Shown: one piece after another, positions 1 through 64,000 of the stretch | Position numbering within the stretch: position 1 is the stretch's first letter | Layout of the letters: every line of letters starts with the position of its first letter | From: Stenotrophomonas rhizophila | GTDB lineage: Bacteria > Pseudomonadota > Gammaproteobacteria > Xanthomonadales > Xanthomonadaceae | Assembly: GCF_003651185.1 (NCBI RefSeq) | Contig: NZ_RCDC01000007.1 | Location: forward strand, 248,001-312,000 | DNA: 64,000 nucleotides | Direction: 5' to 3' | The notes under the pieces: generated by a model | Seen by the model: the letters and a program-made list of their open reading frames with translations, nothing else | Told to the model about the DNA's origin: nothing | Databases searched by the model: none | Program-made: the position numbers and the translations under genes

Positions 1-417
1 CCTTGGGTGCTTCTGGACGCGTGTGCGCCAGCGACCGGCCAGCCATGACACGCCCACGCAGCCTGCGACCACCAGCAGCCAGCCGGATGCCGTTGGCCCG
101 GCGCTCTGCTTGATCGCGCCCCACCACGCCGGGCCGAACATCGCCCCGATGGCCAGGACGGCGAGTGCCAACAAGGCAAGCAATACCCGTGACACCCAAC
201 GCTCGATACCGGCGTCATGCCGGGCAATGCGCAGCGTGACCTCACGGGCGAAGCGCATCGGCGGCCCACTCTGCGGTGCGGAGGCAATGGCCTGGGCGAT
301 GCGCAGATAGTCGGCGGCGTCCGGCGCAGCACGCTGGCCACTCAGCGCCGCGCGCAGGCCACGTTCCTGGGCCTGCCATTCCTCGGGGTCGATACGGGGA
401 TCATCTGCGGTGCTCAT
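1..417 (-). CDS. Membrane partner of ECF sigma factor (partial, runs off left edge)
   Basis: Reading leftward from the ATG at 417, an open frame of at least 139 residues runs off the window edge. It starts MSTADDPRIDPEEW. The first ~75 residues are soluble and two hydrophobic segments follow (about residues 82-102 and 113-130). Its ATG overlaps the stop codon of the upstream sigma factor gene (ATGA), so the two are translationally coupled. A soluble N-terminus followed by membrane helices, co-encoded with an ECF sigma factor, suggests an anti-sigma or sigma-associated membrane protein. No zinc-binding HxxxCxxC motif is visible, so this role is inferred from context only. Confidence 0.6.
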   Translation of the reverse strand, partial: MSTADDPRIDPEEWQAQERGLRAALSGQRAAPDAADYLRIAQAIASAPQSGPPMRFAREVTLRIARHDAGIERWVSRVLLALLALAVLAIGAMFGPAWWGAIKQSAGPTASGWLLVVAGCVGVSWLAGRWRTRVQKHPR

Positions 418-1019
418 GCGGGCACTCCAATACGGGATTCGAGCAGCTCGCGCAGCCGTTTCCGGCTGCGGAACAGATGGCTCTTGATGGTGCCTTCGGC
501 CAGGTCGGTCAGGATGGCGATCTCGGCGATGGAGATCTCTTCCAGATGATAGAGGGTGAGCAGCGTGCGTTGCAGCGGGGGCAGGGCATTGATCGCCGCG
601 TGCAGGTGGGTGTTGATGTCCTGCTCGCTGGTGCGTGCTTCCAGATCGATGCCATCGCCGATCCGATCGATCAACGCGGTGCCGTCGTCGCTTACGGTGT
701 TCTCCACCAGCGGAATGCGGCGCCGTTCCAGGTGGCGCTTGGCGATCGAATAGGCGACCTGCGCCACCCAGGATTTCAACGCGCTTTCGCCGCGGTACTG
801 ATGCAGCGTCTGATGGATGCGCAGGAAGGCTTCCTGGCACAGTTCGCGGGTGTCGTCGGGGTGGCGGACCATGCGGTCGACCACGCGCCAGCACAGCCCT
901 TGATACTCGCGCACCAGCTGCTCGAACGCGCCGGGCTGCCGCGACAGAATAGCGGCGACCAGTGCCCGGTCGGCGTCCAGACAGTCGGCAGGGGTGGGCG
1001 GCGGGATGCGCATCCCCAT
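414..1019 (-). CDS. ECF-type RNA polymerase sigma-70 factor
   Basis: About 201 residues. Region 2 is visible as FEQLVREYQGLCWRVV followed by the ELCQEAFLRIHQ helix and a W-containing DNA-melting segment (ALKSWVAQVAYSIAKRH). Region 4 is visible near the C-terminus as EEISIAEIAILTDLAEGTI-KSHLFRSRKRL, a helix-turn-helix for the -35 element. The length fits the family. Two ATGs lie close together (1019 and 1013) and neither has a strong ribosome site, so the start is uncertain by two codons. The downstream gene overlaps by the ATGA arrangement and encodes a membrane protein that may control it. The regulon cannot be read from the sequence. Confidence 0.9.
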   Translation of the reverse strand: MGMRIPPPTPADCLDADRALVAAILSRQPGAFEQLVREYQGLCWRVVDRMVRHPDDTRELCQEAFLRIHQTLHQYRGESALKSWVAQVAYSIAKRHLERRRIPLVENTVSDDGTALIDRIGDGIDLEARTSEQDINTHLHAAINALPPLQRTLLTLYHLEEISIAEIAILTDLAEGTIKSHLFRSRKRLRELLESRIGVPA

Positions 1020-1125
1020 AGGGATACGTCGAGTGCGCCATCGGTTGCAACCGTGATCCGTGCAACCCATTCCGCCCTGGCCGTATCTCAGTGGACAAGC
1101 CCCTCCTCAATGGAACGAACGCCCC

Positions 1126-1452
1126 ATGGATTACAACCTGATTCTTCCCGTCGTCCTGATCCTCGGCATCGTGTATGCCATCAAGAGCGTGGTCGATGGC
1201 CACACGCGCCGCCGGATCGTTGAAGCGCGCGGCTCGGAAGAGCTGGTGCGCTCGCTGCTGGCCGGCGATACCACCAAGCGGCGGCTGGCCTCGCTGCATT
1301 GGGGCTGCGTGTTGCTGACCCTGGCGCTGGCCTTCGGCCTGGTCGATCTGCTCGGTATCGACCGGGTCACGCCCGGCGCGATCGCCCTGCTGCTCGGTGC
1401 GACCGGGCTGGGCAACGTGGTGTACTTCGTGCTGGATCGCCGTTTGAAGTAA
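1126..1452 (+). CDS. Small two-helix membrane protein, DUF6249-like
   Basis: 108 residues beginning MDYNLILPVVLILGIVYAIK. One membrane helix is at the N-terminus, then a charged region (HTRRRIVEARGSEELVRSLLAG), then further hydrophobic stretches at about residues 60-75 and 82-100. It is divergent from the ECF sigma gene. Small proteins of this layout commonly sit beside ECF sigma/anti-sigma pairs in this family, and I recall the DUF6249 label for them, which needs a profile search. The ribosome site is weak; the start is chosen because the hydrophobic N-terminus begins there. Confidence 0.65.
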   Translation: MDYNLILPVVLILGIVYAIKSVVDGHTRRRIVEARGSEELVRSLLAGDTTKRRLASLHWGCVLLTLALAFGLVDLLGIDRVTPGAIALLLGATGLGNVVYFVLDRRLK

Positions 1453-1506
1453 GGTCGCCATCCTGCCGCCCGCGTCGCCAGCGGCTCCCCTGCAACAGGA
1501 CCTCGA

Positions 1507-3003
1507 ATGAAACGCATCCTGGCACTCTGTGCCGGCGTTGCCGTGGCCGTGATGTCTCCGGTGCGCGCTGCCACGCCTGTCGATTTTGCCCCACTGTCCT
1601 CCCTCATCGAACAGACCAAGGCGGCCACGGGCCTGCCTTCGGGTACCGCCGTCGTGGTGGTGAAGGGCGGCAAGGTGATCCATGAAGGCTACTACGGTCT
1701 CGCGGATATCGGGACCGGCACGCCGGTCACGGCTGACACTGTCTTCTACATCGCCTCGGCGACCAAGCCGTTCTTCGCGCTGAACGCCCTGCAGAAGCAG
1801 GGCGCCGGCGAGCTCGACATGGCGATGTCACTCCAGCAGATGTTTCCGCAAACACGCTTCGATGGCCTGGACGCCGAGGCGATCACCGTCCGCGATCTGC
1901 TCACGCACACTGCCGGCGTGGACAACACCGCCCTGGTCTGGGCCACCGCCTTCAGCGGCGTGCACGACAGCGCCTCGCGGCGGGCGCTGGTGGCGGGAAC
2001 CCAACGCGATCCGGACGCGGCGCACGGCACCTTCCGCTATACCAACCTGGGCTACAACCTGCTCAGCATCTGGATGGACCAGCACAACGGCCTGCCGTGG
2101 CAGGACCAGCTCCAGCGCACGTTGTTCGAGCCGTTGGGCATGCGGCACACGAGTACCCGGATCAGCACTGCCGAAGCGGCCGGCTGGCCCATGGCCGCGC
2201 CTTACTCGCTGGCCAGTGCGCAGCCGACCACGCCCCTGTATCTGCGCAAAGCGGACGACACGATGCAGGCGGCCGGCGGCATGGTCGCCACCGCGCCGGA
2301 CCTGGCGCGTTTCCTGATCGCGCAGCTACCGGGGGAGGGCAACATCGCCCTTGCCCGGGAGATAATCACCCGCTCGCAGCAGCGTCAGGTCGCGCTGGAC
2401 TCGAGCTATCTGGATTTCGCGCGCGACGGCTACGCGTGGGGCTGGTACACCGGGCAGTACAAGGGCCACCCACTGTTGCACCACTTCGGTGGATTCGCCG
2501 GCTTCCACGCGCACCTGTCGTTCATGCCGGACCAGAACATCGCGCTGGTGGTGCTCAACAACGAGGACGTGCTGGGCGCGCCGCTGACCAACCTCATCGC
2601 CGATCACGTATATGGCCTGCTGTTACACGAGCCCGGGATCACGTCGAGCTCTGCCGCCCGCTTCCTGGCGCTGCAGGCCAAGGCGGCCCAGATGCAGGCG
2701 AACGTGTCGCGCCAGCGCGAGGCGATCCAGTCACGCCCCTGGCGGCGGTCGTTGCCGCGCGACCATTTCGTGGGCCGATACGTCCATCCGCTGCTCGGCG
2801 AGATGCGGGTCGAGGCGGCCGGTGAGCAGGCGCTGCGGCTGCGCTGGGGGCGGCTGGACGCCGTCGCCAGTGCAGGCGAACAGATGGATCAGGGGCGCGT
2901 TGAATTCGTCCCCGGTTGGGGGAGCTGGCTGACCTTCCAGGCGGGAGAGGGCCAGGTACGGTCGCTTACGTTCGAGACCCTGACCTTCCAGCGTATGCCC
3001 TGA
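1507..3003 (+). CDS. Exported serine hydrolase, class C beta-lactamase / PBP-like family
   Basis: 498 residues. A Sec signal peptide is evident (MKRILALCAGVAVAVMSPVRA, cleaved after ARA-type residues near 21). The acyl-enzyme motif SxxK is S84-A-T-K87, a YxN motif is in the FRYTNLGYN segment, and the third motif is the HHFGGFAGF stretch. These define the beta-lactamase (PF00144) fold acting in the periplasm. About 130 C-terminal residues after the catalytic domain are predicted to form an extra domain. Members are esterases, D-peptidases or amidases; a true antibiotic resistance role cannot be assumed. It converges with the LacI gene at 3011 with only 7 bp between. Confidence 0.88.
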   Translation: MKRILALCAGVAVAVMSPVRAATPVDFAPLSSLIEQTKAATGLPSGTAVVVVKGGKVIHEGYYGLADIGTGTPVTADTVFYIASATKPFFALNALQKQGAGELDMAMSLQQMFPQTRFDGLDAEAITVRDLLTHTAGVDNTALVWATAFSGVHDSASRRALVAGTQRDPDAAHGTFRYTNLGYNLLSIWMDQHNGLPWQDQLQRTLFEPLGMRHTSTRISTAEAAGWPMAAPYSLASAQPTTPLYLRKADDTMQAAGGMVATAPDLARFLIAQLPGEGNIALAREIITRSQQRQVALDSSYLDFARDGYAWGWYTGQYKGHPLLHHFGGFAGFHAHLSFMPDQNIALVVLNNEDVLGAPLTNLIADHVYGLLLHEPGITSSSAARFLALQAKAAQMQANVSRQREAIQSRPWRRSLPRDHFVGRYVHPLLGEMRVEAAGEQALRLRWGRLDAVASAGEQMDQGRVEFVPGWGSWLTFQAGEGQVRSLTFETLTFQRMP

Positions 3004-3010
3004 GCCAGGC

Positions 3011-4042
3011 TCAGCCGCGCAGCGAGGAGTCCCGCAGCACCTGCTTCACCGCGATGCTCTGGCCTTCCACCGGCTGGCCTTCGATCAGCGCCAGCAGTTT
3101 TTCCACCAGCAGGTGACCGGCCTGCTTGGTGTCCTGCTGCACGGTGGACAGCGGCGGGGAGACCGAGGCGGCCAGCGGGATGTCATCGAAGCCGGTGACC
3201 GCCACGTCCTCGGGCACGCGCAGGCCATGTTCGCGCAGGGCGCGCATCGCACCGATCGCGATCAGGTCGCTGGCCGCGCACAGCCCGTCGATACGCTCGC
3301 CGCGCGCCAATAGCGCCTGGCAGGCATCGAAACCGGACTGCTCGGTGGTGATCGCATCGTGCTGCAGGGACGGCTCGGCGGTAAGGCCGCGCGCCTGCAT
3401 CGCCTCCACGTGGCCGCGGTAGCGCTGCTCGAACTCGGGGTAGTGGCTGGAGGCATGACCGACGAAGGCGATCCGGCGGCAGCCCTGGTCGAGCAGGTGG
3501 ACGGTGATGTCGAACCCGCCCTGGAAATTGTCGCTGCCGATCGAGACGCCGGGCTGGTCGGGCAGGGACGCGCCCCAGCGCACGAAATGGGTACCTTGTT
3601 CGACCAGCCGCTGCAGGCGTTCGCGCGACTCGTGGTAGTCGCCATAGCCCAGCAGGATGATGCCGTCGGCCTTGTTGCTGTCCTCGTAATCGGCCTGCCA
3701 GTCGGTGGACAGCTGCTGGAAGGAGACCAGCAGGTCGTAGCCGCGCAGCGCGCAGGCCCGGGTGATCGAGCCGAGCATGGCGTGGAAGAACGGGTTGATC
3801 AGCGAATCGTCGTTGGTGGGGTCTTCGAAGAACAGCAGGGCCAGCGTGCCGGCATTGCGCAGGCGCAGGCTGGAGGCGTTCTTGTCGACCTTGTAGTTCA
3901 GCTCCCGGGCGATGGCCAGGATCCGCTGGCGGGTCTCGGCATTGACCATCGGGCTGCCACGCAGCGCCCGCGACACCGTCGGCTGGGAGACGCCGGCCAG
4001 GTGGGCGATATCGAGGGAGGTGGCTTTGCCGCGGATGGTCAT
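3011..4042 (-). CDS. LacI-family transcriptional regulator (first copy)
   Basis: 343 residues. The N-terminal helix-turn-helix is clear (SLDIAHLAGVSQPTVSRALRG, residues ~9-29), followed by the hinge helix and a periplasmic-binding-like sugar sensor domain ending in the typical VPEDVAVTGFDDIPLAASVSPPL-type segment. It represses or activates sugar genes on binding a small ligand. Its neighbours are a convergent serine hydrolase and divergent ssb, neither an obvious sugar gene, so its target is unknown. I found no TGCAATCGATTGCA-type palindrome beside it, unlike the second LacI gene at 14298. Confidence 0.92.
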   Translation of the reverse strand: MTIRGKATSLDIAHLAGVSQPTVSRALRGSPMVNAETRQRILAIARELNYKVDKNASSLRLRNAGTLALLFFEDPTNDDSLINPFFHAMLGSITRACALRGYDLLVSFQQLSTDWQADYEDSNKADGIILLGYGDYHESRERLQRLVEQGTHFVRWGASLPDQPGVSIGSDNFQGGFDITVHLLDQGCRRIAFVGHASSHYPEFEQRYRGHVEAMQARGLTAEPSLQHDAITTEQSGFDACQALLARGERIDGLCAASDLIAIGAMRALREHGLRVPEDVAVTGFDDIPLAASVSPPLSTVQQDTKQAGHLLVEKLLALIEGQPVEGQSIAVKQVLRDSSLRG

Positions 4043-4354
4043 TTCAGCAGGGGGCGAGGCGGTGGAGGGACATCATGCCATGCGCTGCCAGGGCTGGGCC
4101 GGGCGGCGGGATGGCCCGGCGGGCCGCCGCCCGGCCGCGTCCGGTGTAACCGCCGTCACCCTTGCGGGGTATGGCTCGAGCAGGTTTCCGGTCGCTGCCG
4201 GGCGGAATTCCGACAGGGTCGGGGACGGCGGCGATGATAAGATGGTGCAATCTGGATCCCCCCAATTCTCCCGAGGGTGGCCCGGCAGATCTGCACCCCG
4301 CCCGGGGCTGTGATATGACTGCGGCCTGCCCTCGGACAACGGAAGAGCAACCCT
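4043..4354. promoter_or_regulatory. Intergenic region between lacI-type gene and ssb
   Basis: About 312 bp with no supportable gene. It must hold the start signals of the leftward regulator and the rightward ssb gene. AT-richer tracts occur near 4233-4250 (GATGATAAGATGG) and 4311-4320, but I cannot name a -35/-10 pair with confidence. No hairpin with a T tract is visible. Confidence 0.4.
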
Positions 4355-4900
4355 ATGGCGCGCGGCATCAATAAAGTCATCCTGGTCGGCAACCTCGGCA
4401 ACGACCCGGACGTGAAGTACACCCAGGGCGGTATGGCGATCACCCGCATCAGCCTGGCCACCACCAGCGTCCGCAAGGACAAGGATGGCAACCAGCAGGA
4501 GCGTACCGAATGGCACCGCGTGGTGTTCTTCGGCAAGCTCGGCGAAATCGCCGGTGAATACCTGCGCAAGGGCAGCTCGGTCTACGTCGAAGGCAGCCTG
4601 CGTTACGACAAGTACACCGGCCAGGATGGCGTGGAGAAGTACTCCACCGACATCATCGCCGATGAAATGCAGATGCTCGGCGGCCGTGAAGGCGGCGGTG
4701 GCGGTGGTGCCGGCGGCGAACGTCCGCAGCGCCAGCAGGCCCCGCGCCAGGAGTACGGCGGTGGTGGCGGTGGTGGTGGCGGTCAGCGCGGCGGCGGTGG
4801 TGGTGGTGGTGGCTACGGCCAGCAGCGCCCGCAGCAGCAGGCCCCGCAGCAGTCGGCGCCGCCGATGGACGACTTCGCGGATGACGACATTCCGTTCTGA
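4355..4900 (+). CDS. ssb: Single-stranded DNA-binding protein
   Basis: 181 residues. The OB-fold domain (residues ~1-110) begins [19 protein letters not shown] and contains the conserved ITRISLATT and [23 protein letters not shown] segments. A low-complexity Gly/Gln linker (about 112-165) leads to the acidic tip [11 protein letters not shown], the conserved C-terminal hook that recruits replication and repair partners. The protein coats single-stranded DNA as a tetramer. The linker is encoded by GGT/GGC runs. A strong intrinsic terminator follows directly, consistent with a single-gene transcript. Confidence 0.98.
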
Positions 4901-4926
4901 TTTCTGATTTTTACGGGTGTAAATAG

Positions 4927-4961
4927 AACCCCAGCAAGCCACTGTGCTTGCTGGGGTTTTT
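4927..4961 (+). terminator. Intrinsic terminator of ssb
   Basis: A perfect 12-bp stem AACCCCAGCAAG / CTTGCTGGGGTT with an 8-nt loop is followed by T residues. It lies 26 bp after the ssb stop codon. Confidence 0.92.
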
Positions 4962-5060
4962 CTTTTCTGCACGGGACGTTCTGGTTCCTGCTGGTCTGGC
5001 GCCGGTCTTCGATCTCTGGTCGTGGCACGATGGGCCACAACTCAAGGGAGGAGTGACGGC

Positions 5061-5354
5061 ATGCGACTGACGGACCAGGAACTCAAGCACGTGCTCAATG
5101 TCGACTGGGGAATGCGGTTCTGGCGTTGGTTCCGCTGGGTGCTGCTGGTCGTCCTGGCAGTGGCCGCGACCGGTGGTTACACCGGCCTGATGAAGCAGGC
5201 ACCGAATGCGTGGCTGATCGCCGGCGCGGTCTATCTGCTGGTCGCCTGGCCGGGGCTCTGCCGCGCGTACGTCTATCGCTCGCTGCGGCGCATGATCGAG
5301 GCCGATCCGGAGGCCCGCGAGCAGTTGCGCCAGGCGATGCATCGCCGGGGATGA
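5061..5354 (+). CDS. Small membrane protein, unknown function
   Basis: 97 residues starting MRLTDQELKHVLNVDWGMRF. A ribosome site GGGAGGAG lies 8 nt upstream and fixes the start. There are two hydrophobic segments (about 26-40 and 51-66) with a cytoplasmic-looking, Arg/Glu-rich C-terminal tail. I do not recognise the family. It stands alone between the ssb terminator and the sugar locus. Confidence 0.7.
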   Translation: MRLTDQELKHVLNVDWGMRFWRWFRWVLLVVLAVAATGGYTGLMKQAPNAWLIAGAVYLLVAWPGLCRAYVYRSLRRMIEADPEAREQLRQAMHRRG

Positions 5355-5497
5355 GCGCATGCTTGCTGGGCGGCGGCGCTGTCCTGCCGCAGCCCGGTGA
5401 ACGCGACTACGTGGCACGCCGCCCTCCCATCGCACGAACGCGGCGAGAGGCATCACGCGCGTTGTGCCCCGCAGCATGCGTTTTCGTGCACCGCGTC

Positions 5498-5527
5498 TTG
5501 CAAAAAAATCAGTTCCTCCTCTATGGT
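5498..5527 (+). promoter_or_regulatory. Candidate promoter of the GMC dehydrogenase operon
   Basis: TTGCAA (5498-5503) and TATGGT (5522-5527) are spaced by 18 bp, a plausible sigma-70 promoter. The -10 hexamer runs into the palindrome at 5527-5540, so a bound LacI-type protein would block transcription start. Confidence 0.5.
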
Positions 5528-5540
5528 GCAATCGATTGCA
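5527..5540. promoter_or_regulatory. LacI-type operator TGCAATCGATTGCA (copy 1)
   Basis: A perfect 14-bp palindrome with the central CG typical of LacI/GalR-family operators. An identical copy lies at 14219-14232 beside a LacI-family gene. It overlaps the candidate promoter for the four-gene plus-strand operon starting at 5590. Binding by the product of the gene at 14298 is inferred. Confidence 0.8.
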
Positions 5541-5589
5541 TTGCAGCGGATCGTCAGCGTTTGATACCGGTTGGGAGGCCGGAAGACGG

Positions 5590-6492
5590 ATGTCCATCCA
5601 TTCGATCAGACCGGCGCCGGTATCGGGGCCGGGGCTCACGCGGCGCGATGCACTGCGCCTGGCGGCCGCCGCGAGCCTTGGTTTGGGTGCTGCGGGCGTG
5701 CTGCCGGCGTTTGCCGCGGCCGCGCCGCTCAGGGGCAACCTGAAGCACTCCGTCGCCCGCTGGACCTTTCCGCAGCAGTCGGTCGCGCAACTGTGCAGGA
5801 TGGTGAAGGACATCGGGTTCGCTGCCATCGATCTGGTCGGCCCGGAGGACTGGCCCACGCTGAAGGCCCATGGCGTGGACAGCTCGATGTGCAACGGTGC
5901 GGAGCTGGGCCTGACCAAGGGCTTTGCCGGCCGCGAGTTCCACGACCAACTGGTGGAGCGCTACACGCGGCACATCGATCTGGTCGCCGATGCCGGCTAC
6001 CGCAACCTCATCTGCTTCTCCGGCAATCGGAACGGCATGGACCCCGAGGAAGGCATGGCCCATGCCGAAGCGGGGCTCAAGCGCCTCCTCCGGCACGCCG
6101 AGAAACGCAACGTCGTACTGGTGATGGAGCTGCTGAACTCCAGGGTCGATCATCCCGACTACCTGTGCGACACCTCCGCATGGGGCGTGGCGCTGTGCCA
6201 GCGGCTCGGCTCGGACCACTTCGGCCTGCTCTACGACATCTATCACATGCAGATCATGGAGGGCGACATCATCGCCACCATCGGCAGGGATCACGCCTGT
6301 TTCAAGCATTACCACACGGCGGGCGTGCCGGGCCGGCACGAGATCGGGGACCAGCAGGAACTCAATTACCCCGCCATCTGTCGCGCGATCCGCGACACCG
6401 GTTTCGACGGATATCTGGCGCAGGAATTCATGCCTGCGGCACCGGATCCCGTCGGCTCGCTGCGCGAGGCGATCCGCCTCTGCGACGTCTGA
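5590..6492 (+). CDS. Tat-exported sugar isomerase/epimerase, hydroxypyruvate-isomerase-like TIM barrel
   Basis: 300 residues. The N-terminus carries a twin-arginine signal (LTRRDALRLAAAASLGLGAAG, residues ~16-36), so the folded enzyme is sent to the periplasm. The rest is an AP-endonuclease-2-type TIM barrel. Metal-ligand positions typical of the hydroxypyruvate isomerase group are visible: Glu in LVMELLNS, Asp and His in LLYDIYHMQIMEGD, His in the HTAGVPGRHE strand, and Glu in LAQEFMPA. Family members isomerise or epimerise ketoses or ketoacids. First gene of the operon, 26 bp before the GMC dehydrogenase. Acting on an oxidised sugar in the periplasm is inference. Tat export of this fold is unusual compared with the cytosolic Hyi enzymes. 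Confidence 0.88.
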   Translation: MSIHSIRPAPVSGPGLTRRDALRLAAAASLGLGAAGVLPAFAAAAPLRGNLKHSVARWTFPQQSVAQLCRMVKDIGFAAIDLVGPEDWPTLKAHGVDSSMCNGAELGLTKGFAGREFHDQLVERYTRHIDLVADAGYRNLICFSGNRNGMDPEEGMAHAEAGLKRLLRHAEKRNVVLVMELLNSRVDHPDYLCDTSAWGVALCQRLGSDHFGLLYDIYHMQIMEGDIIATIGRDHACFKHYHTAGVPGRHEIGDQQELNYPAICRAIRDTGFDGYLAQEFMPAAPDPVGSLREAIRLCDV

Positions 6493-6518
6493 AACGATAT
6501 CCACCAGGTGAGAGATCC

Positions 6519-8204
6519 ATGGCAGACAATCATTACGACGCGATCGTCGTTGGCTCGGGAATCAGTGGCGGTTGGGCGGCGAAGGAACTGACCGAGAAGG
6601 GCCTCAAGGTGCTGATGCTGGAACGCGGCCGCAACATCGAGCACGTTAAGGACTACGTCAACGCGATGAAGGAACCGTGGGACTTCCCGCACCGCAACCG
6701 GCCAACCCAGGCGATGAAGGCCGCCTTCCCGGTGCTGATGCGCGACTACGCGCTGGCCGAGAACCTCCAGGGCATGTGGGCCGACGAACAGGAATCGCCC
6801 TACATCGAGACCAAGCGCTTCGACTGGTTCCGCGGCTACCACGTCGGTGGACGTTCGCTGATGTGGGGCCGGCAGAGCTATCGCTTCTCCGACCTGGATT
6901 TTGAGGCGAACCTCAAGGACGGCATCGCCACCGACTGGCCGATCCGCTACGCCGACATCGCACCCTGGTACGACCATGTGGAGAAGTTCGCCGGCATCGC
7001 TGGCACCCGTGAAGGGCTGGACGTGCTGCCGGACGGCCAGTTCCTGCCGCCGATCCCGTTGAACATCGTCGAAAAGGACGTGGCCGCGCGGATCAGGAAG
7101 GCCTTCGGCGGAACCCGGCACATGATCCACTCGCGCACCGCCAACATCACCCAGCCATTGCCCGAGCAGGGTCGGGTCAACTGCCAGTACCGCAACAAGT
7201 GCATTCTTGGCTGTCCCTTCGGTGCGTACTTTTCGACACAGGCGGCGACGCTGCCGGCGGCCATGAAGACGGGCAACCTGACGTTGCGGCCGTTCTCGAT
7301 CGTCAAGGAAGTGCTCTACGACAAGGACCGCAAGCGTGCGCGCGGGGTGGAGGTCATCGATGCCGAGACGGGGCAGACCTATGAGTACACGGCCAAGGTC
7401 ATCTTCCTCAATGCGTCCTCCTTCAACTCCACCTGGCTGCTGATGAACTCGGCCACCGATGTGTGGGATGGCGGGCTGGGCGCATCGTCGGGCGAGCTGG
7501 GCCACAACGTGATGGACCATCATTTCGGTGCGGGCGCCTCGGGCCGGGTCGAGGGCTATGAGGACAAGTACTACTTCGGCCGTCGTCCCTGCGGCTTCTA
7601 CATTCCCCGCTTCCGCAACGTGGCTGCGGACAAGCGCCGCTACCTGCGTGGCTTCGGCTACCAGGGCGGTGCCAGCCGCACGGGATGGTCGCGCGAGATC
7701 GCCGAGCTGAACATCGGTGCCGACCTGAAGGAGGCGCTGACCGTGCCCGGTGACTGGCGCATCGGCATGACCGGCTTCGGCGAAATGCTGCCGCACCACG
7801 ACAACACGATCCGCCTGGACGGCGACCGCAAGGACAAGTGGGGACTGCCGGTGCTGGCGATGGATGTCTCCATGCGCGCCAACGAACTGGCCATGCGCAA
7901 GGACATGGCCGCCGATGCTGCTGAGATGCTCGAGGCCGCGGGGGTCAAAGACGTGGAGATGCATGACAATGACTACGCGCCAGGCAAGGGCATCCACGAA
8001 ATGGGGACCGCGCGCATGGGCCGTGACCGCAGGACGTCCGTGCTGAACCAGCACAACCAGGTCTGGGATGCGCCCAACGTCTATGTGACCGACGGTGCCT
8101 GCATGACGTCCAGCGCGTGCGTGAATCCTTCGCTGACCTACATGGCGCTGACGGCGCGGGCCGCCGACCATGCCGCACGCGAACTGAAAGCGGGGAATCT
8201 CTGA
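6519..8204 (+). CDS. GMC-family FAD sugar dehydrogenase, probable glycoside 3-dehydrogenase catalytic subunit
   Basis: 561 residues. The Rossmann FAD motif is at the N-terminus (VVGSGISGGWAAKEL, ~residues 10-24). A Cys pair (NKCILGCPFGAY) lies near residue 230. The catalytic His is in KGIHEMGTARMG and the partner Asn in CVNPSLTYMAL near the C-terminus. The protein lacks its own export signal; the next gene's product has one, as in gluconate/fructose dehydrogenase complexes where the small subunit carries the large one through Tat. Electrons would pass to the c-type cytochrome at 9568. Similar triplets (GMC, Tat small subunit, cytochrome) make up the Caulobacter lac and other glucoside-3-dehydrogenase systems. 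The TGATG junction couples it to the next gene. Confidence 0.92.
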   Translation: MADNHYDAIVVGSGISGGWAAKELTEKGLKVLMLERGRNIEHVKDYVNAMKEPWDFPHRNRPTQAMKAAFPVLMRDYALAENLQGMWADEQESPYIETKRFDWFRGYHVGGRSLMWGRQSYRFSDLDFEANLKDGIATDWPIRYADIAPWYDHVEKFAGIAGTREGLDVLPDGQFLPPIPLNIVEKDVAARIRKAFGGTRHMIHSRTANITQPLPEQGRVNCQYRNKCILGCPFGAYFSTQAATLPAAMKTGNLTLRPFSIVKEVLYDKDRKRARGVEVIDAETGQTYEYTAKVIFLNASSFNSTWLLMNSATDVWDGGLGASSGELGHNVMDHHFGAGASGRVEGYEDKYYFGRRPCGFYIPRFRNVAADKRRYLRGFGYQGGASRTGWSREIAELNIGADLKEALTVPGDWRIGMTGFGEMLPHHDNTIRLDGDRKDKWGLPVLAMDVSMRANELAMRKDMAADAAEMLEAAGVKDVEMHDNDYAPGKGIHEMGTARMGRDRRTSVLNQHNQVWDAPNVYVTDGACMTSSACVNPSLTYMALTARAADHAARELKAGNL

Positions 8205-8779
8205 TGGATCGTCGCGAACTGCTGAAGATGATCGTCGCCGCCACCGGTGCGGCCATGATCGGTCTGCCCGCGCTCGGTCAGGCACAGGCTCCTGCCGCAG
8301 GTGCGAAGTCGCGCTTCTCCGACGCGGATGTCGGCACGCTGGACGAGATCGCTGAGACCATCCTGCCGCGGACGACAACGCCGGGGGCGAAAGACGCAGG
8401 CGCCGGTGCGTTCATGGCGACGTTCGTCAGCGACTGCTACACCGCCCGGCAGCAGGCGACGTTCCGCGCCGGCCTGGCCGATATCGACAAACGCGCGGGC
8501 GGCCGCTTCGTCTCGCTCGCGCCGCAGGCACGCACCGAGCTGCTGCGCGCGCTGGATACAGAGGCCAGGAAACAGGCAGTCGAGGTCACCGAGACCGGTA
8601 CCGCCGAGGAAGGGGAGCCGATGCCGCATTACTTCACGATGTTCAAGCAGCTGACCATCTTCGGTTTCTTCACCTCCAAAGTCGGCGCAACTGAAGTGCT
8701 GCGCTACGTCGCGGTGCCGGGGCGCTACGACGGCGACCTCGCCTATATCCCCGGTACGCCGGCGTGGGGGACCAGCTGA
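8204..8779 (+). CDS. Gluconate 2-dehydrogenase subunit-3-like Tat small subunit
   Basis: 191 residues. The Tat signal is MDRRELLKMIVAATGAAMIG; the remainder is helical and matches the subunit-3 family (PF13618) pattern, with a conserved LDEIAETILPRT segment and a C-terminal KQLTIFGFFTSKVGATEVLRY stretch. It is thought to chaperone and export the FAD subunit. Its ATG shares a base with the GMC stop codon (TGATG) and its own stop is coupled the same way to the DUF1080 gene. No heme or iron-sulfur motif is seen, so it is structural or an export partner rather than an electron carrier. Confidence 0.9.
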   Translation: MDRRELLKMIVAATGAAMIGLPALGQAQAPAAGAKSRFSDADVGTLDEIAETILPRTTTPGAKDAGAGAFMATFVSDCYTARQQATFRAGLADIDKRAGGRFVSLAPQARTELLRALDTEARKQAVEVTETGTAEEGEPMPHYFTMFKQLTIFGFFTSKVGATEVLRYVAVPGRYDGDLAYIPGTPAWGTS

Positions 8780-9537
8780 TGGAGCGCAACAGAATGATCA
8801 CGCCTGTGCTGATCGCCGTCGCCGTGCTGGTTGCCGCACCCGCGCTCGCGCAGGCCGGTGCCGATCCCGCGCACGATCCGGCGAAGACCGAGGTATGGAC
8901 GCCCGTGCCTGCAACGGTGGCCACCCCGCCGGGAAAGGCGCCGTCCGACGCCATCGTGCTGTTCGATGGCAAGGACGTCTCGGCCTGGGAGTCGGAGCAG
9001 GGCGGACGCGTGCCCTGGCGCGTCGCCGATGGCGCGCTCACGGTGGTTCCGGGCAGCAAGGGCATCCGTACCCGGCAGCGCTTCTGCGACGTCCAGCTGC
9101 ATGTCGAGTGGCGCACGCCCGTCGAAACCACGGGTTTCGATGGCCAGAACCGGGGCAACAGTGGCATCTTCCTGCAGGAACTGTATGAGCTGCAGGTGCT
9201 CGACAGTTACAACAACCCGACCTATGCCAATGGCCAGGCCGGCGCCATCTACAAGCAGGCCATGCCCTTGGTGAACGCCTCGCGCGCGCCGGGCGAGTGG
9301 CAGGCCTACGACATCCTCTGGAAGGCACCGCGCTTCTCAGTGGGCGGTGGGCTTGTATCGCCTGCGCGCATCACCGTCCTGCACAACGGCGTGCTGGTGC
9401 AGGACGACACCGTGCTGGCGGGCAAGACCGAGTACATCGGCGCGCCCTCGTATTCGCCCCATGCGTGCGCGCCGCTCTCCCTGCAGGAACATGATTCGAA
9501 GGTCAGCTACCGCAATATCTGGGTGCGCGAGCTGTAG
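8779..9537 (+). CDS. Exported DUF1080 / 3-keto-disaccharide hydrolase-fold protein
   Basis: 252 residues with a Sec signal peptide (about residues 1-24, MITPVLIAVAVLVAAPALAQA core). The jelly-roll DUF1080 (PF06439) domain starts at IVLFDGKDVSAWE and includes the GNSGIFLQELYELQVLD block typical of the family, and ends with SKVSYRNIWVREL. Family members cleave glycosides already oxidised at C3, by elimination/hydration, in the periplasm. It is translationally coupled (TGATG) to the small subunit gene and is the last gene of the plus-strand operon. It fits as the enzyme that splits the product of the upstream GMC dehydrogenase; substrate unknown. Confidence 0.9.
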   Translation: MERNRMITPVLIAVAVLVAAPALAQAGADPAHDPAKTEVWTPVPATVATPPGKAPSDAIVLFDGKDVSAWESEQGGRVPWRVADGALTVVPGSKGIRTRQRFCDVQLHVEWRTPVETTGFDGQNRGNSGIFLQELYELQVLDSYNNPTYANGQAGAIYKQAMPLVNASRAPGEWQAYDILWKAPRFSVGGGLVSPARITVLHNGVLVQDDTVLAGKTEYIGAPSYSPHACAPLSLQEHDSKVSYRNIWVREL

Positions 9538-9544
9538 TGGCACA

Positions 9545-9566
9545 CGGCCGGCGTGGTCGCCGGCCG
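9545..9566. terminator. Hairpin between the two convergent operons
   Basis: Stem GGCCGGCG / CGCCGGCC (8 bp, extendable by one C-G pair) with a TGGT loop, lying between the stop codons of the DUF1080 gene and the cytochrome gene. The T tract is poor on both strands, so it is a hairpin that may stop transcription in both directions. Confidence 0.6.
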
Positions 9567-9567
9567 C

Positions 9568-9864
9568 TTATTTCGCCAGGTAACTGGCGAGATTGTCGAT
9601 TTCCTGCTGCGACAGCTGGGAGAAGGGCGGCATCAAGCCGCCGCCCTTGCTGATCTTTTCCTTGATCTGCGCCGGCTGCAACCGCTTTGCGACATCGGTG
9701 AGTGCGGGGAACGTCGGCGGAATGCCGGCCCGATTCGCGCCGTGGCAGGCCGTGCAGTGCACGGCATAGAGTTGTGCGCCAGCGGCCGGGTCATCGTTGG
9801 ACCACGCTGTGGGGGCCAGCACCGTGCCGAACAGCGTCAGGGCCAGCGTCAGGATCTTGTTCAC
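9568..9864 (-). CDS. Periplasmic cytochrome c
   Basis: 98 residues. A Sec signal peptide (MNKILTLALTLFGTVLAPTAWS) precedes a class I cytochrome c domain. The heme attachment site is CTACH and the likely axial Met is in the GGLMPPFSQL segment. It is the last gene of the five-gene minus-strand operon, convergent with the DUF1080 gene. It is the natural electron acceptor for the GMC dehydrogenase at 6519, passing electrons to the respiratory chain. This pairing is inferred from locus content. Confidence 0.93.
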   Translation of the reverse strand: MNKILTLALTLFGTVLAPTAWSNDDPAAGAQLYAVHCTACHGANRAGIPPTFPALTDVAKRLQPAQIKEKISKGGGLMPPFSQLSQQEIDNLASYLAK

Positions 9865-9882
9865 GTGGGGCTCCTTGGCAGG

Positions 9883-10749
9883 CTAGCGCGGTGCGCTGGC
9901 GGGCAGCGTGGCGGTGAGGTGCTGGCGCAGGTAGTCCGCGCCCGTCTTGATGACCTTGGCCGGATCACGAGGGTGGTCGTGCTCGACGATGTACCACTGC
10001 ACGCCCGCCGCCGCGGCGGCAGGCAGGATCGCGTTCCAGTCCAGAACGCCCTGGCCAACAGCGGCGAAGCCGCCCTCGTCTTCGGCCTGGCCTTTGGGTG
10101 CGTTGTCCTTGGCGTGTACCGCGAACACGTGGCCACGGAATTTGCCCAGCATCACCACCGGGTCATGGCCCGCACGGGCTACCCAGGCCAGGTCCAGCTC
10201 GGTCTGCAGGTCGGGGCCGGCCGCAGCGAACAGCAGTTCCAGGCCGGTTTTGCCGTTGAAGTCGACCAGCTCGAAGTCATGGTTGTGGTAAGCCAATCGC
10301 ATCCCCTGGGTGTTTGCCTGCGCCGCGATCCGGCCCAGTTCCTGGCCCAGCGCGGTCCAGCCAGCGGCATCGGTCGGCCGATCCTTCTCGTCCAGGTACG
10401 GCACCACCAGAGTGGTGTTTCCGATCGAGCGGTTGAAGGCCACCACCCCGGCCAGGTCGCTGCGCAGATCGGCCAGTTGCACGTGGGAGGAAATGGCCTT
10501 GATCGAATAGCGGTCCAGCAGTTGCTTGAGTTCGGCGGCGCTGACATTCTGGGTACCGACTGTCTCCACCGCGCCGACGCCCGCGTCATGCACGATCTTC
10601 AACTGCTGGTCGAGCGTGCCGGCGTCGCGCAGCGTGTACATCTGCACTGCGATGGGCTGCTGTGGACCGGCCGGGGCGCCTGCGAAGGCGGGCAGGGCAA
10701 CGAGCAGCAGCAATGCGAGGGTGGTGGTCCTGCGCGTAGCGATTTTCAT
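9883..10749 (-). CDS. Sec-exported sugar phosphate isomerase/epimerase-like TIM barrel
   Basis: 288 residues. A signal peptide (MKIATRRTTTLALLLLVALPAFA) is followed by an AP-endonuclease-2-type TIM barrel: IAVQMYTLRDAG at the first strand, Glu in AVETVG, His in ISSHVQLAD, the YHNHDFE motif near the middle, Asp in TELDLAWVARAG, and IVEHDHP near the end. These match the metal-binding positions of the family. GGGAGGA precedes the start. It lies 18 bp after the cytochrome gene's upstream end and 19 bp downstream of the Gfo/Idh gene. It is the second exported barrel of this locus, the first using Tat and this one Sec. Confidence 0.88.
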   Translation of the reverse strand: MKIATRRTTTLALLLLVALPAFAGAPAGPQQPIAVQMYTLRDAGTLDQQLKIVHDAGVGAVETVGTQNVSAAELKQLLDRYSIKAISSHVQLADLRSDLAGVVAFNRSIGNTTLVVPYLDEKDRPTDAAGWTALGQELGRIAAQANTQGMRLAYHNHDFELVDFNGKTGLELLFAAAGPDLQTELDLAWVARAGHDPVVMLGKFRGHVFAVHAKDNAPKGQAEDEGGFAAVGQGVLDWNAILPAAAAAGVQWYIVEHDHPRDPAKVIKTGADYLRQHLTATLPASAPR

Positions 10750-10768
10750 CAACACATCCTCCCGGGAT

Positions 10769-11893
10769 TCAACCGATGGTGGTCCAGGCACGGGACCTGG
10801 CCGATGCAATCACGCGGTCGACGATCAACGCCGAACGCAGGCCGTCCTCGAAGGTGGGCAGGCCCTGTGGCCGCTCGCCGTCGATGGCGTGGTAGGTGTC
10901 GGCGACGAACGCCTCGAAGCAGTGGCCGTAGCCCTGCGCATGGCCAGGCGGCAACACCGACAGCCGGCGTTGTTCGGCACTGCCGGCACCTGGCCCACGC
11001 ACGAAGGTTTCCTCGCGCTGGTCGGGTCGGCCGATCCACAGCCGTTCGGCGTCCTCCTGGTTGAACGCCACGCTGGCCCGGGCGCCGTCGATCTCGAACC
11101 AGAGGCGATTGTGGCGTCCGGCCGAGACCTGGCTGACCGTCAATGACGCCAGCGTGCCTGCGCCGGTCTTGAACATCGCCGCGGCCACATCTTCGCTGGA
11201 TACGGCCTGCATCGCGCCGCCCGCCGCCGGCGTGGTGAAGCTCTGGCCGGTGAGGGCGCCGCGCTCGGCGAGCACGGTGGCGAATGCCGCACTGACGTCG
11301 ACGAAGCGCTCGCCACTGACCCATTCCACCAGGTCGCACCAGTGCGAGCCGATGTCGGCGAACACGCGCGACGCGCCGCCCAGCGCCGGGTCCACGCGCC
11401 AGTTGTTGCTGGCCGGGTCCAGCAGCCAGTCCTGCAGGTAGCTGCCGTGGATCAGGTGCAGCGGGCCCAGCTCGCCCTGCGCGATGCGTGCGCGCGCCTC
11501 GCGCACCACCGGGTGGTAGCGGTAGACGAACGGCACCGTGGCGACCAGCCCGGTCGAGGCGGCCAATGCGGCCAGCGCCTGGGCATCCTCCAGTGTGGTG
11601 GCCAGCGGTTTCTCGCAGATCACGTGCTTGCCCGCTTTCAGCGCCGCCTGCGCCATGGCGCGGTGCAGATGGTTTGGCGTGCAGACGTGCACCACGTGGA
11701 CCTGCGGATCGGTGACCACCTCTTCGATGTCACGATAGGCGCGCGGGACATTCCATGCCTGCGCCACGTCGCGTGCGCGCTGCGGTGACGAGGCGGCCAC
11801 GCCCCGGATTTCCGCTCCCGCCAGCAGCGCCGCGCGACGATGCACCGCGCCGATCATGCCGGTGCCGATGATGGCGATTCCAAGCGTTGGCAT
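10769..11893 (-). CDS. Gfo/Idh/MocA-family NAD(P) sugar oxidoreductase
   Basis: 374 residues, cytoplasmic. The Rossmann fold starts at LGIAIIGTGMIGAVHRRAAL. The catalytic Lys lies in the CEKPLATTLEDA segment, and the C-terminal domain has the DIGSHWCDLVEWVSGE block with conserved Asp and His. Such enzymes oxidise or reduce sugars, often at C3. In this locus it could reduce a 3-keto sugar back to the parent sugar after import by the MFS at 11906; this is inference. It is 12 bp downstream of that MFS gene in the same operon. Confidence 0.92.
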   Translation of the reverse strand: MPTLGIAIIGTGMIGAVHRRAALLAGAEIRGVAASSPQRARDVAQAWNVPRAYRDIEEVVTDPQVHVVHVCTPNHLHRAMAQAALKAGKHVICEKPLATTLEDAQALAALAASTGLVATVPFVYRYHPVVREARARIAQGELGPLHLIHGSYLQDWLLDPASNNWRVDPALGGASRVFADIGSHWCDLVEWVSGERFVDVSAAFATVLAERGALTGQSFTTPAAGGAMQAVSSEDVAAAMFKTGAGTLASLTVSQVSAGRHNRLWFEIDGARASVAFNQEDAERLWIGRPDQREETFVRGPGAGSAEQRRLSVLPPGHAQGYGHCFEAFVADTYHAIDGERPQGLPTFEDGLRSALIVDRVIASARSRAWTTIG

Positions 11894-11905
11894 CGGGTGC
11901 GGTCC

Positions 11906-13123
11906 TCAGGGTGTGGAAGGGGCGGCCGCGACCACCGGCCGGTCGCGGAACAGCAGCAGGAAGGCGATCAGCACGACCAGCGCGACGCCCGCCGGGAACA
12001 GCCAGATCTGCTGCCAGTCCGGGCCAGCTGCCGTGGTGTAGTGCTCCACCACCGCGCCGGACAGGAACGTGCCGATCAACATGCCCACGCCGTACGTGGC
12101 CAGGGTGATGAACCCCTGCGCGCTGCTGCGCGCGGCGGGGCCGGCATGCGCATCGGTGTAGATCTGGCCGGTGACGAAGAAGAAGTCGTAGCAGATGCCG
12201 TGCAGCACGATGCCGATCACCAGCAGGGAGAAGCCGCTGCCTGCATCGCCGAAGGCGAACATCGCATAGCGCACTACCCACGCCGCCATGCCCAGCGCCA
12301 GCATCGTCTTCACTCCCAGCCGCACGAACAGGAACGGCATGGCCAGCATCAGCAGCACTTCGGAGACCTGGCCCAGCGATTGCAGGCCGGCCGCGCCGCG
12401 CACGCCCAGATCGTTGAGGTACGGGTTGGTGAAGTTGTAGTAGAACGCCAGCGGGATGCAGATGGCGATGGAGGCCAGGAAGAACACCAGGTAGGAGCGC
12501 GACTTCAGAAGCCGCAGCGAATCCAGCCCCAGGATCTGTCCCAGCCCGGCGTCGCGCTGTTGCGCCAGCGGCGGCGTGTGCGGCAGCGTGAACGCATACA
12601 GGCCCAGCGCCAGCGACGCCATCGCCGCCATCCGGAACGTCAGCTCGAGCCGATGCGCCTGTTCCCAGCCCAGCCAGCCGATCAGCACGCCCGCCACGAT
12701 CCAGCCGACGCTGCCGGCCACCCGCACGAGCGGAAACTGCTTTTCCGGCGACTGCATGTGCCGCATCGCCACACTGTTGGCCAGCGCCAGCGTTGGCATG
12801 AACAGCAGCATGTACCCCATGACATAGAAGGAGAAGGTGCTGAAGTCCGTCGCCGTGGACGCCAGCCACATCAGCGCCGCGCCAGCGAGGTGGAGTACCG
12901 CGAGGATGCGCTGCGCCGCGAAGTAGCGATCCGCGATCAGGCCGACCAGGAAGGGCGCGACGATGGCGCCGATCGATTGGCTGAGGAACGCCGTCGCGAC
13001 CTGGCTCGCGCTGGCCTGCAATGGCCCCTGCACCAGGTAGGTCCCCAGGGTGACGAACCATGCCCCCCAGATGAAGAACTGCAGAAACATCATCGCGCCC
13101 AAGCGCGACATGGTGTGCGTCAT
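11906..13123 (-). CDS. MFS sugar/nucleoside permease (NupG/XapB-like)
   Basis: 405 residues with 12 predicted membrane helices. The N-terminal MMFLQFFIWGAWFVTLGTYL and central FYYNFTNPYLNDLG segments are characteristic of the nucleoside:H+ symporter branch of the major facilitator family. The start ATG at 13123 follows a strong GGGAGGG ribosome site. It sits between the cytosolic isomerase and the Gfo/Idh gene, so it probably imports the sugar or keto-sugar made in the periplasm rather than a nucleoside. Substrate is not deducible. Confidence 0.87.
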   Translation of the reverse strand: MTHTMSRLGAMMFLQFFIWGAWFVTLGTYLVQGPLQASASQVATAFLSQSIGAIVAPFLVGLIADRYFAAQRILAVLHLAGAALMWLASTATDFSTFSFYVMGYMLLFMPTLALANSVAMRHMQSPEKQFPLVRVAGSVGWIVAGVLIGWLGWEQAHRLELTFRMAAMASLALGLYAFTLPHTPPLAQQRDAGLGQILGLDSLRLLKSRSYLVFFLASIAICIPLAFYYNFTNPYLNDLGVRGAAGLQSLGQVSEVLLMLAMPFLFVRLGVKTMLALGMAAWVVRYAMFAFGDAGSGFSLLVIGIVLHGICYDFFFVTGQIYTDAHAGPAARSSAQGFITLATYGVGMLIGTFLSGAVVEHYTTAAGPDWQQIWLFPAGVALVVLIAFLLLFRDRPVVAAAPSTP

Positions 13124-13149
13124 GGCTTGCCCTCCCAGGCAGTGATGGC

Positions 13150-14202
13150 TCAGATCCCCAGCATGCGGCGCAGTGATCCAGGATCGGTGCCGCTGTCGGC
13201 AAAGTCGTCGAAGGCGCGCCCGGTCACGTGGATGATGTGGTCGCGGATGAAGGCGGCCCCTTCGCGCGCGCCGTCTTCCGGGTGCTTCAGGCAGCACTCC
13301 CACTCCAGCACTGCCCAGCCAGGAAAGTCGTACTGCGCGAATTTCGAGAAGATCGCCTTGAAGTCGATCTGGCCGTCCCCGAGCGAGCGGAACCGCCCAG
13401 GACGATCGATCCAGTCCTGGTAACCGCCATACACGCCACTGCGCGCGCTGGCGTGATACTCCGCGTCCTTGACGTGGAAGATGCCGATGCGATCGTGGTA
13501 GCGGTCGATGAAACCCAGGTAGTCCATCTGCTGCAGCAGCAGGTGACTGGGGTCGTACAGGATCTTCGCGCGGGGATGGTGGTCCACCACCTTGAGAAAG
13601 CGCTCGAACGTTGCGCCGTCATGCAGGTCCTCGCCCGGGTGGATCTCGAAACACAGATCCACGCCGCAGGTGTCGAACGCATCCAGGATCGGACGCCAGC
13701 GGCGGCCGAGTTCGGCGAACGCTTCATCCACCAACCCGGGTGGGCGTTGCGGCCAGGGATAGAAGTAGGGCCAGGCCAGCGCGCCGGAGAACGTGGCGTG
13801 CGCGGTCAGCCCCAGGCGCTGGCTGGCCTTGGCGGCCAGCAGCAGCTGCTCCACCGCCCAGGCTTGGCGGGCCGCGGGATCACCGCGTTTGTCCGGTGGT
13901 GCGAATCCGTCGAACAGGCTGTCATAGGCCGGATGGACGGCAACCAGCTGCCCCTGCAGGTGGGTGGACAGCTCGGTGATCTGCAGGCCGTGTGCACCCA
14001 GCATGCCGGTCACATCGTCGCAATACGTCTGGCTGCGCGCAGCTTCGGCCAGATCGAACAGCGCCGGAGCGCTGGTAGGCACTTGTACGCCAGAATAGCC
14101 CAGCCCCGCGGCCCATCCGGCCAGCGTGTCCAGCCGATCGAACGGAGGTGTGTCGCCAATGAACTGCGCCAGGAACAGTGCTGGACCCTTGAGCGTTTTC
14201 AA
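13150..14202 (-). CDS. Cytosolic sugar phosphate isomerase/epimerase-like TIM barrel
   Basis: 350 residues from a TTG start at 14202 (KTLKGPALFLAQF), chosen because GAGGG lies 9 nt upstream and no ATG is available; a TTG at 14223 would sit inside the operator. The barrel shows Glu in CFEIHPGEDLHDG, Asp/His in LYDPSHLLLQQ, His in IFHVKDAEYH and Glu in LEWECCLKHPEDG, the metal site of the family. There is no signal peptide. First gene of the minus-strand operon, just downstream of operator copy 2. It probably acts on the imported sugar product. Confidence 0.88.
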   Translation of the reverse strand: MKTLKGPALFLAQFIGDTPPFDRLDTLAGWAAGLGYSGVQVPTSAPALFDLAEAARSQTYCDDVTGMLGAHGLQITELSTHLQGQLVAVHPAYDSLFDGFAPPDKRGDPAARQAWAVEQLLLAAKASQRLGLTAHATFSGALAWPYFYPWPQRPPGLVDEAFAELGRRWRPILDAFDTCGVDLCFEIHPGEDLHDGATFERFLKVVDHHPRAKILYDPSHLLLQQMDYLGFIDRYHDRIGIFHVKDAEYHASARSGVYGGYQDWIDRPGRFRSLGDGQIDFKAIFSKFAQYDFPGWAVLEWECCLKHPEDGAREGAAFIRDHIIHVTGRAFDDFADSGTDPGSLRRMLGI

Positions 14203-14218
14203 GCGGATTCGCCCTCGA

Positions 14219-14232
14219 TGCAATCGATTGCA
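14219..14232. promoter_or_regulatory. LacI-type operator TGCAATCGATTGCA (copy 2)
   Basis: Identical to the palindrome at 5527-5540. It lies between the leftward isomerase operon and the rightward LacI gene. A GATAAT -10-like hexamer on the minus strand (14237-14232) abuts and partly overlaps it, and the isomerase TTG start is 17 bp away. It should allow the LacI product to repress the operon and perhaps itself. Confidence 0.82.
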
Positions 14233-14297
14233 TTATCCTAGCAGGGGCATTCGAAAGAGCTGTTGTGCACTGCACAGCGGAAGGAAGAGGTAACGCC

Positions 14298-15305
14298 ATG
14301 GCCACCATCTACGACATCGCAAAGCACGTCGGTGTTTCCGCCGGCACGGTGTCGCGGGCGCTGTCCCGGCCGGAAAAAGTCCTGCCGGCCACGCGCGCGC
14401 GCATCGAACAGGCGGCGTCGGCGCTGGGCTATGTCCCCAACACGGTTGCCCGGACACTCAAGACCCAGCGCAGCGGCAAGATCCTGGTCACCGTGCCGGA
14501 CATCGCCAATCCGTTCTTCGCCCAGATCCTGCAGGGCGCGGAGGACGCGGCGCAGGCCGTTGGCTACGCTGTCCTGCTCGGCGATACCCAGAACCGGCCC
14601 GAGCGCGAGGAGCGCTATGCACAGATGCTCCGGCGCAACGAGGCCGATGGCCTGATCGTGCTGGGGCACCGCCTGCCGCCGACGGCGCGCGAGATCGTCC
14701 AGCAGCGCGGCGCCGCCGCGCCGGTGGTCAACGGATGCGAGTTCGATCCCGCGCTGGGCATCCCCAGCGTCCACATCGACAACGCGGCCGCCGCGCGCGC
14801 CGTGATGGAACACCTGTACGGGCTGGGGCACGAGCGGATCGCCGTGGTCGGTGGGCCGCGCGACAATCCTCTGCACCAGCAACGACTGGAAGGCGTCCGG
14901 ACCGCTGCCAAGGCGCGTGGTCGCCTGCGCCAGTTGAGCGTCGTGCCGGGCGACTTCACCATCGAATCCGGGCACGCGGCCGGAATGTCGCTGTTGACGC
15001 GCGCGCCCGTGCCGACGGCGGTGTTCTGTTTCAGCGACCAGATGGCACTGGGCGTCCTGGCGGCCTGCCGGGATCTGGGCATCCGGGTGCCGGGTGATCT
15101 GTCCGTCGTCGGCTTCGACGACCTGGCATCGTCGCGTTACCTCACGCCTCCGCTGACGACCATCAGGCAACCGATGCGGGAGATCGGTGCCCGCGCGGTC
15201 AACCTGCTGCTCGCCATCATCGAACGTGTCGATGTGCCGCTTCAGCAGACGCTGGATTTCAGTTTGATGCTGCGGGGCTCGACTGCCTCGCCCAGGCGTA
15301 GGTGA
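14298..15305 (+). CDS. LacI-family regulator of the sugar-oxidation locus
   Basis: 335 residues. The helix-turn-helix is TIYDIAKHVGVSAGTVSRAL (residues ~3-22), followed by the hinge and a sugar-sensing domain with VTVPDIANPFFAQILQGAE and VVGFDDLASSRYLTPPLTTI. The ATG at 14298 follows GGAAGAGG; earlier in-frame codons lack a ribosome site. It is divergent from the five-gene operon and next to one of two identical palindromes, so it is the likely repressor of both operons. The inducer is presumably a sugar or keto-sugar of the pathway. Confidence 0.94.
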   Translation: MATIYDIAKHVGVSAGTVSRALSRPEKVLPATRARIEQAASALGYVPNTVARTLKTQRSGKILVTVPDIANPFFAQILQGAEDAAQAVGYAVLLGDTQNRPEREERYAQMLRRNEADGLIVLGHRLPPTAREIVQQRGAAAPVVNGCEFDPALGIPSVHIDNAAAARAVMEHLYGLGHERIAVVGGPRDNPLHQQRLEGVRTAAKARGRLRQLSVVPGDFTIESGHAAGMSLLTRAPVPTAVFCFSDQMALGVLAACRDLGIRVPGDLSVVGFDDLASSRYLTPPLTTIRQPMREIGARAVNLLLAIIERVDVPLQQTLDFSLMLRGSTASPRRR

Positions 15306-15421
15306 GGGCAGTCCGGTGCCTGGCACCCGCCACGCCGGTTGGTCGAAGCGGCGGGGCAACGTGTCCATCCGCGGTGCCGGTGGCACCGCAGCCTCAGCAG
15401 CCATGCACCCAATCGATTCCA

Positions 15422-16657
15422 TTACGCAGGTGCGTCTGCAACGGGCTCCTTGCAGACGAAGTACGCGTAGTAGGCAATGACGCATGCCATCGCTGAGATT
15501 ATCACGACCGAAGCATAGCTCCAGCGGATGGAAACATGGGCGCCGGATCCGCCGACCAGGCCATACATGACGAGTATGAGAGCGCTGGAGACTGCGTTGG
15601 CTGCAGTCTGTACACGCCCCTGCATCCCCTTCTCGGTAAGCCGCTGCGCGGCGGTCGTAACCACCGGCCAAGCGGCCAGGCAGGTGCCGATCACAAAGTA
15701 GAGGAAGAATGCCTTCCAGAACGAACTGGTCAGGGCAAAGATTGCAAAAGAGAGGGCCATTACAAGCGTCGCGGCCACCAGCGCAGGACCATAACCCCAC
15801 CGCGTGGCGGCAGCCGGGAGGACGAACGCCCCTATCACGGCACCTGCCGACAGCGACGCTTCGATTGCACCAAACTGGCCTGAACTGAGGTCCAGCACCA
15901 CCTTGGCGAACGGCGCAAGCAGGATGCTTGTCGTCATCAGAGTGACGTAAACAAGCATCTGTATGCTGTACAGCAGTACCAGCCTATGCTCTCCCAGCAG
16001 GTAGCGGACGCCGTCACGGGTGTCTTGCCAGTAGCTGCCCTTGCTGGTTGGGTCGCAGCGGAACTCCAGGTGTTCCTTGCGCACGAACAGCATGCAAAAA
16101 AATGCCGCTGCGAAAAGGCCCGCGGTTATCAGCAGCACCGTCGCCGGTGAAGCGACCATCATGAGTGCTCCGCTGATAGGCATGCCGACGATGAAACCAA
16201 CCTCGAATGCGATGTCAACCGTGGAATTGGCATGCAGCAGCCTGCTGTCGTCGACCAGCTCACGGACCATGGCCAGCAGGGCTGGTGTGTACAGGGCAGA
16301 ACAGGAACCCATCACGAACGCCAGAGCCATCAGCGCAGCAACGCCCGGGTGCCTGATGTAGAGTGCAGCGGCAGCAACAAGGGCAACCACGCGCAGGATC
16401 TTCGTCGCCATGACGATGTGACGTCTGTCCACCCGGTCGACCAGCAGGCCGATTGCGGGGGCAAGAAGCAGGGAGGGCAGCCAGAAGCAGACCATCAGTC
16501 CCGCCAGTGCGGATACGGATGCGTGTTGGTTTACGACCGTCCACGACATGGTGAGCAGCACCATGCCAGCGCCGATGTTCGCCAACAGGCAGCTGACTAT
16601 GACCCAGCGCACGGCGGGGATACCCAGAAGCGCCATCCGCGCGGTCAAGTGGTTCAT
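15422..16657 (-). CDS. MFS efflux-type transporter (BacE/MdfA-like)
   Basis: 411 residues with about 12 membrane helices. The VDRVDRRHIVMATK loop between helices 2 and 3 is the MFS signature A. AGGAG lies 7 nt before the ATG at 16657. Codon use is visibly less GC-biased than in flanking genes. Only 20 bp upstream lies a fragment of an ATP-grasp ligase (16678-17097), an arrangement resembling dipeptide-antibiotic loci where a ligase and an MFS exporter are paired. A self-protection or export role is therefore suspected but not proven. Confidence 0.85.
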   Translation of the reverse strand: MNHLTARMALLGIPAVRWVIVSCLLANIGAGMVLLTMSWTVVNQHASVSALAGLMVCFWLPSLLLAPAIGLLVDRVDRRHIVMATKILRVVALVAAAALYIRHPGVAALMALAFVMGSCSALYTPALLAMVRELVDDSRLLHANSTVDIAFEVGFIVGMPISGALMMVASPATVLLITAGLFAAAFFCMLFVRKEHLEFRCDPTSKGSYWQDTRDGVRYLLGEHRLVLLYSIQMLVYVTLMTTSILLAPFAKVVLDLSSGQFGAIEASLSAGAVIGAFVLPAAATRWGYGPALVAATLVMALSFAIFALTSSFWKAFFLYFVIGTCLAAWPVVTTAAQRLTEKGMQGRVQTAANAVSSALILVMYGLVGGSGAHVSIRWSYASVVIISAMACVIAYYAYFVCKEPVADAPA

Positions 16658-16677
16658 TCGTTGCTCCTGCATGGCGT

Positions 16678-17097
16678 TCAAGAAGGGGTGTAGGCAACAT
16701 CCAGGACGAAGCCGTCGAGGATCCGTTGCATGCGCTCCTGGACCTCGGCAGACGTCCGTCCTTCGACCTGCACGTAGCCGGCGCAGAATCCGGACGATCG
16801 CTTCGGTTGAATGCAATCGCCGATCGCAACGTTCATCTGGCAGCTGAGCACGCCGGGATAGGCCATGAGTTCCCGTGCTGTCGACAACCGGGTCACAACG
16901 CCAGCAACCGCCGGCAGCAGAAGATCGCCAACAGCCCTGTCACGCGTGTAAACCAGTTCGGGGTGCCGTCCTACATAGGTATCCATGATCGCGTGCAGAA
17001 GATCAAAGCCATACGCGTGGCCATGATTGAGTGGCACTTCGCAGCCGCTCAACCGTGCGGCGATCTCGCTCATGAAGAACCGGCCGTCGTCAGTCAT
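16678..17097 (-). pseudogene. C-terminal fragment of an ATP-grasp ligase (L-amino-acid-ligase-like)
   Basis: 139 residues. The start TDDGRFFMSEIAARLSG matches the last part of the ATP-grasp catalytic domain, where Glu and Arg bind Mg-ATP. A GFDLLHAIMDTYVG helix and a C-terminal subdomain (GVVTRLSTARELMAYPGV ... GYVQVEGRTSAEVQERMQRIL) follow, as in L-amino-acid ligases and carnosine-synthase-like enzymes. Full enzymes have about 400 residues; the ATP-binding N-terminal two-thirds is missing and an in-frame TAA at 17131-17133 closes the frame upstream. It is most simply a decayed or truncated gene, although a stand-alone small protein cannot be excluded. Confidence 0.6.
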
Positions 17098-17617
17098 GAA
17101 GAGATCAGATGGCCGCGATGGCGGCGGCGATTACAGCGAAGGTGGGATCTTCAGGCGTGCCATCGGCTTGATTGAGCGCTGGATGGCGTTCTGCCGTTGT
17201 GCCAAATGTGGTCTCGTTGCGAGACGGTCAATCGGATGGCGTGAAGTGTGCATGGTCGACATCGTGGAGATTCCATCAGGCATCGATACAGCTCCTTGCT
17301 TGCTTGTCGAAACACTAACATGGTGACCTGCGCCGGGGCCAAGATGGTGGTCTCATTTCTGATCGCTGAAGCGTATTGAATGACGTACTCCAGCGCCTTG
17401 AAGAGATAGCACGCAGCATCATCTGCACCGTTGAATGTGGGCGAGGCGCCGGGGATTCTGCAGCCGAAGTGGCCTGCTTAATGTGCTCGATGCAGACAGC
17501 CATCGAGCTCGGGCCGACGCTGCGCGATGGCGGCGAGCTGAACCCGTTCGCCTGGGCCTGTGCAGTTTCTTGATGGCGCTGGGCAGTACCATGGGCCACC
17601 CGTCAGGATGCGCCCGC
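17098..17617. other. Low-GC non-coding stretch upstream of the ligase fragment
   Basis: About 520 bp with no convincing gene. Short open frames exist on both strands but have no ribosome sites and atypical codon use. It probably contains debris of the missing N-terminal part of the ATP-grasp gene or of a recombination junction; I could not recover ATP-grasp motifs in other frames. Confidence 0.45.
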
Positions 17618-18643
17618 ATGTCCATAGTGATCCCCGCGTTGCCCAAGCCGCCCACCGCCCGCATCGCGGCCTGGTTGCTGATGCTGCTGGGCATGTGGCT
17701 GACCTTGAAACTCGGGCTCGTGGTCACCCTGCTGTCGGGCCTGCTGGTGTTCCACCTGACCCATCTGCTGGCCTCCACCGTCGAGGGCAAGTTGCCGCCC
17801 GGGCGCGCACGGGCCTATTCGGTGATCGTGCTGTCAGCGTTGATCATCGGCGCGCTGACCCTGGCGGCGATCGGCATCGCCTCGTTCTTCCGCAACGAGA
17901 CCGGTGGCCCGGATGCGCTGTTGATGCGTCTGATGGACATCCTCAACACCTCCCGCCACCAGGTGCCGGACCTGCTGCAGCCCTATATCCCGGAAGACCT
18001 GCAGGCGCTGCGCACGGCGATGAACGACTGGGCGGCGACCCACCGCCAGCAGCTCGGTATCGCCGGCACGTCGGCCGTGCAGATCAGCGTGCGGATCCTG
18101 ATCGGCATGGTGCTTGGTGCGATGATCGCGCTCTACGACGAGCTGCCGCTGCCGAAGATGGGGCCATTGGCGCAGGAGCTGATCGGCCGCACCAGCCGCA
18201 TGGCCACGGCGTTCCGGCAGGTGGTGTTCGCCCAGGTGAAGATCTCCCTGCTCAATACGCTGTTCACCGCCATCTTCCTGCTCGGGGTGCTGCCGCTGTT
18301 CGGTGTGCATCTGCCGCTGTCCAAGACGCTGGTGCTGATCACCTTCCTCGCCGGCCTGCTGCCGGTGGTGGGCAACATCATCTCCAACACGGTCATCACC
18401 ATCGTCGCGCTGTCGGTGTCGTTCTACGTGGCCGTGGTCGCGCTGCTGTATCTGGTGGTGATCCACAAGCTGGAGTACTTCCTGAACGCGCGCATCGTCG
18501 GGGGCGAGATCCAGGCGCGCGCCTGGGAGCTGCTGCTGGCAATGCTGGTGATGGAAGCGGCGTTCGGGCTGCCAGGGCTGGTCGCGGCGCCGGTGTTCTA
18601 TGCCTACATCAAGCGCGAACTGCTGGATCAGCGCTGGATCTGA
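17618..18643 (+). CDS. AI-2E-family transporter (PF01594 permease)
   Basis: 341 residues. Hydrophobic helices near the N-terminus (IAAWLLMLLGMWLTLKLG), a central soluble helical region (~100-150) and a C-terminal set of helices containing LAGLLPVVGNIISNTVITIVAL fit the AI-2E/PerM family. AGGA lies 9 nt before the chosen ATG. Some family members act in Na+/H+ exchange or quorum-signal export; the substrate here is unknown. It converges on the TonB receptor gene with only 13 bp between, so no separate terminator is visible. Confidence 0.88.
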   Translation: MSIVIPALPKPPTARIAAWLLMLLGMWLTLKLGLVVTLLSGLLVFHLTHLLASTVEGKLPPGRARAYSVIVLSALIIGALTLAAIGIASFFRNETGGPDALLMRLMDILNTSRHQVPDLLQPYIPEDLQALRTAMNDWAATHRQQLGIAGTSAVQISVRILIGMVLGAMIALYDELPLPKMGPLAQELIGRTSRMATAFRQVVFAQVKISLLNTLFTAIFLLGVLPLFGVHLPLSKTLVLITFLAGLLPVVGNIISNTVITIVALSVSFYVAVVALLYLVVIHKLEYFLNARIVGGEIQARAWELLLAMLVMEAAFGLPGLVAAPVFYAYIKRELLDQRWI

Positions 18644-18656
18644 GGGGCGGGCTGCC

Positions 18657-20702
18657 CTACAGCTTCAGGTTCAACGACACGTAGGCCGCGCGCCCCGGTG
18701 CGGGTGAGAACATCGGCTGGTCATCGCCGCCCCAGAAGAAGTTGTCGTACCACGCATACGCGTACTCGCGGCCGGTCAGGTTCTTCACCTGCACATCCAC
18801 GCTCAGCCGCTCGGACAGCTGATACGACGCGCTGGCATCGAGCACCGCGAAGGCGCCGAACGTGCCCTGCGTGTTGCGCTCTTCAATGTAATAGTCACCC
18901 TGCATCCGGCCCTGCAGGCCGAAGGTCCAACGATCGTTGGCGCGGTAGTCCACGCCGATGTTGCTGATGTAGCGCGGCGTGGCGATGACTTCGTTGCCGG
19001 CCAGAGCGGTACCGTCGGTGGTGAAGGCGCTGACCACCTTGGCCTGCTGGATGGCGTGCGAGCCCCACAGCGTCCACTGCTCGCCCAGGCGCGTGGTGAC
19101 CTGCAGGTCGACGCCTTCGCGACGGGTCTGGCCCAGGCCGACCGAGGTGCCGGTGGCGGGCATGTTGGCGACCTCGTCAGTGGCATCCTGGCGCCACACC
19201 GCGATGCGCGCGTCGGTGCCGACAGCCGGGGTGAACTTGATGCCCACCTCCTTGCCGGTATTGATCGAGGGCCGGAAGGTCGCCTGGCCGGCGGTGAGGT
19301 AGGCCGGTGCGGTGGAGCCGGTCAGTACCTGGAACGTCCTGCCCCAGTTGGCATAGACGTTCAGGGCCGGGGTGATCGCATAGACCACGCTCAGCTTGGG
19401 CTGCTCGATCGTGCCGTAGTGCTGCAGCGGGGCGGTGGTGCCACCGGGCAGGCGGGTGCTGCCGGAGAAGTGGTCGACGCGGTAGGCCGGCACGATCTTC
19501 AGGGCAGGGGTGGGCTGATACACGGCCTGCACGTAAGCACCGAGGTTGTCCAGGGAATAGCGGTCATCGTTCTGGATCCGCGCCGGGGTCGAGAAGTCGG
19601 TCGGGACGGCGTGGTTGTAGCGCCGGCGGCGATAGGTGTTGTCCTGATGCTCGGCGTTGAGACCGGCCTCGACGGTGAGCGCAGGTGTGGCCGCCCAGGT
19701 CAGCGTGCTGAGGAGGCCGGTCTGTTTCTCGTCCCACTGGCGGCGCTGGCGCGGCGCGTTGCCGGGCACGTAGCCGGTGAAGGTCACCTGCCGATCGTCC
19801 TCGTAGCGGTTGTAGTACAGCTTGTTGCTGACATGCACGGTGTCACTCAGCTGCAGGTCCAGATGGGTGCTGAGATGGCGCATGTCGCGGTCGTCGAGAT
19901 CGTTGGCATTCTTGAGCGCCGATCCGCGGCGGTCAGTGGCCAACTCTTCAGCCGTCATGAAGCCGGGCTCGTCCGCCTCGTGGTGGTACACCCGTGCGAT
20001 CAGGCCGATGGTGAACAGGTCCTCGCCGCCGCTGTAGAACCACTTGCCGCCGAGCGAGTACTTTTTCGAACGGTCATGATCGCGGTAGCCATCGGAGGCC
20101 TGTGAGGCCAGGAAGTAATTCTGGGCGACACCGTCCGCTTCGCGACCGATCGCGACCTGCGCTTCGCGGGTGTTGTAGCTGCCGTAGGTGAGTCGCGCAT
20201 CGGTGTAGTTGCCGCCCTGGCGGGTGCCGAGGTTGATGTTGCCGCCGATGTTGTGCAGGCCGTAGCGCGGGTCGTTGGTGCCGCGCACGACTTCGATGTA
20301 GTCGATGTCCAGCGGGAACACCATGTCGATGAAGCGCTGGTTGCCGCTGTTGACGTTGCTGGGAATGCCGTCGATCAGGATCTTGATGCCGTTGAGGTAG
20401 CCCTCGCCGTTGAACGCGCGGAAGGTGGCCTTGCCGGACTCCGCGCCCTGGCGGGTTTCAGTCAATTGCATGCCCGGCATCTGGCCAAGCAGTTCCCAGC
20501 TGTTGGAGACGTTCTTCTCATGCACCTGGTCGCCGCCCAGCACATCCACCGAGGTCAGCACGCGGTTCGCGGCGAGGGGACGGCGGGAGCCTTCCCGCAC
20601 GTGCACGCTGCCCAGCGTGATTGCCGCATCGCTGGACTGCGCGCGCGCTTCACCGGCGCACAGGGTCGCCAGCACGGCGGACACCATTGCCTTGGTTCTC
20701 AT
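18657..20702 (-). CDS. TonB-dependent outer-membrane receptor
   Basis: 681 residues. A signal peptide (MRTKAMVSAVLATLCAGEARA) precedes a plug domain (LTSVDVLGGDQVHEKNVSNSW ... IDYIEVVRGTNDPRYGLHNIGG) and a 22-strand-type barrel ending SLNLKL with an aromatic-poor but aliphatic terminal strand. These proteins import scarce metals or metal-chelator complexes with TonB energy. A palindromic AT-rich site at 20790-20807, 88-105 bp upstream of the start, resembles Zur/Fur-type boxes, so control by zinc or iron is likely. The ligand cannot be read from the sequence. Confidence 0.92.
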   Translation of the reverse strand: MRTKAMVSAVLATLCAGEARAQSSDAAITLGSVHVREGSRRPLAANRVLTSVDVLGGDQVHEKNVSNSWELLGQMPGMQLTETRQGAESGKATFRAFNGEGYLNGIKILIDGIPSNVNSGNQRFIDMVFPLDIDYIEVVRGTNDPRYGLHNIGGNINLGTRQGGNYTDARLTYGSYNTREAQVAIGREADGVAQNYFLASQASDGYRDHDRSKKYSLGGKWFYSGGEDLFTIGLIARVYHHEADEPGFMTAEELATDRRGSALKNANDLDDRDMRHLSTHLDLQLSDTVHVSNKLYYNRYEDDRQVTFTGYVPGNAPRQRRQWDEKQTGLLSTLTWAATPALTVEAGLNAEHQDNTYRRRRYNHAVPTDFSTPARIQNDDRYSLDNLGAYVQAVYQPTPALKIVPAYRVDHFSGSTRLPGGTTAPLQHYGTIEQPKLSVVYAITPALNVYANWGRTFQVLTGSTAPAYLTAGQATFRPSINTGKEVGIKFTPAVGTDARIAVWRQDATDEVANMPATGTSVGLGQTRREGVDLQVTTRLGEQWTLWGSHAIQQAKVVSAFTTDGTALAGNEVIATPRYISNIGVDYRANDRWTFGLQGRMQGDYYIEERNTQGTFGAFAVLDASASYQLSERLSVDVQVKNLTGREYAYAWYDNFFWGGDDQPMFSPAPGRAAYVSLNLKL

Positions 20703-20789
20703 CTCTTTGTGCCTTTCAGTAGCCGTGGGGACAGGGGTAGCGCAAGCCGACAGAAGTCGCTCGCTGAGGGGACGAGGGTGCTAGAAAAA

Positions 20790-20807
20790 GCAATAATATA
20801 ACATTGC
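20790..20807. promoter_or_regulatory. Metalloregulator-like palindrome (Zur/Fur type) upstream of TonB receptor
   Basis: GCAATAATATAACATTGC is 14/18 symmetric. Read on the minus strand it contains TGTTATATTAT, close to the left half of the known gammaproteobacterial Zur box (TGTTATANTATAACA). It is placed where it could control the leftward TonB receptor and the small plus-strand frame at 20812. Confidence 0.4.
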
Positions 20808-20811
20808 ATTT

Positions 20812-20982
20812 ATGTTCGCTTCCCCTGAGTTCTGCACCCGTCGCGCCATCGATCTGCACGAGCGCGAAACGATCCACGCGACCGCGTTCAAGGCATTGAT
20901 CCGCGCCGCGATCGCGCGCAACCAGGCAGCGAAGCCCCTTGCCGCTGCGGCGCGTGCGAAGGCAAGCCAGCGCTCTGCCTGA
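20812..20982 (+). CDS. Possible small leaderless protein of 56 residues
   Basis: MFASPEFCTRRAIDLHERET followed by an Ala/Lys/Arg-rich helix and stop TGA. Third-position GC is about 78%, close to local genes. The ATG is only 4 bp after the palindrome at 20790-20807 and lacks a ribosome site, so it would have to be leaderless. A competing minus-strand frame (20781-20987, 68 residues) has an excellent AGGAGG ribosome site 5 nt before its ATG. Only one is likely real; I slightly favour the plus strand on residue composition. Confidence 0.3.
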   Translation: MFASPEFCTRRAIDLHERETIHATAFKALIRAAIARNQAAKPLAAAARAKASQRSA

Positions 20983-21095
20983 ATCATCACGACCTCCTGT
21001 ACTGGTACACGCCGCGCGATTCGGCAACGATAAAGGGCTGGGCGAGGCGGCAGCGATGCGGCAGGCCCATTCCCCCACGTTTCCAGGATGTGCCT

Positions 21096-22220
21096 GTGCT
21101 GAGTGTGATCGGCTGTTTGCTTGCGTTGTATCTGGTGTGGCGCGTGATCTGGCCGCTGCGGCTGTCGCGTCCGGTGCGGATCGTACTGGGCCTGCTCGTG
21201 GTCGCACTGGCGCTGCACCACCGGATCGTGGCCCAGTTCGCCGGGACCATGGCCTCGCCCGAGATTCCCACGGCGATGATCGCGGTGCTTGCGACCGGGT
21301 TCACCACGCTGCTGATCAGTGCGGTGTTCGTGCTGGTGCTGGATGCGCTGCTGCTCATCGCGCGTCTGGTCCGGGCGCAGCGCGTGCTGCCGATGCTGCG
21401 CGCGGCGTGGCTGCGCCCTGCAGCGGGCACGTTGGCGCTGCTGCTGTCCGCCTACGGCATCTGGCAGGGCATGGCGGTTCCCAAGCCGCGGCAGATCGAG
21501 GTCGCCATCGACGGGCTGCCGGCCGCGTTCGACGGCTACCGCGTGCTGCAGCTCACCGACATCCACGCCAGCCGCCTGCTCACCGGTGCGTGGGTGGAGA
21601 AAGTGGTCACCGAAAGCAATGCCCTGCATCCGGATCTGGTGGTGATCACCGGGGATCTGATCGACGGCAGCGTCAGCGCCCGCGCCAACGATTTCGCGCC
21701 TCTGGCCAGTCTGCACGCGCCCGATGGCGTCATCGCGATCACCGGCAATCATGAGTACTACGCGCAGTACGCCGAGTGGATGCAGGCCTTTCGCGGGCAG
21801 GGCATGCAGGTGCTGGAGAACACCCACACGCAGGTCCAGCGTGACGGTGCGACGCTGACCATCGCCGGTGTCACCGATCCGGTGGCCGCGCGCTACGGCC
21901 TGCCCATGCCGGACCTGACCGCCGCACTGGCCGGCGCGGACCCGCAGGCGCCGGTGATCCTGCTCGACCATCGTCCGGTGGAGGCACGCGCGAATGCCGC
22001 GAAGGGCGTCGCGCTGCAGCTCTCCGGCCACACCCACGGCGGCCACATCCTCGGCATGGACCAGCTGGTCAAGCGCGCCAATGGCGGCTTTGTCTCCGGG
22101 CGCTATGAGGTGAATGGCATGACGTTGTATGTCAGCAACGGTGCCGGGTTGTGGCCGGGCTTCGCGGCGCGTATCGGCGTGCCGTCCGAGATCACCCTGA
22201 TCACGCTGCGACCGCGCTGA
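21096..22220 (+). CDS. Membrane-anchored metallophosphoesterase (YkuE/YaeI-like)
   Basis: About 374 residues. Four N-terminal membrane helices (to about residue 125) are followed by a calcineurin-like phosphoesterase domain with all metal motifs: LQLTDIHASR (DxH), VITGDLIDG (GDxxD), ITGNHEYY (GNHE), and SGHTHGGH (GHxH). The start is GTG at 21096, seven bases after AGGA; a GTG at 21090 is too close to that site. Homologues act on UDP-sugar lipids or phospholipid headgroups at the membrane. Its stop codon overlaps the ATG of the esterase gene (TGATG), so the two form an operon. Confidence 0.9.
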   Translation: MLSVIGCLLALYLVWRVIWPLRLSRPVRIVLGLLVVALALHHRIVAQFAGTMASPEIPTAMIAVLATGFTTLLISAVFVLVLDALLLIARLVRAQRVLPMLRAAWLRPAAGTLALLLSAYGIWQGMAVPKPRQIEVAIDGLPAAFDGYRVLQLTDIHASRLLTGAWVEKVVTESNALHPDLVVITGDLIDGSVSARANDFAPLASLHAPDGVIAITGNHEYYAQYAEWMQAFRGQGMQVLENTHTQVQRDGATLTIAGVTDPVAARYGLPMPDLTAALAGADPQAPVILLDHRPVEARANAAKGVALQLSGHTHGGHILGMDQLVKRANGGFVSGRYEVNGMTLYVSNGAGLWPGFAARIGVPSEITLITLRPR

Positions 22221-23071
22221 TGGTGTGTGGATACGGTATGCCCGGGGTGGTGCTGCCGGACACCGAGGCCTGGACGGTGCGCGATCCGGTGGGCCGCGAT
22301 TATCCGATCTGGGTGTCGCTGCCGGCCGGCTACGAGCGGGATACACACCTGCGCTACCCGGTGCTGTATGTCACCGATGCGCTGTACAGCTTTCCACTCG
22401 CGCGCAGCGTGCGCAAACTGGTGGGGCAGGGCGGTGCGCACCTGGCGCCCTTCATCCTGGTCGGGCTGCCTCCGCAGCAGGGGCTGAGCTCGCAGCAGAG
22501 CCGCTCGCGTGATTACACCCCGACCCAGCCCACCCGCAGCCCCGGGGACGACTACACCGATGGCATCACCTACGGCGGCGCTGCGCACTACCGGGATTTC
22601 CTGGCGCAGCGTGTGCTGCCACAGGTCCAGGCGCGCTACCGGACCGATCCAGCGCAGCGTGCGTTCGCCGGCCATTCCTACGGCGGTCTGTTCGGCGCCT
22701 TCGTGTTGCTGACGCGCCCGGCGATGTTCCAGCGCTACATCCTGTCCAGTCCTTCGCTATGGTTTGATCAGCATGTGATCGAGCGGATCGAGGCGGACTA
22801 TGCCAGTGCGCATGCGGATCTCGACGCCCGCGTGCTGCTGTCGATCGGCGCACACGAAACCCCGGCGTCCGCTGCGCCCTTCGCCGCCCGCAACGATATG
22901 GTCGCGCATACCCGGTCCTTTGCCGACCGCCTGCGCGGGCGCGGGTATCCCGGCCTGCAGCTGGAAACACGCGTGGTGCCGGATGAGGATCACCTCACCG
23001 TTTACCCGGCGATGCTCACCCGTGCGCTGTTGGCGCTGTTCCCCACTGGGAGCACGTTCCGGACCGTGTGA
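22220..23071 (+). CDS. Alpha/beta hydrolase, esterase D/IroE-like family
   Basis: 283 residues. WVSLPAGYERDTHLRYPVLYV at the N-terminal strand, the nucleophile elbow GHSYGG (Ser153) and a late DEDHLTVYPAM segment with the catalytic His fit the putative-esterase family (PF00756) that includes IroE/BesA siderophore esterases and feruloyl esterases. No clear signal peptide is seen, so it is probably cytosolic. It is coupled to the phosphoesterase gene by a one-base overlap. With a TonB receptor nearby, release of iron from a tricatecholate siderophore is a possible role, not proven. Confidence 0.82.
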   Translation: MVCGYGMPGVVLPDTEAWTVRDPVGRDYPIWVSLPAGYERDTHLRYPVLYVTDALYSFPLARSVRKLVGQGGAHLAPFILVGLPPQQGLSSQQSRSRDYTPTQPTRSPGDDYTDGITYGGAAHYRDFLAQRVLPQVQARYRTDPAQRAFAGHSYGGLFGAFVLLTRPAMFQRYILSSPSLWFDQHVIERIEADYASAHADLDARVLLSIGAHETPASAAPFAARNDMVAHTRSFADRLRGRGYPGLQLETRVVPDEDHLTVYPAMLTRALLALFPTGSTFRTV

Positions 23072-23153
23072 AATTTCCGCCAGTGGCTGTGCACGCCTCG
23101 GTCACCGGGCAGCGCGGAGGCTGGGCGCACGAGCCCTGACCTGCGGAGATTCC

Positions 23154-23588
23154 ATGACCACTCTGACCCTGCCCGAACTGGCCAAGAAGATGGCCGGCAT
23201 CGATTTCGCGATGCTGCAGACCCACACCGCCAGCGGCGAGATCGCCGGCCGGCCGATGAGCAACAACGGTGACGTGGACTACGACGGCGACAGTTATTTC
23301 TTCGCCTTCGACAATGCTGACATGGTGGCCGAGATCGAACGCGACCCGAAAGTGGCGCTGTCCTTCACCGGCAGCAAATCGCTGCTGGGCAAGCCGCCGT
23401 TGTTCGTGGCCGTGGAAGGCCATGCCACGCTCAGCCGCGACCGCGCGACCCTGCAGGCGCATTGGGTCCCGGATCTGGAACGCTGGTTCAAGCAGGGCGT
23501 GGATACGCCCGGCATCGTGCTGATCCAGGTCAAGGCGACCCGCATCCACTACTGGTCGGGCGAGGACGACGGCGAGATCCGCCTGTAA
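23154..23588 (+). CDS. PNPOx-like flavin-binding general stress protein
   Basis: 144 residues. The FMN-binding split-barrel fold is suggested by MLQTHTASGEIAGRPMS, DSYFFAFDNADMVAEIERDPKVALSF and GHATLSRDRATLQ. It matches the small pyridoxamine-5'-phosphate-oxidase-related proteins of the general stress protein 26 type. GCGGAG precedes the ATG. It lies 3 bp upstream of the DUF72 gene, likely co-transcribed. Its substrate is unknown. Confidence 0.88.
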   Translation: MTTLTLPELAKKMAGIDFAMLQTHTASGEIAGRPMSNNGDVDYDGDSYFFAFDNADMVAEIERDPKVALSFTGSKSLLGKPPLFVAVEGHATLSRDRATLQAHWVPDLERWFKQGVDTPGIVLIQVKATRIHYWSGEDDGEIRL

Positions 23589-23591
23589 ACG

Positions 23592-24347
23592 ATGCCTGCC
23601 TCGTCGATCAAGATCGGATGCGCAGGCTGGTCGATTCCCAGCCGTTACGCCGCATTGACCGGCGCGGGCGAGAGCATGCTCGCGCGCTACGCAACGCGGT
23701 TCCCGGTGGTTGAGATCAACTCCTCTTTCTATCGGCCGCACCAGCAGCGCACGTATGAACGCTGGGCGGCGAGCGTGCCGGCCACGTTCCGGTTCTCGGT
23801 GAAGCTGCCCAAGGCCATCTCGCATGAGGCAGCGCTGCGCGGTTGCGGTCCGGCGCTGGAGCGCTTCCTTGAGGAGACGGCCGGCCTGGGCCGCACGCTG
23901 GGCGGGCTGCTGCTGCAGCTGCCGCCGAGCCATGCCTTCGATGCGCGGGTGGCGGCCGGCTTCTTCGGCATGCTGCGGCGTCGCACCGATGTGCGCGTGG
24001 TCTGCGAGCCACGCCACACCACCTGGTTCACACCGCAGGCCGACGCGATGCTGCAGCGGCATGCGATCGGGCGTGTCGGCGCGGACCCTGCGCGAGTTCC
24101 CGAGGCTGCCCAGCCGGGCGGTGACGCCGGATGGCGCTACTGGCGATGGCATGGCGCGCCACGCATGTACTACAGCGACTATGACGACGCAGCACTGCGG
24201 GAGTTGGCCAGGACGGTTGCTGCGCGGACAGCAGGTGCGCGCTGGGTGATCTTCGACAACACTGCCCATGGGTTCGCCATCGCCAATGCGTCCCGGCTGC
24301 AGGACATCCTGAGCGGCGCTACCCTCCAGGAGCCCGGACATGCCTGA
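23592..24347 (+). CDS. DUF72 (YecE-like) protein
   Basis: 251 residues with the DUF72 (PF01904) pattern: IGCAGWSIPSRY at the start, VEINSSFYRPHQQRTYERWA, and YWRWHGAPRMYYSDYDD in the second half, with a late RWVIFDNTAHGFAIANA segment. The fold is a TIM barrel; the biochemical role of the family is not settled. It overlaps the following glycosylase gene by 8 bp. Confidence 0.9.
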   Translation: MPASSIKIGCAGWSIPSRYAALTGAGESMLARYATRFPVVEINSSFYRPHQQRTYERWAASVPATFRFSVKLPKAISHEAALRGCGPALERFLEETAGLGRTLGGLLLQLPPSHAFDARVAAGFFGMLRRRTDVRVVCEPRHTTWFTPQADAMLQRHAIGRVGADPARVPEAAQPGGDAGWRYWRWHGAPRMYYSDYDDAALRELARTVAARTAGARWVIFDNTAHGFAIANASRLQDILSGATLQEPGHA

Positions 24348-25152
24348 AGGTCCCTCCATCGTCATCCTGCGTGAGGCCGCCGCCAAGTTCCGCGGCAAGA
24401 CCGTGCGCCTGGCCACCGGCAACAGTTCGTTGGACCTGACCCGCATGGAAGGGCGGCGGGTGGTGGCGCTGCGCAGCTGGGGCAAGCACTTCCTGATCGA
24501 GTTCCGTGGCTTCAGCCTGCGCGTGCACATGCTGATGTTCGGCAGCTACCGCATTGATGAGCGCAAGGCGTCGCCACCGCGGGTGTCGCTGCAGTTCGAC
24601 AACGGCGAGCTCAACATCTATGCCTCGTCGGTGAAGTACATCGAAGGCGCGCTGGAGGACACCTACGACTGGCGCGGGGATGTGATGAACCCGGCCTGGG
24701 ATCCCGGGCTGGCGCGCAGGAAGCTCAAGCAGCAGCCGGAAACGTTGATCTGCGACGCGCTGCTGGACCAGGATATCTTTGCCGGCGTGGGCAACATCAT
24801 CAAGAACGAGGTGCTGTTCCGCACGCGTGTGCATCCCGAATCCACGGTCGGCGCGCTGCCACCGCGCAAGCTGGGCGAGATCATCAAACAGGCGCGACAG
24901 TACAGCTTCGATTTCCTGGACTGGAAGCAGCAGTTCGTGCTGCGCCAGCACTGGCTGGTCCACACCAAACGGACCTGCCCCCACTGCGGCGGCCCCCTCA
25001 GCAAGACCTACCCGGGCACGACCCGGCGGCGGACGTTTTTCTGCCCGGTGTGCCAGGTGCGCTACAGCGCCGCGCCTGCCGGGTGCAAGGCCGCGCCGAA
25101 CGCACGCAAGGCCGCCCCGAGGCGTTCAGCCAGGTCCTCGCCCATGGCGTAG
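24340..25152 (+). CDS. Nei/Fpg-like DNA glycosylase (endonuclease VIII family)
   Basis: 270 residues. MPEGPSIV exposes the catalytic Pro and Glu after Met removal, the lyase nucleophile and acid of the Fpg/Nei family. GNIIKNEVLFRTRVHP is the helix-two-turn-helix and TCPHCGGPL ... FFCPVCQVRY the zinc finger near residues 214-240. The enzyme removes oxidised bases and cuts the abasic site. A basic Ala/Lys/Arg tail of about 30 residues follows the finger. It overlaps the DUF72 gene by 8 bp, suggesting a stress-response operon with the two genes before it. Confidence 0.92.
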   Translation: MPEGPSIVILREAAAKFRGKTVRLATGNSSLDLTRMEGRRVVALRSWGKHFLIEFRGFSLRVHMLMFGSYRIDERKASPPRVSLQFDNGELNIYASSVKYIEGALEDTYDWRGDVMNPAWDPGLARRKLKQQPETLICDALLDQDIFAGVGNIIKNEVLFRTRVHPESTVGALPPRKLGEIIKQARQYSFDFLDWKQQFVLRQHWLVHTKRTCPHCGGPLSKTYPGTTRRRTFFCPVCQVRYSAAPAGCKAAPNARKAAPRRSARSSPMA

Positions 25153-25272
25153 GATGGGTCCACACGCACGTACGCGCGTCCTGCGCGATCGATACCTGAT
25201 CGCCTTCGCTCCTTTCTCAGAGTCCTTCATGCCGCCAGCGGAATGAAGGCTCCCGTGTCCCACGGAGCGCTC

Positions 25273-25950
25273 ATGCCGGGCTATACCACCCGCATTCTCA
25301 CCATCCCGGTCGGCGGTCACGACTTCCGTATCCGCGCGCTCAGCGATCTGCAGCAGTTTTCCGATCCCACCGGACGCGCCCAGCGGGCCGGCATCCACTC
25401 CTCGCTGTGGAGCCTGTTCGGTCAGATCTGGCCGGCCGGCCGCGCGCTGGCCGATACCATGAGCCACTTCGATGTGACCGGTAAGCGGATCCTGGAGCTG
25501 GGCTGCGGGCTGGGCCTGTCCAGCCTGGTGCTGGCCCATCGCGGCGCGGATGTCGTGGCGACCGACCACCATCCACTGGCCGAATCCTTCCTGGCCTACA
25601 ACGCCGGCCTCAACGACCTGCCCGCGGTGACCTACCGTGACCTGCCCTGGGAGGTCCCTGACGGTTCGCTGGGGCGCTTCGACCTGATCATCGGCAGCGA
25701 CATCCTCTACGAACGGGGGCATGCCCATCAGATCGCGGCGATGATGCTGCGGCACGCCAAGCCCGATGCCGAGCTGCTGATCACCGATCCCGGCCGCGGC
25801 AACGTGGGGTCGTTCTCGCGTGGCATGGCCCTGCAGGGCTTCGATGTGACCGAGGAACTGGGGCTGTTCGAGGATGAAGGCAATGCGCCGGGCAACGGCC
25901 GCCTGCTGAGCTATCGGCGGGGTGCGGTGCGGCCGGCGGCCGTGGCCTGA
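25273..25950 (+). CDS. Class I SAM-dependent methyltransferase
   Basis: 225 residues. The SAM motif I is ILELGCGLGLSSLVLAHRGA with acidic VVATDHHP following, then FDLIIGSDILYE as motif III/IV. This matches the PF10294-like lysine/nicotinamide methyltransferase group. GGAG lies 5 nt before the ATG at 25273; an ATG at 25243 has no spacing for a ribosome site. The substrate is unknown, protein lysine being one option. Confidence 0.83.
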   Translation: MPGYTTRILTIPVGGHDFRIRALSDLQQFSDPTGRAQRAGIHSSLWSLFGQIWPAGRALADTMSHFDVTGKRILELGCGLGLSSLVLAHRGADVVATDHHPLAESFLAYNAGLNDLPAVTYRDLPWEVPDGSLGRFDLIIGSDILYERGHAHQIAAMMLRHAKPDAELLITDPGRGNVGSFSRGMALQGFDVTEELGLFEDEGNAPGNGRLLSYRRGAVRPAAVA

Positions 25951-26123
25951 GCGCAGGCAGGGCGTGTTGCGACACGACCGCTCTGCTGTGACGCGGCGTG
26001 CAGATCGACTGGCGTAGGCTGTCGCCGTCCAGATGCGGCCCAGGCGGCCGGGAGTCCCTCGATGCGATCTCGTCCACTGCCGCGCCGCGAAGGCCTGCGT
26101 GTTTTCAGGATGCAGGCTTGAGC

Positions 26124-27392
26124 ATGGCCGCCACCGCGCCCACTGCGCGCCCGCAGACGCGCTCGATGATCATCGCCGGTCTCTCCACGGTGGTGGAGTG
26201 GTACGACTTCACCCTTTACCTGTATCTGGCCACGGTGCTGTCGCGCGTGTTCTTCGGCGGCGGCGAGAACGCGCTGCTGGCTACCCTGGCCGGGTTTGCG
26301 GTGTCGTATCTGATGCGGCCCCTGGGTGCACTGGTCTTCGGCCATCTCGGCGACCGTTTCGGGCGGCGCTACATGCTGCTGGCCTCGATGTTGCTGATGA
26401 CCGTGGCGATGCTCGCCACCGCGCTGCTGCCCACCTTCGAGAGCATCGGCGCCGCTGCCGGTGTGCTGCTGTTGCTGCTGCGCTGCCTGATGGCCTTTTC
26501 GGTGGGCGGCGAGTACACGGGCGTGGTCGCCTATCTGCTGGAAACCGCACCCGTGCGCAGGCGCGGGCTGGTGACCTCATTGGCGTCGGCCGCGAGCGAA
26601 GTGGGGGCCCTGCTGGCGGTGGCGTTGTCAGCGCTGACCGTCGCGCTGCTGAGCACGGCGCAGCTGGATGGCTGGGGCTGGCGGATTCCGTTTTTCGTCG
26701 GTGCGGCGCTGGCGGGGGCGATCCTGCTGGCGCGTTCGACCATGCACGAATCGCCGGAGTTCGAGCGGCAACAGGCCGAGGGCACCGTGCCGACGTCGCC
26801 GATCCGCGATAGCTGGCGGCACCACAAGCCCGCGATTGCGCGCACGTTTGCGATCTCCGCACTGGGCTCGATCACCTATTACGTCGGCATTACCTATGTG
26901 CCCGCGTTCCTCGGTTCGGCGGGGCAGGTGAGTGAATCGGAGGCGTTGTGGCTGTCTACGGTCGCGGCGGTGGCGGTGATCGTGGTGACGCCGCTGGCCG
27001 GTGCGTTGTCCGACCGGGTGGGGCGCCGCCCCGTGTTGATCGCGCTGGCCGCGCTGTCGGTGCTGCTGCCGTTGACGATGTTCTCGGTGATGGCCGGCGG
27101 CAGTACCGTGGCGATCGGGCTGGCGGCGGTGGTGCTGGCGTGTCTGGCCGGTGGGGTGAGTGCGGTGGCGGCCCCGGCCACGGCCGAGCAGTTCCCCGGC
27201 GAAGGGCGCCTCAGCGGGCTGGCACTGGGCGTCACCATGGCCACGGCGTTCTTCGGTGGCGCGACGCCGTTGCTGGCCGAACTGCTGGTGCGGCATACCG
27301 GCTGGTCGTCGGCCCCCGGGGCGATGATCGCCGTGGTGGCGGTACTGGTGCTGCCGGTGATGTGGACGCTGCGCGAGACGCGACCCAGGTAG
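26124..27392 (+). CDS. MFS metabolite:H+ symporter (MHS family, ProP/KgtP-like)
   Basis: 422 residues, about 12 membrane helices. STVVEWYDFTLYLYLATVL in helix 1 and GHLGDRFGRRYMLL between helices 2 and 3 are hallmarks of the MHS branch, which imports organic acids, osmolytes or aromatic acids with protons. The start ATG has a weak ribosome site. The TAG stop codon is inside the GTAG head of a REP element that follows directly. Substrate unknown. Confidence 0.9.
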   Translation: MAATAPTARPQTRSMIIAGLSTVVEWYDFTLYLYLATVLSRVFFGGGENALLATLAGFAVSYLMRPLGALVFGHLGDRFGRRYMLLASMLLMTVAMLATALLPTFESIGAAAGVLLLLLRCLMAFSVGGEYTGVVAYLLETAPVRRRGLVTSLASAASEVGALLAVALSALTVALLSTAQLDGWGWRIPFFVGAALAGAILLARSTMHESPEFERQQAEGTVPTSPIRDSWRHHKPAIARTFAISALGSITYYVGITYVPAFLGSAGQVSESEALWLSTVAAVAVIVVTPLAGALSDRVGRRPVLIALAALSVLLPLTMFSVMAGGSTVAIGLAAVVLACLAGGVSAVAAPATAEQFPGEGRLSGLALGVTMATAFFGGATPLLAELLVRHTGWSSAPGAMIAVVAVLVLPVMWTLRETRPR

Positions 27393-27458
27393 TGCCGGCC
27401 GCTGGCCGGCTCCACGCAATGCCGGGTCTTCGAGGAGCCGGCCAGCGGCCAGCACTAC
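27389..27458. repeat. GTAG-type REP pair (SMAG-like)
   Basis: Two inverted REP units: GTAGTGCCGGCCGCTGGCC... at 27389-27412 and the reverse form ...GGCCAGCGGCCAGCACTAC at 27435-27458. GTAG tetranucleotide plus a GC-rich imperfect palindrome is the Stenotrophomonas REP design. The pair sits between convergent genes and may act as a bidirectional terminator. The first GTAG contains the stop codon of the transporter gene. Confidence 0.88.
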
Positions 27459-27538
27459 CGGTATACGGTGGGTTGCACAAAACAGAACAGGCCGCCCGAA
27501 GGCGACCCGTTCGTTCAACACAGCGATGTCGTCAGGCC

Positions 27539-29740
27539 TCAGTACTTCCAGCGCAGGCTCAATGCGACAAAGCGCGGCTCGCCGTAGTTGTTGTAATCCA
27601 GGTTGGCCCAATAGGTCTTGTCCAGCGCATTGCGCACGCTCAACGTCGCCGTCCAGCTGTCGCTGATGCGGTAGTTGGCGTTGAACTGCACCAGCGCATA
27701 CGCCGGCTGGTTCACCGTCACCGTGCCGCCGAGCGGATAGGGGACGTTGTAGCCCTGCACCTTGCTCTGCCACTGCACGCCGGCACCCACGCTCAGGCGC
27801 TCCAGTGCACCGCGCAGCCGCACCTGGGTGTTGAGCTGCAGCAGATCTTCGGCCGGGTTGGCGTACAGCAGATCGGTGGCGGCACGGGTCACCTTGACGT
27901 GGGTGAAGCCGGCATTGACGGTCCATCCCGGCAGGATCTCGCCGTTGACGTCCACTTCCCAGCCGCGTGCCTTGGTCCCGTTGATGCCGATATACGCAGA
28001 ACTGCCGTCGCTGAGCGAGCGCTCCGGCACGCTCGTGTCGAGCACCGCGTAGTTGTCCTGCTTGGCCTCGAACACCGCGGCATTGGCGGTCAGGCGGCCG
28101 TCGAACCACTGCGACTTGATGCCCGCTTCCAGGTTGGAACCTTCCACCGGCGCCAGCAGGTTTTCGTTGCGGTCCTTGAAGTTCTGCGGGTTGAAGATTT
28201 CGGTGTAGCTGGCGTACGCCGCCACCTGCGGAGTGATGTCGTATACCAGGCCTACATAGGGCGTGACTTCATCGGTCACTTTATACGCGCCGCTCGTACC
28301 GGTATACGCACCAGCCGCGTTGTAGGAGCGGGACAGCGTTTCCCAGCGGCTCAGGCGCGCACCGGCGATCAGCGCGAGTGGATCGGCCAGGCGCAGGCGG
28401 GTGGCCACGTAGACGCCGCTCTGGGTGGTCTTGGCGACGCGGCGTGCGCCGGTGCGCGCGTAGGTCACCTCGGAGATGTCGCCATCCCACGTGCGGATAT
28501 CCGGGATGTAATAGCAGCGCTCGGTCCCGCAACGTGCCCAGTCGGTGGGATAGCGCAGCGCGATGGTGTTGGTGGTGCCTTCCAGATCCGCCCACTGCCC
28601 CCCCACGGTCAGGTCGTGCTCGCGGCCGAACAGGGAGAACGTGCCGCTCAGGTAGGCATCCACGTTGCGGCGGGTGTCTTCGGAATCGCCGGCGGCGGTG
28701 CGCAGGAAGATGCCCGCACCGGTGGCCGGATCCGGGTAGCCACTGCCGTACACGCGCACGTTCTGCACGTTACCCTGGGTGTAGGCGGTGTTGATCTTCA
28801 GCAGCCAGTTCTCACCGAAGCGCTGCTCCAGGTTGGCGAAGGCGGTGCTGGTCTCGCGCTGCCAGTAGCTCCACTTCGGCGCGACGTTGGTCGAGCGCGG
28901 CAGATGGGCGAAGTCGCCCTGGCCGTTGAAGAACGGCACCGTGCCCCAGGTCGAGCCGACCGGATTGTTGTCCTGGGTCTGGTAGCCCACGGTCAGCGTG
29001 GTGCTGTCGGTCAGGTCACCTTCCAGCACGGCCATGCCGGCCATCTTGTTCTCGTGGTAGCGGTCGTAATACAGATCGCGGTCGGTGTAGGCGGCAACCA
29101 CGCGGCTGCGGAAACGGCCGTCAGCGGTCAACGGCGCGGTCACGTCGGCTTCCATGCGCTGGTAGTCCCAGCTGCCGGCGCTGACCGAGAAGGAGGCATC
29201 GAACTCCTTGCCCGGGCGCTTGCGCAGCAGGTTGACCGTCGCCGATGGCACACCGGCGCCGCTGAGCAGGCCGTTGGCGCCGCGGATCACTTCGACCCGA
29301 TCGTAGAACGCGGTGTCATATTCCTGGTTGGTCGAGCCGCTATAGGTGGGGATGCCATCGACCTGGAAATCGGTGATGGCAAAACCGCGCGCGTAGTACA
29401 GCGGGCGCTGGGTGTCATAGAAGGAGACGCTGACGCCGGTGACGTTGCGCATCACATCGTTGATGCTGAACAACGATTCGTCCTGCAGCCGCTGCAGGCC
29501 GATCGAGGTCGCCGACTGAGGCGTCTCCTGCAGGCTGATCGGCAGACGCGTGGTGCTCGAGGGCATCGCGCGCGCACCCACCACGCTGACCTTGTCCAAC
29601 GTCTTGGCATCGGCAGCGCTGCTGGCATCGGCCAGCGCATCGGCGAAGGCCTGCGGGGCGGTCAGCACCAGCACGGAAAGCAGGGCCAGGCCCAGCGGGG
29701 CACGGCGGGGAAGGCGAAGCGAAGCAGCGCAGGCGTACAT
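27539..29740 (-). CDS. TonB-dependent siderophore receptor (FhuE/FpvA-like)
   Basis: 733 residues. A long signal peptide ends near FADA. A TonB-box-like region (LDKVSVVGARAM) precedes the plug (TPQSATSIGLQRLQ ... NDVMRNVTGVSVSFYD, then DRVEVIRGANGLLSGAGVPSA-type segment). The barrel contains the RYHENKMAG and YASYTEIFNPQ blocks and ends in ALSLRWKY with a terminal aromatic residue. The layout matches hydroxamate/ferric-siderophore receptors. A 26-bp palindrome with a Fur-like core lies 58-83 bp upstream of the start, supporting iron control. Confidence 0.94.
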   Translation of the reverse strand: MYACAASLRLPRRAPLGLALLSVLVLTAPQAFADALADASSAADAKTLDKVSVVGARAMPSSTTRLPISLQETPQSATSIGLQRLQDESLFSINDVMRNVTGVSVSFYDTQRPLYYARGFAITDFQVDGIPTYSGSTNQEYDTAFYDRVEVIRGANGLLSGAGVPSATVNLLRKRPGKEFDASFSVSAGSWDYQRMEADVTAPLTADGRFRSRVVAAYTDRDLYYDRYHENKMAGMAVLEGDLTDSTTLTVGYQTQDNNPVGSTWGTVPFFNGQGDFAHLPRSTNVAPKWSYWQRETSTAFANLEQRFGENWLLKINTAYTQGNVQNVRVYGSGYPDPATGAGIFLRTAAGDSEDTRRNVDAYLSGTFSLFGREHDLTVGGQWADLEGTTNTIALRYPTDWARCGTERCYYIPDIRTWDGDISEVTYARTGARRVAKTTQSGVYVATRLRLADPLALIAGARLSRWETLSRSYNAAGAYTGTSGAYKVTDEVTPYVGLVYDITPQVAAYASYTEIFNPQNFKDRNENLLAPVEGSNLEAGIKSQWFDGRLTANAAVFEAKQDNYAVLDTSVPERSLSDGSSAYIGINGTKARGWEVDVNGEILPGWTVNAGFTHVKVTRAATDLLYANPAEDLLQLNTQVRLRGALERLSVGAGVQWQSKVQGYNVPYPLGGTVTVNQPAYALVQFNANYRISDSWTATLSVRNALDKTYWANLDYNNYGEPRFVALSLRWKY

Positions 29741-29797
29741 GCGGGTCTCGTGATGATATGGGGGTGTGGCCGGGCCCCAAGCCCGGCGGGGTGCAAA

Positions 29798-29823
29798 TGT
29801 AAAGCGTTCTCATTCGCTTTACA
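29798..29823. promoter_or_regulatory. Fur-like palindrome upstream of siderophore receptor
   Basis: Perfect 9-bp inverted repeat TGTAAAGCG / CGCTTTACA with an 8-bp spacer. The minus strand reads GCGAATGAGAACGC through the centre, similar to the AATGAGAA core of Fur boxes in this family. Confidence 0.5.
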
Positions 29824-29928
29824 AATACTGAACATTCAGATTGTCCAGCCCCCAGAACGCAACCGGCCACCGCAAGGGTGGCCGGAGGGAAACCGTGGCC
29901 AAGGCCCGAAGGCCCCGCCGGTGCAGGC

Positions 29929-31620
29929 TTACAGCGCCTGCAGTTCTTCGTTGGCGTTGCGCTTGGCCTCGGCCGGCTTGGCGGCCGGCGGCGGGGTCAG
30001 CATCACCGCCGGGCTGGTCTCGACCGGCACCTCCAGGTACGGCAGCTTCAGGGTCTCGCTGGTCAGGCGGCGGATCTCATTGGTCAGCGCCGGGCTGTCG
30101 TTGAGCTTGCGGCCGTACGACGGGACGATCTGCTTCAGGCGCGCTTCCCAGCCGGCCGCCATCTGCTCGGGGAAGGCTTTCTTGAGCAGGTCCAGCATGA
30201 TCGGCGGCGAGGTCGAGGCACCCGGCGAGGCGCCGAGCAGGGCGGCCAGGGTGTGATCCTGGTCGGTCACGATCTCGGTACCGAACTGCAGGATCGCGCC
30301 CTTTTCCGGGTCCTTCTTGATGATCTGCACGCGCTGGCCGGCGGTCACCAGCTTCCAGTCCTCGCGCTTGGCGTGGGGAAAATACTTGACCAGTTCGGCC
30401 TGGCGGTCATCATCGTTCAGACGTGCCTGGCCCATCAGGTACTTCACCAGGTCCAGATTCTCCAGGCCCACGTCCATCATGCCGGCTACGTTGTTGTGGT
30501 TGACCGAGGAATACAGGTCGAACCACGAGCCGTGCTTGAGGAACTTGGTGCTGTACAGCGCGAACGGCCCGAACAGCACCACCGGCTTGCCATCCAGCTT
30601 GCGCGCATCCAGATGCGGCACCGACATCGGCGGCGAGCCGGTTTCGGCCATGCCGTAGGCTTTGACCGAATGCCGGTTGGCGATCGCCGGGTCCTGGAAG
30701 GCCAGGAACTGGCCACCGACCGGGAAGCCGGCGTAGTTCTTCGATTCCGGAATGCCCGACAGCTGCAGCAGCTTGAGCGCGGCACCACCGGCACCGATGA
30801 ACACGAAGCGCGACTTGACCGTGGTCTCGTTGTCGGACTTCAGGTCCTTGACGGTCACGTTCCAGCTCTTGTCATCGTTCTGGCGCAGCGCGCGCACTTC
30901 ATGGTTGAGGTGCAGTTTGAAGTTCGGGCTGCGTTCCAGGCCCGCGGTCAGCTGGCGGGTGATCACGCCAAAGTTGACGTCGGTGCCCAGCGGCATCCAG
31001 GTGGCGGCGACCTTCTGCTTCGGGTCGCGGCCCTCCATCAACAGCGGTGCCCACTGCGTGATCTGCGCGGGATCCTCGGAGTACTGCATGCCGTAGAACA
31101 GCGGGTTCTTGACCAGCGCCTGCTGACGCTTGTGCAGGTAGGCGATGTTCTCATCACCCCAGACGAAGCTCATGTGCGGGGTCGGGTTGATGAAATCGCT
31201 GGGCTGGCTCAGGCGGCCTTCGCGGATCTGGTGCGACCAGAACTGGCGCGAGATCTCGAACTGCTCGGCGATGCCGACCGCACGCTTGGTCTCGATGCTG
31301 CCGTCGGGCAGTTCCGGGGTGTAGTTCAGCTCGGCGAACGCGGAATGACCGGTGCCGGCGTTGTTCCAACCGTCCGAGCTTTCCAGCGCGACTCCGTCCA
31401 GGCGCTCATAGACCTGGATGTTCCAGTCTGGCTGCAGCTCCTGCAGGAAGGTGGCGAGCGTGATGCTCATGATGCCGCCGCCGACCAGGACGACGTCGAC
31501 CGGCTTGTCGTTGCCGGCAGCCGGGACCGAGCGCTGATGCAGCGGCCAGTACAGGAACAGTGCCGCTGCCAACAGCAACACTACGAACAGGCCGAGGACG
31601 ACCTTCGCTAGTTTTTTCAT
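29929..31620 (-). CDS. mqo: Malate:quinone oxidoreductase with N-terminal membrane anchor
   Basis: 563 residues. A hydrophobic N-terminus (residues ~5-27) is followed by the FAD motif [19 protein letters not shown] and the family blocks [19 protein letters not shown], and [16 protein letters not shown] near the C-terminus. The enzyme oxidises malate to oxaloacetate and passes electrons to quinone, a TCA-cycle step. A proline-rich tail closes the protein. Many Mqo proteins are peripheral membrane proteins without such an anchor; here it could hold the enzyme to the membrane. The ribosome site is weak. Confidence 0.95.
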
Positions 31621-31772
31621 GGGGATCTCAGGTAGGGAGACATGGGAAGGATGCCGCCGCTGCCGGGAACGCCCGTGAAGACGGGCGTCACAGCGGTACC
31701 TTGACCGCAATTTTAGCCCTTTCCGGTACGGATTTGGTGCAACGCAGCATCCGGTGGGTGTGCCAGGCCGGG

Positions 31773-32357
31773 TCAGTCGCTGGCCAAGGTGAAGTATTCA
31801 AGGAGGAAATAGCTGGCTTGATAGGCCAGCGCTATCAGGGCCAGGGCCAGGTGCGCGCGGCGCTGGCGCAGGGTCATGCCCAGCCCGGCAATGGCCAGCA
31901 TCACCACCGTGTGGACCCAGTAGGCGTCGCCGAGCATCTGCCAGCGGCTGTGACCCTTGATGGCGGTATCGACCAGATCCAGCAGCGTGACCAGCGCCAG
32001 CATCCCGAAGAAGCCACCGCGCCGCTGCAGCAGGTAGTTTTCATAGCTGCCGAACTCGCGCACATCGTCCGGAAACAGCAGGACGCAGAGCAGGTACCAC
32101 GCGGCGCAGTAGGCGATCACGAACAGATACAACTCGAAGGTCCACTGCCGGACCTCGCCCAGCCGGAACTCCCACCACCAGAAGGTCACCACCGAGATCA
32201 GCGCCCAGACCACCCAGCACAGGTGGATCCACGACCAGCCGCGGCGCTGGGGGTGCTCGATGATCCCCGCCAGCCCGCGCAGCAAGGTGGTGATGCTCAG
32301 GCCGAGGATGATGCTGAGCACCACGCGGATGTGCAGGTAGACCGGATCGGTGTCCAT
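31773..32357 (-). CDS. Integral membrane protein, unknown function
   Basis: 194 residues from the ATG at 32357 ([19 protein letters not shown]). About six hydrophobic segments are visible, including [21 protein letters not shown] and [19 protein letters not shown]. No motif that I recognise. It stands between mqo and the argP-like regulator with 82 bp to the latter. Confidence 0.75.
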
Positions 32358-32439
32358 CGACGTGCCCGCGGCTGGAATGCGCCGATGCTGCAACGGGGCG
32401 GGTCGTCAGGTCGTGTAGGGCGGCTCTACAGGTCGGGGC

Positions 32440-33345
32440 TTACCGCTTCTTGCGCACCAGCGTCGCCGAGGCCGCCAGCACCGCCCGGGTCAGCAGCGCC
32501 ATCGTCTGCACATCGCCCTTCCAGTGCTGCCAGTACAGCGGCACGTCTTCCCAGGCGCGCTGTTTCATGTGCACCAGCCGGCCAGCCTCCAGGTGGCGTT
32601 TGACCAGCGGCAGCGGGTTCATGGTCCAGCCCAGCCCGCCGAGGTTGGCCTGCACGAACGCGCGGGTGGAGGGAATCCACCAGGTCGGCGCGGTCAGCGG
32701 CAGGTCGTTGCCGGCCAGGCGGCGGGCGAACCGGGCCTGCATGTCGTCCTTGCGGTTGAACACCAGCACCGGCGCCTGGGCCAGCGACTGCGCGTTGACG
32801 CCCTTGGCGAAGTGCTGCTCATGGAAGGCCGGGGTGCAGGTGGCGGCGTAGCGGATGCTGCCCAGCGCATGGATCTGGCAACCCTGCACCGGCTCATCCA
32901 GCGTGGTCACGGCGCCCAGCACGGCCCCTTGCCGGAGCAGGGCCACGGTGTGGTCCTGGTCTTCCGAGCGCAGGTCCAGCGTGGTGCCGGTCTGCCGTGC
33001 GAACTGCAGGGCGGCCTCGGGGAACCAGGTTTCCAGGCTGTCGTGGTTGACCGCCACCGGAATGCTGGCGTGGGGCAGGTCCTCATCGGCGATGCCCATC
33101 CGGTGCAGGGCATCGTGCTCCAGCAGGGCGGTCTGCTCGGCCAGCTGCACCAGCACCTGGCCTTCGGTGGTGGCCACCGCCGGCGAAGAGCGTTTGACCA
33201 GCAGGCGGCCGACGCGGTCCTCCAGCGCCTTGACCCGCTGGGAGACCGCCGAGGCCGTGACATTGAGCGACTGCGCGGCACGGTCGAAGCTGCCTTCGCG
33301 GATCACCGCCGCCAGGGCGCGGAGCTGGGCATGGTCGATGCGCAT
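32440..33345 (-). CDS. argP: ArgP/LysG-type LysR-family regulator
   Basis: 301 residues. The winged helix-turn-helix (LRALAAVIREGSFDRAAQSL then TASAVSQRVKALE) and the ArgP-specific pattern of the effector domain (PVAVNHDSLETWF) are clear. It is divergent from a LysE exporter gene with 134 bp between, the arrangement of LysG-LysE and ArgP-ArgO pairs. It probably activates export on lysine/arginine excess. Confidence 0.93.
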   Translation of the reverse strand: MRIDHAQLRALAAVIREGSFDRAAQSLNVTASAVSQRVKALEDRVGRLLVKRSSPAVATTEGQVLVQLAEQTALLEHDALHRMGIADEDLPHASIPVAVNHDSLETWFPEAALQFARQTGTTLDLRSEDQDHTVALLRQGAVLGAVTTLDEPVQGCQIHALGSIRYAATCTPAFHEQHFAKGVNAQSLAQAPVLVFNRKDDMQARFARRLAGNDLPLTAPTWWIPSTRAFVQANLGGLGWTMNPLPLVKRHLEAGRLVHMKQRAWEDVPLYWQHWKGDVQTMALLTRAVLAASATLVRKKR

Positions 33346-33479
33346 GATCTTAAGTTCCGCTAAAGATGGTTAAGTAAGTTTAGCTCTACTTTTTAATGTT
33401 GCGGCGCGACAATGCGCGCCATCCGGTGCTGTACGCCTTGGCGAGGCACCGCCCCCCAGCAAGACACAGGTGGTATCCC
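33346..33479. promoter_or_regulatory. Divergent regulator/exporter control region
   Basis: 134 bp between the ArgP-type regulator and the LysE-type exporter. It is AT-richer than its surroundings around 33345-33400 (TTAAGTAAGTTTAG, TTTTTAATG), as expected for a LysR-type binding and promoter region. Confidence 0.5.
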
Positions 33480-34115
33480 ATGTTTTCCATCCTTTCCGGC
33501 GGCGCCGGGCTGAGCGCGTGGCTCAGTGGTGCCGCAACCGGTATCGGCCTGTTCGCGGTGGTCGGCGCGCAGAGCGCGTTCATCCTGCGCCAGGGCATCC
33601 TGCGCAAGCACATCATTCCGGTGGTGGCGACCTGCGCGGCCATCGATGGCATCTTCATCTTCGCCAGCGTGGCGGGCCTGCGCACGCTGACCCAGGCGCT
33701 GCCGTGGCTCACCACCGTGGTCCTGTGGGGCGGTGTCGCCTTCCTGGCGTGGTACGCCTGGCAGTCGGCGCGGCGCGCGCTGGCCGGTGGCGGTGGCATG
33801 CACGTGGACGACGGCGACAGCACCTCGCGCCGCGCGGTGCTGATCTCGGCGGTCGGGTTCTCGCTGATCAACCCGCATTTCTGGCTGGACATGATGGTCA
33901 TCGGCGGCATCGCCGAGAACTTCGGCAACGCGCGCATGGCGTTCGCGGCCGGCGTGTTCACCGCCAGCTGCCTGTGGCTGACCGCCCAAGGCCTGGGCGC
34001 GCGCCTGCTGGCCCCGCTGTTCACCAAGCCCAAAACCTGGCGCATCCTCGACGGCACCATCGCGGTGATCCTGTCGATCCTGGCGCTCAGCCTCGCGTTC
34101 CGCGGCATGCATTGA
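33480..34115 (+). CDS. LysE/ArgO-type basic amino acid exporter
   Basis: 211 residues with six membrane helices. GLFAVVGAQSAFILRQG in helix 1 and FSLINPHFWLDMMVIGG in the middle are family signatures (Asn-Pro in the conserved helix). It exports lysine or arginine to prevent intracellular excess. It is divergent from its presumed regulator and closed by a strong terminator. Confidence 0.95.
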   Translation: MFSILSGGAGLSAWLSGAATGIGLFAVVGAQSAFILRQGILRKHIIPVVATCAAIDGIFIFASVAGLRTLTQALPWLTTVVLWGGVAFLAWYAWQSARRALAGGGGMHVDDGDSTSRRAVLISAVGFSLINPHFWLDMMVIGGIAENFGNARMAFAAGVFTASCLWLTAQGLGARLLAPLFTKPKTWRILDGTIAVILSILALSLAFRGMH

Positions 34116-34140
34116 ACTCTCTCCTCGATGCAGGTCCTGG

Positions 34141-34171
34141 AAATGGCACCGTTCGCGGTGCCATTTTTTTT
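34141..34171 (+). terminator. Intrinsic terminator of lysE-like gene
   Basis: Stem AAATGGCACCG / CGGTGCCATTT closed by a TTCG tetraloop, followed by a run of eight or more T residues. Confidence 0.94.
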
Positions 34172-34220
34172 GCCTAGAATCGCCGTTCCGGACATGAGGT
34201 CCGATGCAGCAGGGAAAAGG

Positions 34221-36185
34221 ATGAGGCACGTTCAGGGGTGGGGGTTGCTGGTGTTGCTGGCCATCGCGGGCCAGGCCGGTGCGGTGGATCTGGAGCGCTA
34301 CCTGCGCCGGGATGCCTTCACCGATATCAAGATTTCGCCGAACGGCGACTACTACGCGGCGACCGTGCCGATGGAAGATCGCACCGCCTTGGCGATTCTG
34401 CGCAGAAATGGGGGTGAGGTGGTGGGCTCGTTCGTGCCACCCAGGAACAATCACGCCAACCATTTCGACTGGGTCAGTGGAGAGCGCGTGCTGATCGGCC
34501 TGGCCGAAAAGCATGGTTCTCTGGACCAGCCGCGGATGACCGGTGAGCTGTATGCCATGAACGCCAACGGCGGGCGCGGCGAACTGCTGGTCGGCTACCG
34601 CGTGCAGGGAAACGGCCCGGGTACCCGCATCCAGCAGAAAAAAGTGGAGGCCGTGGCGGCGTTCCTCGCTGATGACCTGCCTGCGGACGACCGCAACGTG
34701 CTGGTCACGATCTGGCCGTTCAACGATGACCCGTTCACCCGTGCCGATCGGCTCGATGTCACCACCGGCCGCCGTCAGACCGTGGCGCGCTCGCCCGTGC
34801 GTCGCGCCGATTTCGTCACCGACAACCAGGGCCAGGTACGTTTCGCGCACGGCGCGGGAGCCGACAACGTCAACAAGCTGTATTACCGCGAAGGGTCGGG
34901 CACGACCTGGAAGCTCGTCAACGATGAAGCACTGAACGGGCGTATCGAAACGGCGATTGGTTTTTCCGAAGATGGTCGGCTGGCATACTTCAATACCGAG
35001 ATGCCGCAGGGGCCCGATGCCATCGTGTCCTGGGACCCGGTGACCGACGAGCGCAAGCTCGTGCTCCGCGATCCCGTGGTGGATGTGCACAAGTACATCT
35101 ACCGGCCGGGCACATCCATCCCGGTGGGGGCGCTGTACCTGGGTGACACGCCGCGCACCCGCTTCTTCGACGAAAAGGGCCCCGATGCCCGTCTGTATCG
35201 CAGCCTGGAGGCCGCATTTGGTGGTGATGCGGTGTTCATCACTTCCAGCACCCGTGATGGCAGGCAGCTGATGGTCGAGGCGTGGTCGGGGCGCAACCCG
35301 GGCGACTTCTACATCTTCGACAATGAGGCAAAGAAGGCCGACCACGTCATCAGCCGCAGCAGCTGGATCGACCCGGCCGCGACTGCCGTGGTGCGTCCGG
35401 TGGCTCTCAAAGCGCGTGATGGGCTTGCCCTGCACGGCTACCTGACGGTGCCGGGTAACGGCAATGCCAACAGGCAGCCGATGGTGGTGATCCCGCACGG
35501 GGGGCCTTACGGTCCGTTCGATACCGGCGGCTACGACCCGGTCAGCCAGATGCTCGCTGACGCGGGTTATGCAGTGCTGCAGATCAACTTCCGTGGATCG
35601 GGCAATTACGGGCGCGCGCATCGGTCTGCTGGCGCCCGCGAGTGGGGCGGCACCATGCAGGACGATCTCACCGATGCAACCCGCTGGGCCATCAGCGAGG
35701 GAATTGCCGATGCCTCGCGGATCTGCATCTATGGCGCCAGTTATGGCGGCTACGCGGCGATGATGGGCGCTGCGAAGGAGCCCGGTCTGTACCGTTGTGC
35801 GGCCGGGTATGTCGGTGTCTATGACCTGCCGATCATGTTCACCACCGGCGACATCCAGCGGCGTGGTTCTGGTGAAAACTATCTCAAGGAATGGATCGGT
35901 GACCGGCAGCAACTGGCTGCCGTATCGCCGGTGAATCTGGCCGACCGCATCAAGGTGCCGGTATTCCTCGCTGCCGGTGGCGAAGACGAACGCGCCCCGA
36001 TCCAGCACACCAGGCGGATGGAAGCGGCGTTGAGGAAAGCCGGCGTGCCGGTGGAGGCGCTGTACTACCCTACCGAAGGCCACGGCTTCTACACCGATCC
36101 GCATCGCCGTGAGTACTACACCAAGCTGCTGGCGTTCCTGTCGCGCCACATCGGAGGGCAGGCGGCCAACGCCGTGCAGCCCTGA
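34221..36185 (+). CDS. Exported S9 prolyl-oligopeptidase-family peptidase
   Basis: 654 residues. A signal peptide (MRHVQGWGLLVLLAIAGQAGA) precedes a beta-propeller region and a C-terminal alpha/beta hydrolase domain. The nucleophile is Ser507 in GASYGGYAAMMG, the acid is Asp in AAGGEDERAP and the base His in TEGHGFYTD. AGGGAAAAGG precedes the ATG at 34221. It releases amino acids or dipeptides from peptides in the periplasm. Two peptide transporters and a second S9 peptidase lie within 10 kb. Confidence 0.93.
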   Translation: MRHVQGWGLLVLLAIAGQAGAVDLERYLRRDAFTDIKISPNGDYYAATVPMEDRTALAILRRNGGEVVGSFVPPRNNHANHFDWVSGERVLIGLAEKHGSLDQPRMTGELYAMNANGGRGELLVGYRVQGNGPGTRIQQKKVEAVAAFLADDLPADDRNVLVTIWPFNDDPFTRADRLDVTTGRRQTVARSPVRRADFVTDNQGQVRFAHGAGADNVNKLYYREGSGTTWKLVNDEALNGRIETAIGFSEDGRLAYFNTEMPQGPDAIVSWDPVTDERKLVLRDPVVDVHKYIYRPGTSIPVGALYLGDTPRTRFFDEKGPDARLYRSLEAAFGGDAVFITSSTRDGRQLMVEAWSGRNPGDFYIFDNEAKKADHVISRSSWIDPAATAVVRPVALKARDGLALHGYLTVPGNGNANRQPMVVIPHGGPYGPFDTGGYDPVSQMLADAGYAVLQINFRGSGNYGRAHRSAGAREWGGTMQDDLTDATRWAISEGIADASRICIYGASYGGYAAMMGAAKEPGLYRCAAGYVGVYDLPIMFTTGDIQRRGSGENYLKEWIGDRQQLAAVSPVNLADRIKVPVFLAAGGEDERAPIQHTRRMEAALRKAGVPVEALYYPTEGHGFYTDPHRREYYTKLLAFLSRHIGGQAANAVQP

Positions 36186-36207
36186 CCGCATCGTTGGGCT
36201 TAAGAAG

Positions 36208-36233
36208 ACAACGGCACCGTGAGGTGCCGTTGT
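36208..36233 (+). terminator. Terminator-like hairpin after S9 peptidase
   Basis: Stem ACAACGGCACC / GGTGCCGTTGT with loop GTGA, 23 bp after the stop codon. The following T tract is interrupted by G residues, so it is imperfect. Confidence 0.75.
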
Positions 36234-36336
36234 TGTGTGTGGGGAGGGCTGAACGCGGCAGATTGCAAGTTGTTGCATGGTGCCCGGGCGCGACCCTGCG
36301 GGATGCTGGGCAGCTCTCCCTTCGGGTCTTTCCAGC

Positions 36337-37800
36337 ATGCGGCGCTACCTCTCCTCAACGTCCCACCTGCGGCCTTTTTCGTGCTGGTCAGCGCGTTTGC
36401 TGCTTGTTCTGTTTTGCAATCCCTCCCGTGCGACCGATATCGATGACGGTCTGCAGTTGACGGTGGAGCAGGCGCTCATGATCGCAGTGCTCTCCGGCGA
36501 GGTGGACGAGAGGGCGATCCGGTTGCACGGGTTGATGCGGGGCAGCGAGCCCGTGGGGCCATTGAGCGAGCCCGACGCCGCGGTACTTCATCACACCGTC
36601 CAGTTACTGACAATGGGCAAGCTGATGACCGAAAATGTTGTCGCATTTGCGTACGGCAACCGGCTTGAGGGCACAGCGGCAGGTCGTCTACTGGCGGCAT
36701 CGCCAGCATGGGGATTCGCCGGCGATGGCGCTCGTTGCCTGGCACAGGACGTCCGGCGCGAGCCTGTTGATGGCGCACCTGCCGCCGCCGCATCCACCGA
36801 TAGGGTGGGATATCGCGTCCAGTACGTTTGCATCGCACCACATATGCACAAGAGTCGTGCGCTTGCACAGCTGATGACGGCTGTCGTGCAGGGACAGGCC
36901 GTACCATCGGTAGATGCACTGGAGCGGTCGATGTTGGCCGGCGAGCGCCGCGACGCGACCCGGCCTTGGTCTATCAGCGGCAGTCTCTCCTTGTCCAGCG
37001 ATGCACACGGACGTAACTGGACGAGCAGTGGTGCCGTCGTGGGCGAACAACTGCTGGCGGAAATGGAGGTGCCGCCGACTGTGTGGATGCCGATGCCGGT
37101 GTCGCAGGCCGAATCGGTGCGCATGGCGGTGCGGGAACTGATGCAGCGCATGCAGGTTGCCGGAGAAGCGTCGGCAGACCTGCAGGATGCGATCGCCGCG
37201 CACTTCCTGCTGAGCTTTCCGGAAGTGTTGTGGGGTGCCGTGCGCGAGGACGTCACCGGGTTCGCGCGCGCAGTTGCCCGCCGCGCGGCCACGGCCGAAT
37301 GTCGGGTGCAGGAGGTGCAGCAGGGGGAGGACCGGTATGAAGCGCACACCGTTCGCCTGGCGCAGGCAGCCTTGACATGCACGTTGCCCGCGCTGGAGTG
37401 GACGCTTGCACCTCTCGATGCCCACGGTAGTGATGCGACCGCCTTGGCGACACGCTATCGCCAGTTCCTTCAGCGCGCGGCGGAAACGATTGCCACGTCA
37501 CCTGCCCATGTGGCCGCAACTGCAGTGGACCTTCAGCAGGTGCCCGGACCGAATGGCGACGCATGGCACGCCGAGCCAGGTGCTTTGCCCAAGCTGCTGC
37601 TGGAGGGCATCCTGCCCGCGCCGTTGGTGAAAGAACTCGGCGGCCTGGCCCTGAACGCAGATGCGCTCCATCCGGATATGCGTTTCGAGCATCTTGACGG
37701 GCGCAATCTGGACGAGTCTGGACGCGTGCTTGTGCGCCGTTTCCTTTATCAGCTGCGCGCGGCCAATGCGCAGAATGAGGTGACACTGCCGGAGCGCTGA
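36337..37800 (+). CDS. Exported protein of unknown function
   Basis: About 487 residues from the ATG at 36337, chosen because a signal-peptide-like segment (SARLLLVLFCNPSRA) follows; a longer reading starts at 36277. The rest is soluble and mostly helical, with scattered Cys (ARCLAQDV, YVCIAPHM, AECRVQEV) that could form disulfides in the periplasm. I recognise no domain. Codon use is somewhat less GC-biased than in neighbours. It converges with the POT transporter with 14 bp between and follows a hairpin terminator, so it is an independent gene. Confidence 0.7.
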   Translation: MRRYLSSTSHLRPFSCWSARLLLVLFCNPSRATDIDDGLQLTVEQALMIAVLSGEVDERAIRLHGLMRGSEPVGPLSEPDAAVLHHTVQLLTMGKLMTENVVAFAYGNRLEGTAAGRLLAASPAWGFAGDGARCLAQDVRREPVDGAPAAAASTDRVGYRVQYVCIAPHMHKSRALAQLMTAVVQGQAVPSVDALERSMLAGERRDATRPWSISGSLSLSSDAHGRNWTSSGAVVGEQLLAEMEVPPTVWMPMPVSQAESVRMAVRELMQRMQVAGEASADLQDAIAAHFLLSFPEVLWGAVREDVTGFARAVARRAATAECRVQEVQQGEDRYEAHTVRLAQAALTCTLPALEWTLAPLDAHGSDATALATRYRQFLQRAAETIATSPAHVAATAVDLQQVPGPNGDAWHAEPGALPKLLLEGILPAPLVKELGGLALNADALHPDMRFEHLDGRNLDESGRVLVRRFLYQLRAANAQNEVTLPER

Positions 37801-37814
37801 TTGCCGCGGTTCGG

Positions 37815-39590
37815 CTACTTCACCCCGTGCATCATCTTCTTCAGCAGCGGCGAGCAGATCAGCGCCACCGCCGCGCAGCCCAGGCCGATCCACATCAGCA
37901 GCCAGAACAGGTGTTCGTAGCTGGCGGCAGCGTTGGCGATATCCATGGTCTGGCCTTCCGGCACCTCGATCGCGGCGAGCTTGCCGAACAGCGCCGCCAG
38001 CGTTTCCGAGAACGCAGTGGCGAGGAACCAGGTGCCCATCATCAGGCTGACGACGCGCGGTGCGGCGAGCTGCGTGACCGCCGACAAGCCGACCGGTGAC
38101 AGGCACATTTCGCCGATCTCCAGGATCAGATACGCCAGCACCAGCCACCACACGCTGGCCATCTGTCCGGTCGCACCCACGTGCTGGGCGGCCAGTGCCA
38201 AGGGCACGAACGAGAGTGCGGCGAAGATCAGCCCGATCGACGATTTGATCGGCTTGGACGGATCCATGCGGCGACGGTCCAGCCACGCCCACAGCATCGC
38301 AAACAGCGGCGCGAGTACGACCAGGAACAGGCCGCCGAGGTAGGTCAGCGAGCCGGCGGTCTGCGGGATCACCAGGCAGTCGCGGATCAGCATCACCAAC
38401 ATCGCGGCCACAATAGCGATGAACAGGTTGCGGGGCGCGGACGAACCCGGGTTTCGCTCCGACAGGCGCGCGGCCACCACGAAGCCCAGCGGCGCCAGCA
38501 GCAGCGAGGCGATCGACCAGGGCAGCGGGGTGCCGCCCTGGATCACCAGCGACGGCACCAGATCCTTGTTCAGCAGGCGATCGGTAAAGGTCACCCAGGA
38601 GCCGTAGGTCTGCTCGTACAGGGTGAAGAACACCAGGGCCATGAAGATCAGCGCCATCAGCGCGATCATCTGCTGGCGCTGCACCGGCGTGCAGCGGGTA
38701 CCGGTGAACCAGGCGAACCAGACCAGCACGCCGCCGAGCACGACGATCATCAGCATCAGTGCCAGGCTGATTTCACCGCCGAGCGCGAACGCACCGTTGG
38801 CCGCGGCCCACATCAAGGCAGCGACGGGGATCACGCCGAGCACGGCCACCGCATAGATCAGCCATTCGCGGCGGATGCCGAGCACGCGCTGGCGCAGGGC
38901 CGGCAGGTCGGATGGTTCGGCGTGGCCCTGCAGATACTTCTGGCCCCACAGGAACATGCCCAGCCCGATCACCATGCCGATACCGGCCGCGCCGAAGCCG
39001 TACTTCCAGCCATAGGCTTCGCCGAGGAAGCCGCACACCAGCGAGGCGAACAGCGCGCCCAGATTGATGCCGGCGTAGAACAGCGAGAAGCCCGAATCGC
39101 GGCGCGGATCGTTCTCCGGGTAGAGCTTGCCGACGATGGTGGAGATGTTCGGCTTGAGGAAGCCCACGCCCATGATGATCAGGGCCAGCGAGAGGTAGGT
39201 GATGCCCAGGGCCGCGTCATCGCGTACCACGGCGCCGTCAATGCGGACCGCCGCGTGGCCTTCGAACGCCATGCCCAGATGCCCGAGCACCAGCAGCACG
39301 CCACCGAACACCACCGCCTTGCGCATGCCCAGCCAGCGGTCGGCGAGCAGACCGCCGAACACCGGGATGCAGTAGACCAGGCCACCGTAGGCACCGAGCA
39401 GGTCCAGCCCGGCCTTGTCGCCGAACAGGTGGTACTTGGTGAGATACAGCAGCAACAGCGCCTTCATGCCGTAGAACGAGAACCGCTCCCACATCTCGGT
39501 GAAGAAGCAGATGTAGACGCCCTTGGGATGGCCGAGGAAGTCGTCGGTAGCGGGGGAGGTTGCGGCGGCGTGCAGGGCGGCTGCGGTCAT
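37815..39590 (-). CDS. POT/PTR-family proton-dependent oligopeptide transporter
   Basis: 591 residues, 14 or so membrane helices. The ExxER motif in helix 1 (EMWERFSFYGMKALLLLYLT) and LKPNISTIVGKLY plus the SLFYAGINLGAL block are POT signatures. It imports di- and tripeptides with protons. The ATG at 39590 is preferred; the next in-frame start upstream is a TTG at 39614. Longer than E. coli Dtp proteins (about 490-500 residues), because of extra helices in the middle. Confidence 0.94.
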   Translation of the reverse strand: MTAAALHAAATSPATDDFLGHPKGVYICFFTEMWERFSFYGMKALLLLYLTKYHLFGDKAGLDLLGAYGGLVYCIPVFGGLLADRWLGMRKAVVFGGVLLVLGHLGMAFEGHAAVRIDGAVVRDDAALGITYLSLALIIMGVGFLKPNISTIVGKLYPENDPRRDSGFSLFYAGINLGALFASLVCGFLGEAYGWKYGFGAAGIGMVIGLGMFLWGQKYLQGHAEPSDLPALRQRVLGIRREWLIYAVAVLGVIPVAALMWAAANGAFALGGEISLALMLMIVVLGGVLVWFAWFTGTRCTPVQRQQMIALMALIFMALVFFTLYEQTYGSWVTFTDRLLNKDLVPSLVIQGGTPLPWSIASLLLAPLGFVVAARLSERNPGSSAPRNLFIAIVAAMLVMLIRDCLVIPQTAGSLTYLGGLFLVVLAPLFAMLWAWLDRRRMDPSKPIKSSIGLIFAALSFVPLALAAQHVGATGQMASVWWLVLAYLILEIGEMCLSPVGLSAVTQLAAPRVVSLMMGTWFLATAFSETLAALFGKLAAIEVPEGQTMDIANAAASYEHLFWLLMWIGLGCAAVALICSPLLKKMMHGVK

Positions 39591-39698
39591 CGAGGGATCA
39601 GGCAGGGCGGACAAGGGGGCGAGTATAGGCCCGGGGTGACGGTGTATCCGTGCCGGGTCTGGCCGCTCCGCTGTCGGGGTGCGGGGCGCTCCGCTGTC

Positions 39699-39720
39699 GT
39701 AGTGCCGGCCGTTGGCCGGC
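39699..39720. repeat. Single GTAG-type REP unit
   Basis: GTAGTGCCGGCCGTTGGCCG... palindrome between the POT gene and the DUF1624-like gene, same family as the pair at 27389-27458. Confidence 0.8.
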
Positions 39721-39746
39721 AGCCTCAGCAGCCCGGCATCGCTCGC

Positions 39747-40898
39747 CTACAGATAGCGAAGCCACGCCAGATCCCGCCGCCGCGCCTTGAACCGCGCGAA
39801 CGCTCTGGTCGGCCAGTACAGCGCCAAGGCCAGCAGCGCGGTGATCACCCACAGGCTCGCCACGTGGTCCACGGCGAAATACGCGCCGTGGGTGTGTCCC
39901 CAGCGTGCTTCGGCCAGCACGTACAGCAGCTTCAGCACGTACAGGTGCAGCAGGTAGAAGAACATCGGTGCCGCGCCGATGTCGGCCAGCGGCGCCAGCG
40001 CCCGGGCCACGCGCGGCGGCTCGTACAGGCGCAGCAACAGCAGGCCGATGCCCAGGGTGAGCAGCAGGAACAGCAGCGAAGGCGGGTACTTGGTGACATT
40101 GAAGACGCTCATCAGCGTGCTGCCCGGTGTGGCCAAGGACTGCCACGGGCTGTCGCCGTAGAGGTTCACCGCCCGCAGGATGACGAACGCCAGCAGCGCA
40201 CCGGCGCCGGCCCTCCACAGGCGGCGCTGGCGCAGGAGCGCATCGCCACCGCGCGCGAACCACGGGCCGATCACCCAGCCCAGTGCAATGACGCCGATCC
40301 ACGGCAGCACCGGGTAGGAGGCGCGCAGGCGCAGCCCGTCGGTCACGGTGATCCAGTCGCGCTGGTGCAGCACCTTCCACAGCACGACCAGCACCCCGTC
40401 GCCCTGCACGCGGATGCCATCGAGCAGGTTGTGCCCGGCGATCACGGCCAGCGCCAGCACCGCCAGCGCCCCGCGTGGCAGCCACAGCAGCCCGGCCAGC
40501 GCGATCATGCTGATGCCGATCGCCCAGATCACCTGCAGGTACATCACGCTGGGCGGGAACTGCAGCGTCCACGCGACATTGACCACCAGCAGCTCCAGCA
40601 CCACCAGGAACAGGCCGCGCTTGAGCAGGAAGGCCGACGCGGCCCGGCGCCCATCCGGCTTGCCACTGGCGTACAACCAGGCCGACAGGCCGGTCAGCAG
40701 CACGAACACCGGCGCGCACAGATGCGCCAGCAGCCGGCTGACGAACAGCGCCGGCTCGACCTGGTCGACCGCCATCGGGTCGCTGACCTGCTGGTGCATG
40801 TAGAAGGTTTCTCGCACGTGGTCGAGCAGCATCAGCACGATCACGGTGCCGCGCAGCTGGTCGATGGAGGTCAGGCGGGAGGTGGGGGAATGCGTCAC
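39747..40898 (-). CDS. DUF1624-like integral membrane protein (acyltransferase/HGSNAT-related)
   Basis: 383 residues, about ten membrane helices. RLTSIDQLRGTVIVLMLLDHVRE at the N-terminus and LLAHLCAPVFVLLTGLSAWL match the DUF1624/heparan-glucosaminide-acetyltransferase-like family, in which the early Asp/His pair is conserved. Relatives transfer acyl groups onto sugars across membranes; the acceptor here is unknown. No partner gene is adjacent. Confidence 0.82.
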   Translation of the reverse strand: MTHSPTSRLTSIDQLRGTVIVLMLLDHVRETFYMHQQVSDPMAVDQVEPALFVSRLLAHLCAPVFVLLTGLSAWLYASGKPDGRRAASAFLLKRGLFLVVLELLVVNVAWTLQFPPSVMYLQVIWAIGISMIALAGLLWLPRGALAVLALAVIAGHNLLDGIRVQGDGVLVVLWKVLHQRDWITVTDGLRLRASYPVLPWIGVIALGWVIGPWFARGGDALLRQRRLWRAGAGALLAFVILRAVNLYGDSPWQSLATPGSTLMSVFNVTKYPPSLLFLLLTLGIGLLLLRLYEPPRVARALAPLADIGAAPMFFYLLHLYVLKLLYVLAEARWGHTHGAYFAVDHVASLWVITALLALALYWPTRAFARFKARRRDLAWLRYL

Positions 40899-41037
40899 AG
40901 CAGCGCCGGTTGCTTGGTGCGATAGGATATAACATAACCAAATGGATGGGCCCGGCGCGCGACGTTGCCCAGTCCGGCGGGTCGCGGCGGCGGCGGCACG
41001 CGAAGGTCAACAGGGGCCTTGATCGGGTGGTGCAGGG

Positions 41038-41061
41038 TTGCCGGCCAGTGGCCGGCACTAC
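41038..41061. repeat. Single GTAG-type REP unit (inverse orientation)
   Basis: TTGCCGGCCAGTGGCCGGC... ending CACTAC, the reverse form of the GTAG REP, in the 222-bp gap before the OPT gene. Confidence 0.8.
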
Positions 41062-41120
41062 TGGACTTGCCCGTACATGAACGCTAGCGTGGCAGGGATT
41101 TTTTGCCAGCAGAGGCTTCC

Positions 41121-43091
41121 ATGAACAACGACGCTGCGCCACGCCAGCTCACTTTCCGCGCGGTGGTGCTTGCCATCGTGCTGGCGGTGATTCTGTCGGC
41201 CGCCAACGCCTACCTCGGTCTGTTCGCAGGCCTGACCATCGCCACCGCGATTCCCGCGGCCGTCATCTCCATGGGCGTGCTGCGCCTGCTCGGCGGTGGC
41301 ACCATCCTTGAAAACAACATCGTCCAGACCGGTGCGTCGGCCGGTTCGTCGATCGCCGCCGGCGTGATCTTCACCATCCCCGCGCTGGTGATCATGGGCT
41401 ACTGGCCGGACTTCAAGTATTGGTGGGTGCTGGGCATCGCCGGTCTGGGTGGCCTGCTGGGCGTGCTGTTCTCGGTGCCGCTGCGCCGTTCGATGATCGT
41501 CGAAGATCCGCTGCCCTTCCCGGAAGGCAAGGCGGCCGCCGAAGTGCTCAAGGCCGGTGAGAACCCGGGCCCGGGCCTGAAGATCCTGGCGGTGTCGGCG
41601 GTGATCGGCGCCTTCGTGAAGCTGGCGGCCGAAAGCGGCCTGCGCCTGATTCCGGATGCCTGGGCCACCTCGGCCTACGTGGGCAGCTCGAAGATCACCG
41701 CCTTCATCGGCACCAACCTGTCCCCGGCGCTGCTGGGTGTGGGCTACATCGTCGGCCTGAATGTCGGCATCGTGGTGGTGTCCGGCTCGATCCTGACCTG
41801 GCATATCGCCATTCCGCTGTACCAGATGTTCTTCATGAACACCGATCCGGCGCTGGCCGCCTCGATCGCCACGGCCAGCTCCACCGAGGCGGCCTTCGCC
41901 ATCTGGGGCGCGAAGATGCGTTACCTGGGCGTCGGCGCGATGCTGATCGGCGGCGTGTGGACCCTGATCTCGTTGCGCAAGTCGCTGCTCAATGGCGTCA
42001 AGAGCGGTTTCGCCGCAGCCCGCAAGAGCGGTGGCCCGGCGCTGGCGCACACCGAGCGCGACCTGCCGATGAAGTGGATGCTGGTGGCCCTGGTGGTGTT
42101 CACCCTGCCGCTGCTGGCGCTGTACCAGGCCATCGTGGGCCAGTGGCATGTTTCGATCCCGATGACGCTCATCATGATCGTCGCCGGCTTCCTGTTCGTC
42201 TCGGTCTCGGCCTACCTGGCCGGGTTGATCGGTTCGTCCAACAACCCGGTCTCGGGCATCACCATCTCCACCATTCTGTTCGCCTCGGCGGTGCTGGTGG
42301 TGTTGCTCGGCGCCGACGGCCTCAAGCCGGTTGGCGTCGGCGGTGCCCCGCTGGGTGCGGTGGCCGCGATCATGATCGGCGCGGTGGTGTGCTGTGCGGC
42401 CGCGGTCGGCGGTGACAACCTGCAGGACCTCAAGGCCGGCTACATCGTTGGCGCTACGCCGTGGAAGCAGCAGCTGATGCTGGGCATCGGCGCGTTCTCG
42501 TGCGCGCTGATCATGGCCCCGGTGCTGAACCTGCTGGCCACCGCCTACGGCATCGGCGTCAAGTCCGAGCTGCATCCCAACGCGCTGGCCGCGCCGCAGG
42601 CCAACCTCATGGCCTCGGTGGCCAAGGGCCTGTTCGGCGGCGAGCTGCCGTGGACCTTCATCGGTATCGGCGCCGTGGTCGGCGCGGCGATCATCGCTTT
42701 CGACAGCTGGCTGAAGTCGCGCAATGCACGCTTCCGCGTGCCGGTGCTGGCCGCGGCGATCGGCATCTACCTGCCGCTGGAGCTGATGGTGCCGATCTTC
42801 CTGGGTGGCCTGATCGCCTACCTGGTGGAACGCTTCCACAAGGTCCGCGGCGACGACGAAGAAGGCCGCGACCGCGTGCACAAGCCCGGCGTGCTGTTCG
42901 CTGCGGGCCTGATCACCGGTGAAGCCCTGATGGGTATCGCGATCGCGGTGCCGATCGTGATCAGCAGCCGCGCGGACGTGCTGGCGCTGCCGTTCCACCT
43001 GCCGGGCGCGCAGTGGATCGGTCTGGCCGTGCTGTTCCTGGTCGGCTGGTTGATCTACCGCACCGGCAAGCGCGCGGTGGGTTCAGTCTAA
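41121..43091 (+). CDS. OPT-family oligopeptide transporter
   Basis: 656 residues, about 15-16 membrane helices. LTFRAVVLAIVLAVILSAAN and ANAYLGLFAGLTIATAIPAA at the N-terminus, EDPLPFPEGKAAAEVLKAG, and GSSNNPVSGITIST are typical of the PF03169 family. AGAGG lies 6 nt before the ATG. It takes up small peptides or metal chelates. A perfect terminator hairpin follows, then an exported S9 peptidase, so the locus looks devoted to peptide use. Confidence 0.94.
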   Translation: MNNDAAPRQLTFRAVVLAIVLAVILSAANAYLGLFAGLTIATAIPAAVISMGVLRLLGGGTILENNIVQTGASAGSSIAAGVIFTIPALVIMGYWPDFKYWWVLGIAGLGGLLGVLFSVPLRRSMIVEDPLPFPEGKAAAEVLKAGENPGPGLKILAVSAVIGAFVKLAAESGLRLIPDAWATSAYVGSSKITAFIGTNLSPALLGVGYIVGLNVGIVVVSGSILTWHIAIPLYQMFFMNTDPALAASIATASSTEAAFAIWGAKMRYLGVGAMLIGGVWTLISLRKSLLNGVKSGFAAARKSGGPALAHTERDLPMKWMLVALVVFTLPLLALYQAIVGQWHVSIPMTLIMIVAGFLFVSVSAYLAGLIGSSNNPVSGITISTILFASAVLVVLLGADGLKPVGVGGAPLGAVAAIMIGAVVCCAAAVGGDNLQDLKAGYIVGATPWKQQLMLGIGAFSCALIMAPVLNLLATAYGIGVKSELHPNALAAPQANLMASVAKGLFGGELPWTFIGIGAVVGAAIIAFDSWLKSRNARFRVPVLAAAIGIYLPLELMVPIFLGGLIAYLVERFHKVRGDDEEGRDRVHKPGVLFAAGLITGEALMGIAIAVPIVISSRADVLALPFHLPGAQWIGLAVLFLVGWLIYRTGKRAVGSV

Positions 43092-43113
43092 AAAGTCTGC
43101 ATCTGCGTCATGG

Positions 43114-43137
43114 CAAACCCCGCTCCGGCGGGGTTTG
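43114..43137 (+). terminator. Terminator hairpin after OPT gene
   Basis: Stem CAAACCCCGC / GCGGGGTTTG with loop TCCG; T residues are part of the stem's 3' arm and TCGTTTC follows. Confidence 0.8.
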
Positions 43138-43239
43138 TCGTTTCTGCCTCCCGTCGAACCACCGGCATGACCGATGGCCTTTGCATCGGTGGCCCCTGCG
43201 GCCCTACCATCGGCGTTTTGCCGTTCCGCGGAGACCCCG

Positions 43240-45303
<2,064 letters not shown>

Positions 45304-45312
45304 GCCGGTTTG

Positions 45313-45338
45313 AAGCGCCGCCCCCAGGGGCGGCGCTT
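45313..45338 (+). terminator. Terminator hairpin after second S9 peptidase
   Basis: Stem AAGCGCCGCCC / GGGCGGCGCTT with a four-base CCAG loop, 9 bp after the stop codon. Confidence 0.85.
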
Positions 45339-45346
45339 TGCTATCG

Positions 45347-45422
45347 GTGGTGCCGGTCATTGGCTGGCGGTTGTATCGCGCGTTCCACATCCATGAGGTT
45401 GCCGGCCAGCGGCCGGCACTAC
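45347..45422. repeat. GTAG-type REP pair, one degenerate unit
   Basis: Inverted units GGTGGTGCCGGTCATTGGC (45347-, degenerate GTAG head) and ...GCCAGCGGCCGGCACTAC (to 45422), separated by about 28 bp. Same family as the other REPs in this window. Confidence 0.78.
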
Positions 45423-45436
45423 GCAGGCCATCCCCC

Positions 45437-46681
45437 GTGAAAGCACCCGCCCTGATCCAGAACGATATCGTCGTCTTCGGCTTGATCGCTGCCACCCTCG
45501 GTGCCGTGTTCTGGACCGCCTCGCGCGAGCAGGGGCTGTGGAAGCGGTTCTATACCTACGTGCCCGCGTTGCTGCTGTGCTACCTGATTCCCGGCGTGTA
45601 CAACACCGTCGGCCTGATAGATGGCCAGAACACCCATCTCTACAACCCGGTCGCGCGCGACATCCTGCTGCCCGCCGCTCTGGTGCTGCTCACCCTGGCC
45701 GTGGACATCAAGGGCATCCTGCGGTTGGGGCCGAAGCTGATCGTGATGTACCTGGGCGCCTCGCTCAGCATCATGATCGGCGCCGTGGTCGCCTTCCAGT
45801 TGATGAAGTGGCTGCACCCGGCGACGGTCGCCGGTGACACCTGGGCGGGCATGGCGGCGCTGGCCGGCAGCTGGATCGGCGGCGGTGCCAACATGCTGGC
45901 CATGCGCGAAGTGTTCGATGTCAACGCGACCACCTTCGGGCAGTTCGCGGTGGTCGATGTCGGTGTCGGTTATGTGTGGATGGCGGTGCTGATCTTCATG
46001 GCCGGGCGCGCGGCAAAGATCGATGCGCGCAGTGGTGCCGACACCTCCGGCATCGATGCCCTCAAGCTGCGCATCCAGGCGTTCCAGGCACAGCATGAGC
46101 GCGTGGCCAGCCTGACCGACCTGATGCTGATCGTGGCGGTCGCCTTCGGCGTGGTGGGGCTGTCGCACGCGATCGCCGGGCCGGTCTCGGCATGGTTCAA
46201 GGGGCATGTCGCCTGGGCCTCGCAGTTCAGCCTGGATGCGCCGTTCGTGTGGGTGGTGGTGATCTCCACCACCTGCGGCCTGGCGTTGAGCTTCACCCGT
46301 GCGCGCAACCTGGAAGGTGCCGGTGCCTCCAAGCTCGGCTCGCTGCTGCTGTACTTCCTGATCGCCTGCATCGGCATGCAGATGGACCTGCTGGCACTGC
46401 TGGACCGCCCGTGGCTGTTCCTGCTCGGCCTGATCTGGATCGCGGTGCACATCGTGCTGCTGTGGGCGCTGGCGCGCGCGCTGAAGGTGCCGTTCTTCTA
46501 CTTCGCGATCGGCTCGCAGTCCAACATCGGCGGGCCAGCCTCCGCGCCCGTGGTGGCGGCGGCGTTCCATCCTTCGCTGGCGCCGGTCGGCGTGCTGTTG
46601 GGCACGATGGGCTACGCCACGGGCACGTATCTGGCGTACATCGTGGGCATCACCCTGCGCGCGATGGCAGGGCAGGGCTGA
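45437..46681 (+). CDS. DUF819-family integral membrane permease
   Basis: 414 residues from a GTG start at 45437 (KAPALIQNDIVVFGLIAAT); there is no ATG nearby and the ribosome site is weak. About 11-12 helices. LAGSWIGGGANMLAMREVFDV and FYFAIGSQSNIGGPASAPVVAAAF are the two inverted repeat signatures of the DUF819 (YjcL-like) family. Substrate unknown. It directly follows a REP pair. Confidence 0.9.
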   Translation: MKAPALIQNDIVVFGLIAATLGAVFWTASREQGLWKRFYTYVPALLLCYLIPGVYNTVGLIDGQNTHLYNPVARDILLPAALVLLTLAVDIKGILRLGPKLIVMYLGASLSIMIGAVVAFQLMKWLHPATVAGDTWAGMAALAGSWIGGGANMLAMREVFDVNATTFGQFAVVDVGVGYVWMAVLIFMAGRAAKIDARSGADTSGIDALKLRIQAFQAQHERVASLTDLMLIVAVAFGVVGLSHAIAGPVSAWFKGHVAWASQFSLDAPFVWVVVISTTCGLALSFTRARNLEGAGASKLGSLLLYFLIACIGMQMDLLALLDRPWLFLLGLIWIAVHIVLLWALARALKVPFFYFAIGSQSNIGGPASAPVVAAAFHPSLAPVGVLLGTMGYATGTYLAYIVGITLRAMAGQG

Positions 46682-46695
46682 CCGCACGTGCGGAT

Positions 46696-47181
46696 TTACG
46701 CAGGAAGAAGACCGCGTTCGACCAGCCACGCCTTTGCATCTTCCGCATCCTGTTCGAACCACGCCTTCGTCGACCCCAACCGATACGTATACCCCCAAGC
46801 ATCCATGTCCAGCATCAGGCGGTCGCTGCCCACACCAGGCAGTCTTCCGGCCAGCACGATCTGCAGGTAACAGGTGGCGTCTTCTTCGGGCACCGAATCG
46901 GTGGCATCGGTATGCACCAGCGCACGCCGCTCCGGCGGCAGCACGATCAGGTGACAGGCTTCGTGCAGCATCGAGTGCACGGGGGTGTCATCGCGGACGT
47001 ACACGTCGCTGCCGATGATGCCGGCTTCGGGTTCGCCCCAGTAGCTGCCCGGAATCGGCGCACCATCGGCCACACGATGCAGGTGCAGATCGTGGGTGGC
47101 GAGCAGGGCGAGGGCATCGTCGAAACGGATATCGCCGACGCGGGTGACCTGCGGTTCGGCGGTGGGGGCAGCGTCGTTCAT
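46696..47181 (-). CDS. Small protein with HExxH-like zinc motif
   Basis: 161 residues. The segment HSMLHEACHLIVLPPERR contains HEACH, the HExxH zinc-protease core, and two acidic segments follow that could supply a third ligand. The protein has no signal peptide. The fold resembles single-domain metallopeptidase-like proteins of unknown substrate found in Xanthomonadaceae. It lies just downstream of minE (47 bp) but a joint role is not evident. Catalytic activity is inferred from the motif only. Confidence 0.75.
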   Translation of the reverse strand: MNDAAPTAEPQVTRVGDIRFDDALALLATHDLHLHRVADGAPIPGSYWGEPEAGIIGSDVYVRDDTPVHSMLHEACHLIVLPPERRALVHTDATDSVPEEDATCYLQIVLAGRLPGVGSDRLMLDMDAWGYTYRLGSTKAWFEQDAEDAKAWLVERGLLPA

Positions 47182-47228
47182 GGGTTACCGCTCAACCGCC
47201 CCTTCCAACGCGGAAGGGGCGATGTCGA

Positions 47229-47489
47229 TCAGGGCTGCTGCGGGCCTTCCGGCAAGGCGACGGAGATATCGAGCACATCGTGCTCCCCGTCCTTGACCAG
47301 ATCGACCTTGACCGCATCAGCGTCGATGTTGACGTACTTCTTGATCACTTCCAGCAGCTCGCGCTGCAGCAGGGGCAGGTAGTCCGGGCCGCCGCGGTGG
47401 CTGCGTTCCTGCGCGATGATGATCTGCAGGCGGTTCTTGGCCGTTTCGGCAGTGGTCTTCTTCCGGTTCAGGAAATCGAACAGTCCCAT
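47229..47489 (-). CDS. minE: Cell division topological specificity factor MinE
   Basis: 86 residues. [21 protein letters not shown] is the membrane-targeting/MinD-binding part and [19 protein letters not shown] the dimerisation region. MinE stimulates MinD ATPase and drives pole-to-pole oscillation. Its ribosome site (GGAGGG) is immediately after the minD stop codon, two bases separating the genes. Confidence 0.98.
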
Positions 47490-47491
47490 GC

Positions 47492-48301
47492 TTACCCTCC
47501 GAACAGCTTGCTGAAGAAGCCTTTCTTCTCCACGGTGGTGAAGCGCATCGGACGCTCTTCGCCAAGGATGCGGCCCACCGCATCTTCGTATGCCTGGCCC
47601 GCCGCCGATTCGGGGTCCAGAATGACTGGCTCGCCCTTGTTGGACGCATTGAGCACGTCGCCCGATTCGGGCACCACGCCAATGGCCTTCAGGCCCAGCA
47701 CTTCTTCCACGTCGGTGATGCTGAGCATCTCGCCGCTTTCCACCCGTACCGGGCTGTAGCGCGTGAGCAGCAGGAAGGCCGGCACGTTCTTGCCGGATTC
47801 GGCCTTGTGGGTCTTCGAATCGAGCAGACCGATGATGCGGTCCGAGTCGCGCACCGAAGACACTTCCGGGTTCACCACCACGACCGCACGGTCGGCGTAG
47901 TACATCGCCAGGAACGCGCCCTTCTCGATACCGGCCGGGGAGTCGCAGATGACGTACTCGAAGCCGTCGGCGATGAGATCGTCGAGCACCTTGCGCACGC
48001 CTTCCTGGGTCAGTGCGTCCTTGTCGCGGGTCTGCGAGGCAGCCAGCACGTACAGGTTGTCGAAGCGCTTGTCCTTGATCAGGGCCTGCTTGAGGGTCGC
48101 TTCGCCGTGCACGACATTGACGAAGTCGTACACCACGCGGCGCTCGCAGCCCATGATCAGGTCCAGGTTGCGCAGGCCGACGTCGAAGTCGATCACCGCC
48201 ACCTTTTTGCCACGACGTGCCAACCCGCAGGCCAGGCTGGCGCTGCTGGTGGTCTTGCCGACGCCGCCCTTGCCGGAGGTGACTACGATGATTTCAGCCA
48301 A
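47492..48301 (-). CDS. minD: Septum-site determining ATPase MinD
   Basis: 269 residues from a TTG start at 48301 ([19 protein letters not shown]), with AGGAG seven bases before it. The deviant Walker A KGGVGKTT is at residues ~11-18 and the membrane-targeting helix is the C-terminal [17 protein letters not shown]. MinD binds the membrane in the ATP form and recruits MinC. It is between minC (35 bp upstream) and minE. Confidence 0.98.
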
Positions 48302-48336
48302 AGGATTTCTCCTGATTCTTCTGTTTGGGGGCTGCG

Positions 48337-49119
48337 TCAGTCCAGCGCAGCGATCTTGATCTGGTCCTGTTCCAGCCACACCTGCACGGCCTTGCCGCGC
48401 AGGGAGTCCGGAACATCGTCCAGTACCTTGTAGTGGCCGGCAATGGCGACCAGTTCAGCGTGGAATTCACGGCAGAAAATGCGCGCCGTGGTGTTGCCTT
48501 GGGCACCTGCCAGGGCACGGCCCCGCAGCGTACCGTAGATGTGGATGCTGCCATCGGCGATCACTTCGGCGCCCGCGCCGACGGTGGCCATGACGGTCAG
48601 GTCGCAGTTTTCCGCGTACAGCTGCTGGCCCGAACGGACGTTGGCGGTCTGCATGCGGCCCGGCTTGGGCGCGCCTCCGGTGGCGACAGCGCTGGGCGCC
48701 GGCGCCGCAGGCACGGCAGCGGCGGCACGCGCACGGCGCGGCGGCGGTTCGGCGACCGGCACGCGCGCAGGCGCCGGCTCGGCCTCGGCGCGCTCGTACT
48801 GGGCGCGGAACTTGGCCAGCAGCGGCAGGCCGAGCTGCTGGGAAAGCAGGTCGGTTTCGGTGGTGCCGTAAGCCAGCGCAACCGGCAGCACGCCGGCCTT
48901 GCGCAGGCCGTCCAGCAGCGCCTTGGCGGTCGCCACGTCCGGCATCCTGCTCAGCCCGCCGAAATCCAGGATCACTGCCGCACGCCCGAACAGCTTCGGC
49001 GCACGCGCGACACGTTCCTGCATTTCACGGGTGAGGCGCTCGACATCGAGGGTGCGGATGCGCAGATTGGCGATGCCGACCTGGCCGATCTTCAGTTCAC
49101 CGGCCTGTTCAAAATCCAT
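48337..49119 (-). CDS. minC: Septum inhibitor MinC
   Basis: 260 residues. The N-terminal domain (DFEQAGELKIGQVGIANLRI) inhibits FtsZ, an Ala/Pro-rich linker spans about residues 105-150, and the C-terminal beta-helix domain starts at NVRSGQQLYAENCDLTVMATV and binds MinD. An ATG at 49119 is used; a GTG four codons upstream is possible. First gene of the min set, 15 bp after the GNAT gene's stop. Confidence 0.96.
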   Translation of the reverse strand: MDFEQAGELKIGQVGIANLRIRTLDVERLTREMQERVARAPKLFGRAAVILDFGGLSRMPDVATAKALLDGLRKAGVLPVALAYGTTETDLLSQQLGLPLLAKFRAQYERAEAEPAPARVPVAEPPPRRARAAAAVPAAPAPSAVATGGAPKPGRMQTANVRSGQQLYAENCDLTVMATVGAGAEVIADGSIHIYGTLRGRALAGAQGNTTARIFCREFHAELVAIAGHYKVLDDVPDSLRGKAVQVWLEQDQIKIAALD

Positions 49120-49134
49120 GTTCGCCGCCACCGA

Positions 49135-49731
49135 TCAGGTCCCCGTCTGCTGCTGCACGCGCAGCGGCTCGCGGCGATGGCCCACCCAAGGCACATCCGG
49201 CAGCTGATCGCCGTAGGTGTCGTGCACCCACTGGTAACTGCACAGGTCCTTGAGCAGCATGCTGGCGCGCACATCCACGTGGGCCATGTTGTTCTGCCCG
49301 ACCTCGCGGAAGCCGAAGCTGCCGTGGAAGAGCAGGGCGGCATCGGCACCGTGATCCAGGAACACCTCGCAGGTCAGCTGCGGGTAGCGCAGCTCGGCGT
49401 AGCTCTGCGCATCGGCATAGAACGCACGGCCAACGCCGCCGCCGCGGCGGCGGCTGGCGACCACGATGCGGTCGATATAGAAGAATTTGCTGTCAAGCTG
49501 CTGCTTGAACCAGGCGAAGTTGCTGCTGTCGTGCTGGCTGTCGCTGCCGAAGCCGATCAGGAAACCGGCCAGGTTGCCGTCGCGCTCGGCGACGCGGAAA
49601 TACTCAGCGCTTTCATAGAACAGACGCAGGCGGGCGGCATCCAACGGCAGGATGGCCAGGCCGGCATTGTTGTTCAGGGCCAGGACGGAATCGAGCTCGT
49701 GCTCGCGCACGTCGCGGATGACAATCGACAT
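49135..49731 (-). CDS. GNAT-family N-acetyltransferase
   Basis: 198 residues. The acetyl-CoA motif A is DRIVVASRRRGGGVGRAFYADA (R/QxxGxG/A core within it) and motif B around EVFLDHGADAALLFHGSFGF. Substrate unknown. It lies 15 bp upstream of minC in the same orientation and may be transcribed with minCDE. Confidence 0.9.
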   Translation of the reverse strand: MSIVIRDVREHELDSVLALNNNAGLAILPLDAARLRLFYESAEYFRVAERDGNLAGFLIGFGSDSQHDSSNFAWFKQQLDSKFFYIDRIVVASRRRGGGVGRAFYADAQSYAELRYPQLTCEVFLDHGADAALLFHGSFGFREVGQNNMAHVDVRASMLLKDLCSYQWVHDTYGDQLPDVPWVGHRREPLRVQQQTGT

Positions 49732-49869
49732 TGTGACTCCGTGGGGTAACGCGGTTGGCCCATCGAGGGGCCCTCGGTCCGATTATTGCATGGGTGGCTT
49801 CCCCCCGCGAGCGGACAGGCATGACTTCTGTGGGAGTGCAGGGGAACAGGTTCAGCCTACTATGCGTCC

Positions 49870-51066
49870 ATGTTGGGATACCTCAGCCACACCCGAGTAC
49901 TGCGACTGGCCGGCCTGTTCACCTGGGTCATGGTCGGACTTCCTCTGGTTTACTCACAGTACGAAGCACTGCTGCGCCGCGGCGGAGGCGTCGATGCCTG
50001 GGCGCTGTGGCTGTTCGCGGCGTACCTGGCCTTCGGCGCCGGCTACTTCTGGCTGACCCGCGGGCTGCGCAACGGCGGCCACTCGCGCTGGTACGACCGG
50101 GTCATGCTGGTGCTGCTGACCGCGTCGGCGCTGGGCGTGAGCTATCTGAGCGGCTCCGGGCTGGGCAGCATCCTGATGATGGTCGCCGCCGGCGTCATCC
50201 CGTGGATGCTGCCGGTGCGCGGTGGCGTGATCTGGCTGCTGCTGAGCCAGCTGGCGGTGCTGCCGGTCTACTACCTCATCCTGAATTTCTCCCTGTTCGA
50301 AGCGGTGATGCAGTCGCTGCTGTATGGCGGCTTCTCTATGTTCATCTTCGTGACCAGCCTGGTGGCGCGGCAGCAGACCGATGCCCGTGAAGAGCAGCGC
50401 CGGCTCAATACCGAGCTGCGCGCCACCCGTGTGCTGCTGGCCGAAAGCGCCCGCGTCAACGAACGCACCCGCATTTCCCGCGAGCTGCACGATCTGTTGG
50501 GCCACCACCTGACCGCGCTCAGCCTGAATCTGGAAGTGGCCGGCCACATCACCGAAGGCCAGGCCCAGGAACACGTGCATCAGGCCCATACCCTGGCCAA
50601 GCTGCTGCTGACCGACGTACGCGAGGCGGTCAGCCAGCTGCGCGACAGTGGTGCGATCGACCTGGCCGCCGCGCTGCGCCCGCTGACCGAGCAGGTCCCC
50701 TCGCTGGAGATCCACCTGGATATCGACGAGCCACTGAGCGTGGAAGATCCCGAGCGCGCGCACGTGCTGCTGCGCTGCACCCAGGAAATCATCACCAATG
50801 CGGTGCGCCACGCCGGCGCGCGCAACCTGTGGATCAAGGTCCGGCGCGAGGCGCCTGGCATCGTGGTGCTGGAAGCGCATGATGATGGGGTGGGCGCCGA
50901 CGGTATCGTGGTCGGCAATGGGTTGCGCGGGATGCGCGAGCGCCTGCAACAATGCGGTGGTGAGCTGCAGATCGAAACCCGCCGGGGACAGGGCTTCCGC
51001 CTTCGTGCCTCGGTACCCGGCGTGCCAGTATTGATGCTGACCGCTGTCATTGAAGGAGTGCGTTGA
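49870..51066 (+). CDS. Membrane sensor histidine kinase, NarL/DesK-type
   Basis: 398 residues. Five to six membrane helices (residues ~12-165) precede a HisKA_3 dimerisation domain with the phospho-accepting His207 in TRISRELHDLLGHHLTALS and a HATPase domain with the N box QEIITNAVRHAGA and the GVGADG and GLRGMRERL boxes. Signal unknown; the sensor part is membrane-embedded. Its stop overlaps the start of the response regulator (TGATG). Confidence 0.94.
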   Translation: MLGYLSHTRVLRLAGLFTWVMVGLPLVYSQYEALLRRGGGVDAWALWLFAAYLAFGAGYFWLTRGLRNGGHSRWYDRVMLVLLTASALGVSYLSGSGLGSILMMVAAGVIPWMLPVRGGVIWLLLSQLAVLPVYYLILNFSLFEAVMQSLLYGGFSMFIFVTSLVARQQTDAREEQRRLNTELRATRVLLAESARVNERTRISRELHDLLGHHLTALSLNLEVAGHITEGQAQEHVHQAHTLAKLLLTDVREAVSQLRDSGAIDLAAALRPLTEQVPSLEIHLDIDEPLSVEDPERAHVLLRCTQEIITNAVRHAGARNLWIKVRREAPGIVVLEAHDDGVGADGIVVGNGLRGMRERLQQCGGELQIETRRGQGFRLRASVPGVPVLMLTAVIEGVR

Positions 51067-51707
51067 TGATTCGCGTCTGCCTGGTCGACGACCAAACCCT
51101 GGTGCGGCAGGGGATCCGCTCGCTGCTGGCGCTCGATGACGGCATCGAAGTGGTCGCCGAGGCCGCCGATGGCCGCCAGGCAGTCGAGGTGGTTCCGCAG
51201 GTCCGCCCTGACGTGGTCCTGATGGACATGCGCATGCCGGTGATGTCCGGGCTGGAGGCGCTGCAGATGCTGTCGCGGCTGAACCAGCTGCCGCCGACCA
51301 TCATCCTGACCACCTTCGATGACGACCAGCTGGTGCTGGCCGGGCTGAAGGCCGGCGCCAAGGGCTACCTGCTCAAGGATGTGACCCTGGACCAGCTGGT
51401 GGGCGCGATCCGGACCGTGGCCGATGGCGGCTCGCTGGTGCAGCCGGCGGTGACCCAGCGGCTGCTGTCGGGCCTGGAGCACATGCGCAACGAGTTCGTG
51501 AGCCTGGACCGGCCGGACCCGTTGACCGACCGCGAGACCGAGATCCTGCGGCTGATGGCCAGCGGCTTCTCCAACAAGGAGATCGCCAATTCACTGGGCG
51601 TGGCCGAGGGCACGATCAAGAACCACGTGTCCAACATCCTCTCCAAGCTGGGCGTGCGCGACCGTACCCGCGCCGTGCTCAAGGCCTTCGAACTGCAGCT
51701 GGTCTGA
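51066..51707 (+). CDS. NarL/FixJ-type response regulator
   Basis: 213 residues. Receiver domain with Asp54 in VVLMDMRMPVM, acidic pair in LVDDQ, and Lys in GYLLKDV. The C-terminal LuxR helix-turn-helix is LTDRETEILRLMASGFSNKE then IANSLGVAEGTIKNHVSNIL. Paired with the kinase by translational coupling. Target genes are not identifiable here. Confidence 0.96.
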   Translation: MIRVCLVDDQTLVRQGIRSLLALDDGIEVVAEAADGRQAVEVVPQVRPDVVLMDMRMPVMSGLEALQMLSRLNQLPPTIILTTFDDDQLVLAGLKAGAKGYLLKDVTLDQLVGAIRTVADGGSLVQPAVTQRLLSGLEHMRNEFVSLDRPDPLTDRETEILRLMASGFSNKEIANSLGVAEGTIKNHVSNILSKLGVRDRTRAVLKAFELQLV

Positions 51708-52020
51708 GCCTGCGGACCCGGCGCCAGCCTTCGGGCGGCCACGGGTTCGCAGGTAATTTATGAATTCTGTGAAACCCTTGCAGCGCAAGCGATGCAGGGG
51801 GATTTTTGGTCCCAGCGGCCGAATCCGGCAAAGAAATATTGTCCATCCGCTACGTGCTGACACGCGCGATGCGTTATCTTTCCGCTCCTTGTCTATGCAA
51901 AACCGCTGCCGACATGGAAACCGGTGTGCCAACCCTGATCAACAACACCGGCGAAGCCTGCTAGGATTGGCGCTTCGCTTCAATCAACCCGGCCGTGGGA
52001 TCGGCCCCGGAGACTCCTGA
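51708..52020. promoter_or_regulatory. Intergenic region between response regulator and SRPBCC gene
   Basis: 313 bp, AT-richer than its surroundings (for example TAATTTATGAATTC near 51754 and AAAGAAATATTGTCC near 51830). No gene is supported. It probably includes the promoter of the SRPBCC gene, whose ribosome site GGAGA is at about 52010. Confidence 0.45.
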
Positions 52021-53100
52021 ATGACCCGTATTATCGAGTTCCTGATCGCCTTGGGGATCGTGGCTGGCCTGTTCGTCATCATTGGCGTATGTCTGCCGGG
52101 CGAGCGCCATATTTCCGAAAGCATCGAGACCAACCGCAAGATGACGATCGTGTACGACACGGTCAACAGCCTGCGCCGCTTCAAGGACTGGAACCCGCTC
52201 TTGCTGCGCGATCCCGCCGTTGAACTGAAGTACTCCGGCCCCGCTGCCGGCGTCGGCGCACGCCTGGACTACGCCTCCAAGGAAAGCTCCTTGGGCGAAG
52301 GTAGCTGGGTGATCACCGAGTCCGAGCAGAACAAGCACGTGGCGATCGAGATCGAGGACGCCTCCAAGGGTCACGACAAGACCACCCGCTTCACCCTGGA
52401 GCCGACCGGCAAGGGTGGCCGCAACGTCAAGATCACGCAGGACTACAGCGTCAAGTACGGTTTCAACCTGTTCGGTCGTTACGCTGGCCTGTACGTCAGC
52501 CGTCACGCCGGTGACGACCTGAAGCTGGGTCTGTCGCGCATGGCCAACATGCTGGCCACCGTGCCGAACGTGGACTACCGCACCGCCGAAGCCCCGCTGA
52601 CCGATCTGGCCATCGTGGACGTCCCGGCCGAGGACCTGCTGGTCGTCACCGCCGGCAACGTGGACCGCGGCCAGGAGACCATCACCAAGTCCATCAAGGA
52701 CAACCAGGAGTGGATCAAGCGCGTCATGGAGGCCAACAACCTCGAAGCCGCCGGTCCGTTCCGCATCATCACCACCGATTTCGGCGCCGAGAAGTACGCC
52801 TTCGACGTGGCGCAGCCGGTCAAGAAGAAGGGTGCTGAAGGCGCGACTGCCGAAGCCCTGACGGTGAAGATCGACGGTGGTGCACCGGTCAAGTACGTGC
52901 ATGTTGCTCCGCACCGTTCGGCCCACGCGGCCTACACCGGCCACATGGCCGGCCTGGACATCGCCCGCAACGCTCTGCGTGCGTGGTCGGTGACCGGCGG
53001 CAACGAAGTGATCGACCGTCCGTACGAGTCCTGGAAGGACGGCGTGGAAAAGTCGTTCACTCCGGAAGGCACGTACGACATCTACTGGGCCGTCAAGTAA
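52021..53100 (+). CDS. Membrane-anchored SRPBCC-domain protein with C-terminal effector-binding-like domain
   Basis: 359 residues. One N-terminal membrane helix (IIEFLIALGIVAGLFVIIGV), then a polyketide-cyclase/START-like (SRPBCC) domain to about residue 180 (MTIVYDTVNSLRRFKDWNP), then a second domain (LTDLAIVDVPAEDLLVVTAG ... TYDIYWAVK) resembling GyrI/AraC-effector-binding folds. The combination suggests ligand binding at the membrane. It is flanked by a strong terminator. The two-domain reading is by eye and needs a profile search. Confidence 0.8.
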   Translation: MTRIIEFLIALGIVAGLFVIIGVCLPGERHISESIETNRKMTIVYDTVNSLRRFKDWNPLLLRDPAVELKYSGPAAGVGARLDYASKESSLGEGSWVITESEQNKHVAIEIEDASKGHDKTTRFTLEPTGKGGRNVKITQDYSVKYGFNLFGRYAGLYVSRHAGDDLKLGLSRMANMLATVPNVDYRTAEAPLTDLAIVDVPAEDLLVVTAGNVDRGQETITKSIKDNQEWIKRVMEANNLEAAGPFRIITTDFGAEKYAFDVAQPVKKKGAEGATAEALTVKIDGGAPVKYVHVAPHRSAHAAYTGHMAGLDIARNALRAWSVTGGNEVIDRPYESWKDGVEKSFTPEGTYDIYWAVK

Positions 53101-53133
53101 TCCGACGGTTGCCGTGATGTAACGCACGACCTG

Positions 53134-53166
53134 AAACGCGCCGCTTCCTGCGGCGCGTTTTTTTTT
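53134..53166 (+). terminator. Intrinsic terminator after SRPBCC gene
   Basis: Stem AAACGCGCCGC / GCGGCGCGTTT with loop TTCCT and a run of nine T residues ending at 53166. Confidence 0.95.
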
Positions 53167-53204
53167 GGGCTCCGGCAGCGGAGCACTGTCTGAAGGACGC
53201 AAGC

Positions 53205-53576
53205 ATGCTCAACCTGGAACGACGCACGCGCAAACCCTCCCTGCTGGCCGGCCTGGGCGGCCTGCTGGCGGCCACCGGGGTCGGTCTGTCGGCCTACGCC
53301 TCGCACGGCATCGCCGATCCACTGGCGCAGTCGCATGTGACCACCGCGGCCTTGTACGCGTTCGGGCACGGGGTGGCGCTGGCCGTGCTCGGCCCGACCC
53401 AGCAGAACACGCTGGGTCGGCTGGCCCTGTATGTCCTGCTGATCGGCACGCTGCTGTTCTCCGGCAGCCTGGTGGCTGGCGCGTTGTGGACGCTCAGTAC
53501 GCAGTTGGCACCGGTCGGTGGCACCGCGCTGATGGTCGGCTGGCTGGCCTACGGCCTCAACGCGCTGAGGCGCTGA
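53205..53576 (+). CDS. DUF423 small membrane protein
   Basis: 123 residues with four predicted helices. LAGLGGLLAATGVGLSAYASHG at the N-terminus is the DUF423 signature. Function unknown. It is separated by one base from the following DNA glycosylase gene, suggesting co-transcription. Confidence 0.88.
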   Translation: MLNLERRTRKPSLLAGLGGLLAATGVGLSAYASHGIADPLAQSHVTTAALYAFGHGVALAVLGPTQQNTLGRLALYVLLIGTLLFSGSLVAGALWTLSTQLAPVGGTALMVGWLAYGLNALRR

Positions 53577-53577
53577 C

Positions 53578-54252
53578 ATGCCCCGCTACCGCCGCGGTTT
53601 CGATGTCGATGAGGCGCATGACTGGCTGAGCCGGCGCGACCGGCGGCTGGGCACGTGGATGAAGCGGCTCGGCCCGATCCAGGCGCCGCCCGGCTGGGCG
53701 AAAACCTTTGATCCGGTCGACGCGCTGGCACGGGCGATCCTGTTCCAGCAGCTCAGCGGCAAGGCCGCCTCGACCATCGTCGGGCGGGTGGAGACCGCCA
53801 TCGGCAGCACCCGCCTGCACGCCGATACGCTGGCGCGCATCGATGATGCCGGGCTGCGGGTCTGCGGGGTCTCGGGCAACAAGGCGCTGGCGCTGCGAGA
53901 CCTGGCGCGTCGCGAGGCAGCGGGTGAGATCCCCGACCTGCGTCGGATGTCGGTGATGGACCACGACGCGATCATCGACGTGCTGGTCCCGATCCGCGGC
54001 ATCGGCCGCTGGACGGTGGAGATGATGCTGATGTTCCGGCTCGGTCGCCCGGACATCCTGCCGGTGGACGACCTCGGTGTCCGCAAGGGCGCCCAGCGCG
54101 TGGACAAGGCCGAGCGGATGCCGACCCCGAAGGAGCTGCTCGCCCGCGGCGAGAAATGGGGCCCGTTCCGGACCTACGCGAGCCTGTACCTGTGGCGGAT
54201 CGCAGATTTCACGGTGGATCCGAAGGCGACGACCAACCGCTCGCAGGGGTGA
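53578..54252 (+). CDS. AlkA-like DNA-3-methyladenine glycosylase
   Basis: 224 residues of the HhH-GPD family. The helix-hairpin-helix is VLVPIRGIGRWTVEMMLMF and the catalytic Asp is in the ILPVDDLGVRKG segment. FDPVDALARAILFQQLSGKA is the other conserved block. It removes alkylated bases from DNA. The sensory N-terminal part of E. coli AlkA is absent, as in short yeast MAG/AlkA-type enzymes. One base downstream of DUF423. Confidence 0.92.
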   Translation: MPRYRRGFDVDEAHDWLSRRDRRLGTWMKRLGPIQAPPGWAKTFDPVDALARAILFQQLSGKAASTIVGRVETAIGSTRLHADTLARIDDAGLRVCGVSGNKALALRDLARREAAGEIPDLRRMSVMDHDAIIDVLVPIRGIGRWTVEMMLMFRLGRPDILPVDDLGVRKGAQRVDKAERMPTPKELLARGEKWGPFRTYASLYLWRIADFTVDPKATTNRSQG

Positions 54253-54254
54253 GG

Positions 54255-54767
54255 CTACGCGGCCGGTGGCTTCGGCGCGAAGGCCGGGTCGTCGCTGATT
54301 CGTGCCCGCGCTGGCTGGCGCTTCTTCGCCGCAAGGTAGCGGTGATGGTGGAAGGTGGCGAAGGTGCCGCGGAGGACCACGACCCCGATCACCAGCATCA
54401 TCCCCATCCTCCGAAGCGTGTCTGTCAGGCCTGCGGTGTCCTGCCTCAGATGCATCACGAACACCCATGCCCACAACGCAGCGGTCAGGCAGGCCGCAAT
54501 CCGGCTGCGTTTGTAGACCCCCACTGCCAGACCCAGGTAAACGCAGCCGACCATCGCAGCAGCGATGAAGTTCATCATGGCGAACACGTGCCGGTTCGTG
54601 ACCCACGTCCAGCCGCCCGTGGCGAGGGTGAACACGGTGAGTCCCGCGCCCAGTAACCAGAGCTGCGTGACTGGCCTGGTGATCCCGCTCGGCACCTGTT
54701 CCCAGTGCGGTGCCGTTGGCGGGGTGGGGGGAACCTCACCGGCCTGGTAGGGATTCTGATCGTCCAT
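54255..54767 (-). CDS. Membrane protein, last gene of the SPFH operon
   Basis: 170 residues from the ATG at 54767, preceded by a very strong AAGGAGGG site. A Pro-rich cytosolic N-terminus (~30 residues) is followed by about four helices (LWLLGAGLTVFTLATGGW; FAMMNFIAAAMVGCVYLGL; and two more) and a basic tail. No recognised family. It lies 27 bp downstream of the VanY-like gene and converges with the glycosylase gene. Confidence 0.8.
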   Translation of the reverse strand: MDDQNPYQAGEVPPTPPTAPHWEQVPSGITRPVTQLWLLGAGLTVFTLATGGWTWVTNRHVFAMMNFIAAAMVGCVYLGLAVGVYKRSRIAACLTAALWAWVFVMHLRQDTAGLTDTLRRMGMMLVIGVVVLRGTFATFHHHRYLAAKKRQPARARISDDPAFAPKPPAA

Positions 54768-54794
54768 GGTCGCCCTCCTTGTGGGTCGCGCTGG

Positions 54795-55604
54795 TCAGGG
54801 TATGGCGTCGTGCCAGCACCAGTGCCACGGTTCGTAGACAATCCCATGCGGGTTGTCGCGCGGGTAGCTCAGCTGGAACCCGAAGCGACCGGCATGCTCG
54901 CCCAGCCACGCGAACGCGGCAGTCGACTCGAACGATTCTTCCGCCGGCGGTTCGCCGGGTGTGCCGATATCCAGCGCGTAGCCGCTGTGGTGCTCGCTGT
55001 AGCCCGGCGCGGCGTTGACCTTGAGGATCTCCTCCACGCTCAGCCCGCGGTTGCGTTTGCGGGCGAATATCCCGAGCTGGTAATCGTGGCTGCGGTAGCC
55101 GGAGATCGCCTCCAGGGCGATGCCATCGGCAGCGGCCCGCGCGCGCAGGCGTTGCCAGCTGCGGGCGGCGTCACGCTGCAGCCAGAGTGGCCGCCGGTAG
55201 CGGTCGAAACCGGCCAGGTGCAGCTGAGCCGGTTCGGCTTCCAGCGCCAGGCCGCTCGCGGCCTCGTAGGCATCGGCATCAATCCCGAGGGTTTCGAGGC
55301 GATGCTGCAGTCCACTCAGGGGCAGCACCGCATCGGGCGCGCTGCCGCGGCGGCGATCCAGCACCTGGCGGTCCAGCGCATCCAGTGCCTCCTCGATGCC
55401 CGGCTCGCGCATCAGGCGCGGCACCAGTGGCAACACGCCGTGGGCGGTAGCGACGGCGAGGTAGCGCCCATCGCGCTTGCGCCGCAGGACCCACTGCGCG
55501 CGAGCCAGGGCGCGCGCGTCGGCAGAGCCGCGTGCACGCAGCAGGCCGCCAGGCCACAGTTCGATCTCGGCGGTGTTGATCAGCAGGGCAGGGGATCGGC
55601 GCAT
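54795..55604 (-). CDS. VanY-type D-alanyl-D-alanine carboxypeptidase-like protein
   Basis: 269 residues. The C-terminal half has the peptidase M15/VanY zinc motifs: AISGYRSHDYQ, SEHHSGYALDIG (SxHxxGxAxD) and YEPWHWCWH at the end, with His, Asp and His as zinc ligands. No clear signal peptide is seen; the N-terminal part (1-140) is an extra domain. It would trim peptidoglycan stem peptides if exported. It sits within an SPFH/RHH operon. Start uncertain, as the ATG has no strong ribosome site. Confidence 0.85.
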   Translation of the reverse strand: MRRSPALLINTAEIELWPGGLLRARGSADARALARAQWVLRRKRDGRYLAVATAHGVLPLVPRLMREPGIEEALDALDRQVLDRRRGSAPDAVLPLSGLQHRLETLGIDADAYEAASGLALEAEPAQLHLAGFDRYRRPLWLQRDAARSWQRLRARAAADGIALEAISGYRSHDYQLGIFARKRNRGLSVEEILKVNAAPGYSEHHSGYALDIGTPGEPPAEESFESTAAFAWLGEHAGRFGFQLSYPRDNPHGIVYEPWHWCWHDAIP

Positions 55605-55613
55605 GCTGCCAGC

Positions 55614-56156
55614 TTAGTGCGCGCGCGGCGGTCCGGCCAGCGCCTGCAAAGCGTCGAGGAGAATGCGGGGACGTTCCGGGCTGATCACCAGGGCGCTGCC
55701 ATCGCGCAGCGGCAGGTGCAGAACGCGGATGCTGTCGGTGATCAGGCAGAACGCCTTGCTGCGATCGGCCATGCGGTAGTGCCCGGACTGGAAGCCCGGT
55801 ACGCCGTAGCCGTTGGTCTTGATCGAGGGCTTGTACCGGCCATGCTCGGCGAAGTCGACGATGCGCGCCTCGTCCAGACGCATCGCGCTGACCGGCACGC
55901 GCTTTCGGTAGAAGGTCGACAACACCTCCAGCGTGTCCTCATGCAGCACGATGCGACGCCGGCTGTAGGCCCAGGTCAGTACGGCTGCCAGCACGGCCAG
56001 GAAGGGCAGCGTGACCATCAGCTCGGTGTGCGAACGCTCCGGTGCGTCCAGCGCGGTGCCGACCATCACGCCGGCGACGAGCAGCAGCGGAACCCACAGC
56101 CACAGCAGTCGCCAGCCCGGCGATGGGGCAACCTCGAAGGGATGAGGTGCACTCAC
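55614..56156 (-). CDS. PH-domain-like membrane protein, unknown function
   Basis: 180 residues. Two N-terminal hydrophobic segments ([38 protein letters not shown]) precede a bacterial PH-like domain ([24 protein letters not shown] ... [23 protein letters not shown]). Nine bases separate it from the VanY gene and one base from the DUF4177 gene, so it is within the operon. Confidence 0.78.
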
Positions 56157-56157
56157 T

Positions 56158-56346
56158 TCATGCCTCCTTTTTGAAGATCAGTACCGACGTCGTGAAGGGA
56201 GGTGCCGACACCAGGCTGATCGCGTTGACCAGCTCCCAGCCGAGCTGGCCCTGCCGGGTCAGTTCCTCCTGGATCTGCTCGGCGTTGACGATCCCCATCA
56301 GGTTGGGTTTCACTTCAACGGTGAGATAGCTCCAGCGCCTGCTCAT
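56158..56346 (-). CDS. DUF4177 small protein
   Basis: 62 residues. [14 protein letters not shown] and [16 protein letters not shown] fit the DUF4177 pattern of small proteins of unknown role. It overlaps the ribbon-helix-helix gene by four bases (ATGA) and precedes the PH-like gene by one base. Confidence 0.83.
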
Positions 56347-56522
56347 GATTTGCTCTCCTTGTCGGCGGTGGGTTTGGGAAGGCGTCCGGCCTTGCGCAGG
56401 GCATCGCGCAGCACGTATTCGATCTGTGCATTGAGGCTGCGCAGCTCGTCGTCGGCCCAGCGCTGCGCCGCCGCCAGAACGTCGGCATTGATACGCAGCG
56501 GGTACGCTTTCTTTTCGGTCAT
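56343..56522 (-). CDS. Arc-type ribbon-helix-helix protein
   Basis: 59 residues from the ATG at 56522 (AAAGGA six bases upstream). [21 protein letters not shown] fits the beta-strand and first helix of Arc/MetJ-type proteins. Such proteins bind palindromic DNA as dimers and often autoregulate. It lies 87 bp downstream of the SPFH gene and overlaps the DUF4177 gene. Its likely target is the palindrome at 57510-57526 upstream of the operon. No toxin partner is recognisable. Confidence 0.8.
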
Positions 56523-56609
56523 GCGGGGTCCTTTATCGACAGCGCGTGCCGTCCCCTCGGCGCCGCGTTGCGGTGGTAGCTGCCGACCCTGGGTCGGCAC
56601 GCTGGTGCA

Positions 56610-57479
56610 TCAATACAGCGAACCGGCGTTGACCACCGGCTGGGTGCCACGATCCGAACACAGCACGGTCAGCAGATTGCTCACCATGTGCGCCTTGCGC
56701 TCTTCATCGAGCTGGACCACACCGTTCTTCTGCAGTTCGGCCAGGGCCATTTCGACCATCCCGACCGCACCGGCGACGATCCGCGTACGTGCGGCGATGA
56801 CCGCATTGGCCTGCTGGCGTTGCAGCATCGCCTGGGCGATTTCCGGGGCATAGGCGAGGTGGCTGATGCGCGCATCGATCACCTGCACGCCGGCATCGGC
56901 CAGGCGCTCGGCCAGCTCGTCCTTGAGGTGCTGGGAGATCTCGGCGGCATGGCTGCGCAGCGACAGCTGGCCTTCTTCGTGCTGGTCATACGGGTAGCTG
57001 GTCGCCATCGCGCGCAGCGCCGATTCGGACTGGATATGCACGAAGCTCTCGTAGTCGTCCACGTTGTAGACCGCTTCGGAAGCATCCACCACCTGCCACA
57101 CGATCACCGCGGCGATCTCGATCGGGCTGCCGTCGAGCTCGTTGACCTTGAGCTTGCCGCTTTCGAAGTTGCGCACGCGCTGGCTCACCTTGACCTTGGT
57201 GAAGAACGGATTGTTCCAGCGCAGGCCGTTCTCCTTGACAGTGCCGACGTACTTGCCGAACAGGCTGACGACCACCGCCTGGTTGGGCTGCACGGTATAC
57301 AGGCCGACCAGGCTGAGCAGGGCGGTGGTGGCCAGCACCAGGCTGCCCACGATCAGCGCCGGGTTGCGGTTTCCCTTGTCCACCCCGACCACGAACATCC
57401 ACACGGCCACCGCGGTCAGGGCCAGCACCAGCAGCAGGAAGGGCAGGCCGGACAGCGAGCGGATCGACTTCTCTTTCAT
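56610..57479 (-). CDS. SPFH-domain (slipin/stomatin-like) membrane protein
   Basis: 289 residues. Two N-terminal membrane helices ([19 protein letters not shown] and [21 protein letters not shown]) precede the SPFH/band 7 domain ([19 protein letters not shown] ... [19 protein letters not shown]), with a C-terminal helical part. Family members form oligomeric membrane scaffolds and act with proteases or membrane enzymes. Here it is the first gene of an operon with a ribbon-helix-helix protein, DUF4177, a PH-like protein and a VanY-like peptidase, suggesting a cell-envelope stress function. Confidence 0.92.
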
Positions 57480-57509
57480 GGCAGGGCGTCCTTGGGTAGT
57501 TGATTGGAA

Positions 57510-57526
57510 GATATCAAATTGATATC
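57510..57526. promoter_or_regulatory. Palindrome between SPFH operon and purT
   Basis: GATATCAAATTGATATC, a perfect 8-bp inverted repeat around a central A, in the region separating the divergent SPFH and purT genes. It is 31 bp from the SPFH start and 85 bp from the purT start. It is a candidate operator for the ribbon-helix-helix product or an operon regulator. Confidence 0.5.
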
Positions 57527-57610
57527 ACTTCGCAAGTGCCGCCCCAGCCGGCCACGCGGCGGCGGCACCGGCTAGAATGCCCTCCCGCCCCTGTTGCCCG
57601 GAACATCGCC

Positions 57611-58798
57611 ATGTCCACGCTCGGTACGCCGCTGTCTCCTTCCGCCACCCGTGTGCTGCTGCTGGGATCCGGCGAACTCGGCAAGGAAGTCGCCATCGAG
57701 CTGCAGCGGCTGGGGGTGGAGGTGATCGCTGCCGACCGCTACGCCAACGCGCCGGCGATGCAGGTTGCACACCGTTCGCACGTGATCGACATGCTCGACG
57801 CCATGGCGCTGCGCGCGCTGATCGCACTGGAGAAGCCGCATCTGGTGGTGCCGGAGATCGAGGCGATCCATACCGAGACGCTGGTCCAGCTGGAACAGGA
57901 GCAGGGGCTGCGGGTAGTGCCGACTGCGCGTGCGGCACGCCTGACCATGGATCGTGAAGGCATCCGCCGGCTCGCCGCCGAGACCCTGGGTCTGCCGACC
58001 TCGCCGTACCGGTTCGTTGATACCGACGCCGAGTACCGCGCGGCGGTCGCTGCGATCGGGCTGCCGTGCGTGGTCAAGCCGGTGATGTCCTCCTCGGGCA
58101 AGGGCCAGAGCACGCTGCGTCAGGAGGCCGACATCGCGCCGGCCTGGGAGTATGCGCAGACCGGTGGCCGCGCCGGTGCCGGGCGCTGCATCGTGGAGGG
58201 CTTCATCGATTTCGAGTACGAAATCACGCTGCTGACCGTGCGTCATGCGGGCGGGACGTCGTTCTGTGCGCCGATCGGGCACTGGCAGAAGGATGGTGAT
58301 TACCGCGAGAGCTGGCAGCCGCAGCCGATGTCGCCGCGTGCGCTGGCGCGGGCGGAGGAGATTTCGCAGGCGATCACCGATGAGCTGGGTGGCTGGGGGC
58401 TGTTCGGGGTCGAGCTGTTCGTGAAGGGCGACGAGGTGTGGTTCAGCGAGGTGTCGCCGCGGCCGCATGACACGGGTCTGGTGACGTTGGCCTCGCAGGA
58501 GTTGAGTGAGTTCGCGCTGCATGCGCGCGCGATTCTGGGGCTGCCGATTCCGGTGATCCGCCAGAGCGGTCCGTCGGCGTCGTGTGCGATGTTGGCACAC
58601 GGTGAGGGTGTGCCGTTCTTCAGCAATGTGGCCGCAGCCCTGGTGCATCCGGATTCGGCGCTGCGCCTGTTCGGCAAGCCGAGTGTGCACGGGCATCGCC
58701 GGGTGGGGGTGACGTTGGCGCGCGGTGGGGATATCGAGGAGGCGCGGAAGATTGCGCGTGAGGCGGCTGAGGCTATCGGGATCGAGTTGCGGTCTTGA
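57611..58798 (+). CDS. purT: Phosphoribosylglycinamide formyltransferase 2 (formate-dependent)
   Basis: 395 residues. [20 protein letters not shown] begins the preATP-grasp domain; ATP-grasp motifs include [16 protein letters not shown] and [16 protein letters not shown]. PurT uses formate and ATP to make formyl-GAR in purine synthesis. It is divergent from the SPFH operon. It has the full family length of ~390. Confidence 0.97.
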
Positions 58799-58860
58799 GG
58801 TGGGTTTGAGGCCCAAGCCTAAGCCGAAGCTGGCGCCTTGGTTGCTGTCGGTCTGAGGCG

Positions 58861-58957
58861 ATCGGGCAGCCCGATGCAGGACACGCCGTAAACCCATCCT
58901 TGGGGGCTCGTAGTGCGGCATCCATGCCGCACACGGTCCTTCATCGGGCTGCCCGAT
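58861..58957. repeat. Composite hairpin element with GTAG core, downstream of purT
   Basis: Two palindromes ATCGGGCAGCCCGAT (58861-58875) and ATCGGGCTGCCCGAT (58943-58957) flank a GTAGTGCGGCATCCATGCCG... hairpin beginning at 58910. The flanking palindromes are reverse complements of one another. This is a different layout from the short GTAG REPs elsewhere in the window. It is in a noncoding gap of about 270 bp. Confidence 0.6.
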
Positions 58958-59018
58958 CACCTCTTCGTGGAGGGTCGGTTGGGCGGATCCAACGGCGGGG
59001 CATAAAATGGCAGGACAA

Positions 59019-59048
59019 AAAAACGGCGAGCCTTGGCTCGCCGTTTTT
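59019..59048. terminator. Bidirectional terminator between purT and exonuclease-family gene
   Basis: Stem AAAAACGGCGAGC / GCTCGCCGTTTTT (13 bp) with loop CTTG; A and T tracts on the two sides fit termination from both directions. Confidence 0.93.
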
Positions 59049-59068
59049 CGTTGAATACGGAGCAGACT

Positions 59069-60274
59069 TTATTTCAGGTCGACCCACACCAGGTGGTGGT
59101 CGCTGCCGTCGGCGATTTTTGCTTCCGGGCTGTCATTGGCGGGCCAGAACACGCCGCTGCCGATGTAGCTGAAGCCGACCGAGGGTAGGACGTAGTCCAG
59201 GCGCATGGTGCCGGATTTCGGGCCGAAGTCGCCGGTGGCGTGGAAGGGCGCGCCTTTGCGGGTGATGCCTTTCTCGGCATAGGCCAGGCTGGTCTGTTCG
59301 GCGCCGACGCTGCGCGGGGTGGGGTAGCGCAGGACGCGGGGGTTTTCGATCAGTTCGACGATCGCTTCGTGGCGGCCGTCGCCGTCGACCGGGTCGTTGT
59401 TGAGGTCGCCGAGGATGACGAAGCGCGCGTCCTGCGCGAGGCCGCCGCATTGGCCGCGGTCATCGCACAGCCATGAAGTGTCGCGGTCCTTGAGGTAGTC
59501 CTGCCACAGGCGCAGTTCGTCGTGGTTGCGGGCGGCGTTGCGCTTCTCCGGGCCGTCGAAGACCGGCGGGGTCGGGTGCGAGACCAGGGCGTGTACGGTG
59601 CCGTTCGGGGTGGTCACCGGCACGTCCCAGTGCGATTTGGAGGACAGGCGCAGCTGCGACCAGACGTGGTCGTTGTAGAAGGATTTCCCGGTACGCGGGT
59701 CGATCGGGCGCAGGGCGCCGGGCATCGTGCTCCACTTCAGCAGCTGGAAACTGCGGACCTTGGCATCATCGATCGGGTAGCGCGACAGCACCAGCATGCC
59801 GTACTGGCCCGGGTGCAGGCCGTAGCCCCAGGCATCGTTGCCACGGGCGCGGCCTTCGCCGCCGATCTCGCCGTTGTTGTCCAGGTCCAGGCCGCTCTGC
59901 ACGCCGGTGTTCACCGGGGCGAGGTAGCGGTAGGCGTAATGCAGCGGCTCACCGCCGCCCGGCTGGGCGGCTTCCAGGTAGCGCTGCTGGAAAAGGTCGG
60001 CGGCGCGATGGGCGTCGTCGTAATCGAACTCGTTGAGCAGCACCAGATCCGGGCGGACCTGCTGCAGGACGGCGGCAATCTTGCGCGCGTGTTCGCTGTC
60101 GCCTTCGAGCTCGGCGATCAGCCCGCCGGTCTCGTCGCTGTACAGGGAGGTGTTGTAGGTGGCGATCCGCAGCGGTGCGGAGGCGGTATCCGGCATGGCG
60201 GCGGTCTTGGCAGGGGTCTGGGCGCAGGCGCCGCAGAGCAGGGCCAGGGCAAGGATCAGGGGATTGGCTTTCAT
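59069..60274 (-). CDS. Endonuclease/exonuclease/phosphatase-family lipoprotein
   Basis: 401 residues. The signal ends LALLCGACAQ, a lipobox-like site with Cys as the lipidated residue. The fold starts LRIATYNTSLYSD, with the conserved acidic VLLNEFDYDD, the Asp/Asn pair FVILGDLNNDPVD and the closing His in DGSDHHLVWVDL. It hydrolyses phosphodiester or phosphomonoester bonds in a metal-dependent way at the envelope. Substrate unknown. It lies 37 bp downstream of the bpt gene (same strand). Confidence 0.88.
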   Translation of the reverse strand: MKANPLILALALLCGACAQTPAKTAAMPDTASAPLRIATYNTSLYSDETGGLIAELEGDSEHARKIAAVLQQVRPDLVLLNEFDYDDAHRAADLFQQRYLEAAQPGGGEPLHYAYRYLAPVNTGVQSGLDLDNNGEIGGEGRARGNDAWGYGLHPGQYGMLVLSRYPIDDAKVRSFQLLKWSTMPGALRPIDPRTGKSFYNDHVWSQLRLSSKSHWDVPVTTPNGTVHALVSHPTPPVFDGPEKRNAARNHDELRLWQDYLKDRDTSWLCDDRGQCGGLAQDARFVILGDLNNDPVDGDGRHEAIVELIENPRVLRYPTPRSVGAEQTSLAYAEKGITRKGAPFHATGDFGPKSGTMRLDYVLPSVGFSYIGSGVFWPANDSPEAKIADGSDHHLVWVDLK

Positions 60275-60311
60275 CCGCCTATTTTGCACCCGGCGCGGTG
60301 TCAGTGATGCG

Positions 60312-61067
60312 TCAGCGGCCGTCCAATTCGTCATCGAAGGCGTGCCAGCGGCGGCCGTCATAGGCCTCCAGCGGGCGGAACCGGCGCTTGTAGTCCATCT
60401 TGCGGTGGTCGCGGATCCAGTAGCCCAGGTACAGGTGCGGCAGCTGCTCGCGCTGGGCCCAGGCGATCTGCTGGAGGATCGCGAAGGTGCCCAGGCCGCG
60501 ATGGGCCTGGTCCGGATCGAAGAAGGTGTAGACCGCCGAGAGTCCTTGCGGGGTCACATCGGTCACGGCGACCCCGAGCAGCGGGCCGCGATGGCCGTCC
60601 TCGCCCGGGGCGCGGATTTCGATGAAACGCCCCTGCGACCAGCGCCCGATCAGGAACTGGTCGAACTCGTGCGGGCCGTGCTCGTCCATGCCGCCCTGCG
60701 CGTGCCGGTGGGACAGGTAACGGTGGTACAGCGCGAACTGCTCTTCGGTCTGTTCGGCGGCGACGATACGCACTTCCAGATCCGCATTGCGGACCAGGCA
60801 ACGACGCTGGCTGCGGTCCGGTGCGAAGCGGGCCACGGGGATGCGCACGGCTACGCAGGCGTGGCAGTCCGCGCAATGCGGGCGGTAGACCAGATCCCCA
60901 GAGCGGCGGAAGCCCCAGCCCAGCGCCATCGGGTACAGCGTGCCCAGGCGCGGATCGTTGGGATCGAGCACCAGATCGCGTGCGGCCCGTTCCGGCCAAT
61001 AGCCACAGGGGTGGTCACCGGTCTGGAACAGTCGCAGCTCGTCGTCGCGGTCGCCGTGTATTGCCAT
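60312..61067 (-). CDS. bpt: Aspartate/glutamate leucyltransferase (Bpt; arginyl-tRNA-protein transferase family)
   Basis: 251 residues, ATE family. The Cys cluster [15 protein letters not shown] is the N-terminal domain hallmark; the C-terminal transferase part contains the [20 protein letters not shown] and [17 protein letters not shown] blocks. Bpt adds leucine from Leu-tRNA to N-terminal Asp/Glu, marking proteins for the ClpS-ClpAP N-degron pathway. An in-frame start exists upstream but [14 protein letters not shown] is the usual family start. Confidence 0.92.
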
Positions 61068-61221
61068 GCCCACAGCATAGCCCCGTGCCGTCGCAGCCGC
61101 CGCGACTGTCTGCCAAATGAACACGGCTGGCCGGGCTGTCAACGGTGCTGGCGCCCACGCGTTGTTACCGGTGTGGGTGCCATGCACCGCACGCAGTTTC
61201 CCTCACAAACCGGAGTTACCC

Positions 61222-61827
61222 ATGCGCAACCGCAAATCCCTCCTGCTGCTGGCCCTGCTGCTGTCCACCGGTGCTGCCGGCCTGGCGGTCGCTGCCGATA
61301 CCCCCGCCGCCGCTGACAAGCCGGCCCGTGCCAAGCTGGACACCAATGGCGATGGCTTCATCGACCGCACCGAAGCGGCCAAGTCGCCCCGTCTGGCTGC
61401 GCAGTTCGACACGCTCGATGCCAACAAGGACGGCAAGCTCTCCCGTGAGGAACTGCCGCGCTGGCACGGCAAGCGCCACGGGCGTGGCCCGGGTGGGCAT
61501 GGCGACTGGATGGCCAAGCTGGACACCAACAAGGACGGCCGCATCAGCCGCGAGGAGGCCAAGGCCGACCCGCGCCTGGCCGGGCGCTTCGATGCGATGG
61601 ACGTCAACAAGGATGGTTACCTGGACAAGGCCGACCGCGAGCTGCGCATGAAGCAGCATCGTGATGCCTGGTTTGCCGCAGCCGATACCAACAAGGACGG
61701 CCAGCTGAGCAAGGCCGAGTTCGATGCGGCCAAGGGCCCGTTCGGTGGCCCGCGTGGTGATCATCGCGATGGCAAGCATCGCGATGGCAAGCCGCCGATG
61801 CCGCCGAAGGCACCGGCCACGAAGTAA
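61222..61827 (+). CDS. Exported EF-hand protein with five calcium-binding loops
   Basis: 201 residues. Signal peptide MRNRKSLLLLALLLSTGAAG. Five EF-hand-type loops are visible: DTNGDGFIDRTE, DANKDGKLSREE, DTNKDGRISREE, DVNKDGYLDKAD and DTNKDGQLSKAE. Each has Asp/Asn at positions 1, 3 and 5 and an acidic residue at position 12. A His/Lys/Asp-rich tail (GDHRDGKHRDGKPP) ends the protein. It probably buffers or senses periplasmic calcium. A strong terminator follows. Confidence 0.9.
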   Translation: MRNRKSLLLLALLLSTGAAGLAVAADTPAAADKPARAKLDTNGDGFIDRTEAAKSPRLAAQFDTLDANKDGKLSREELPRWHGKRHGRGPGGHGDWMAKLDTNKDGRISREEAKADPRLAGRFDAMDVNKDGYLDKADRELRMKQHRDAWFAAADTNKDGQLSKAEFDAAKGPFGGPRGDHRDGKHRDGKPPMPPKAPATK

Positions 61828-61851
61828 GCGGTATGGCGGTGGTGTGTAACG

Positions 61852-61879
61852 AAAGCGCCGGTCATCGACCGGCGCTTTT
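61852..61879 (+). terminator. Intrinsic terminator of EF-hand gene
   Basis: Stem AAAGCGCCGGTC / GACCGGCGCTTT with loop ATC and trailing T residues. It lies between convergent genes and may serve both strands. Confidence 0.88.
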
Positions 61880-61885
61880 CGTCCA

Positions 61886-63094
61886 TCAGATGCGGCCGTT
61901 CCTGTACATCGCCCAGACGATGGTGCCGATCACCACAAGGTTCATCACCCACACCGCTTTGCGGCCGTAAAGCGACTCGTATTTCCAGTTCGGACCGGTG
62001 CGCCCGTGGCGGGCCGCGTCGCGCGCGATCATCGGCGCCATGATCCGCTGCAGCGGACCCAGACATTGATAATTGACCAGTCCCAGTCCGATGACGAGGG
62101 CCATCACCGGGGAGTACCAGCCCGGCTGAAGGTAGGTCAGGGCGAACACAGACATGCAGACCAGCATCGCAGTGAAGGTGCTGTAGTGGACGAACCTGCG
62201 GATCGCTGCGCGCTCGCTTTCGTTCTCGGCATATGAGAGCAGATAACGGCCGCCCAGGTAGCTGCCCAGCACGCCGCCGACCATGCCGCCGATGATCGCG
62301 CCCCAGGCGAGATCCGGTGGAAACACCTGTGTCTGGCTGGCCGCTGCCGTCAACGAGCCCATTGCCGCACCGCCGGAGACACTGGCACCGCCCAGGCCGA
62401 GCTTCCCGGTGCCCAGCCCGGTGCCCAGCAGGATCGCAGCACTGGCCGTGCCCGGGGCGGCGACCAGCACCATCGATACGACGGTCGTGGCGAAGGCGGC
62501 ACTCGGCGCGCTGCTGCGGGCGAAGTCGCTGAAGCGACGCAGCATCTCCTCACGGACGGTGGCACGTGCACGCGACAGGCGCTTGCGCACGGCGGCATCA
62601 CTGAGCCCGAGCAGATCGGCGACCTGCTGCGAACTCTGACCTTCGCGGTAATAGAGCAGCAGGGTTTCGCGGCTGTCTTCCGGCAGCGCCGAGATGATGT
62701 CTTCGGCGGCCAGTTCTTCCTCTACCCGTTGCAGATGATCCGGGGCACTGGGGCTGGGGTCGGCAGCCATGTTGATGGCGATCTCGGCGGCCTCGCCGGA
62801 CAGCGGGCGGCCGCGGTTGGCGCGCAGCCAGTCACGGGCGAGATTGCGGGTGATCTGGCGCAACCAGGGCAGGAAGCTGGCATGGCTGTGCAACTGGTTG
62901 AGTTGCTGCCAGGCCTTGATGAACGCTTCCTGCGCGATGTCCTCGCTGGCATGCACATCGCGGGTGATCGCCAGCGCGATCGCGGTGACCGTGTTCTGGC
63001 AGGCCAGCACGATGCGGCCATACGACTGCTGGCAGCCGCCTGCGGCAGCGGGCAGCTCGCGTTCGAGCGTGGTGGTCAGCGGATGCGTCGTCAC
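61886..63094 (-). CDS. ECF sigma factor fused to a C-terminal multi-helix membrane domain
   Basis: About 402 residues from a GTG start at 63094, chosen because GGGGGAGGA lies 4 bases upstream. Residues ~15-185 are an ECF sigma factor: region 2 (HASEDIAQEAFIKAWQQLNQL, SFLPWLRQITRNLARDWLR) and region 4 (LLLYYREGQSSQQVADLLGL then SDAAVRKRLSRARATVREEM). The second half holds membrane segments (AFATTVVSMVLVAAPGTASA; LAWGAIIGGMVGGVLGSYLG; VMALVIGLGLVNY; VWVMNLVVIGTIVWAMY). Most ECF factors are released from a separate anti-sigma; here a membrane domain is on the same chain. Confidence 0.85.
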   Translation of the reverse strand: MTTHPLTTTLERELPAAAGGCQQSYGRIVLACQNTVTAIALAITRDVHASEDIAQEAFIKAWQQLNQLHSHASFLPWLRQITRNLARDWLRANRGRPLSGEAAEIAINMAADPSPSAPDHLQRVEEELAAEDIISALPEDSRETLLLYYREGQSSQQVADLLGLSDAAVRKRLSRARATVREEMLRRFSDFARSSAPSAAFATTVVSMVLVAAPGTASAAILLGTGLGTGKLGLGGASVSGGAAMGSLTAAASQTQVFPPDLAWGAIIGGMVGGVLGSYLGGRYLLSYAENESERAAIRRFVHYSTFTAMLVCMSVFALTYLQPGWYSPVMALVIGLGLVNYQCLGPLQRIMAPMIARDAARHGRTGPNWKYESLYGRKAVWVMNLVVIGTIVWAMYRNGRI

Positions 63095-63152
63095 GATGTC
63101 CTCCCCCGGGGATGGTCCCATCATGACGCGTGCCGGCCCCGGATGTGACCGG

Positions 63153-63220
63153 GTAGCCGGCCAGCGGCCGGCTCTGCAGGCTTCCAACCGCACGAGGAGC
63201 CGGCCAGCGGCCGGCACTAC
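63153..63220. repeat. GTAG-type REP pair
   Basis: Inverted units GTAGCCGGCCAGCGGCC... (63153-63174) and ...GGCCAGCGGCCGGCACTAC (to 63220), in the gap between the sigma-fusion gene and the DUF2007-like gene. Confidence 0.85.
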
Positions 63221-63223
63221 CTG

Positions 63224-63733
63224 TTACTCGGTGGGCTGGATCCGGACCCGCACTTCCTCTTCTTCCGGCGGGGGGGCTGCCGGTGCGGTCGGCGACGCCG
63301 CCGGCTGCACGGTCGGGGTCGGCGCGGGCGCCGCGACCGGGGCGCTGCGGTGGCGCATGACCACCACCATCGCCACGGCAGCGATCACCAGCAGCAGGCC
63401 GATACGGATGCGCCAGGCCCAGTTGCGCGGCGCATCGTTCTGGGCGACCTCGTCGCGGAACGCGAACTGCGCGGTCGGGTGATCGCGGCGGGTGGTTTCG
63501 AGCAGGCGCGCATCGCGCAGGATCTCGCGGGCGCGGGGCTGGTCATCGGCATGCACCACCCACAGGGTCGGGTGGGTAGTGGCCTTTTCCTTGTCCAGAT
63601 AGCTGAACTGGCTGCCGCGTTTGCTGTGGTACGAGCGTCCGTTGGTGATGCGCACCTCGATGCCGGCGTCGCGCAGCAACTGGGCCACGCCTTCGACGGT
63701 TTCCACGCGCTGGCTGTTGAAGATCTGTCTCAT
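63224..63733 (-). CDS. DUF2007-like membrane protein
   Basis: 169 residues. The N-terminal 70 residues (MRQIFNSQRVETVEGVAQLL then DAGIEVRITNGRSYHS) fit the DUF2007 putative signal-transducing domain. One membrane helix follows (WRIRIGLLLVIAAVAMVVVM, about 118-137) and a Pro/Ala-rich, acidic tail ends it. Its ATG at 63733 is directly after the upstream gene's stop (63735-63737). Function unknown. Confidence 0.78.
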   Translation of the reverse strand: MRQIFNSQRVETVEGVAQLLRDAGIEVRITNGRSYHSKRGSQFSYLDKEKATTHPTLWVVHADDQPRAREILRDARLLETTRRDHPTAQFAFRDEVAQNDAPRNWAWRIRIGLLLVIAAVAMVVVMRHRSAPVAAPAPTPTVQPAASPTAPAAPPPEEEEVRVRIQPTE

Positions 63734-63734
63734 G

Positions 63735-64000
63735 TCAGTCCTTGGCCGGCACGGCGGCAGCCGCGGCACTGTCGTCGACCACGCGGATCAGGCCTTCCTG
63801 CGCCGTGCTGGCGACCAGGATGCCGTTGCGGGTGAAGAACTGGCCACGCGCCAGGCCACGCGAATCCTGCGCGCTGGGACTGTCCAGCGAGTACAGCAGC
63901 CAATCGTCGGCGCGGAACGGGCGGTGGAACCAGATCGCATGGTCCAGCGAGGCCATCTGCACATGCGGCTGGTAGTAGCTGATGCCGTGCGGGAAGGTCG
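63735..64000 (-). CDS. tesB: Acyl-CoA thioesterase II (TesB-type), C-terminal part
   Basis: About 88 residues of the C-terminus, entering from the right edge. HGISYYQPHMQMASLDHAIW and FHRPFRADDWLLYSLDSPSA are conserved TesB double-hotdog segments, with Asp (SLDHAIW) being part of the active-site triad, and RGLARGQFFTRNGILVAST follows. The 5' end lies outside the window. Hydrolyses acyl-CoA thioesters. Confidence 0.88.
   Translation of the reverse strand, partial: TFPHGISYYQPHVQMASLDHAIWFHRPFRADDWLLYSLDSPSAQDSRGLARGQFFTRNGILVASTAQEGLIRVVDDSAAAAAVPAKD

Follow-up and report, generated by a model that had tools for sequence, protein, structure and literature searches.

A low-GC ligase-transporter insert in a Stenotrophomonas rhizophila genome, with an open MFS transporter gene and a ligase gene shortened by an 891-bp deletion relative to a related genome

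Between a LacI-type regulator gene and a gene of the AI-2E family, the S. rhizophila genome studied here carries a short stretch of lower GC content in which a complete transporter gene lies beside a piece of an ATP-grasp ligase gene. This raises the question of how such a pair came about, and of what the transporter could still do next to a ligase that is no longer whole. The DNA analysed, here called the window, is a stretch of 64,000 nucleotides (248001-312000 of contig C4). It belongs to a draft genome (G000) of 12 contigs and 4.44 Mb. The comparison that carries most of the argument is with G092, another genome of the genus, and with its corresponding locus L005. The features are as follows, in window coordinates.

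14265..15305, plus strand: LacI-type regulator, left flank; 3' end from about 15030 in the recombined tract
15312..17583, no strand: acquired low-GC insert between the LacI-type and AI-2E-family genes, 2272 bp, delimited by genome comparison and GC
15422..16657, minus strand: MFS transporter, 411 aa, complete frame (Pfam; 99 % identity to G092, 61 % to G018)
16678..17097, minus strand: C-terminal remnant (139 aa) of an ATP-grasp L-amino-acid ligase (LAL_C2 and alignment to the G092 frame)
17101..17102, minus strand: deletion junction, 891 bp of G092 missing (alignment to L005; 1-bp microhomology)
17102..17583, no strand: leader part of the insert, about 480 bp, 98 % identical to G092, no recognised genes or RNA families
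17618..18643, plus strand: AI-2E-family transporter gene, right flank (PF01594); 5' end to about 17720 in the recombined tract

The insert contains just two recognised genes, the ligase piece and the MFS gene. Its GC content (15312-17583) is 60.5 %, compared with 66.2 % for the whole window. When segments of the same length were taken along the window in 50-bp steps, GC as low as that of the insert was found in 7 of 1235; the 16 segments within 0.01 of the insert GC all start between 15051 and 15851 and overlap the insert, while the 26 non-overlapping segments outside it range from 0.638 to 0.689. Third-position GC is 0.74 in the MFS gene and 0.69 in the ligase piece, while the genes on either side have 0.84 and 0.92. 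The distribution over 91 genomes of the genus, its own included, places the edges independently of composition. The DNA of the right flank has long matches in 59 other genomes, every one starting at 17584 or beyond, and the leader to the left of 17584 is matched by G092 only. Likewise, the entire insert was found among the 90 other genomes in G092 only; in G018 the MFS part alone is matched at the DNA level (66 %), at a different site. In three of 28 loci inspected the flank homologies (to 15293/15294 on the LacI side, from 17584 on the right side) are 9-10 bp apart, in 10 further loci the LacI end is present and the spacer measures between about 107 bp and 1.4 kb, and for the remaining 15 the stretch compared contained no LacI match.

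A previous, sequence-only reading of this DNA had described an island at 15306-17617 with lower GC than both sides and had proposed that it was acquired. These limits agree with the edges from the comparison set (about 15312 and 17583) within about 35 bp, and the lower GC was borne out for both overall and third-position GC. The acquisition is supported by the presence of the whole insert elsewhere only in G092, by its absence from this site in other genomes and by the low GC and GC3. The genome searches returned no donor; judged from the sequences, the insert probably originated outside the genus. No tRNA genes were found in the window, and the repeats listed for 15200-17700 include no matching pair framing the insert except one 14-nt pair of 93 % identity (15265/17679), which is taken as chance. 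The LacI and AI-2E homologies were both seen in 13 of the 28 genus loci (L025-L052), and the gap between them varies there between 9 bp and about 1.4 kb, which may mark this position as a minor hot spot of insertion.

The 139-residue frame has LAL_C2 (PF18603) as its sole significant Pfam match, with 2.2e-11 and 44.3 bits against a cut-off of 29.4. It starts at a Met that is internal to a longer ligase frame (residue 272 of the 410 in G092 when numbered from the first possible start), and it is 99 % identical to the corresponding part of the G092 ligase. Roughly twelve codons further upstream the reading frame contains a stop, and 20 bp separate the 139-residue frame from the MFS gene. It had earlier been read as the C-terminal fragment of an ATP-grasp ligase with an in-frame stop upstream, which the Pfam match bears out, and a search of relatives for an intact ligase had been suggested. 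Ligase matches occur in two of the 91 genus genomes, its own included, and the other one is the uninterrupted 410-residue frame of G092 in the same insert.

The window and G092 align collinearly on both sides of 17101/17102, and L005 7608-8498 (891 bp) is missing in the window assembly. The breakpoints have one base in common, and direct repeats of at least 14 bp were not found there. The missing block comprises the DNA upstream of the ligase and the ligase frame to about residue 270. The remnant thus lacks the ATP-binding half and is predicted to be unable to ligate anything. A search of its own genome with the ligase gave a single match, to residues 245-410 (E<=1e-10), and at this threshold the missing part has no further copy in the genome. 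Of the earlier description as a decayed ligase remnant, the remnant stands and the gradual decay does not, the loss being a single clean 891-bp deletion. As one genome per species was compared, other isolates of the species may lack the deletion.

Upstream of the junction the leader holds ORFs of up to 99 aa (minimum 60 aa), together with the frame of the right-flank gene running back into it, in agreement with the about 500 bp of non-coding sequence noted before. Four leader ORFs of the window and one of G092 had no Pfam match at E<=10. The leader was rejected as the remnant of another gene, since its ORFs are without Pfam match and the N-termini of related ligases have no significant match in the corresponding G092 DNA. 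An RNA element was also rejected, as 15000-18000 gave no Rfam match at the gathering threshold.

A junction of this kind could be produced by the assembly, if the ligase were whole in the real chromosome and 891 bp had been dropped, and the genome is indeed a 12-contig draft. However, the junction sits inside a contig of 387,785 bp, and breakpoints sharing 1 bp, with no direct repeat of at least 14 bp, offer no repeat on which an assembler might have collapsed the sequence. The missing ligase part is also absent elsewhere in the assembly at the threshold given above, and we consider an assembly artefact very improbable. It is hardly credible that the 139-residue frame encodes a small protein with a function of its own, such as a LAL_C2-like partner to the MFS transporter. 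It does have an ATG start and its 99 % identity to the same part of G092, but it is unmatched in 60 other relatives (61 genomes, its own included), the 90 other genus genomes give the long frame of G092 only, and the seven distant relatives discussed below are all long ligases. Moreover, its start lies 4 bp from the deletion scar, and with three differences from G092 it offers too little variation for a test of selection. The small protein in its own right was rejected because no such frame occurs in relatives; a conserved small protein of the same length had been named beforehand as the case that would speak against a remnant, and the fragment was found in its own genome alone among the 61.

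The two genomes that share the insert are not equally close along the locus. Between G000 and G092 there are 13.2 differences per kb in the insert, compared with 114 to the left (8001-14999) and 76 to the right (17801-18643). The dS between the window and G092 is 0.020 in the ligase piece and 0.032 in the MFS gene, compared with 0.28 in the AI-2E gene. The tract of low divergence extends from near 15030, in the LacI gene, to near 17720, in the AI-2E gene. As the insert is far less diverged than its flanks, the tract has moved between lineages by recombination. Inside the tract, the 3' end of the LacI gene of G092 is 0.019 from G000 and 0.086 from G101, while just outside the tract on that side G092 is 0.104 from G000 and 0.034 from G101. 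These distances suggest that G092 was the recipient and that the deletion followed the transfer, a direction that rests on 261 bp and few genomes. The AI-2E side, with 137 bp in the tract, is uninformative on direction, since outside the tract G092 is equally far (0.082) from G101 and from G000. From the sequences, the donor of the tract looks like a lineage close to G000 in which the ligase was then still uncut.

We consider it highly likely that a two-gene cassette was acquired and spread by recombination, and that its ligase was cut by a single 891-bp deletion while the MFS gene was kept. The cassette, an ATP-grasp ligase gene followed by an MFS transporter gene and probably of extra-generic origin, would have entered between two chromosomal genes and would then, together with parts of both flanking genes, have crossed between species of the genus via homologous recombination. 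After this transfer, one deletion of 891 bp in the lineage of the window would have removed the DNA upstream of the ligase and about its first 270 codons, leaving 139 C-terminal residues without the ATP-binding half and an MFS frame that stayed open. Judged from the protein families, the ligase of the complete cassette would use ATP to couple an amino acid to another amine, and the MFS protein would export the conjugate; export of a peptide by the MFS transporter that was kept is what we infer. In the genome of the window only the exporter, if still expressed, could act, perhaps protecting against the same or a similar compound. The sequence-only proposal, a remnant of an acquired peptide-synthesis locus with its exporter gene retained, is largely supported, corrected in that the loss was one deletion, that the insert has moved between species and that the ligase resembles those of blasticidin-type clusters. 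The event itself is of a known kind, an ordinary and well-documented gene loss.

It is also conceivable that the ligase was already dead in both genomes, having been truncated at the N-terminus on or before insertion, and that the locus has been exporter-only since it entered the genus. Five relatives have in common an N-terminal stretch of about 65 residues which is absent from the G092 frame, and blastp alignments of this frame to the five start at residue 67 or later. Searched in all frames over 1.1 kb surrounding the G092 start, the N-termini of the relatives had no significant match (among the matches listed, E about 0.1 or more). Along L005, in the region 7690-7890 where the first 65 or so conserved residues of the family are missing, codon-position GC is weakly coding-like before about 7828 (46 codons) and clearly coding after it. 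On the other hand, the remaining 340 or so residues of the G092 frame align to the relatives at 42-54 % identity with no frameshift or stop, an operon-like distance of 20 bp separates the ligase and MFS genes of G092, and the enzyme may tolerate an N-domain that is shorter or has diverged. On this evidence a ligase dead from the beginning is possible, though in our estimate rather unlikely. ATP-grasp_4 is below the Pfam threshold for the G092 ligase, with 24.3 bits compared with 27. As the N-terminal 65 or so residues are absent, we term the G092 ligase uninterrupted, not functional. It may have a shorter N-domain or be itself impaired, and changes in the cassette, perhaps disabling ones, may thus have preceded the deletion.

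With the acquired and later cut cassette as the preferred reading, the MFS gene is the part that could still have a function. Its product matches MFS_1 (8e-32) and MFS_3 (3e-21) in Pfam over residues 8-409, and TIGR00900 at 3.5e-44, yet under the curated cut-off of that family (151.7 compared with 319.6); no solved structure matched it at 0.001. The gene occurs in three of the 91 genus genomes, its own included. The G018 copy, with 61 % identity, has no ligase in the surrounding 16 kb (tblastn). Three of 321 genomes of the class had matches at 1e-60, the two non-own ones at 35-36 %, and no ligase was found near these two (ORFs of at least 180 aa, within about 1.5 kb). The window and G092 copies of the gene differ at 13 positions, of which 3 are non-synonymous, where 74 % non-synonymous differences would be expected without constraint (p=2e-4, transitions unweighted). 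The complete frame and these substitutions lend support to the earlier claim that the exporter gene was retained. The constraint that the substitutions show spans the whole time since the common ancestor of G000 and G092 and cannot be assigned to the period after the deletion. No sigma-70-like promoters were found in 15300-17650, compared with 0.9 in shuffles.

Relatives of the ligase were sought at several levels. Matches were obtained in two of 321 class genomes at 1e-20 (its own and G494, the latter at 46 %) and in one of 329 phylum genomes at 1e-25 (its own only). At the level of the order, 11 of 250 genomes matched at 1e-8, and apart from its own these had identities of 24-30 %. Among plasmids 135 records matched; the best four of 15 listed were used, the others listed being at 28.5 % or less. 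The genome-contig search gave no relative with a one-protein query and three loci with an alignment query. Seven distant ligase loci were compared in all, G494 (L053) and L056, a gammaproteobacterial MAG, having the same ligase sequence and being counted once. The identities to the G092 ligase were 54 % for Streptomyces NBC_00557, 47 % for Streptomyces NBC_00467, 44 % for Kitasatospora NBC_00039 and 43 % for Streptoalloteichus hindustanus (blastp), 43 % for S. tenebrarius and 42 % for Embleya NBC_00888 (tblastn), and 45 % for the MAG (blastp).

Homologues of CGA synthase and BlsE were found near the ligase in five of these seven loci, in four of the five together with an arginine 2,3-aminomutase homologue. 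An MFS gene adjoins the ligase in five of the seven and is one gene away in a sixth, a raw count of six of seven; in the MAG locus no MFS gene was found in the little downstream DNA. Four of the distant MFS proteins neighbouring a ligase gave no blastp match to the window MFS at 1e-3, and the window MFS had no match in the seven ligase loci at 1e-8. As these four MFS proteins do not align to that of the window, the pairing of ligase and MFS was not inherited with this particular MFS protein.

The five loci with CGA synthase and BlsE (S. hindustanus, S. tenebrarius, Streptomyces NBC_00467, Kitasatospora NBC_00039 and Embleya NBC_00888) form the blasticidin-type set. They resemble the insert in having a ligase of the same family (42-47 % to G092), which we take to be BlsI, with the conserved C-terminal positions of the remnant and an adjacent MFS gene. 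They differ from it in the presence of CGA synthase and BlsE, whereas the insert has ligase and MFS only, and the three of their MFS proteins compared had no blastp alignment to the window MFS at 1e-3. In L057 and L058 (S. hindustanus and S. tenebrarius), which are blasticidin-type clusters, the ligase and an MFS gene have CGA synthase, BlsE and arginine 2,3-aminomutase homologues next to them. The closest ligase found (WP_330343114, 54 % to G092) is that of the Streptomyces sp. NBC_00557 plasmid, where an MFS gene is one gene away; its product and the window MFS both match MFS_1 and MFS_3, with no blastp alignment between them at 1e-3. This cluster differs from the insert in having an adenylation-domain protein and a TauD/TfdA dioxygenase, and no CGA synthase or BlsE homologue was found in its 21 kb. 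The cluster spans L063:3430-14178 on this plasmid and comprises the adenylation protein, the TauD/TfdA dioxygenase, the ligase, an unnamed protein and the MFS gene. Among the sequences compared, the nearest ligases thus appear to sit in blasticidin-type clusters (5 of 7), though the closest one does not.

The nearest solved structures are 4wd3, the best match, presumably RizA, and BL00235 (3vot), both named L-amino acid ligases. They align to the G092 copy over 273 and 198 residues, respectively, and are remote from it (phmmer 4e-15 and 4e-8). The MGR_bin175 MAG cluster (L056) is alike in its ligase, 45 % to that of G092 and in a proteobacterium by title, and differs in the SbnA and SbnB (above NCBIfam cut-offs), haem-oxygenase-like and FemAB-like proteins around the ligase. 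At L056:5272-11208, SbnA, SbnB, a haem-oxygenase-like protein, the ATP-grasp ligase and a FemAB-like protein together form a likely diaminopropionate peptide cluster, the SbnA/SbnB set suggesting a diaminopropionate product. Queries with CGA synthase and with SbnB, run without positive control, had no match in G000, G092 or G018, so no larger pathway of either kind was detected in these three genomes. Bacilysin had been mentioned as a possible parallel in the sequence-only reading; bacilysin-specific families are absent from the NCBIfam matches listed (in one set 25 of 34; profile families only), and a putative kinship finds no support in these profile matches.

The value of the G000/G092 pair is that it presents an apparent step from producer to non-producer, with the same insert at the same site, a long ligase frame on one side and a single deletion on the other, and an exporter nearly unchanged. 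It bears on whether exporters outlive biosynthesis by protecting against producers. Furthermore, a type of ligase found, among its relatives, mostly in actinobacterial nucleoside-antibiotic clusters is here a bare ligase-exporter pair in another bacterial group. A more far-reaching idea, which we think improbable, would be that in proteobacteria a bare ligase of the blasticidin-cluster clade and a dedicated MFS protein suffice to make and export a novel amino-acid conjugate, the exporter persisting, once the ligase is lost, as a protection gene against neighbours still producing that compound.

On the left side of the locus, a gene of the nucleoside-symporter family and a xylose-isomerase-like TIM-barrel gene (11906-14223) adjoin the LacI-type regulator, and these genes probably form a sugar-use operon.
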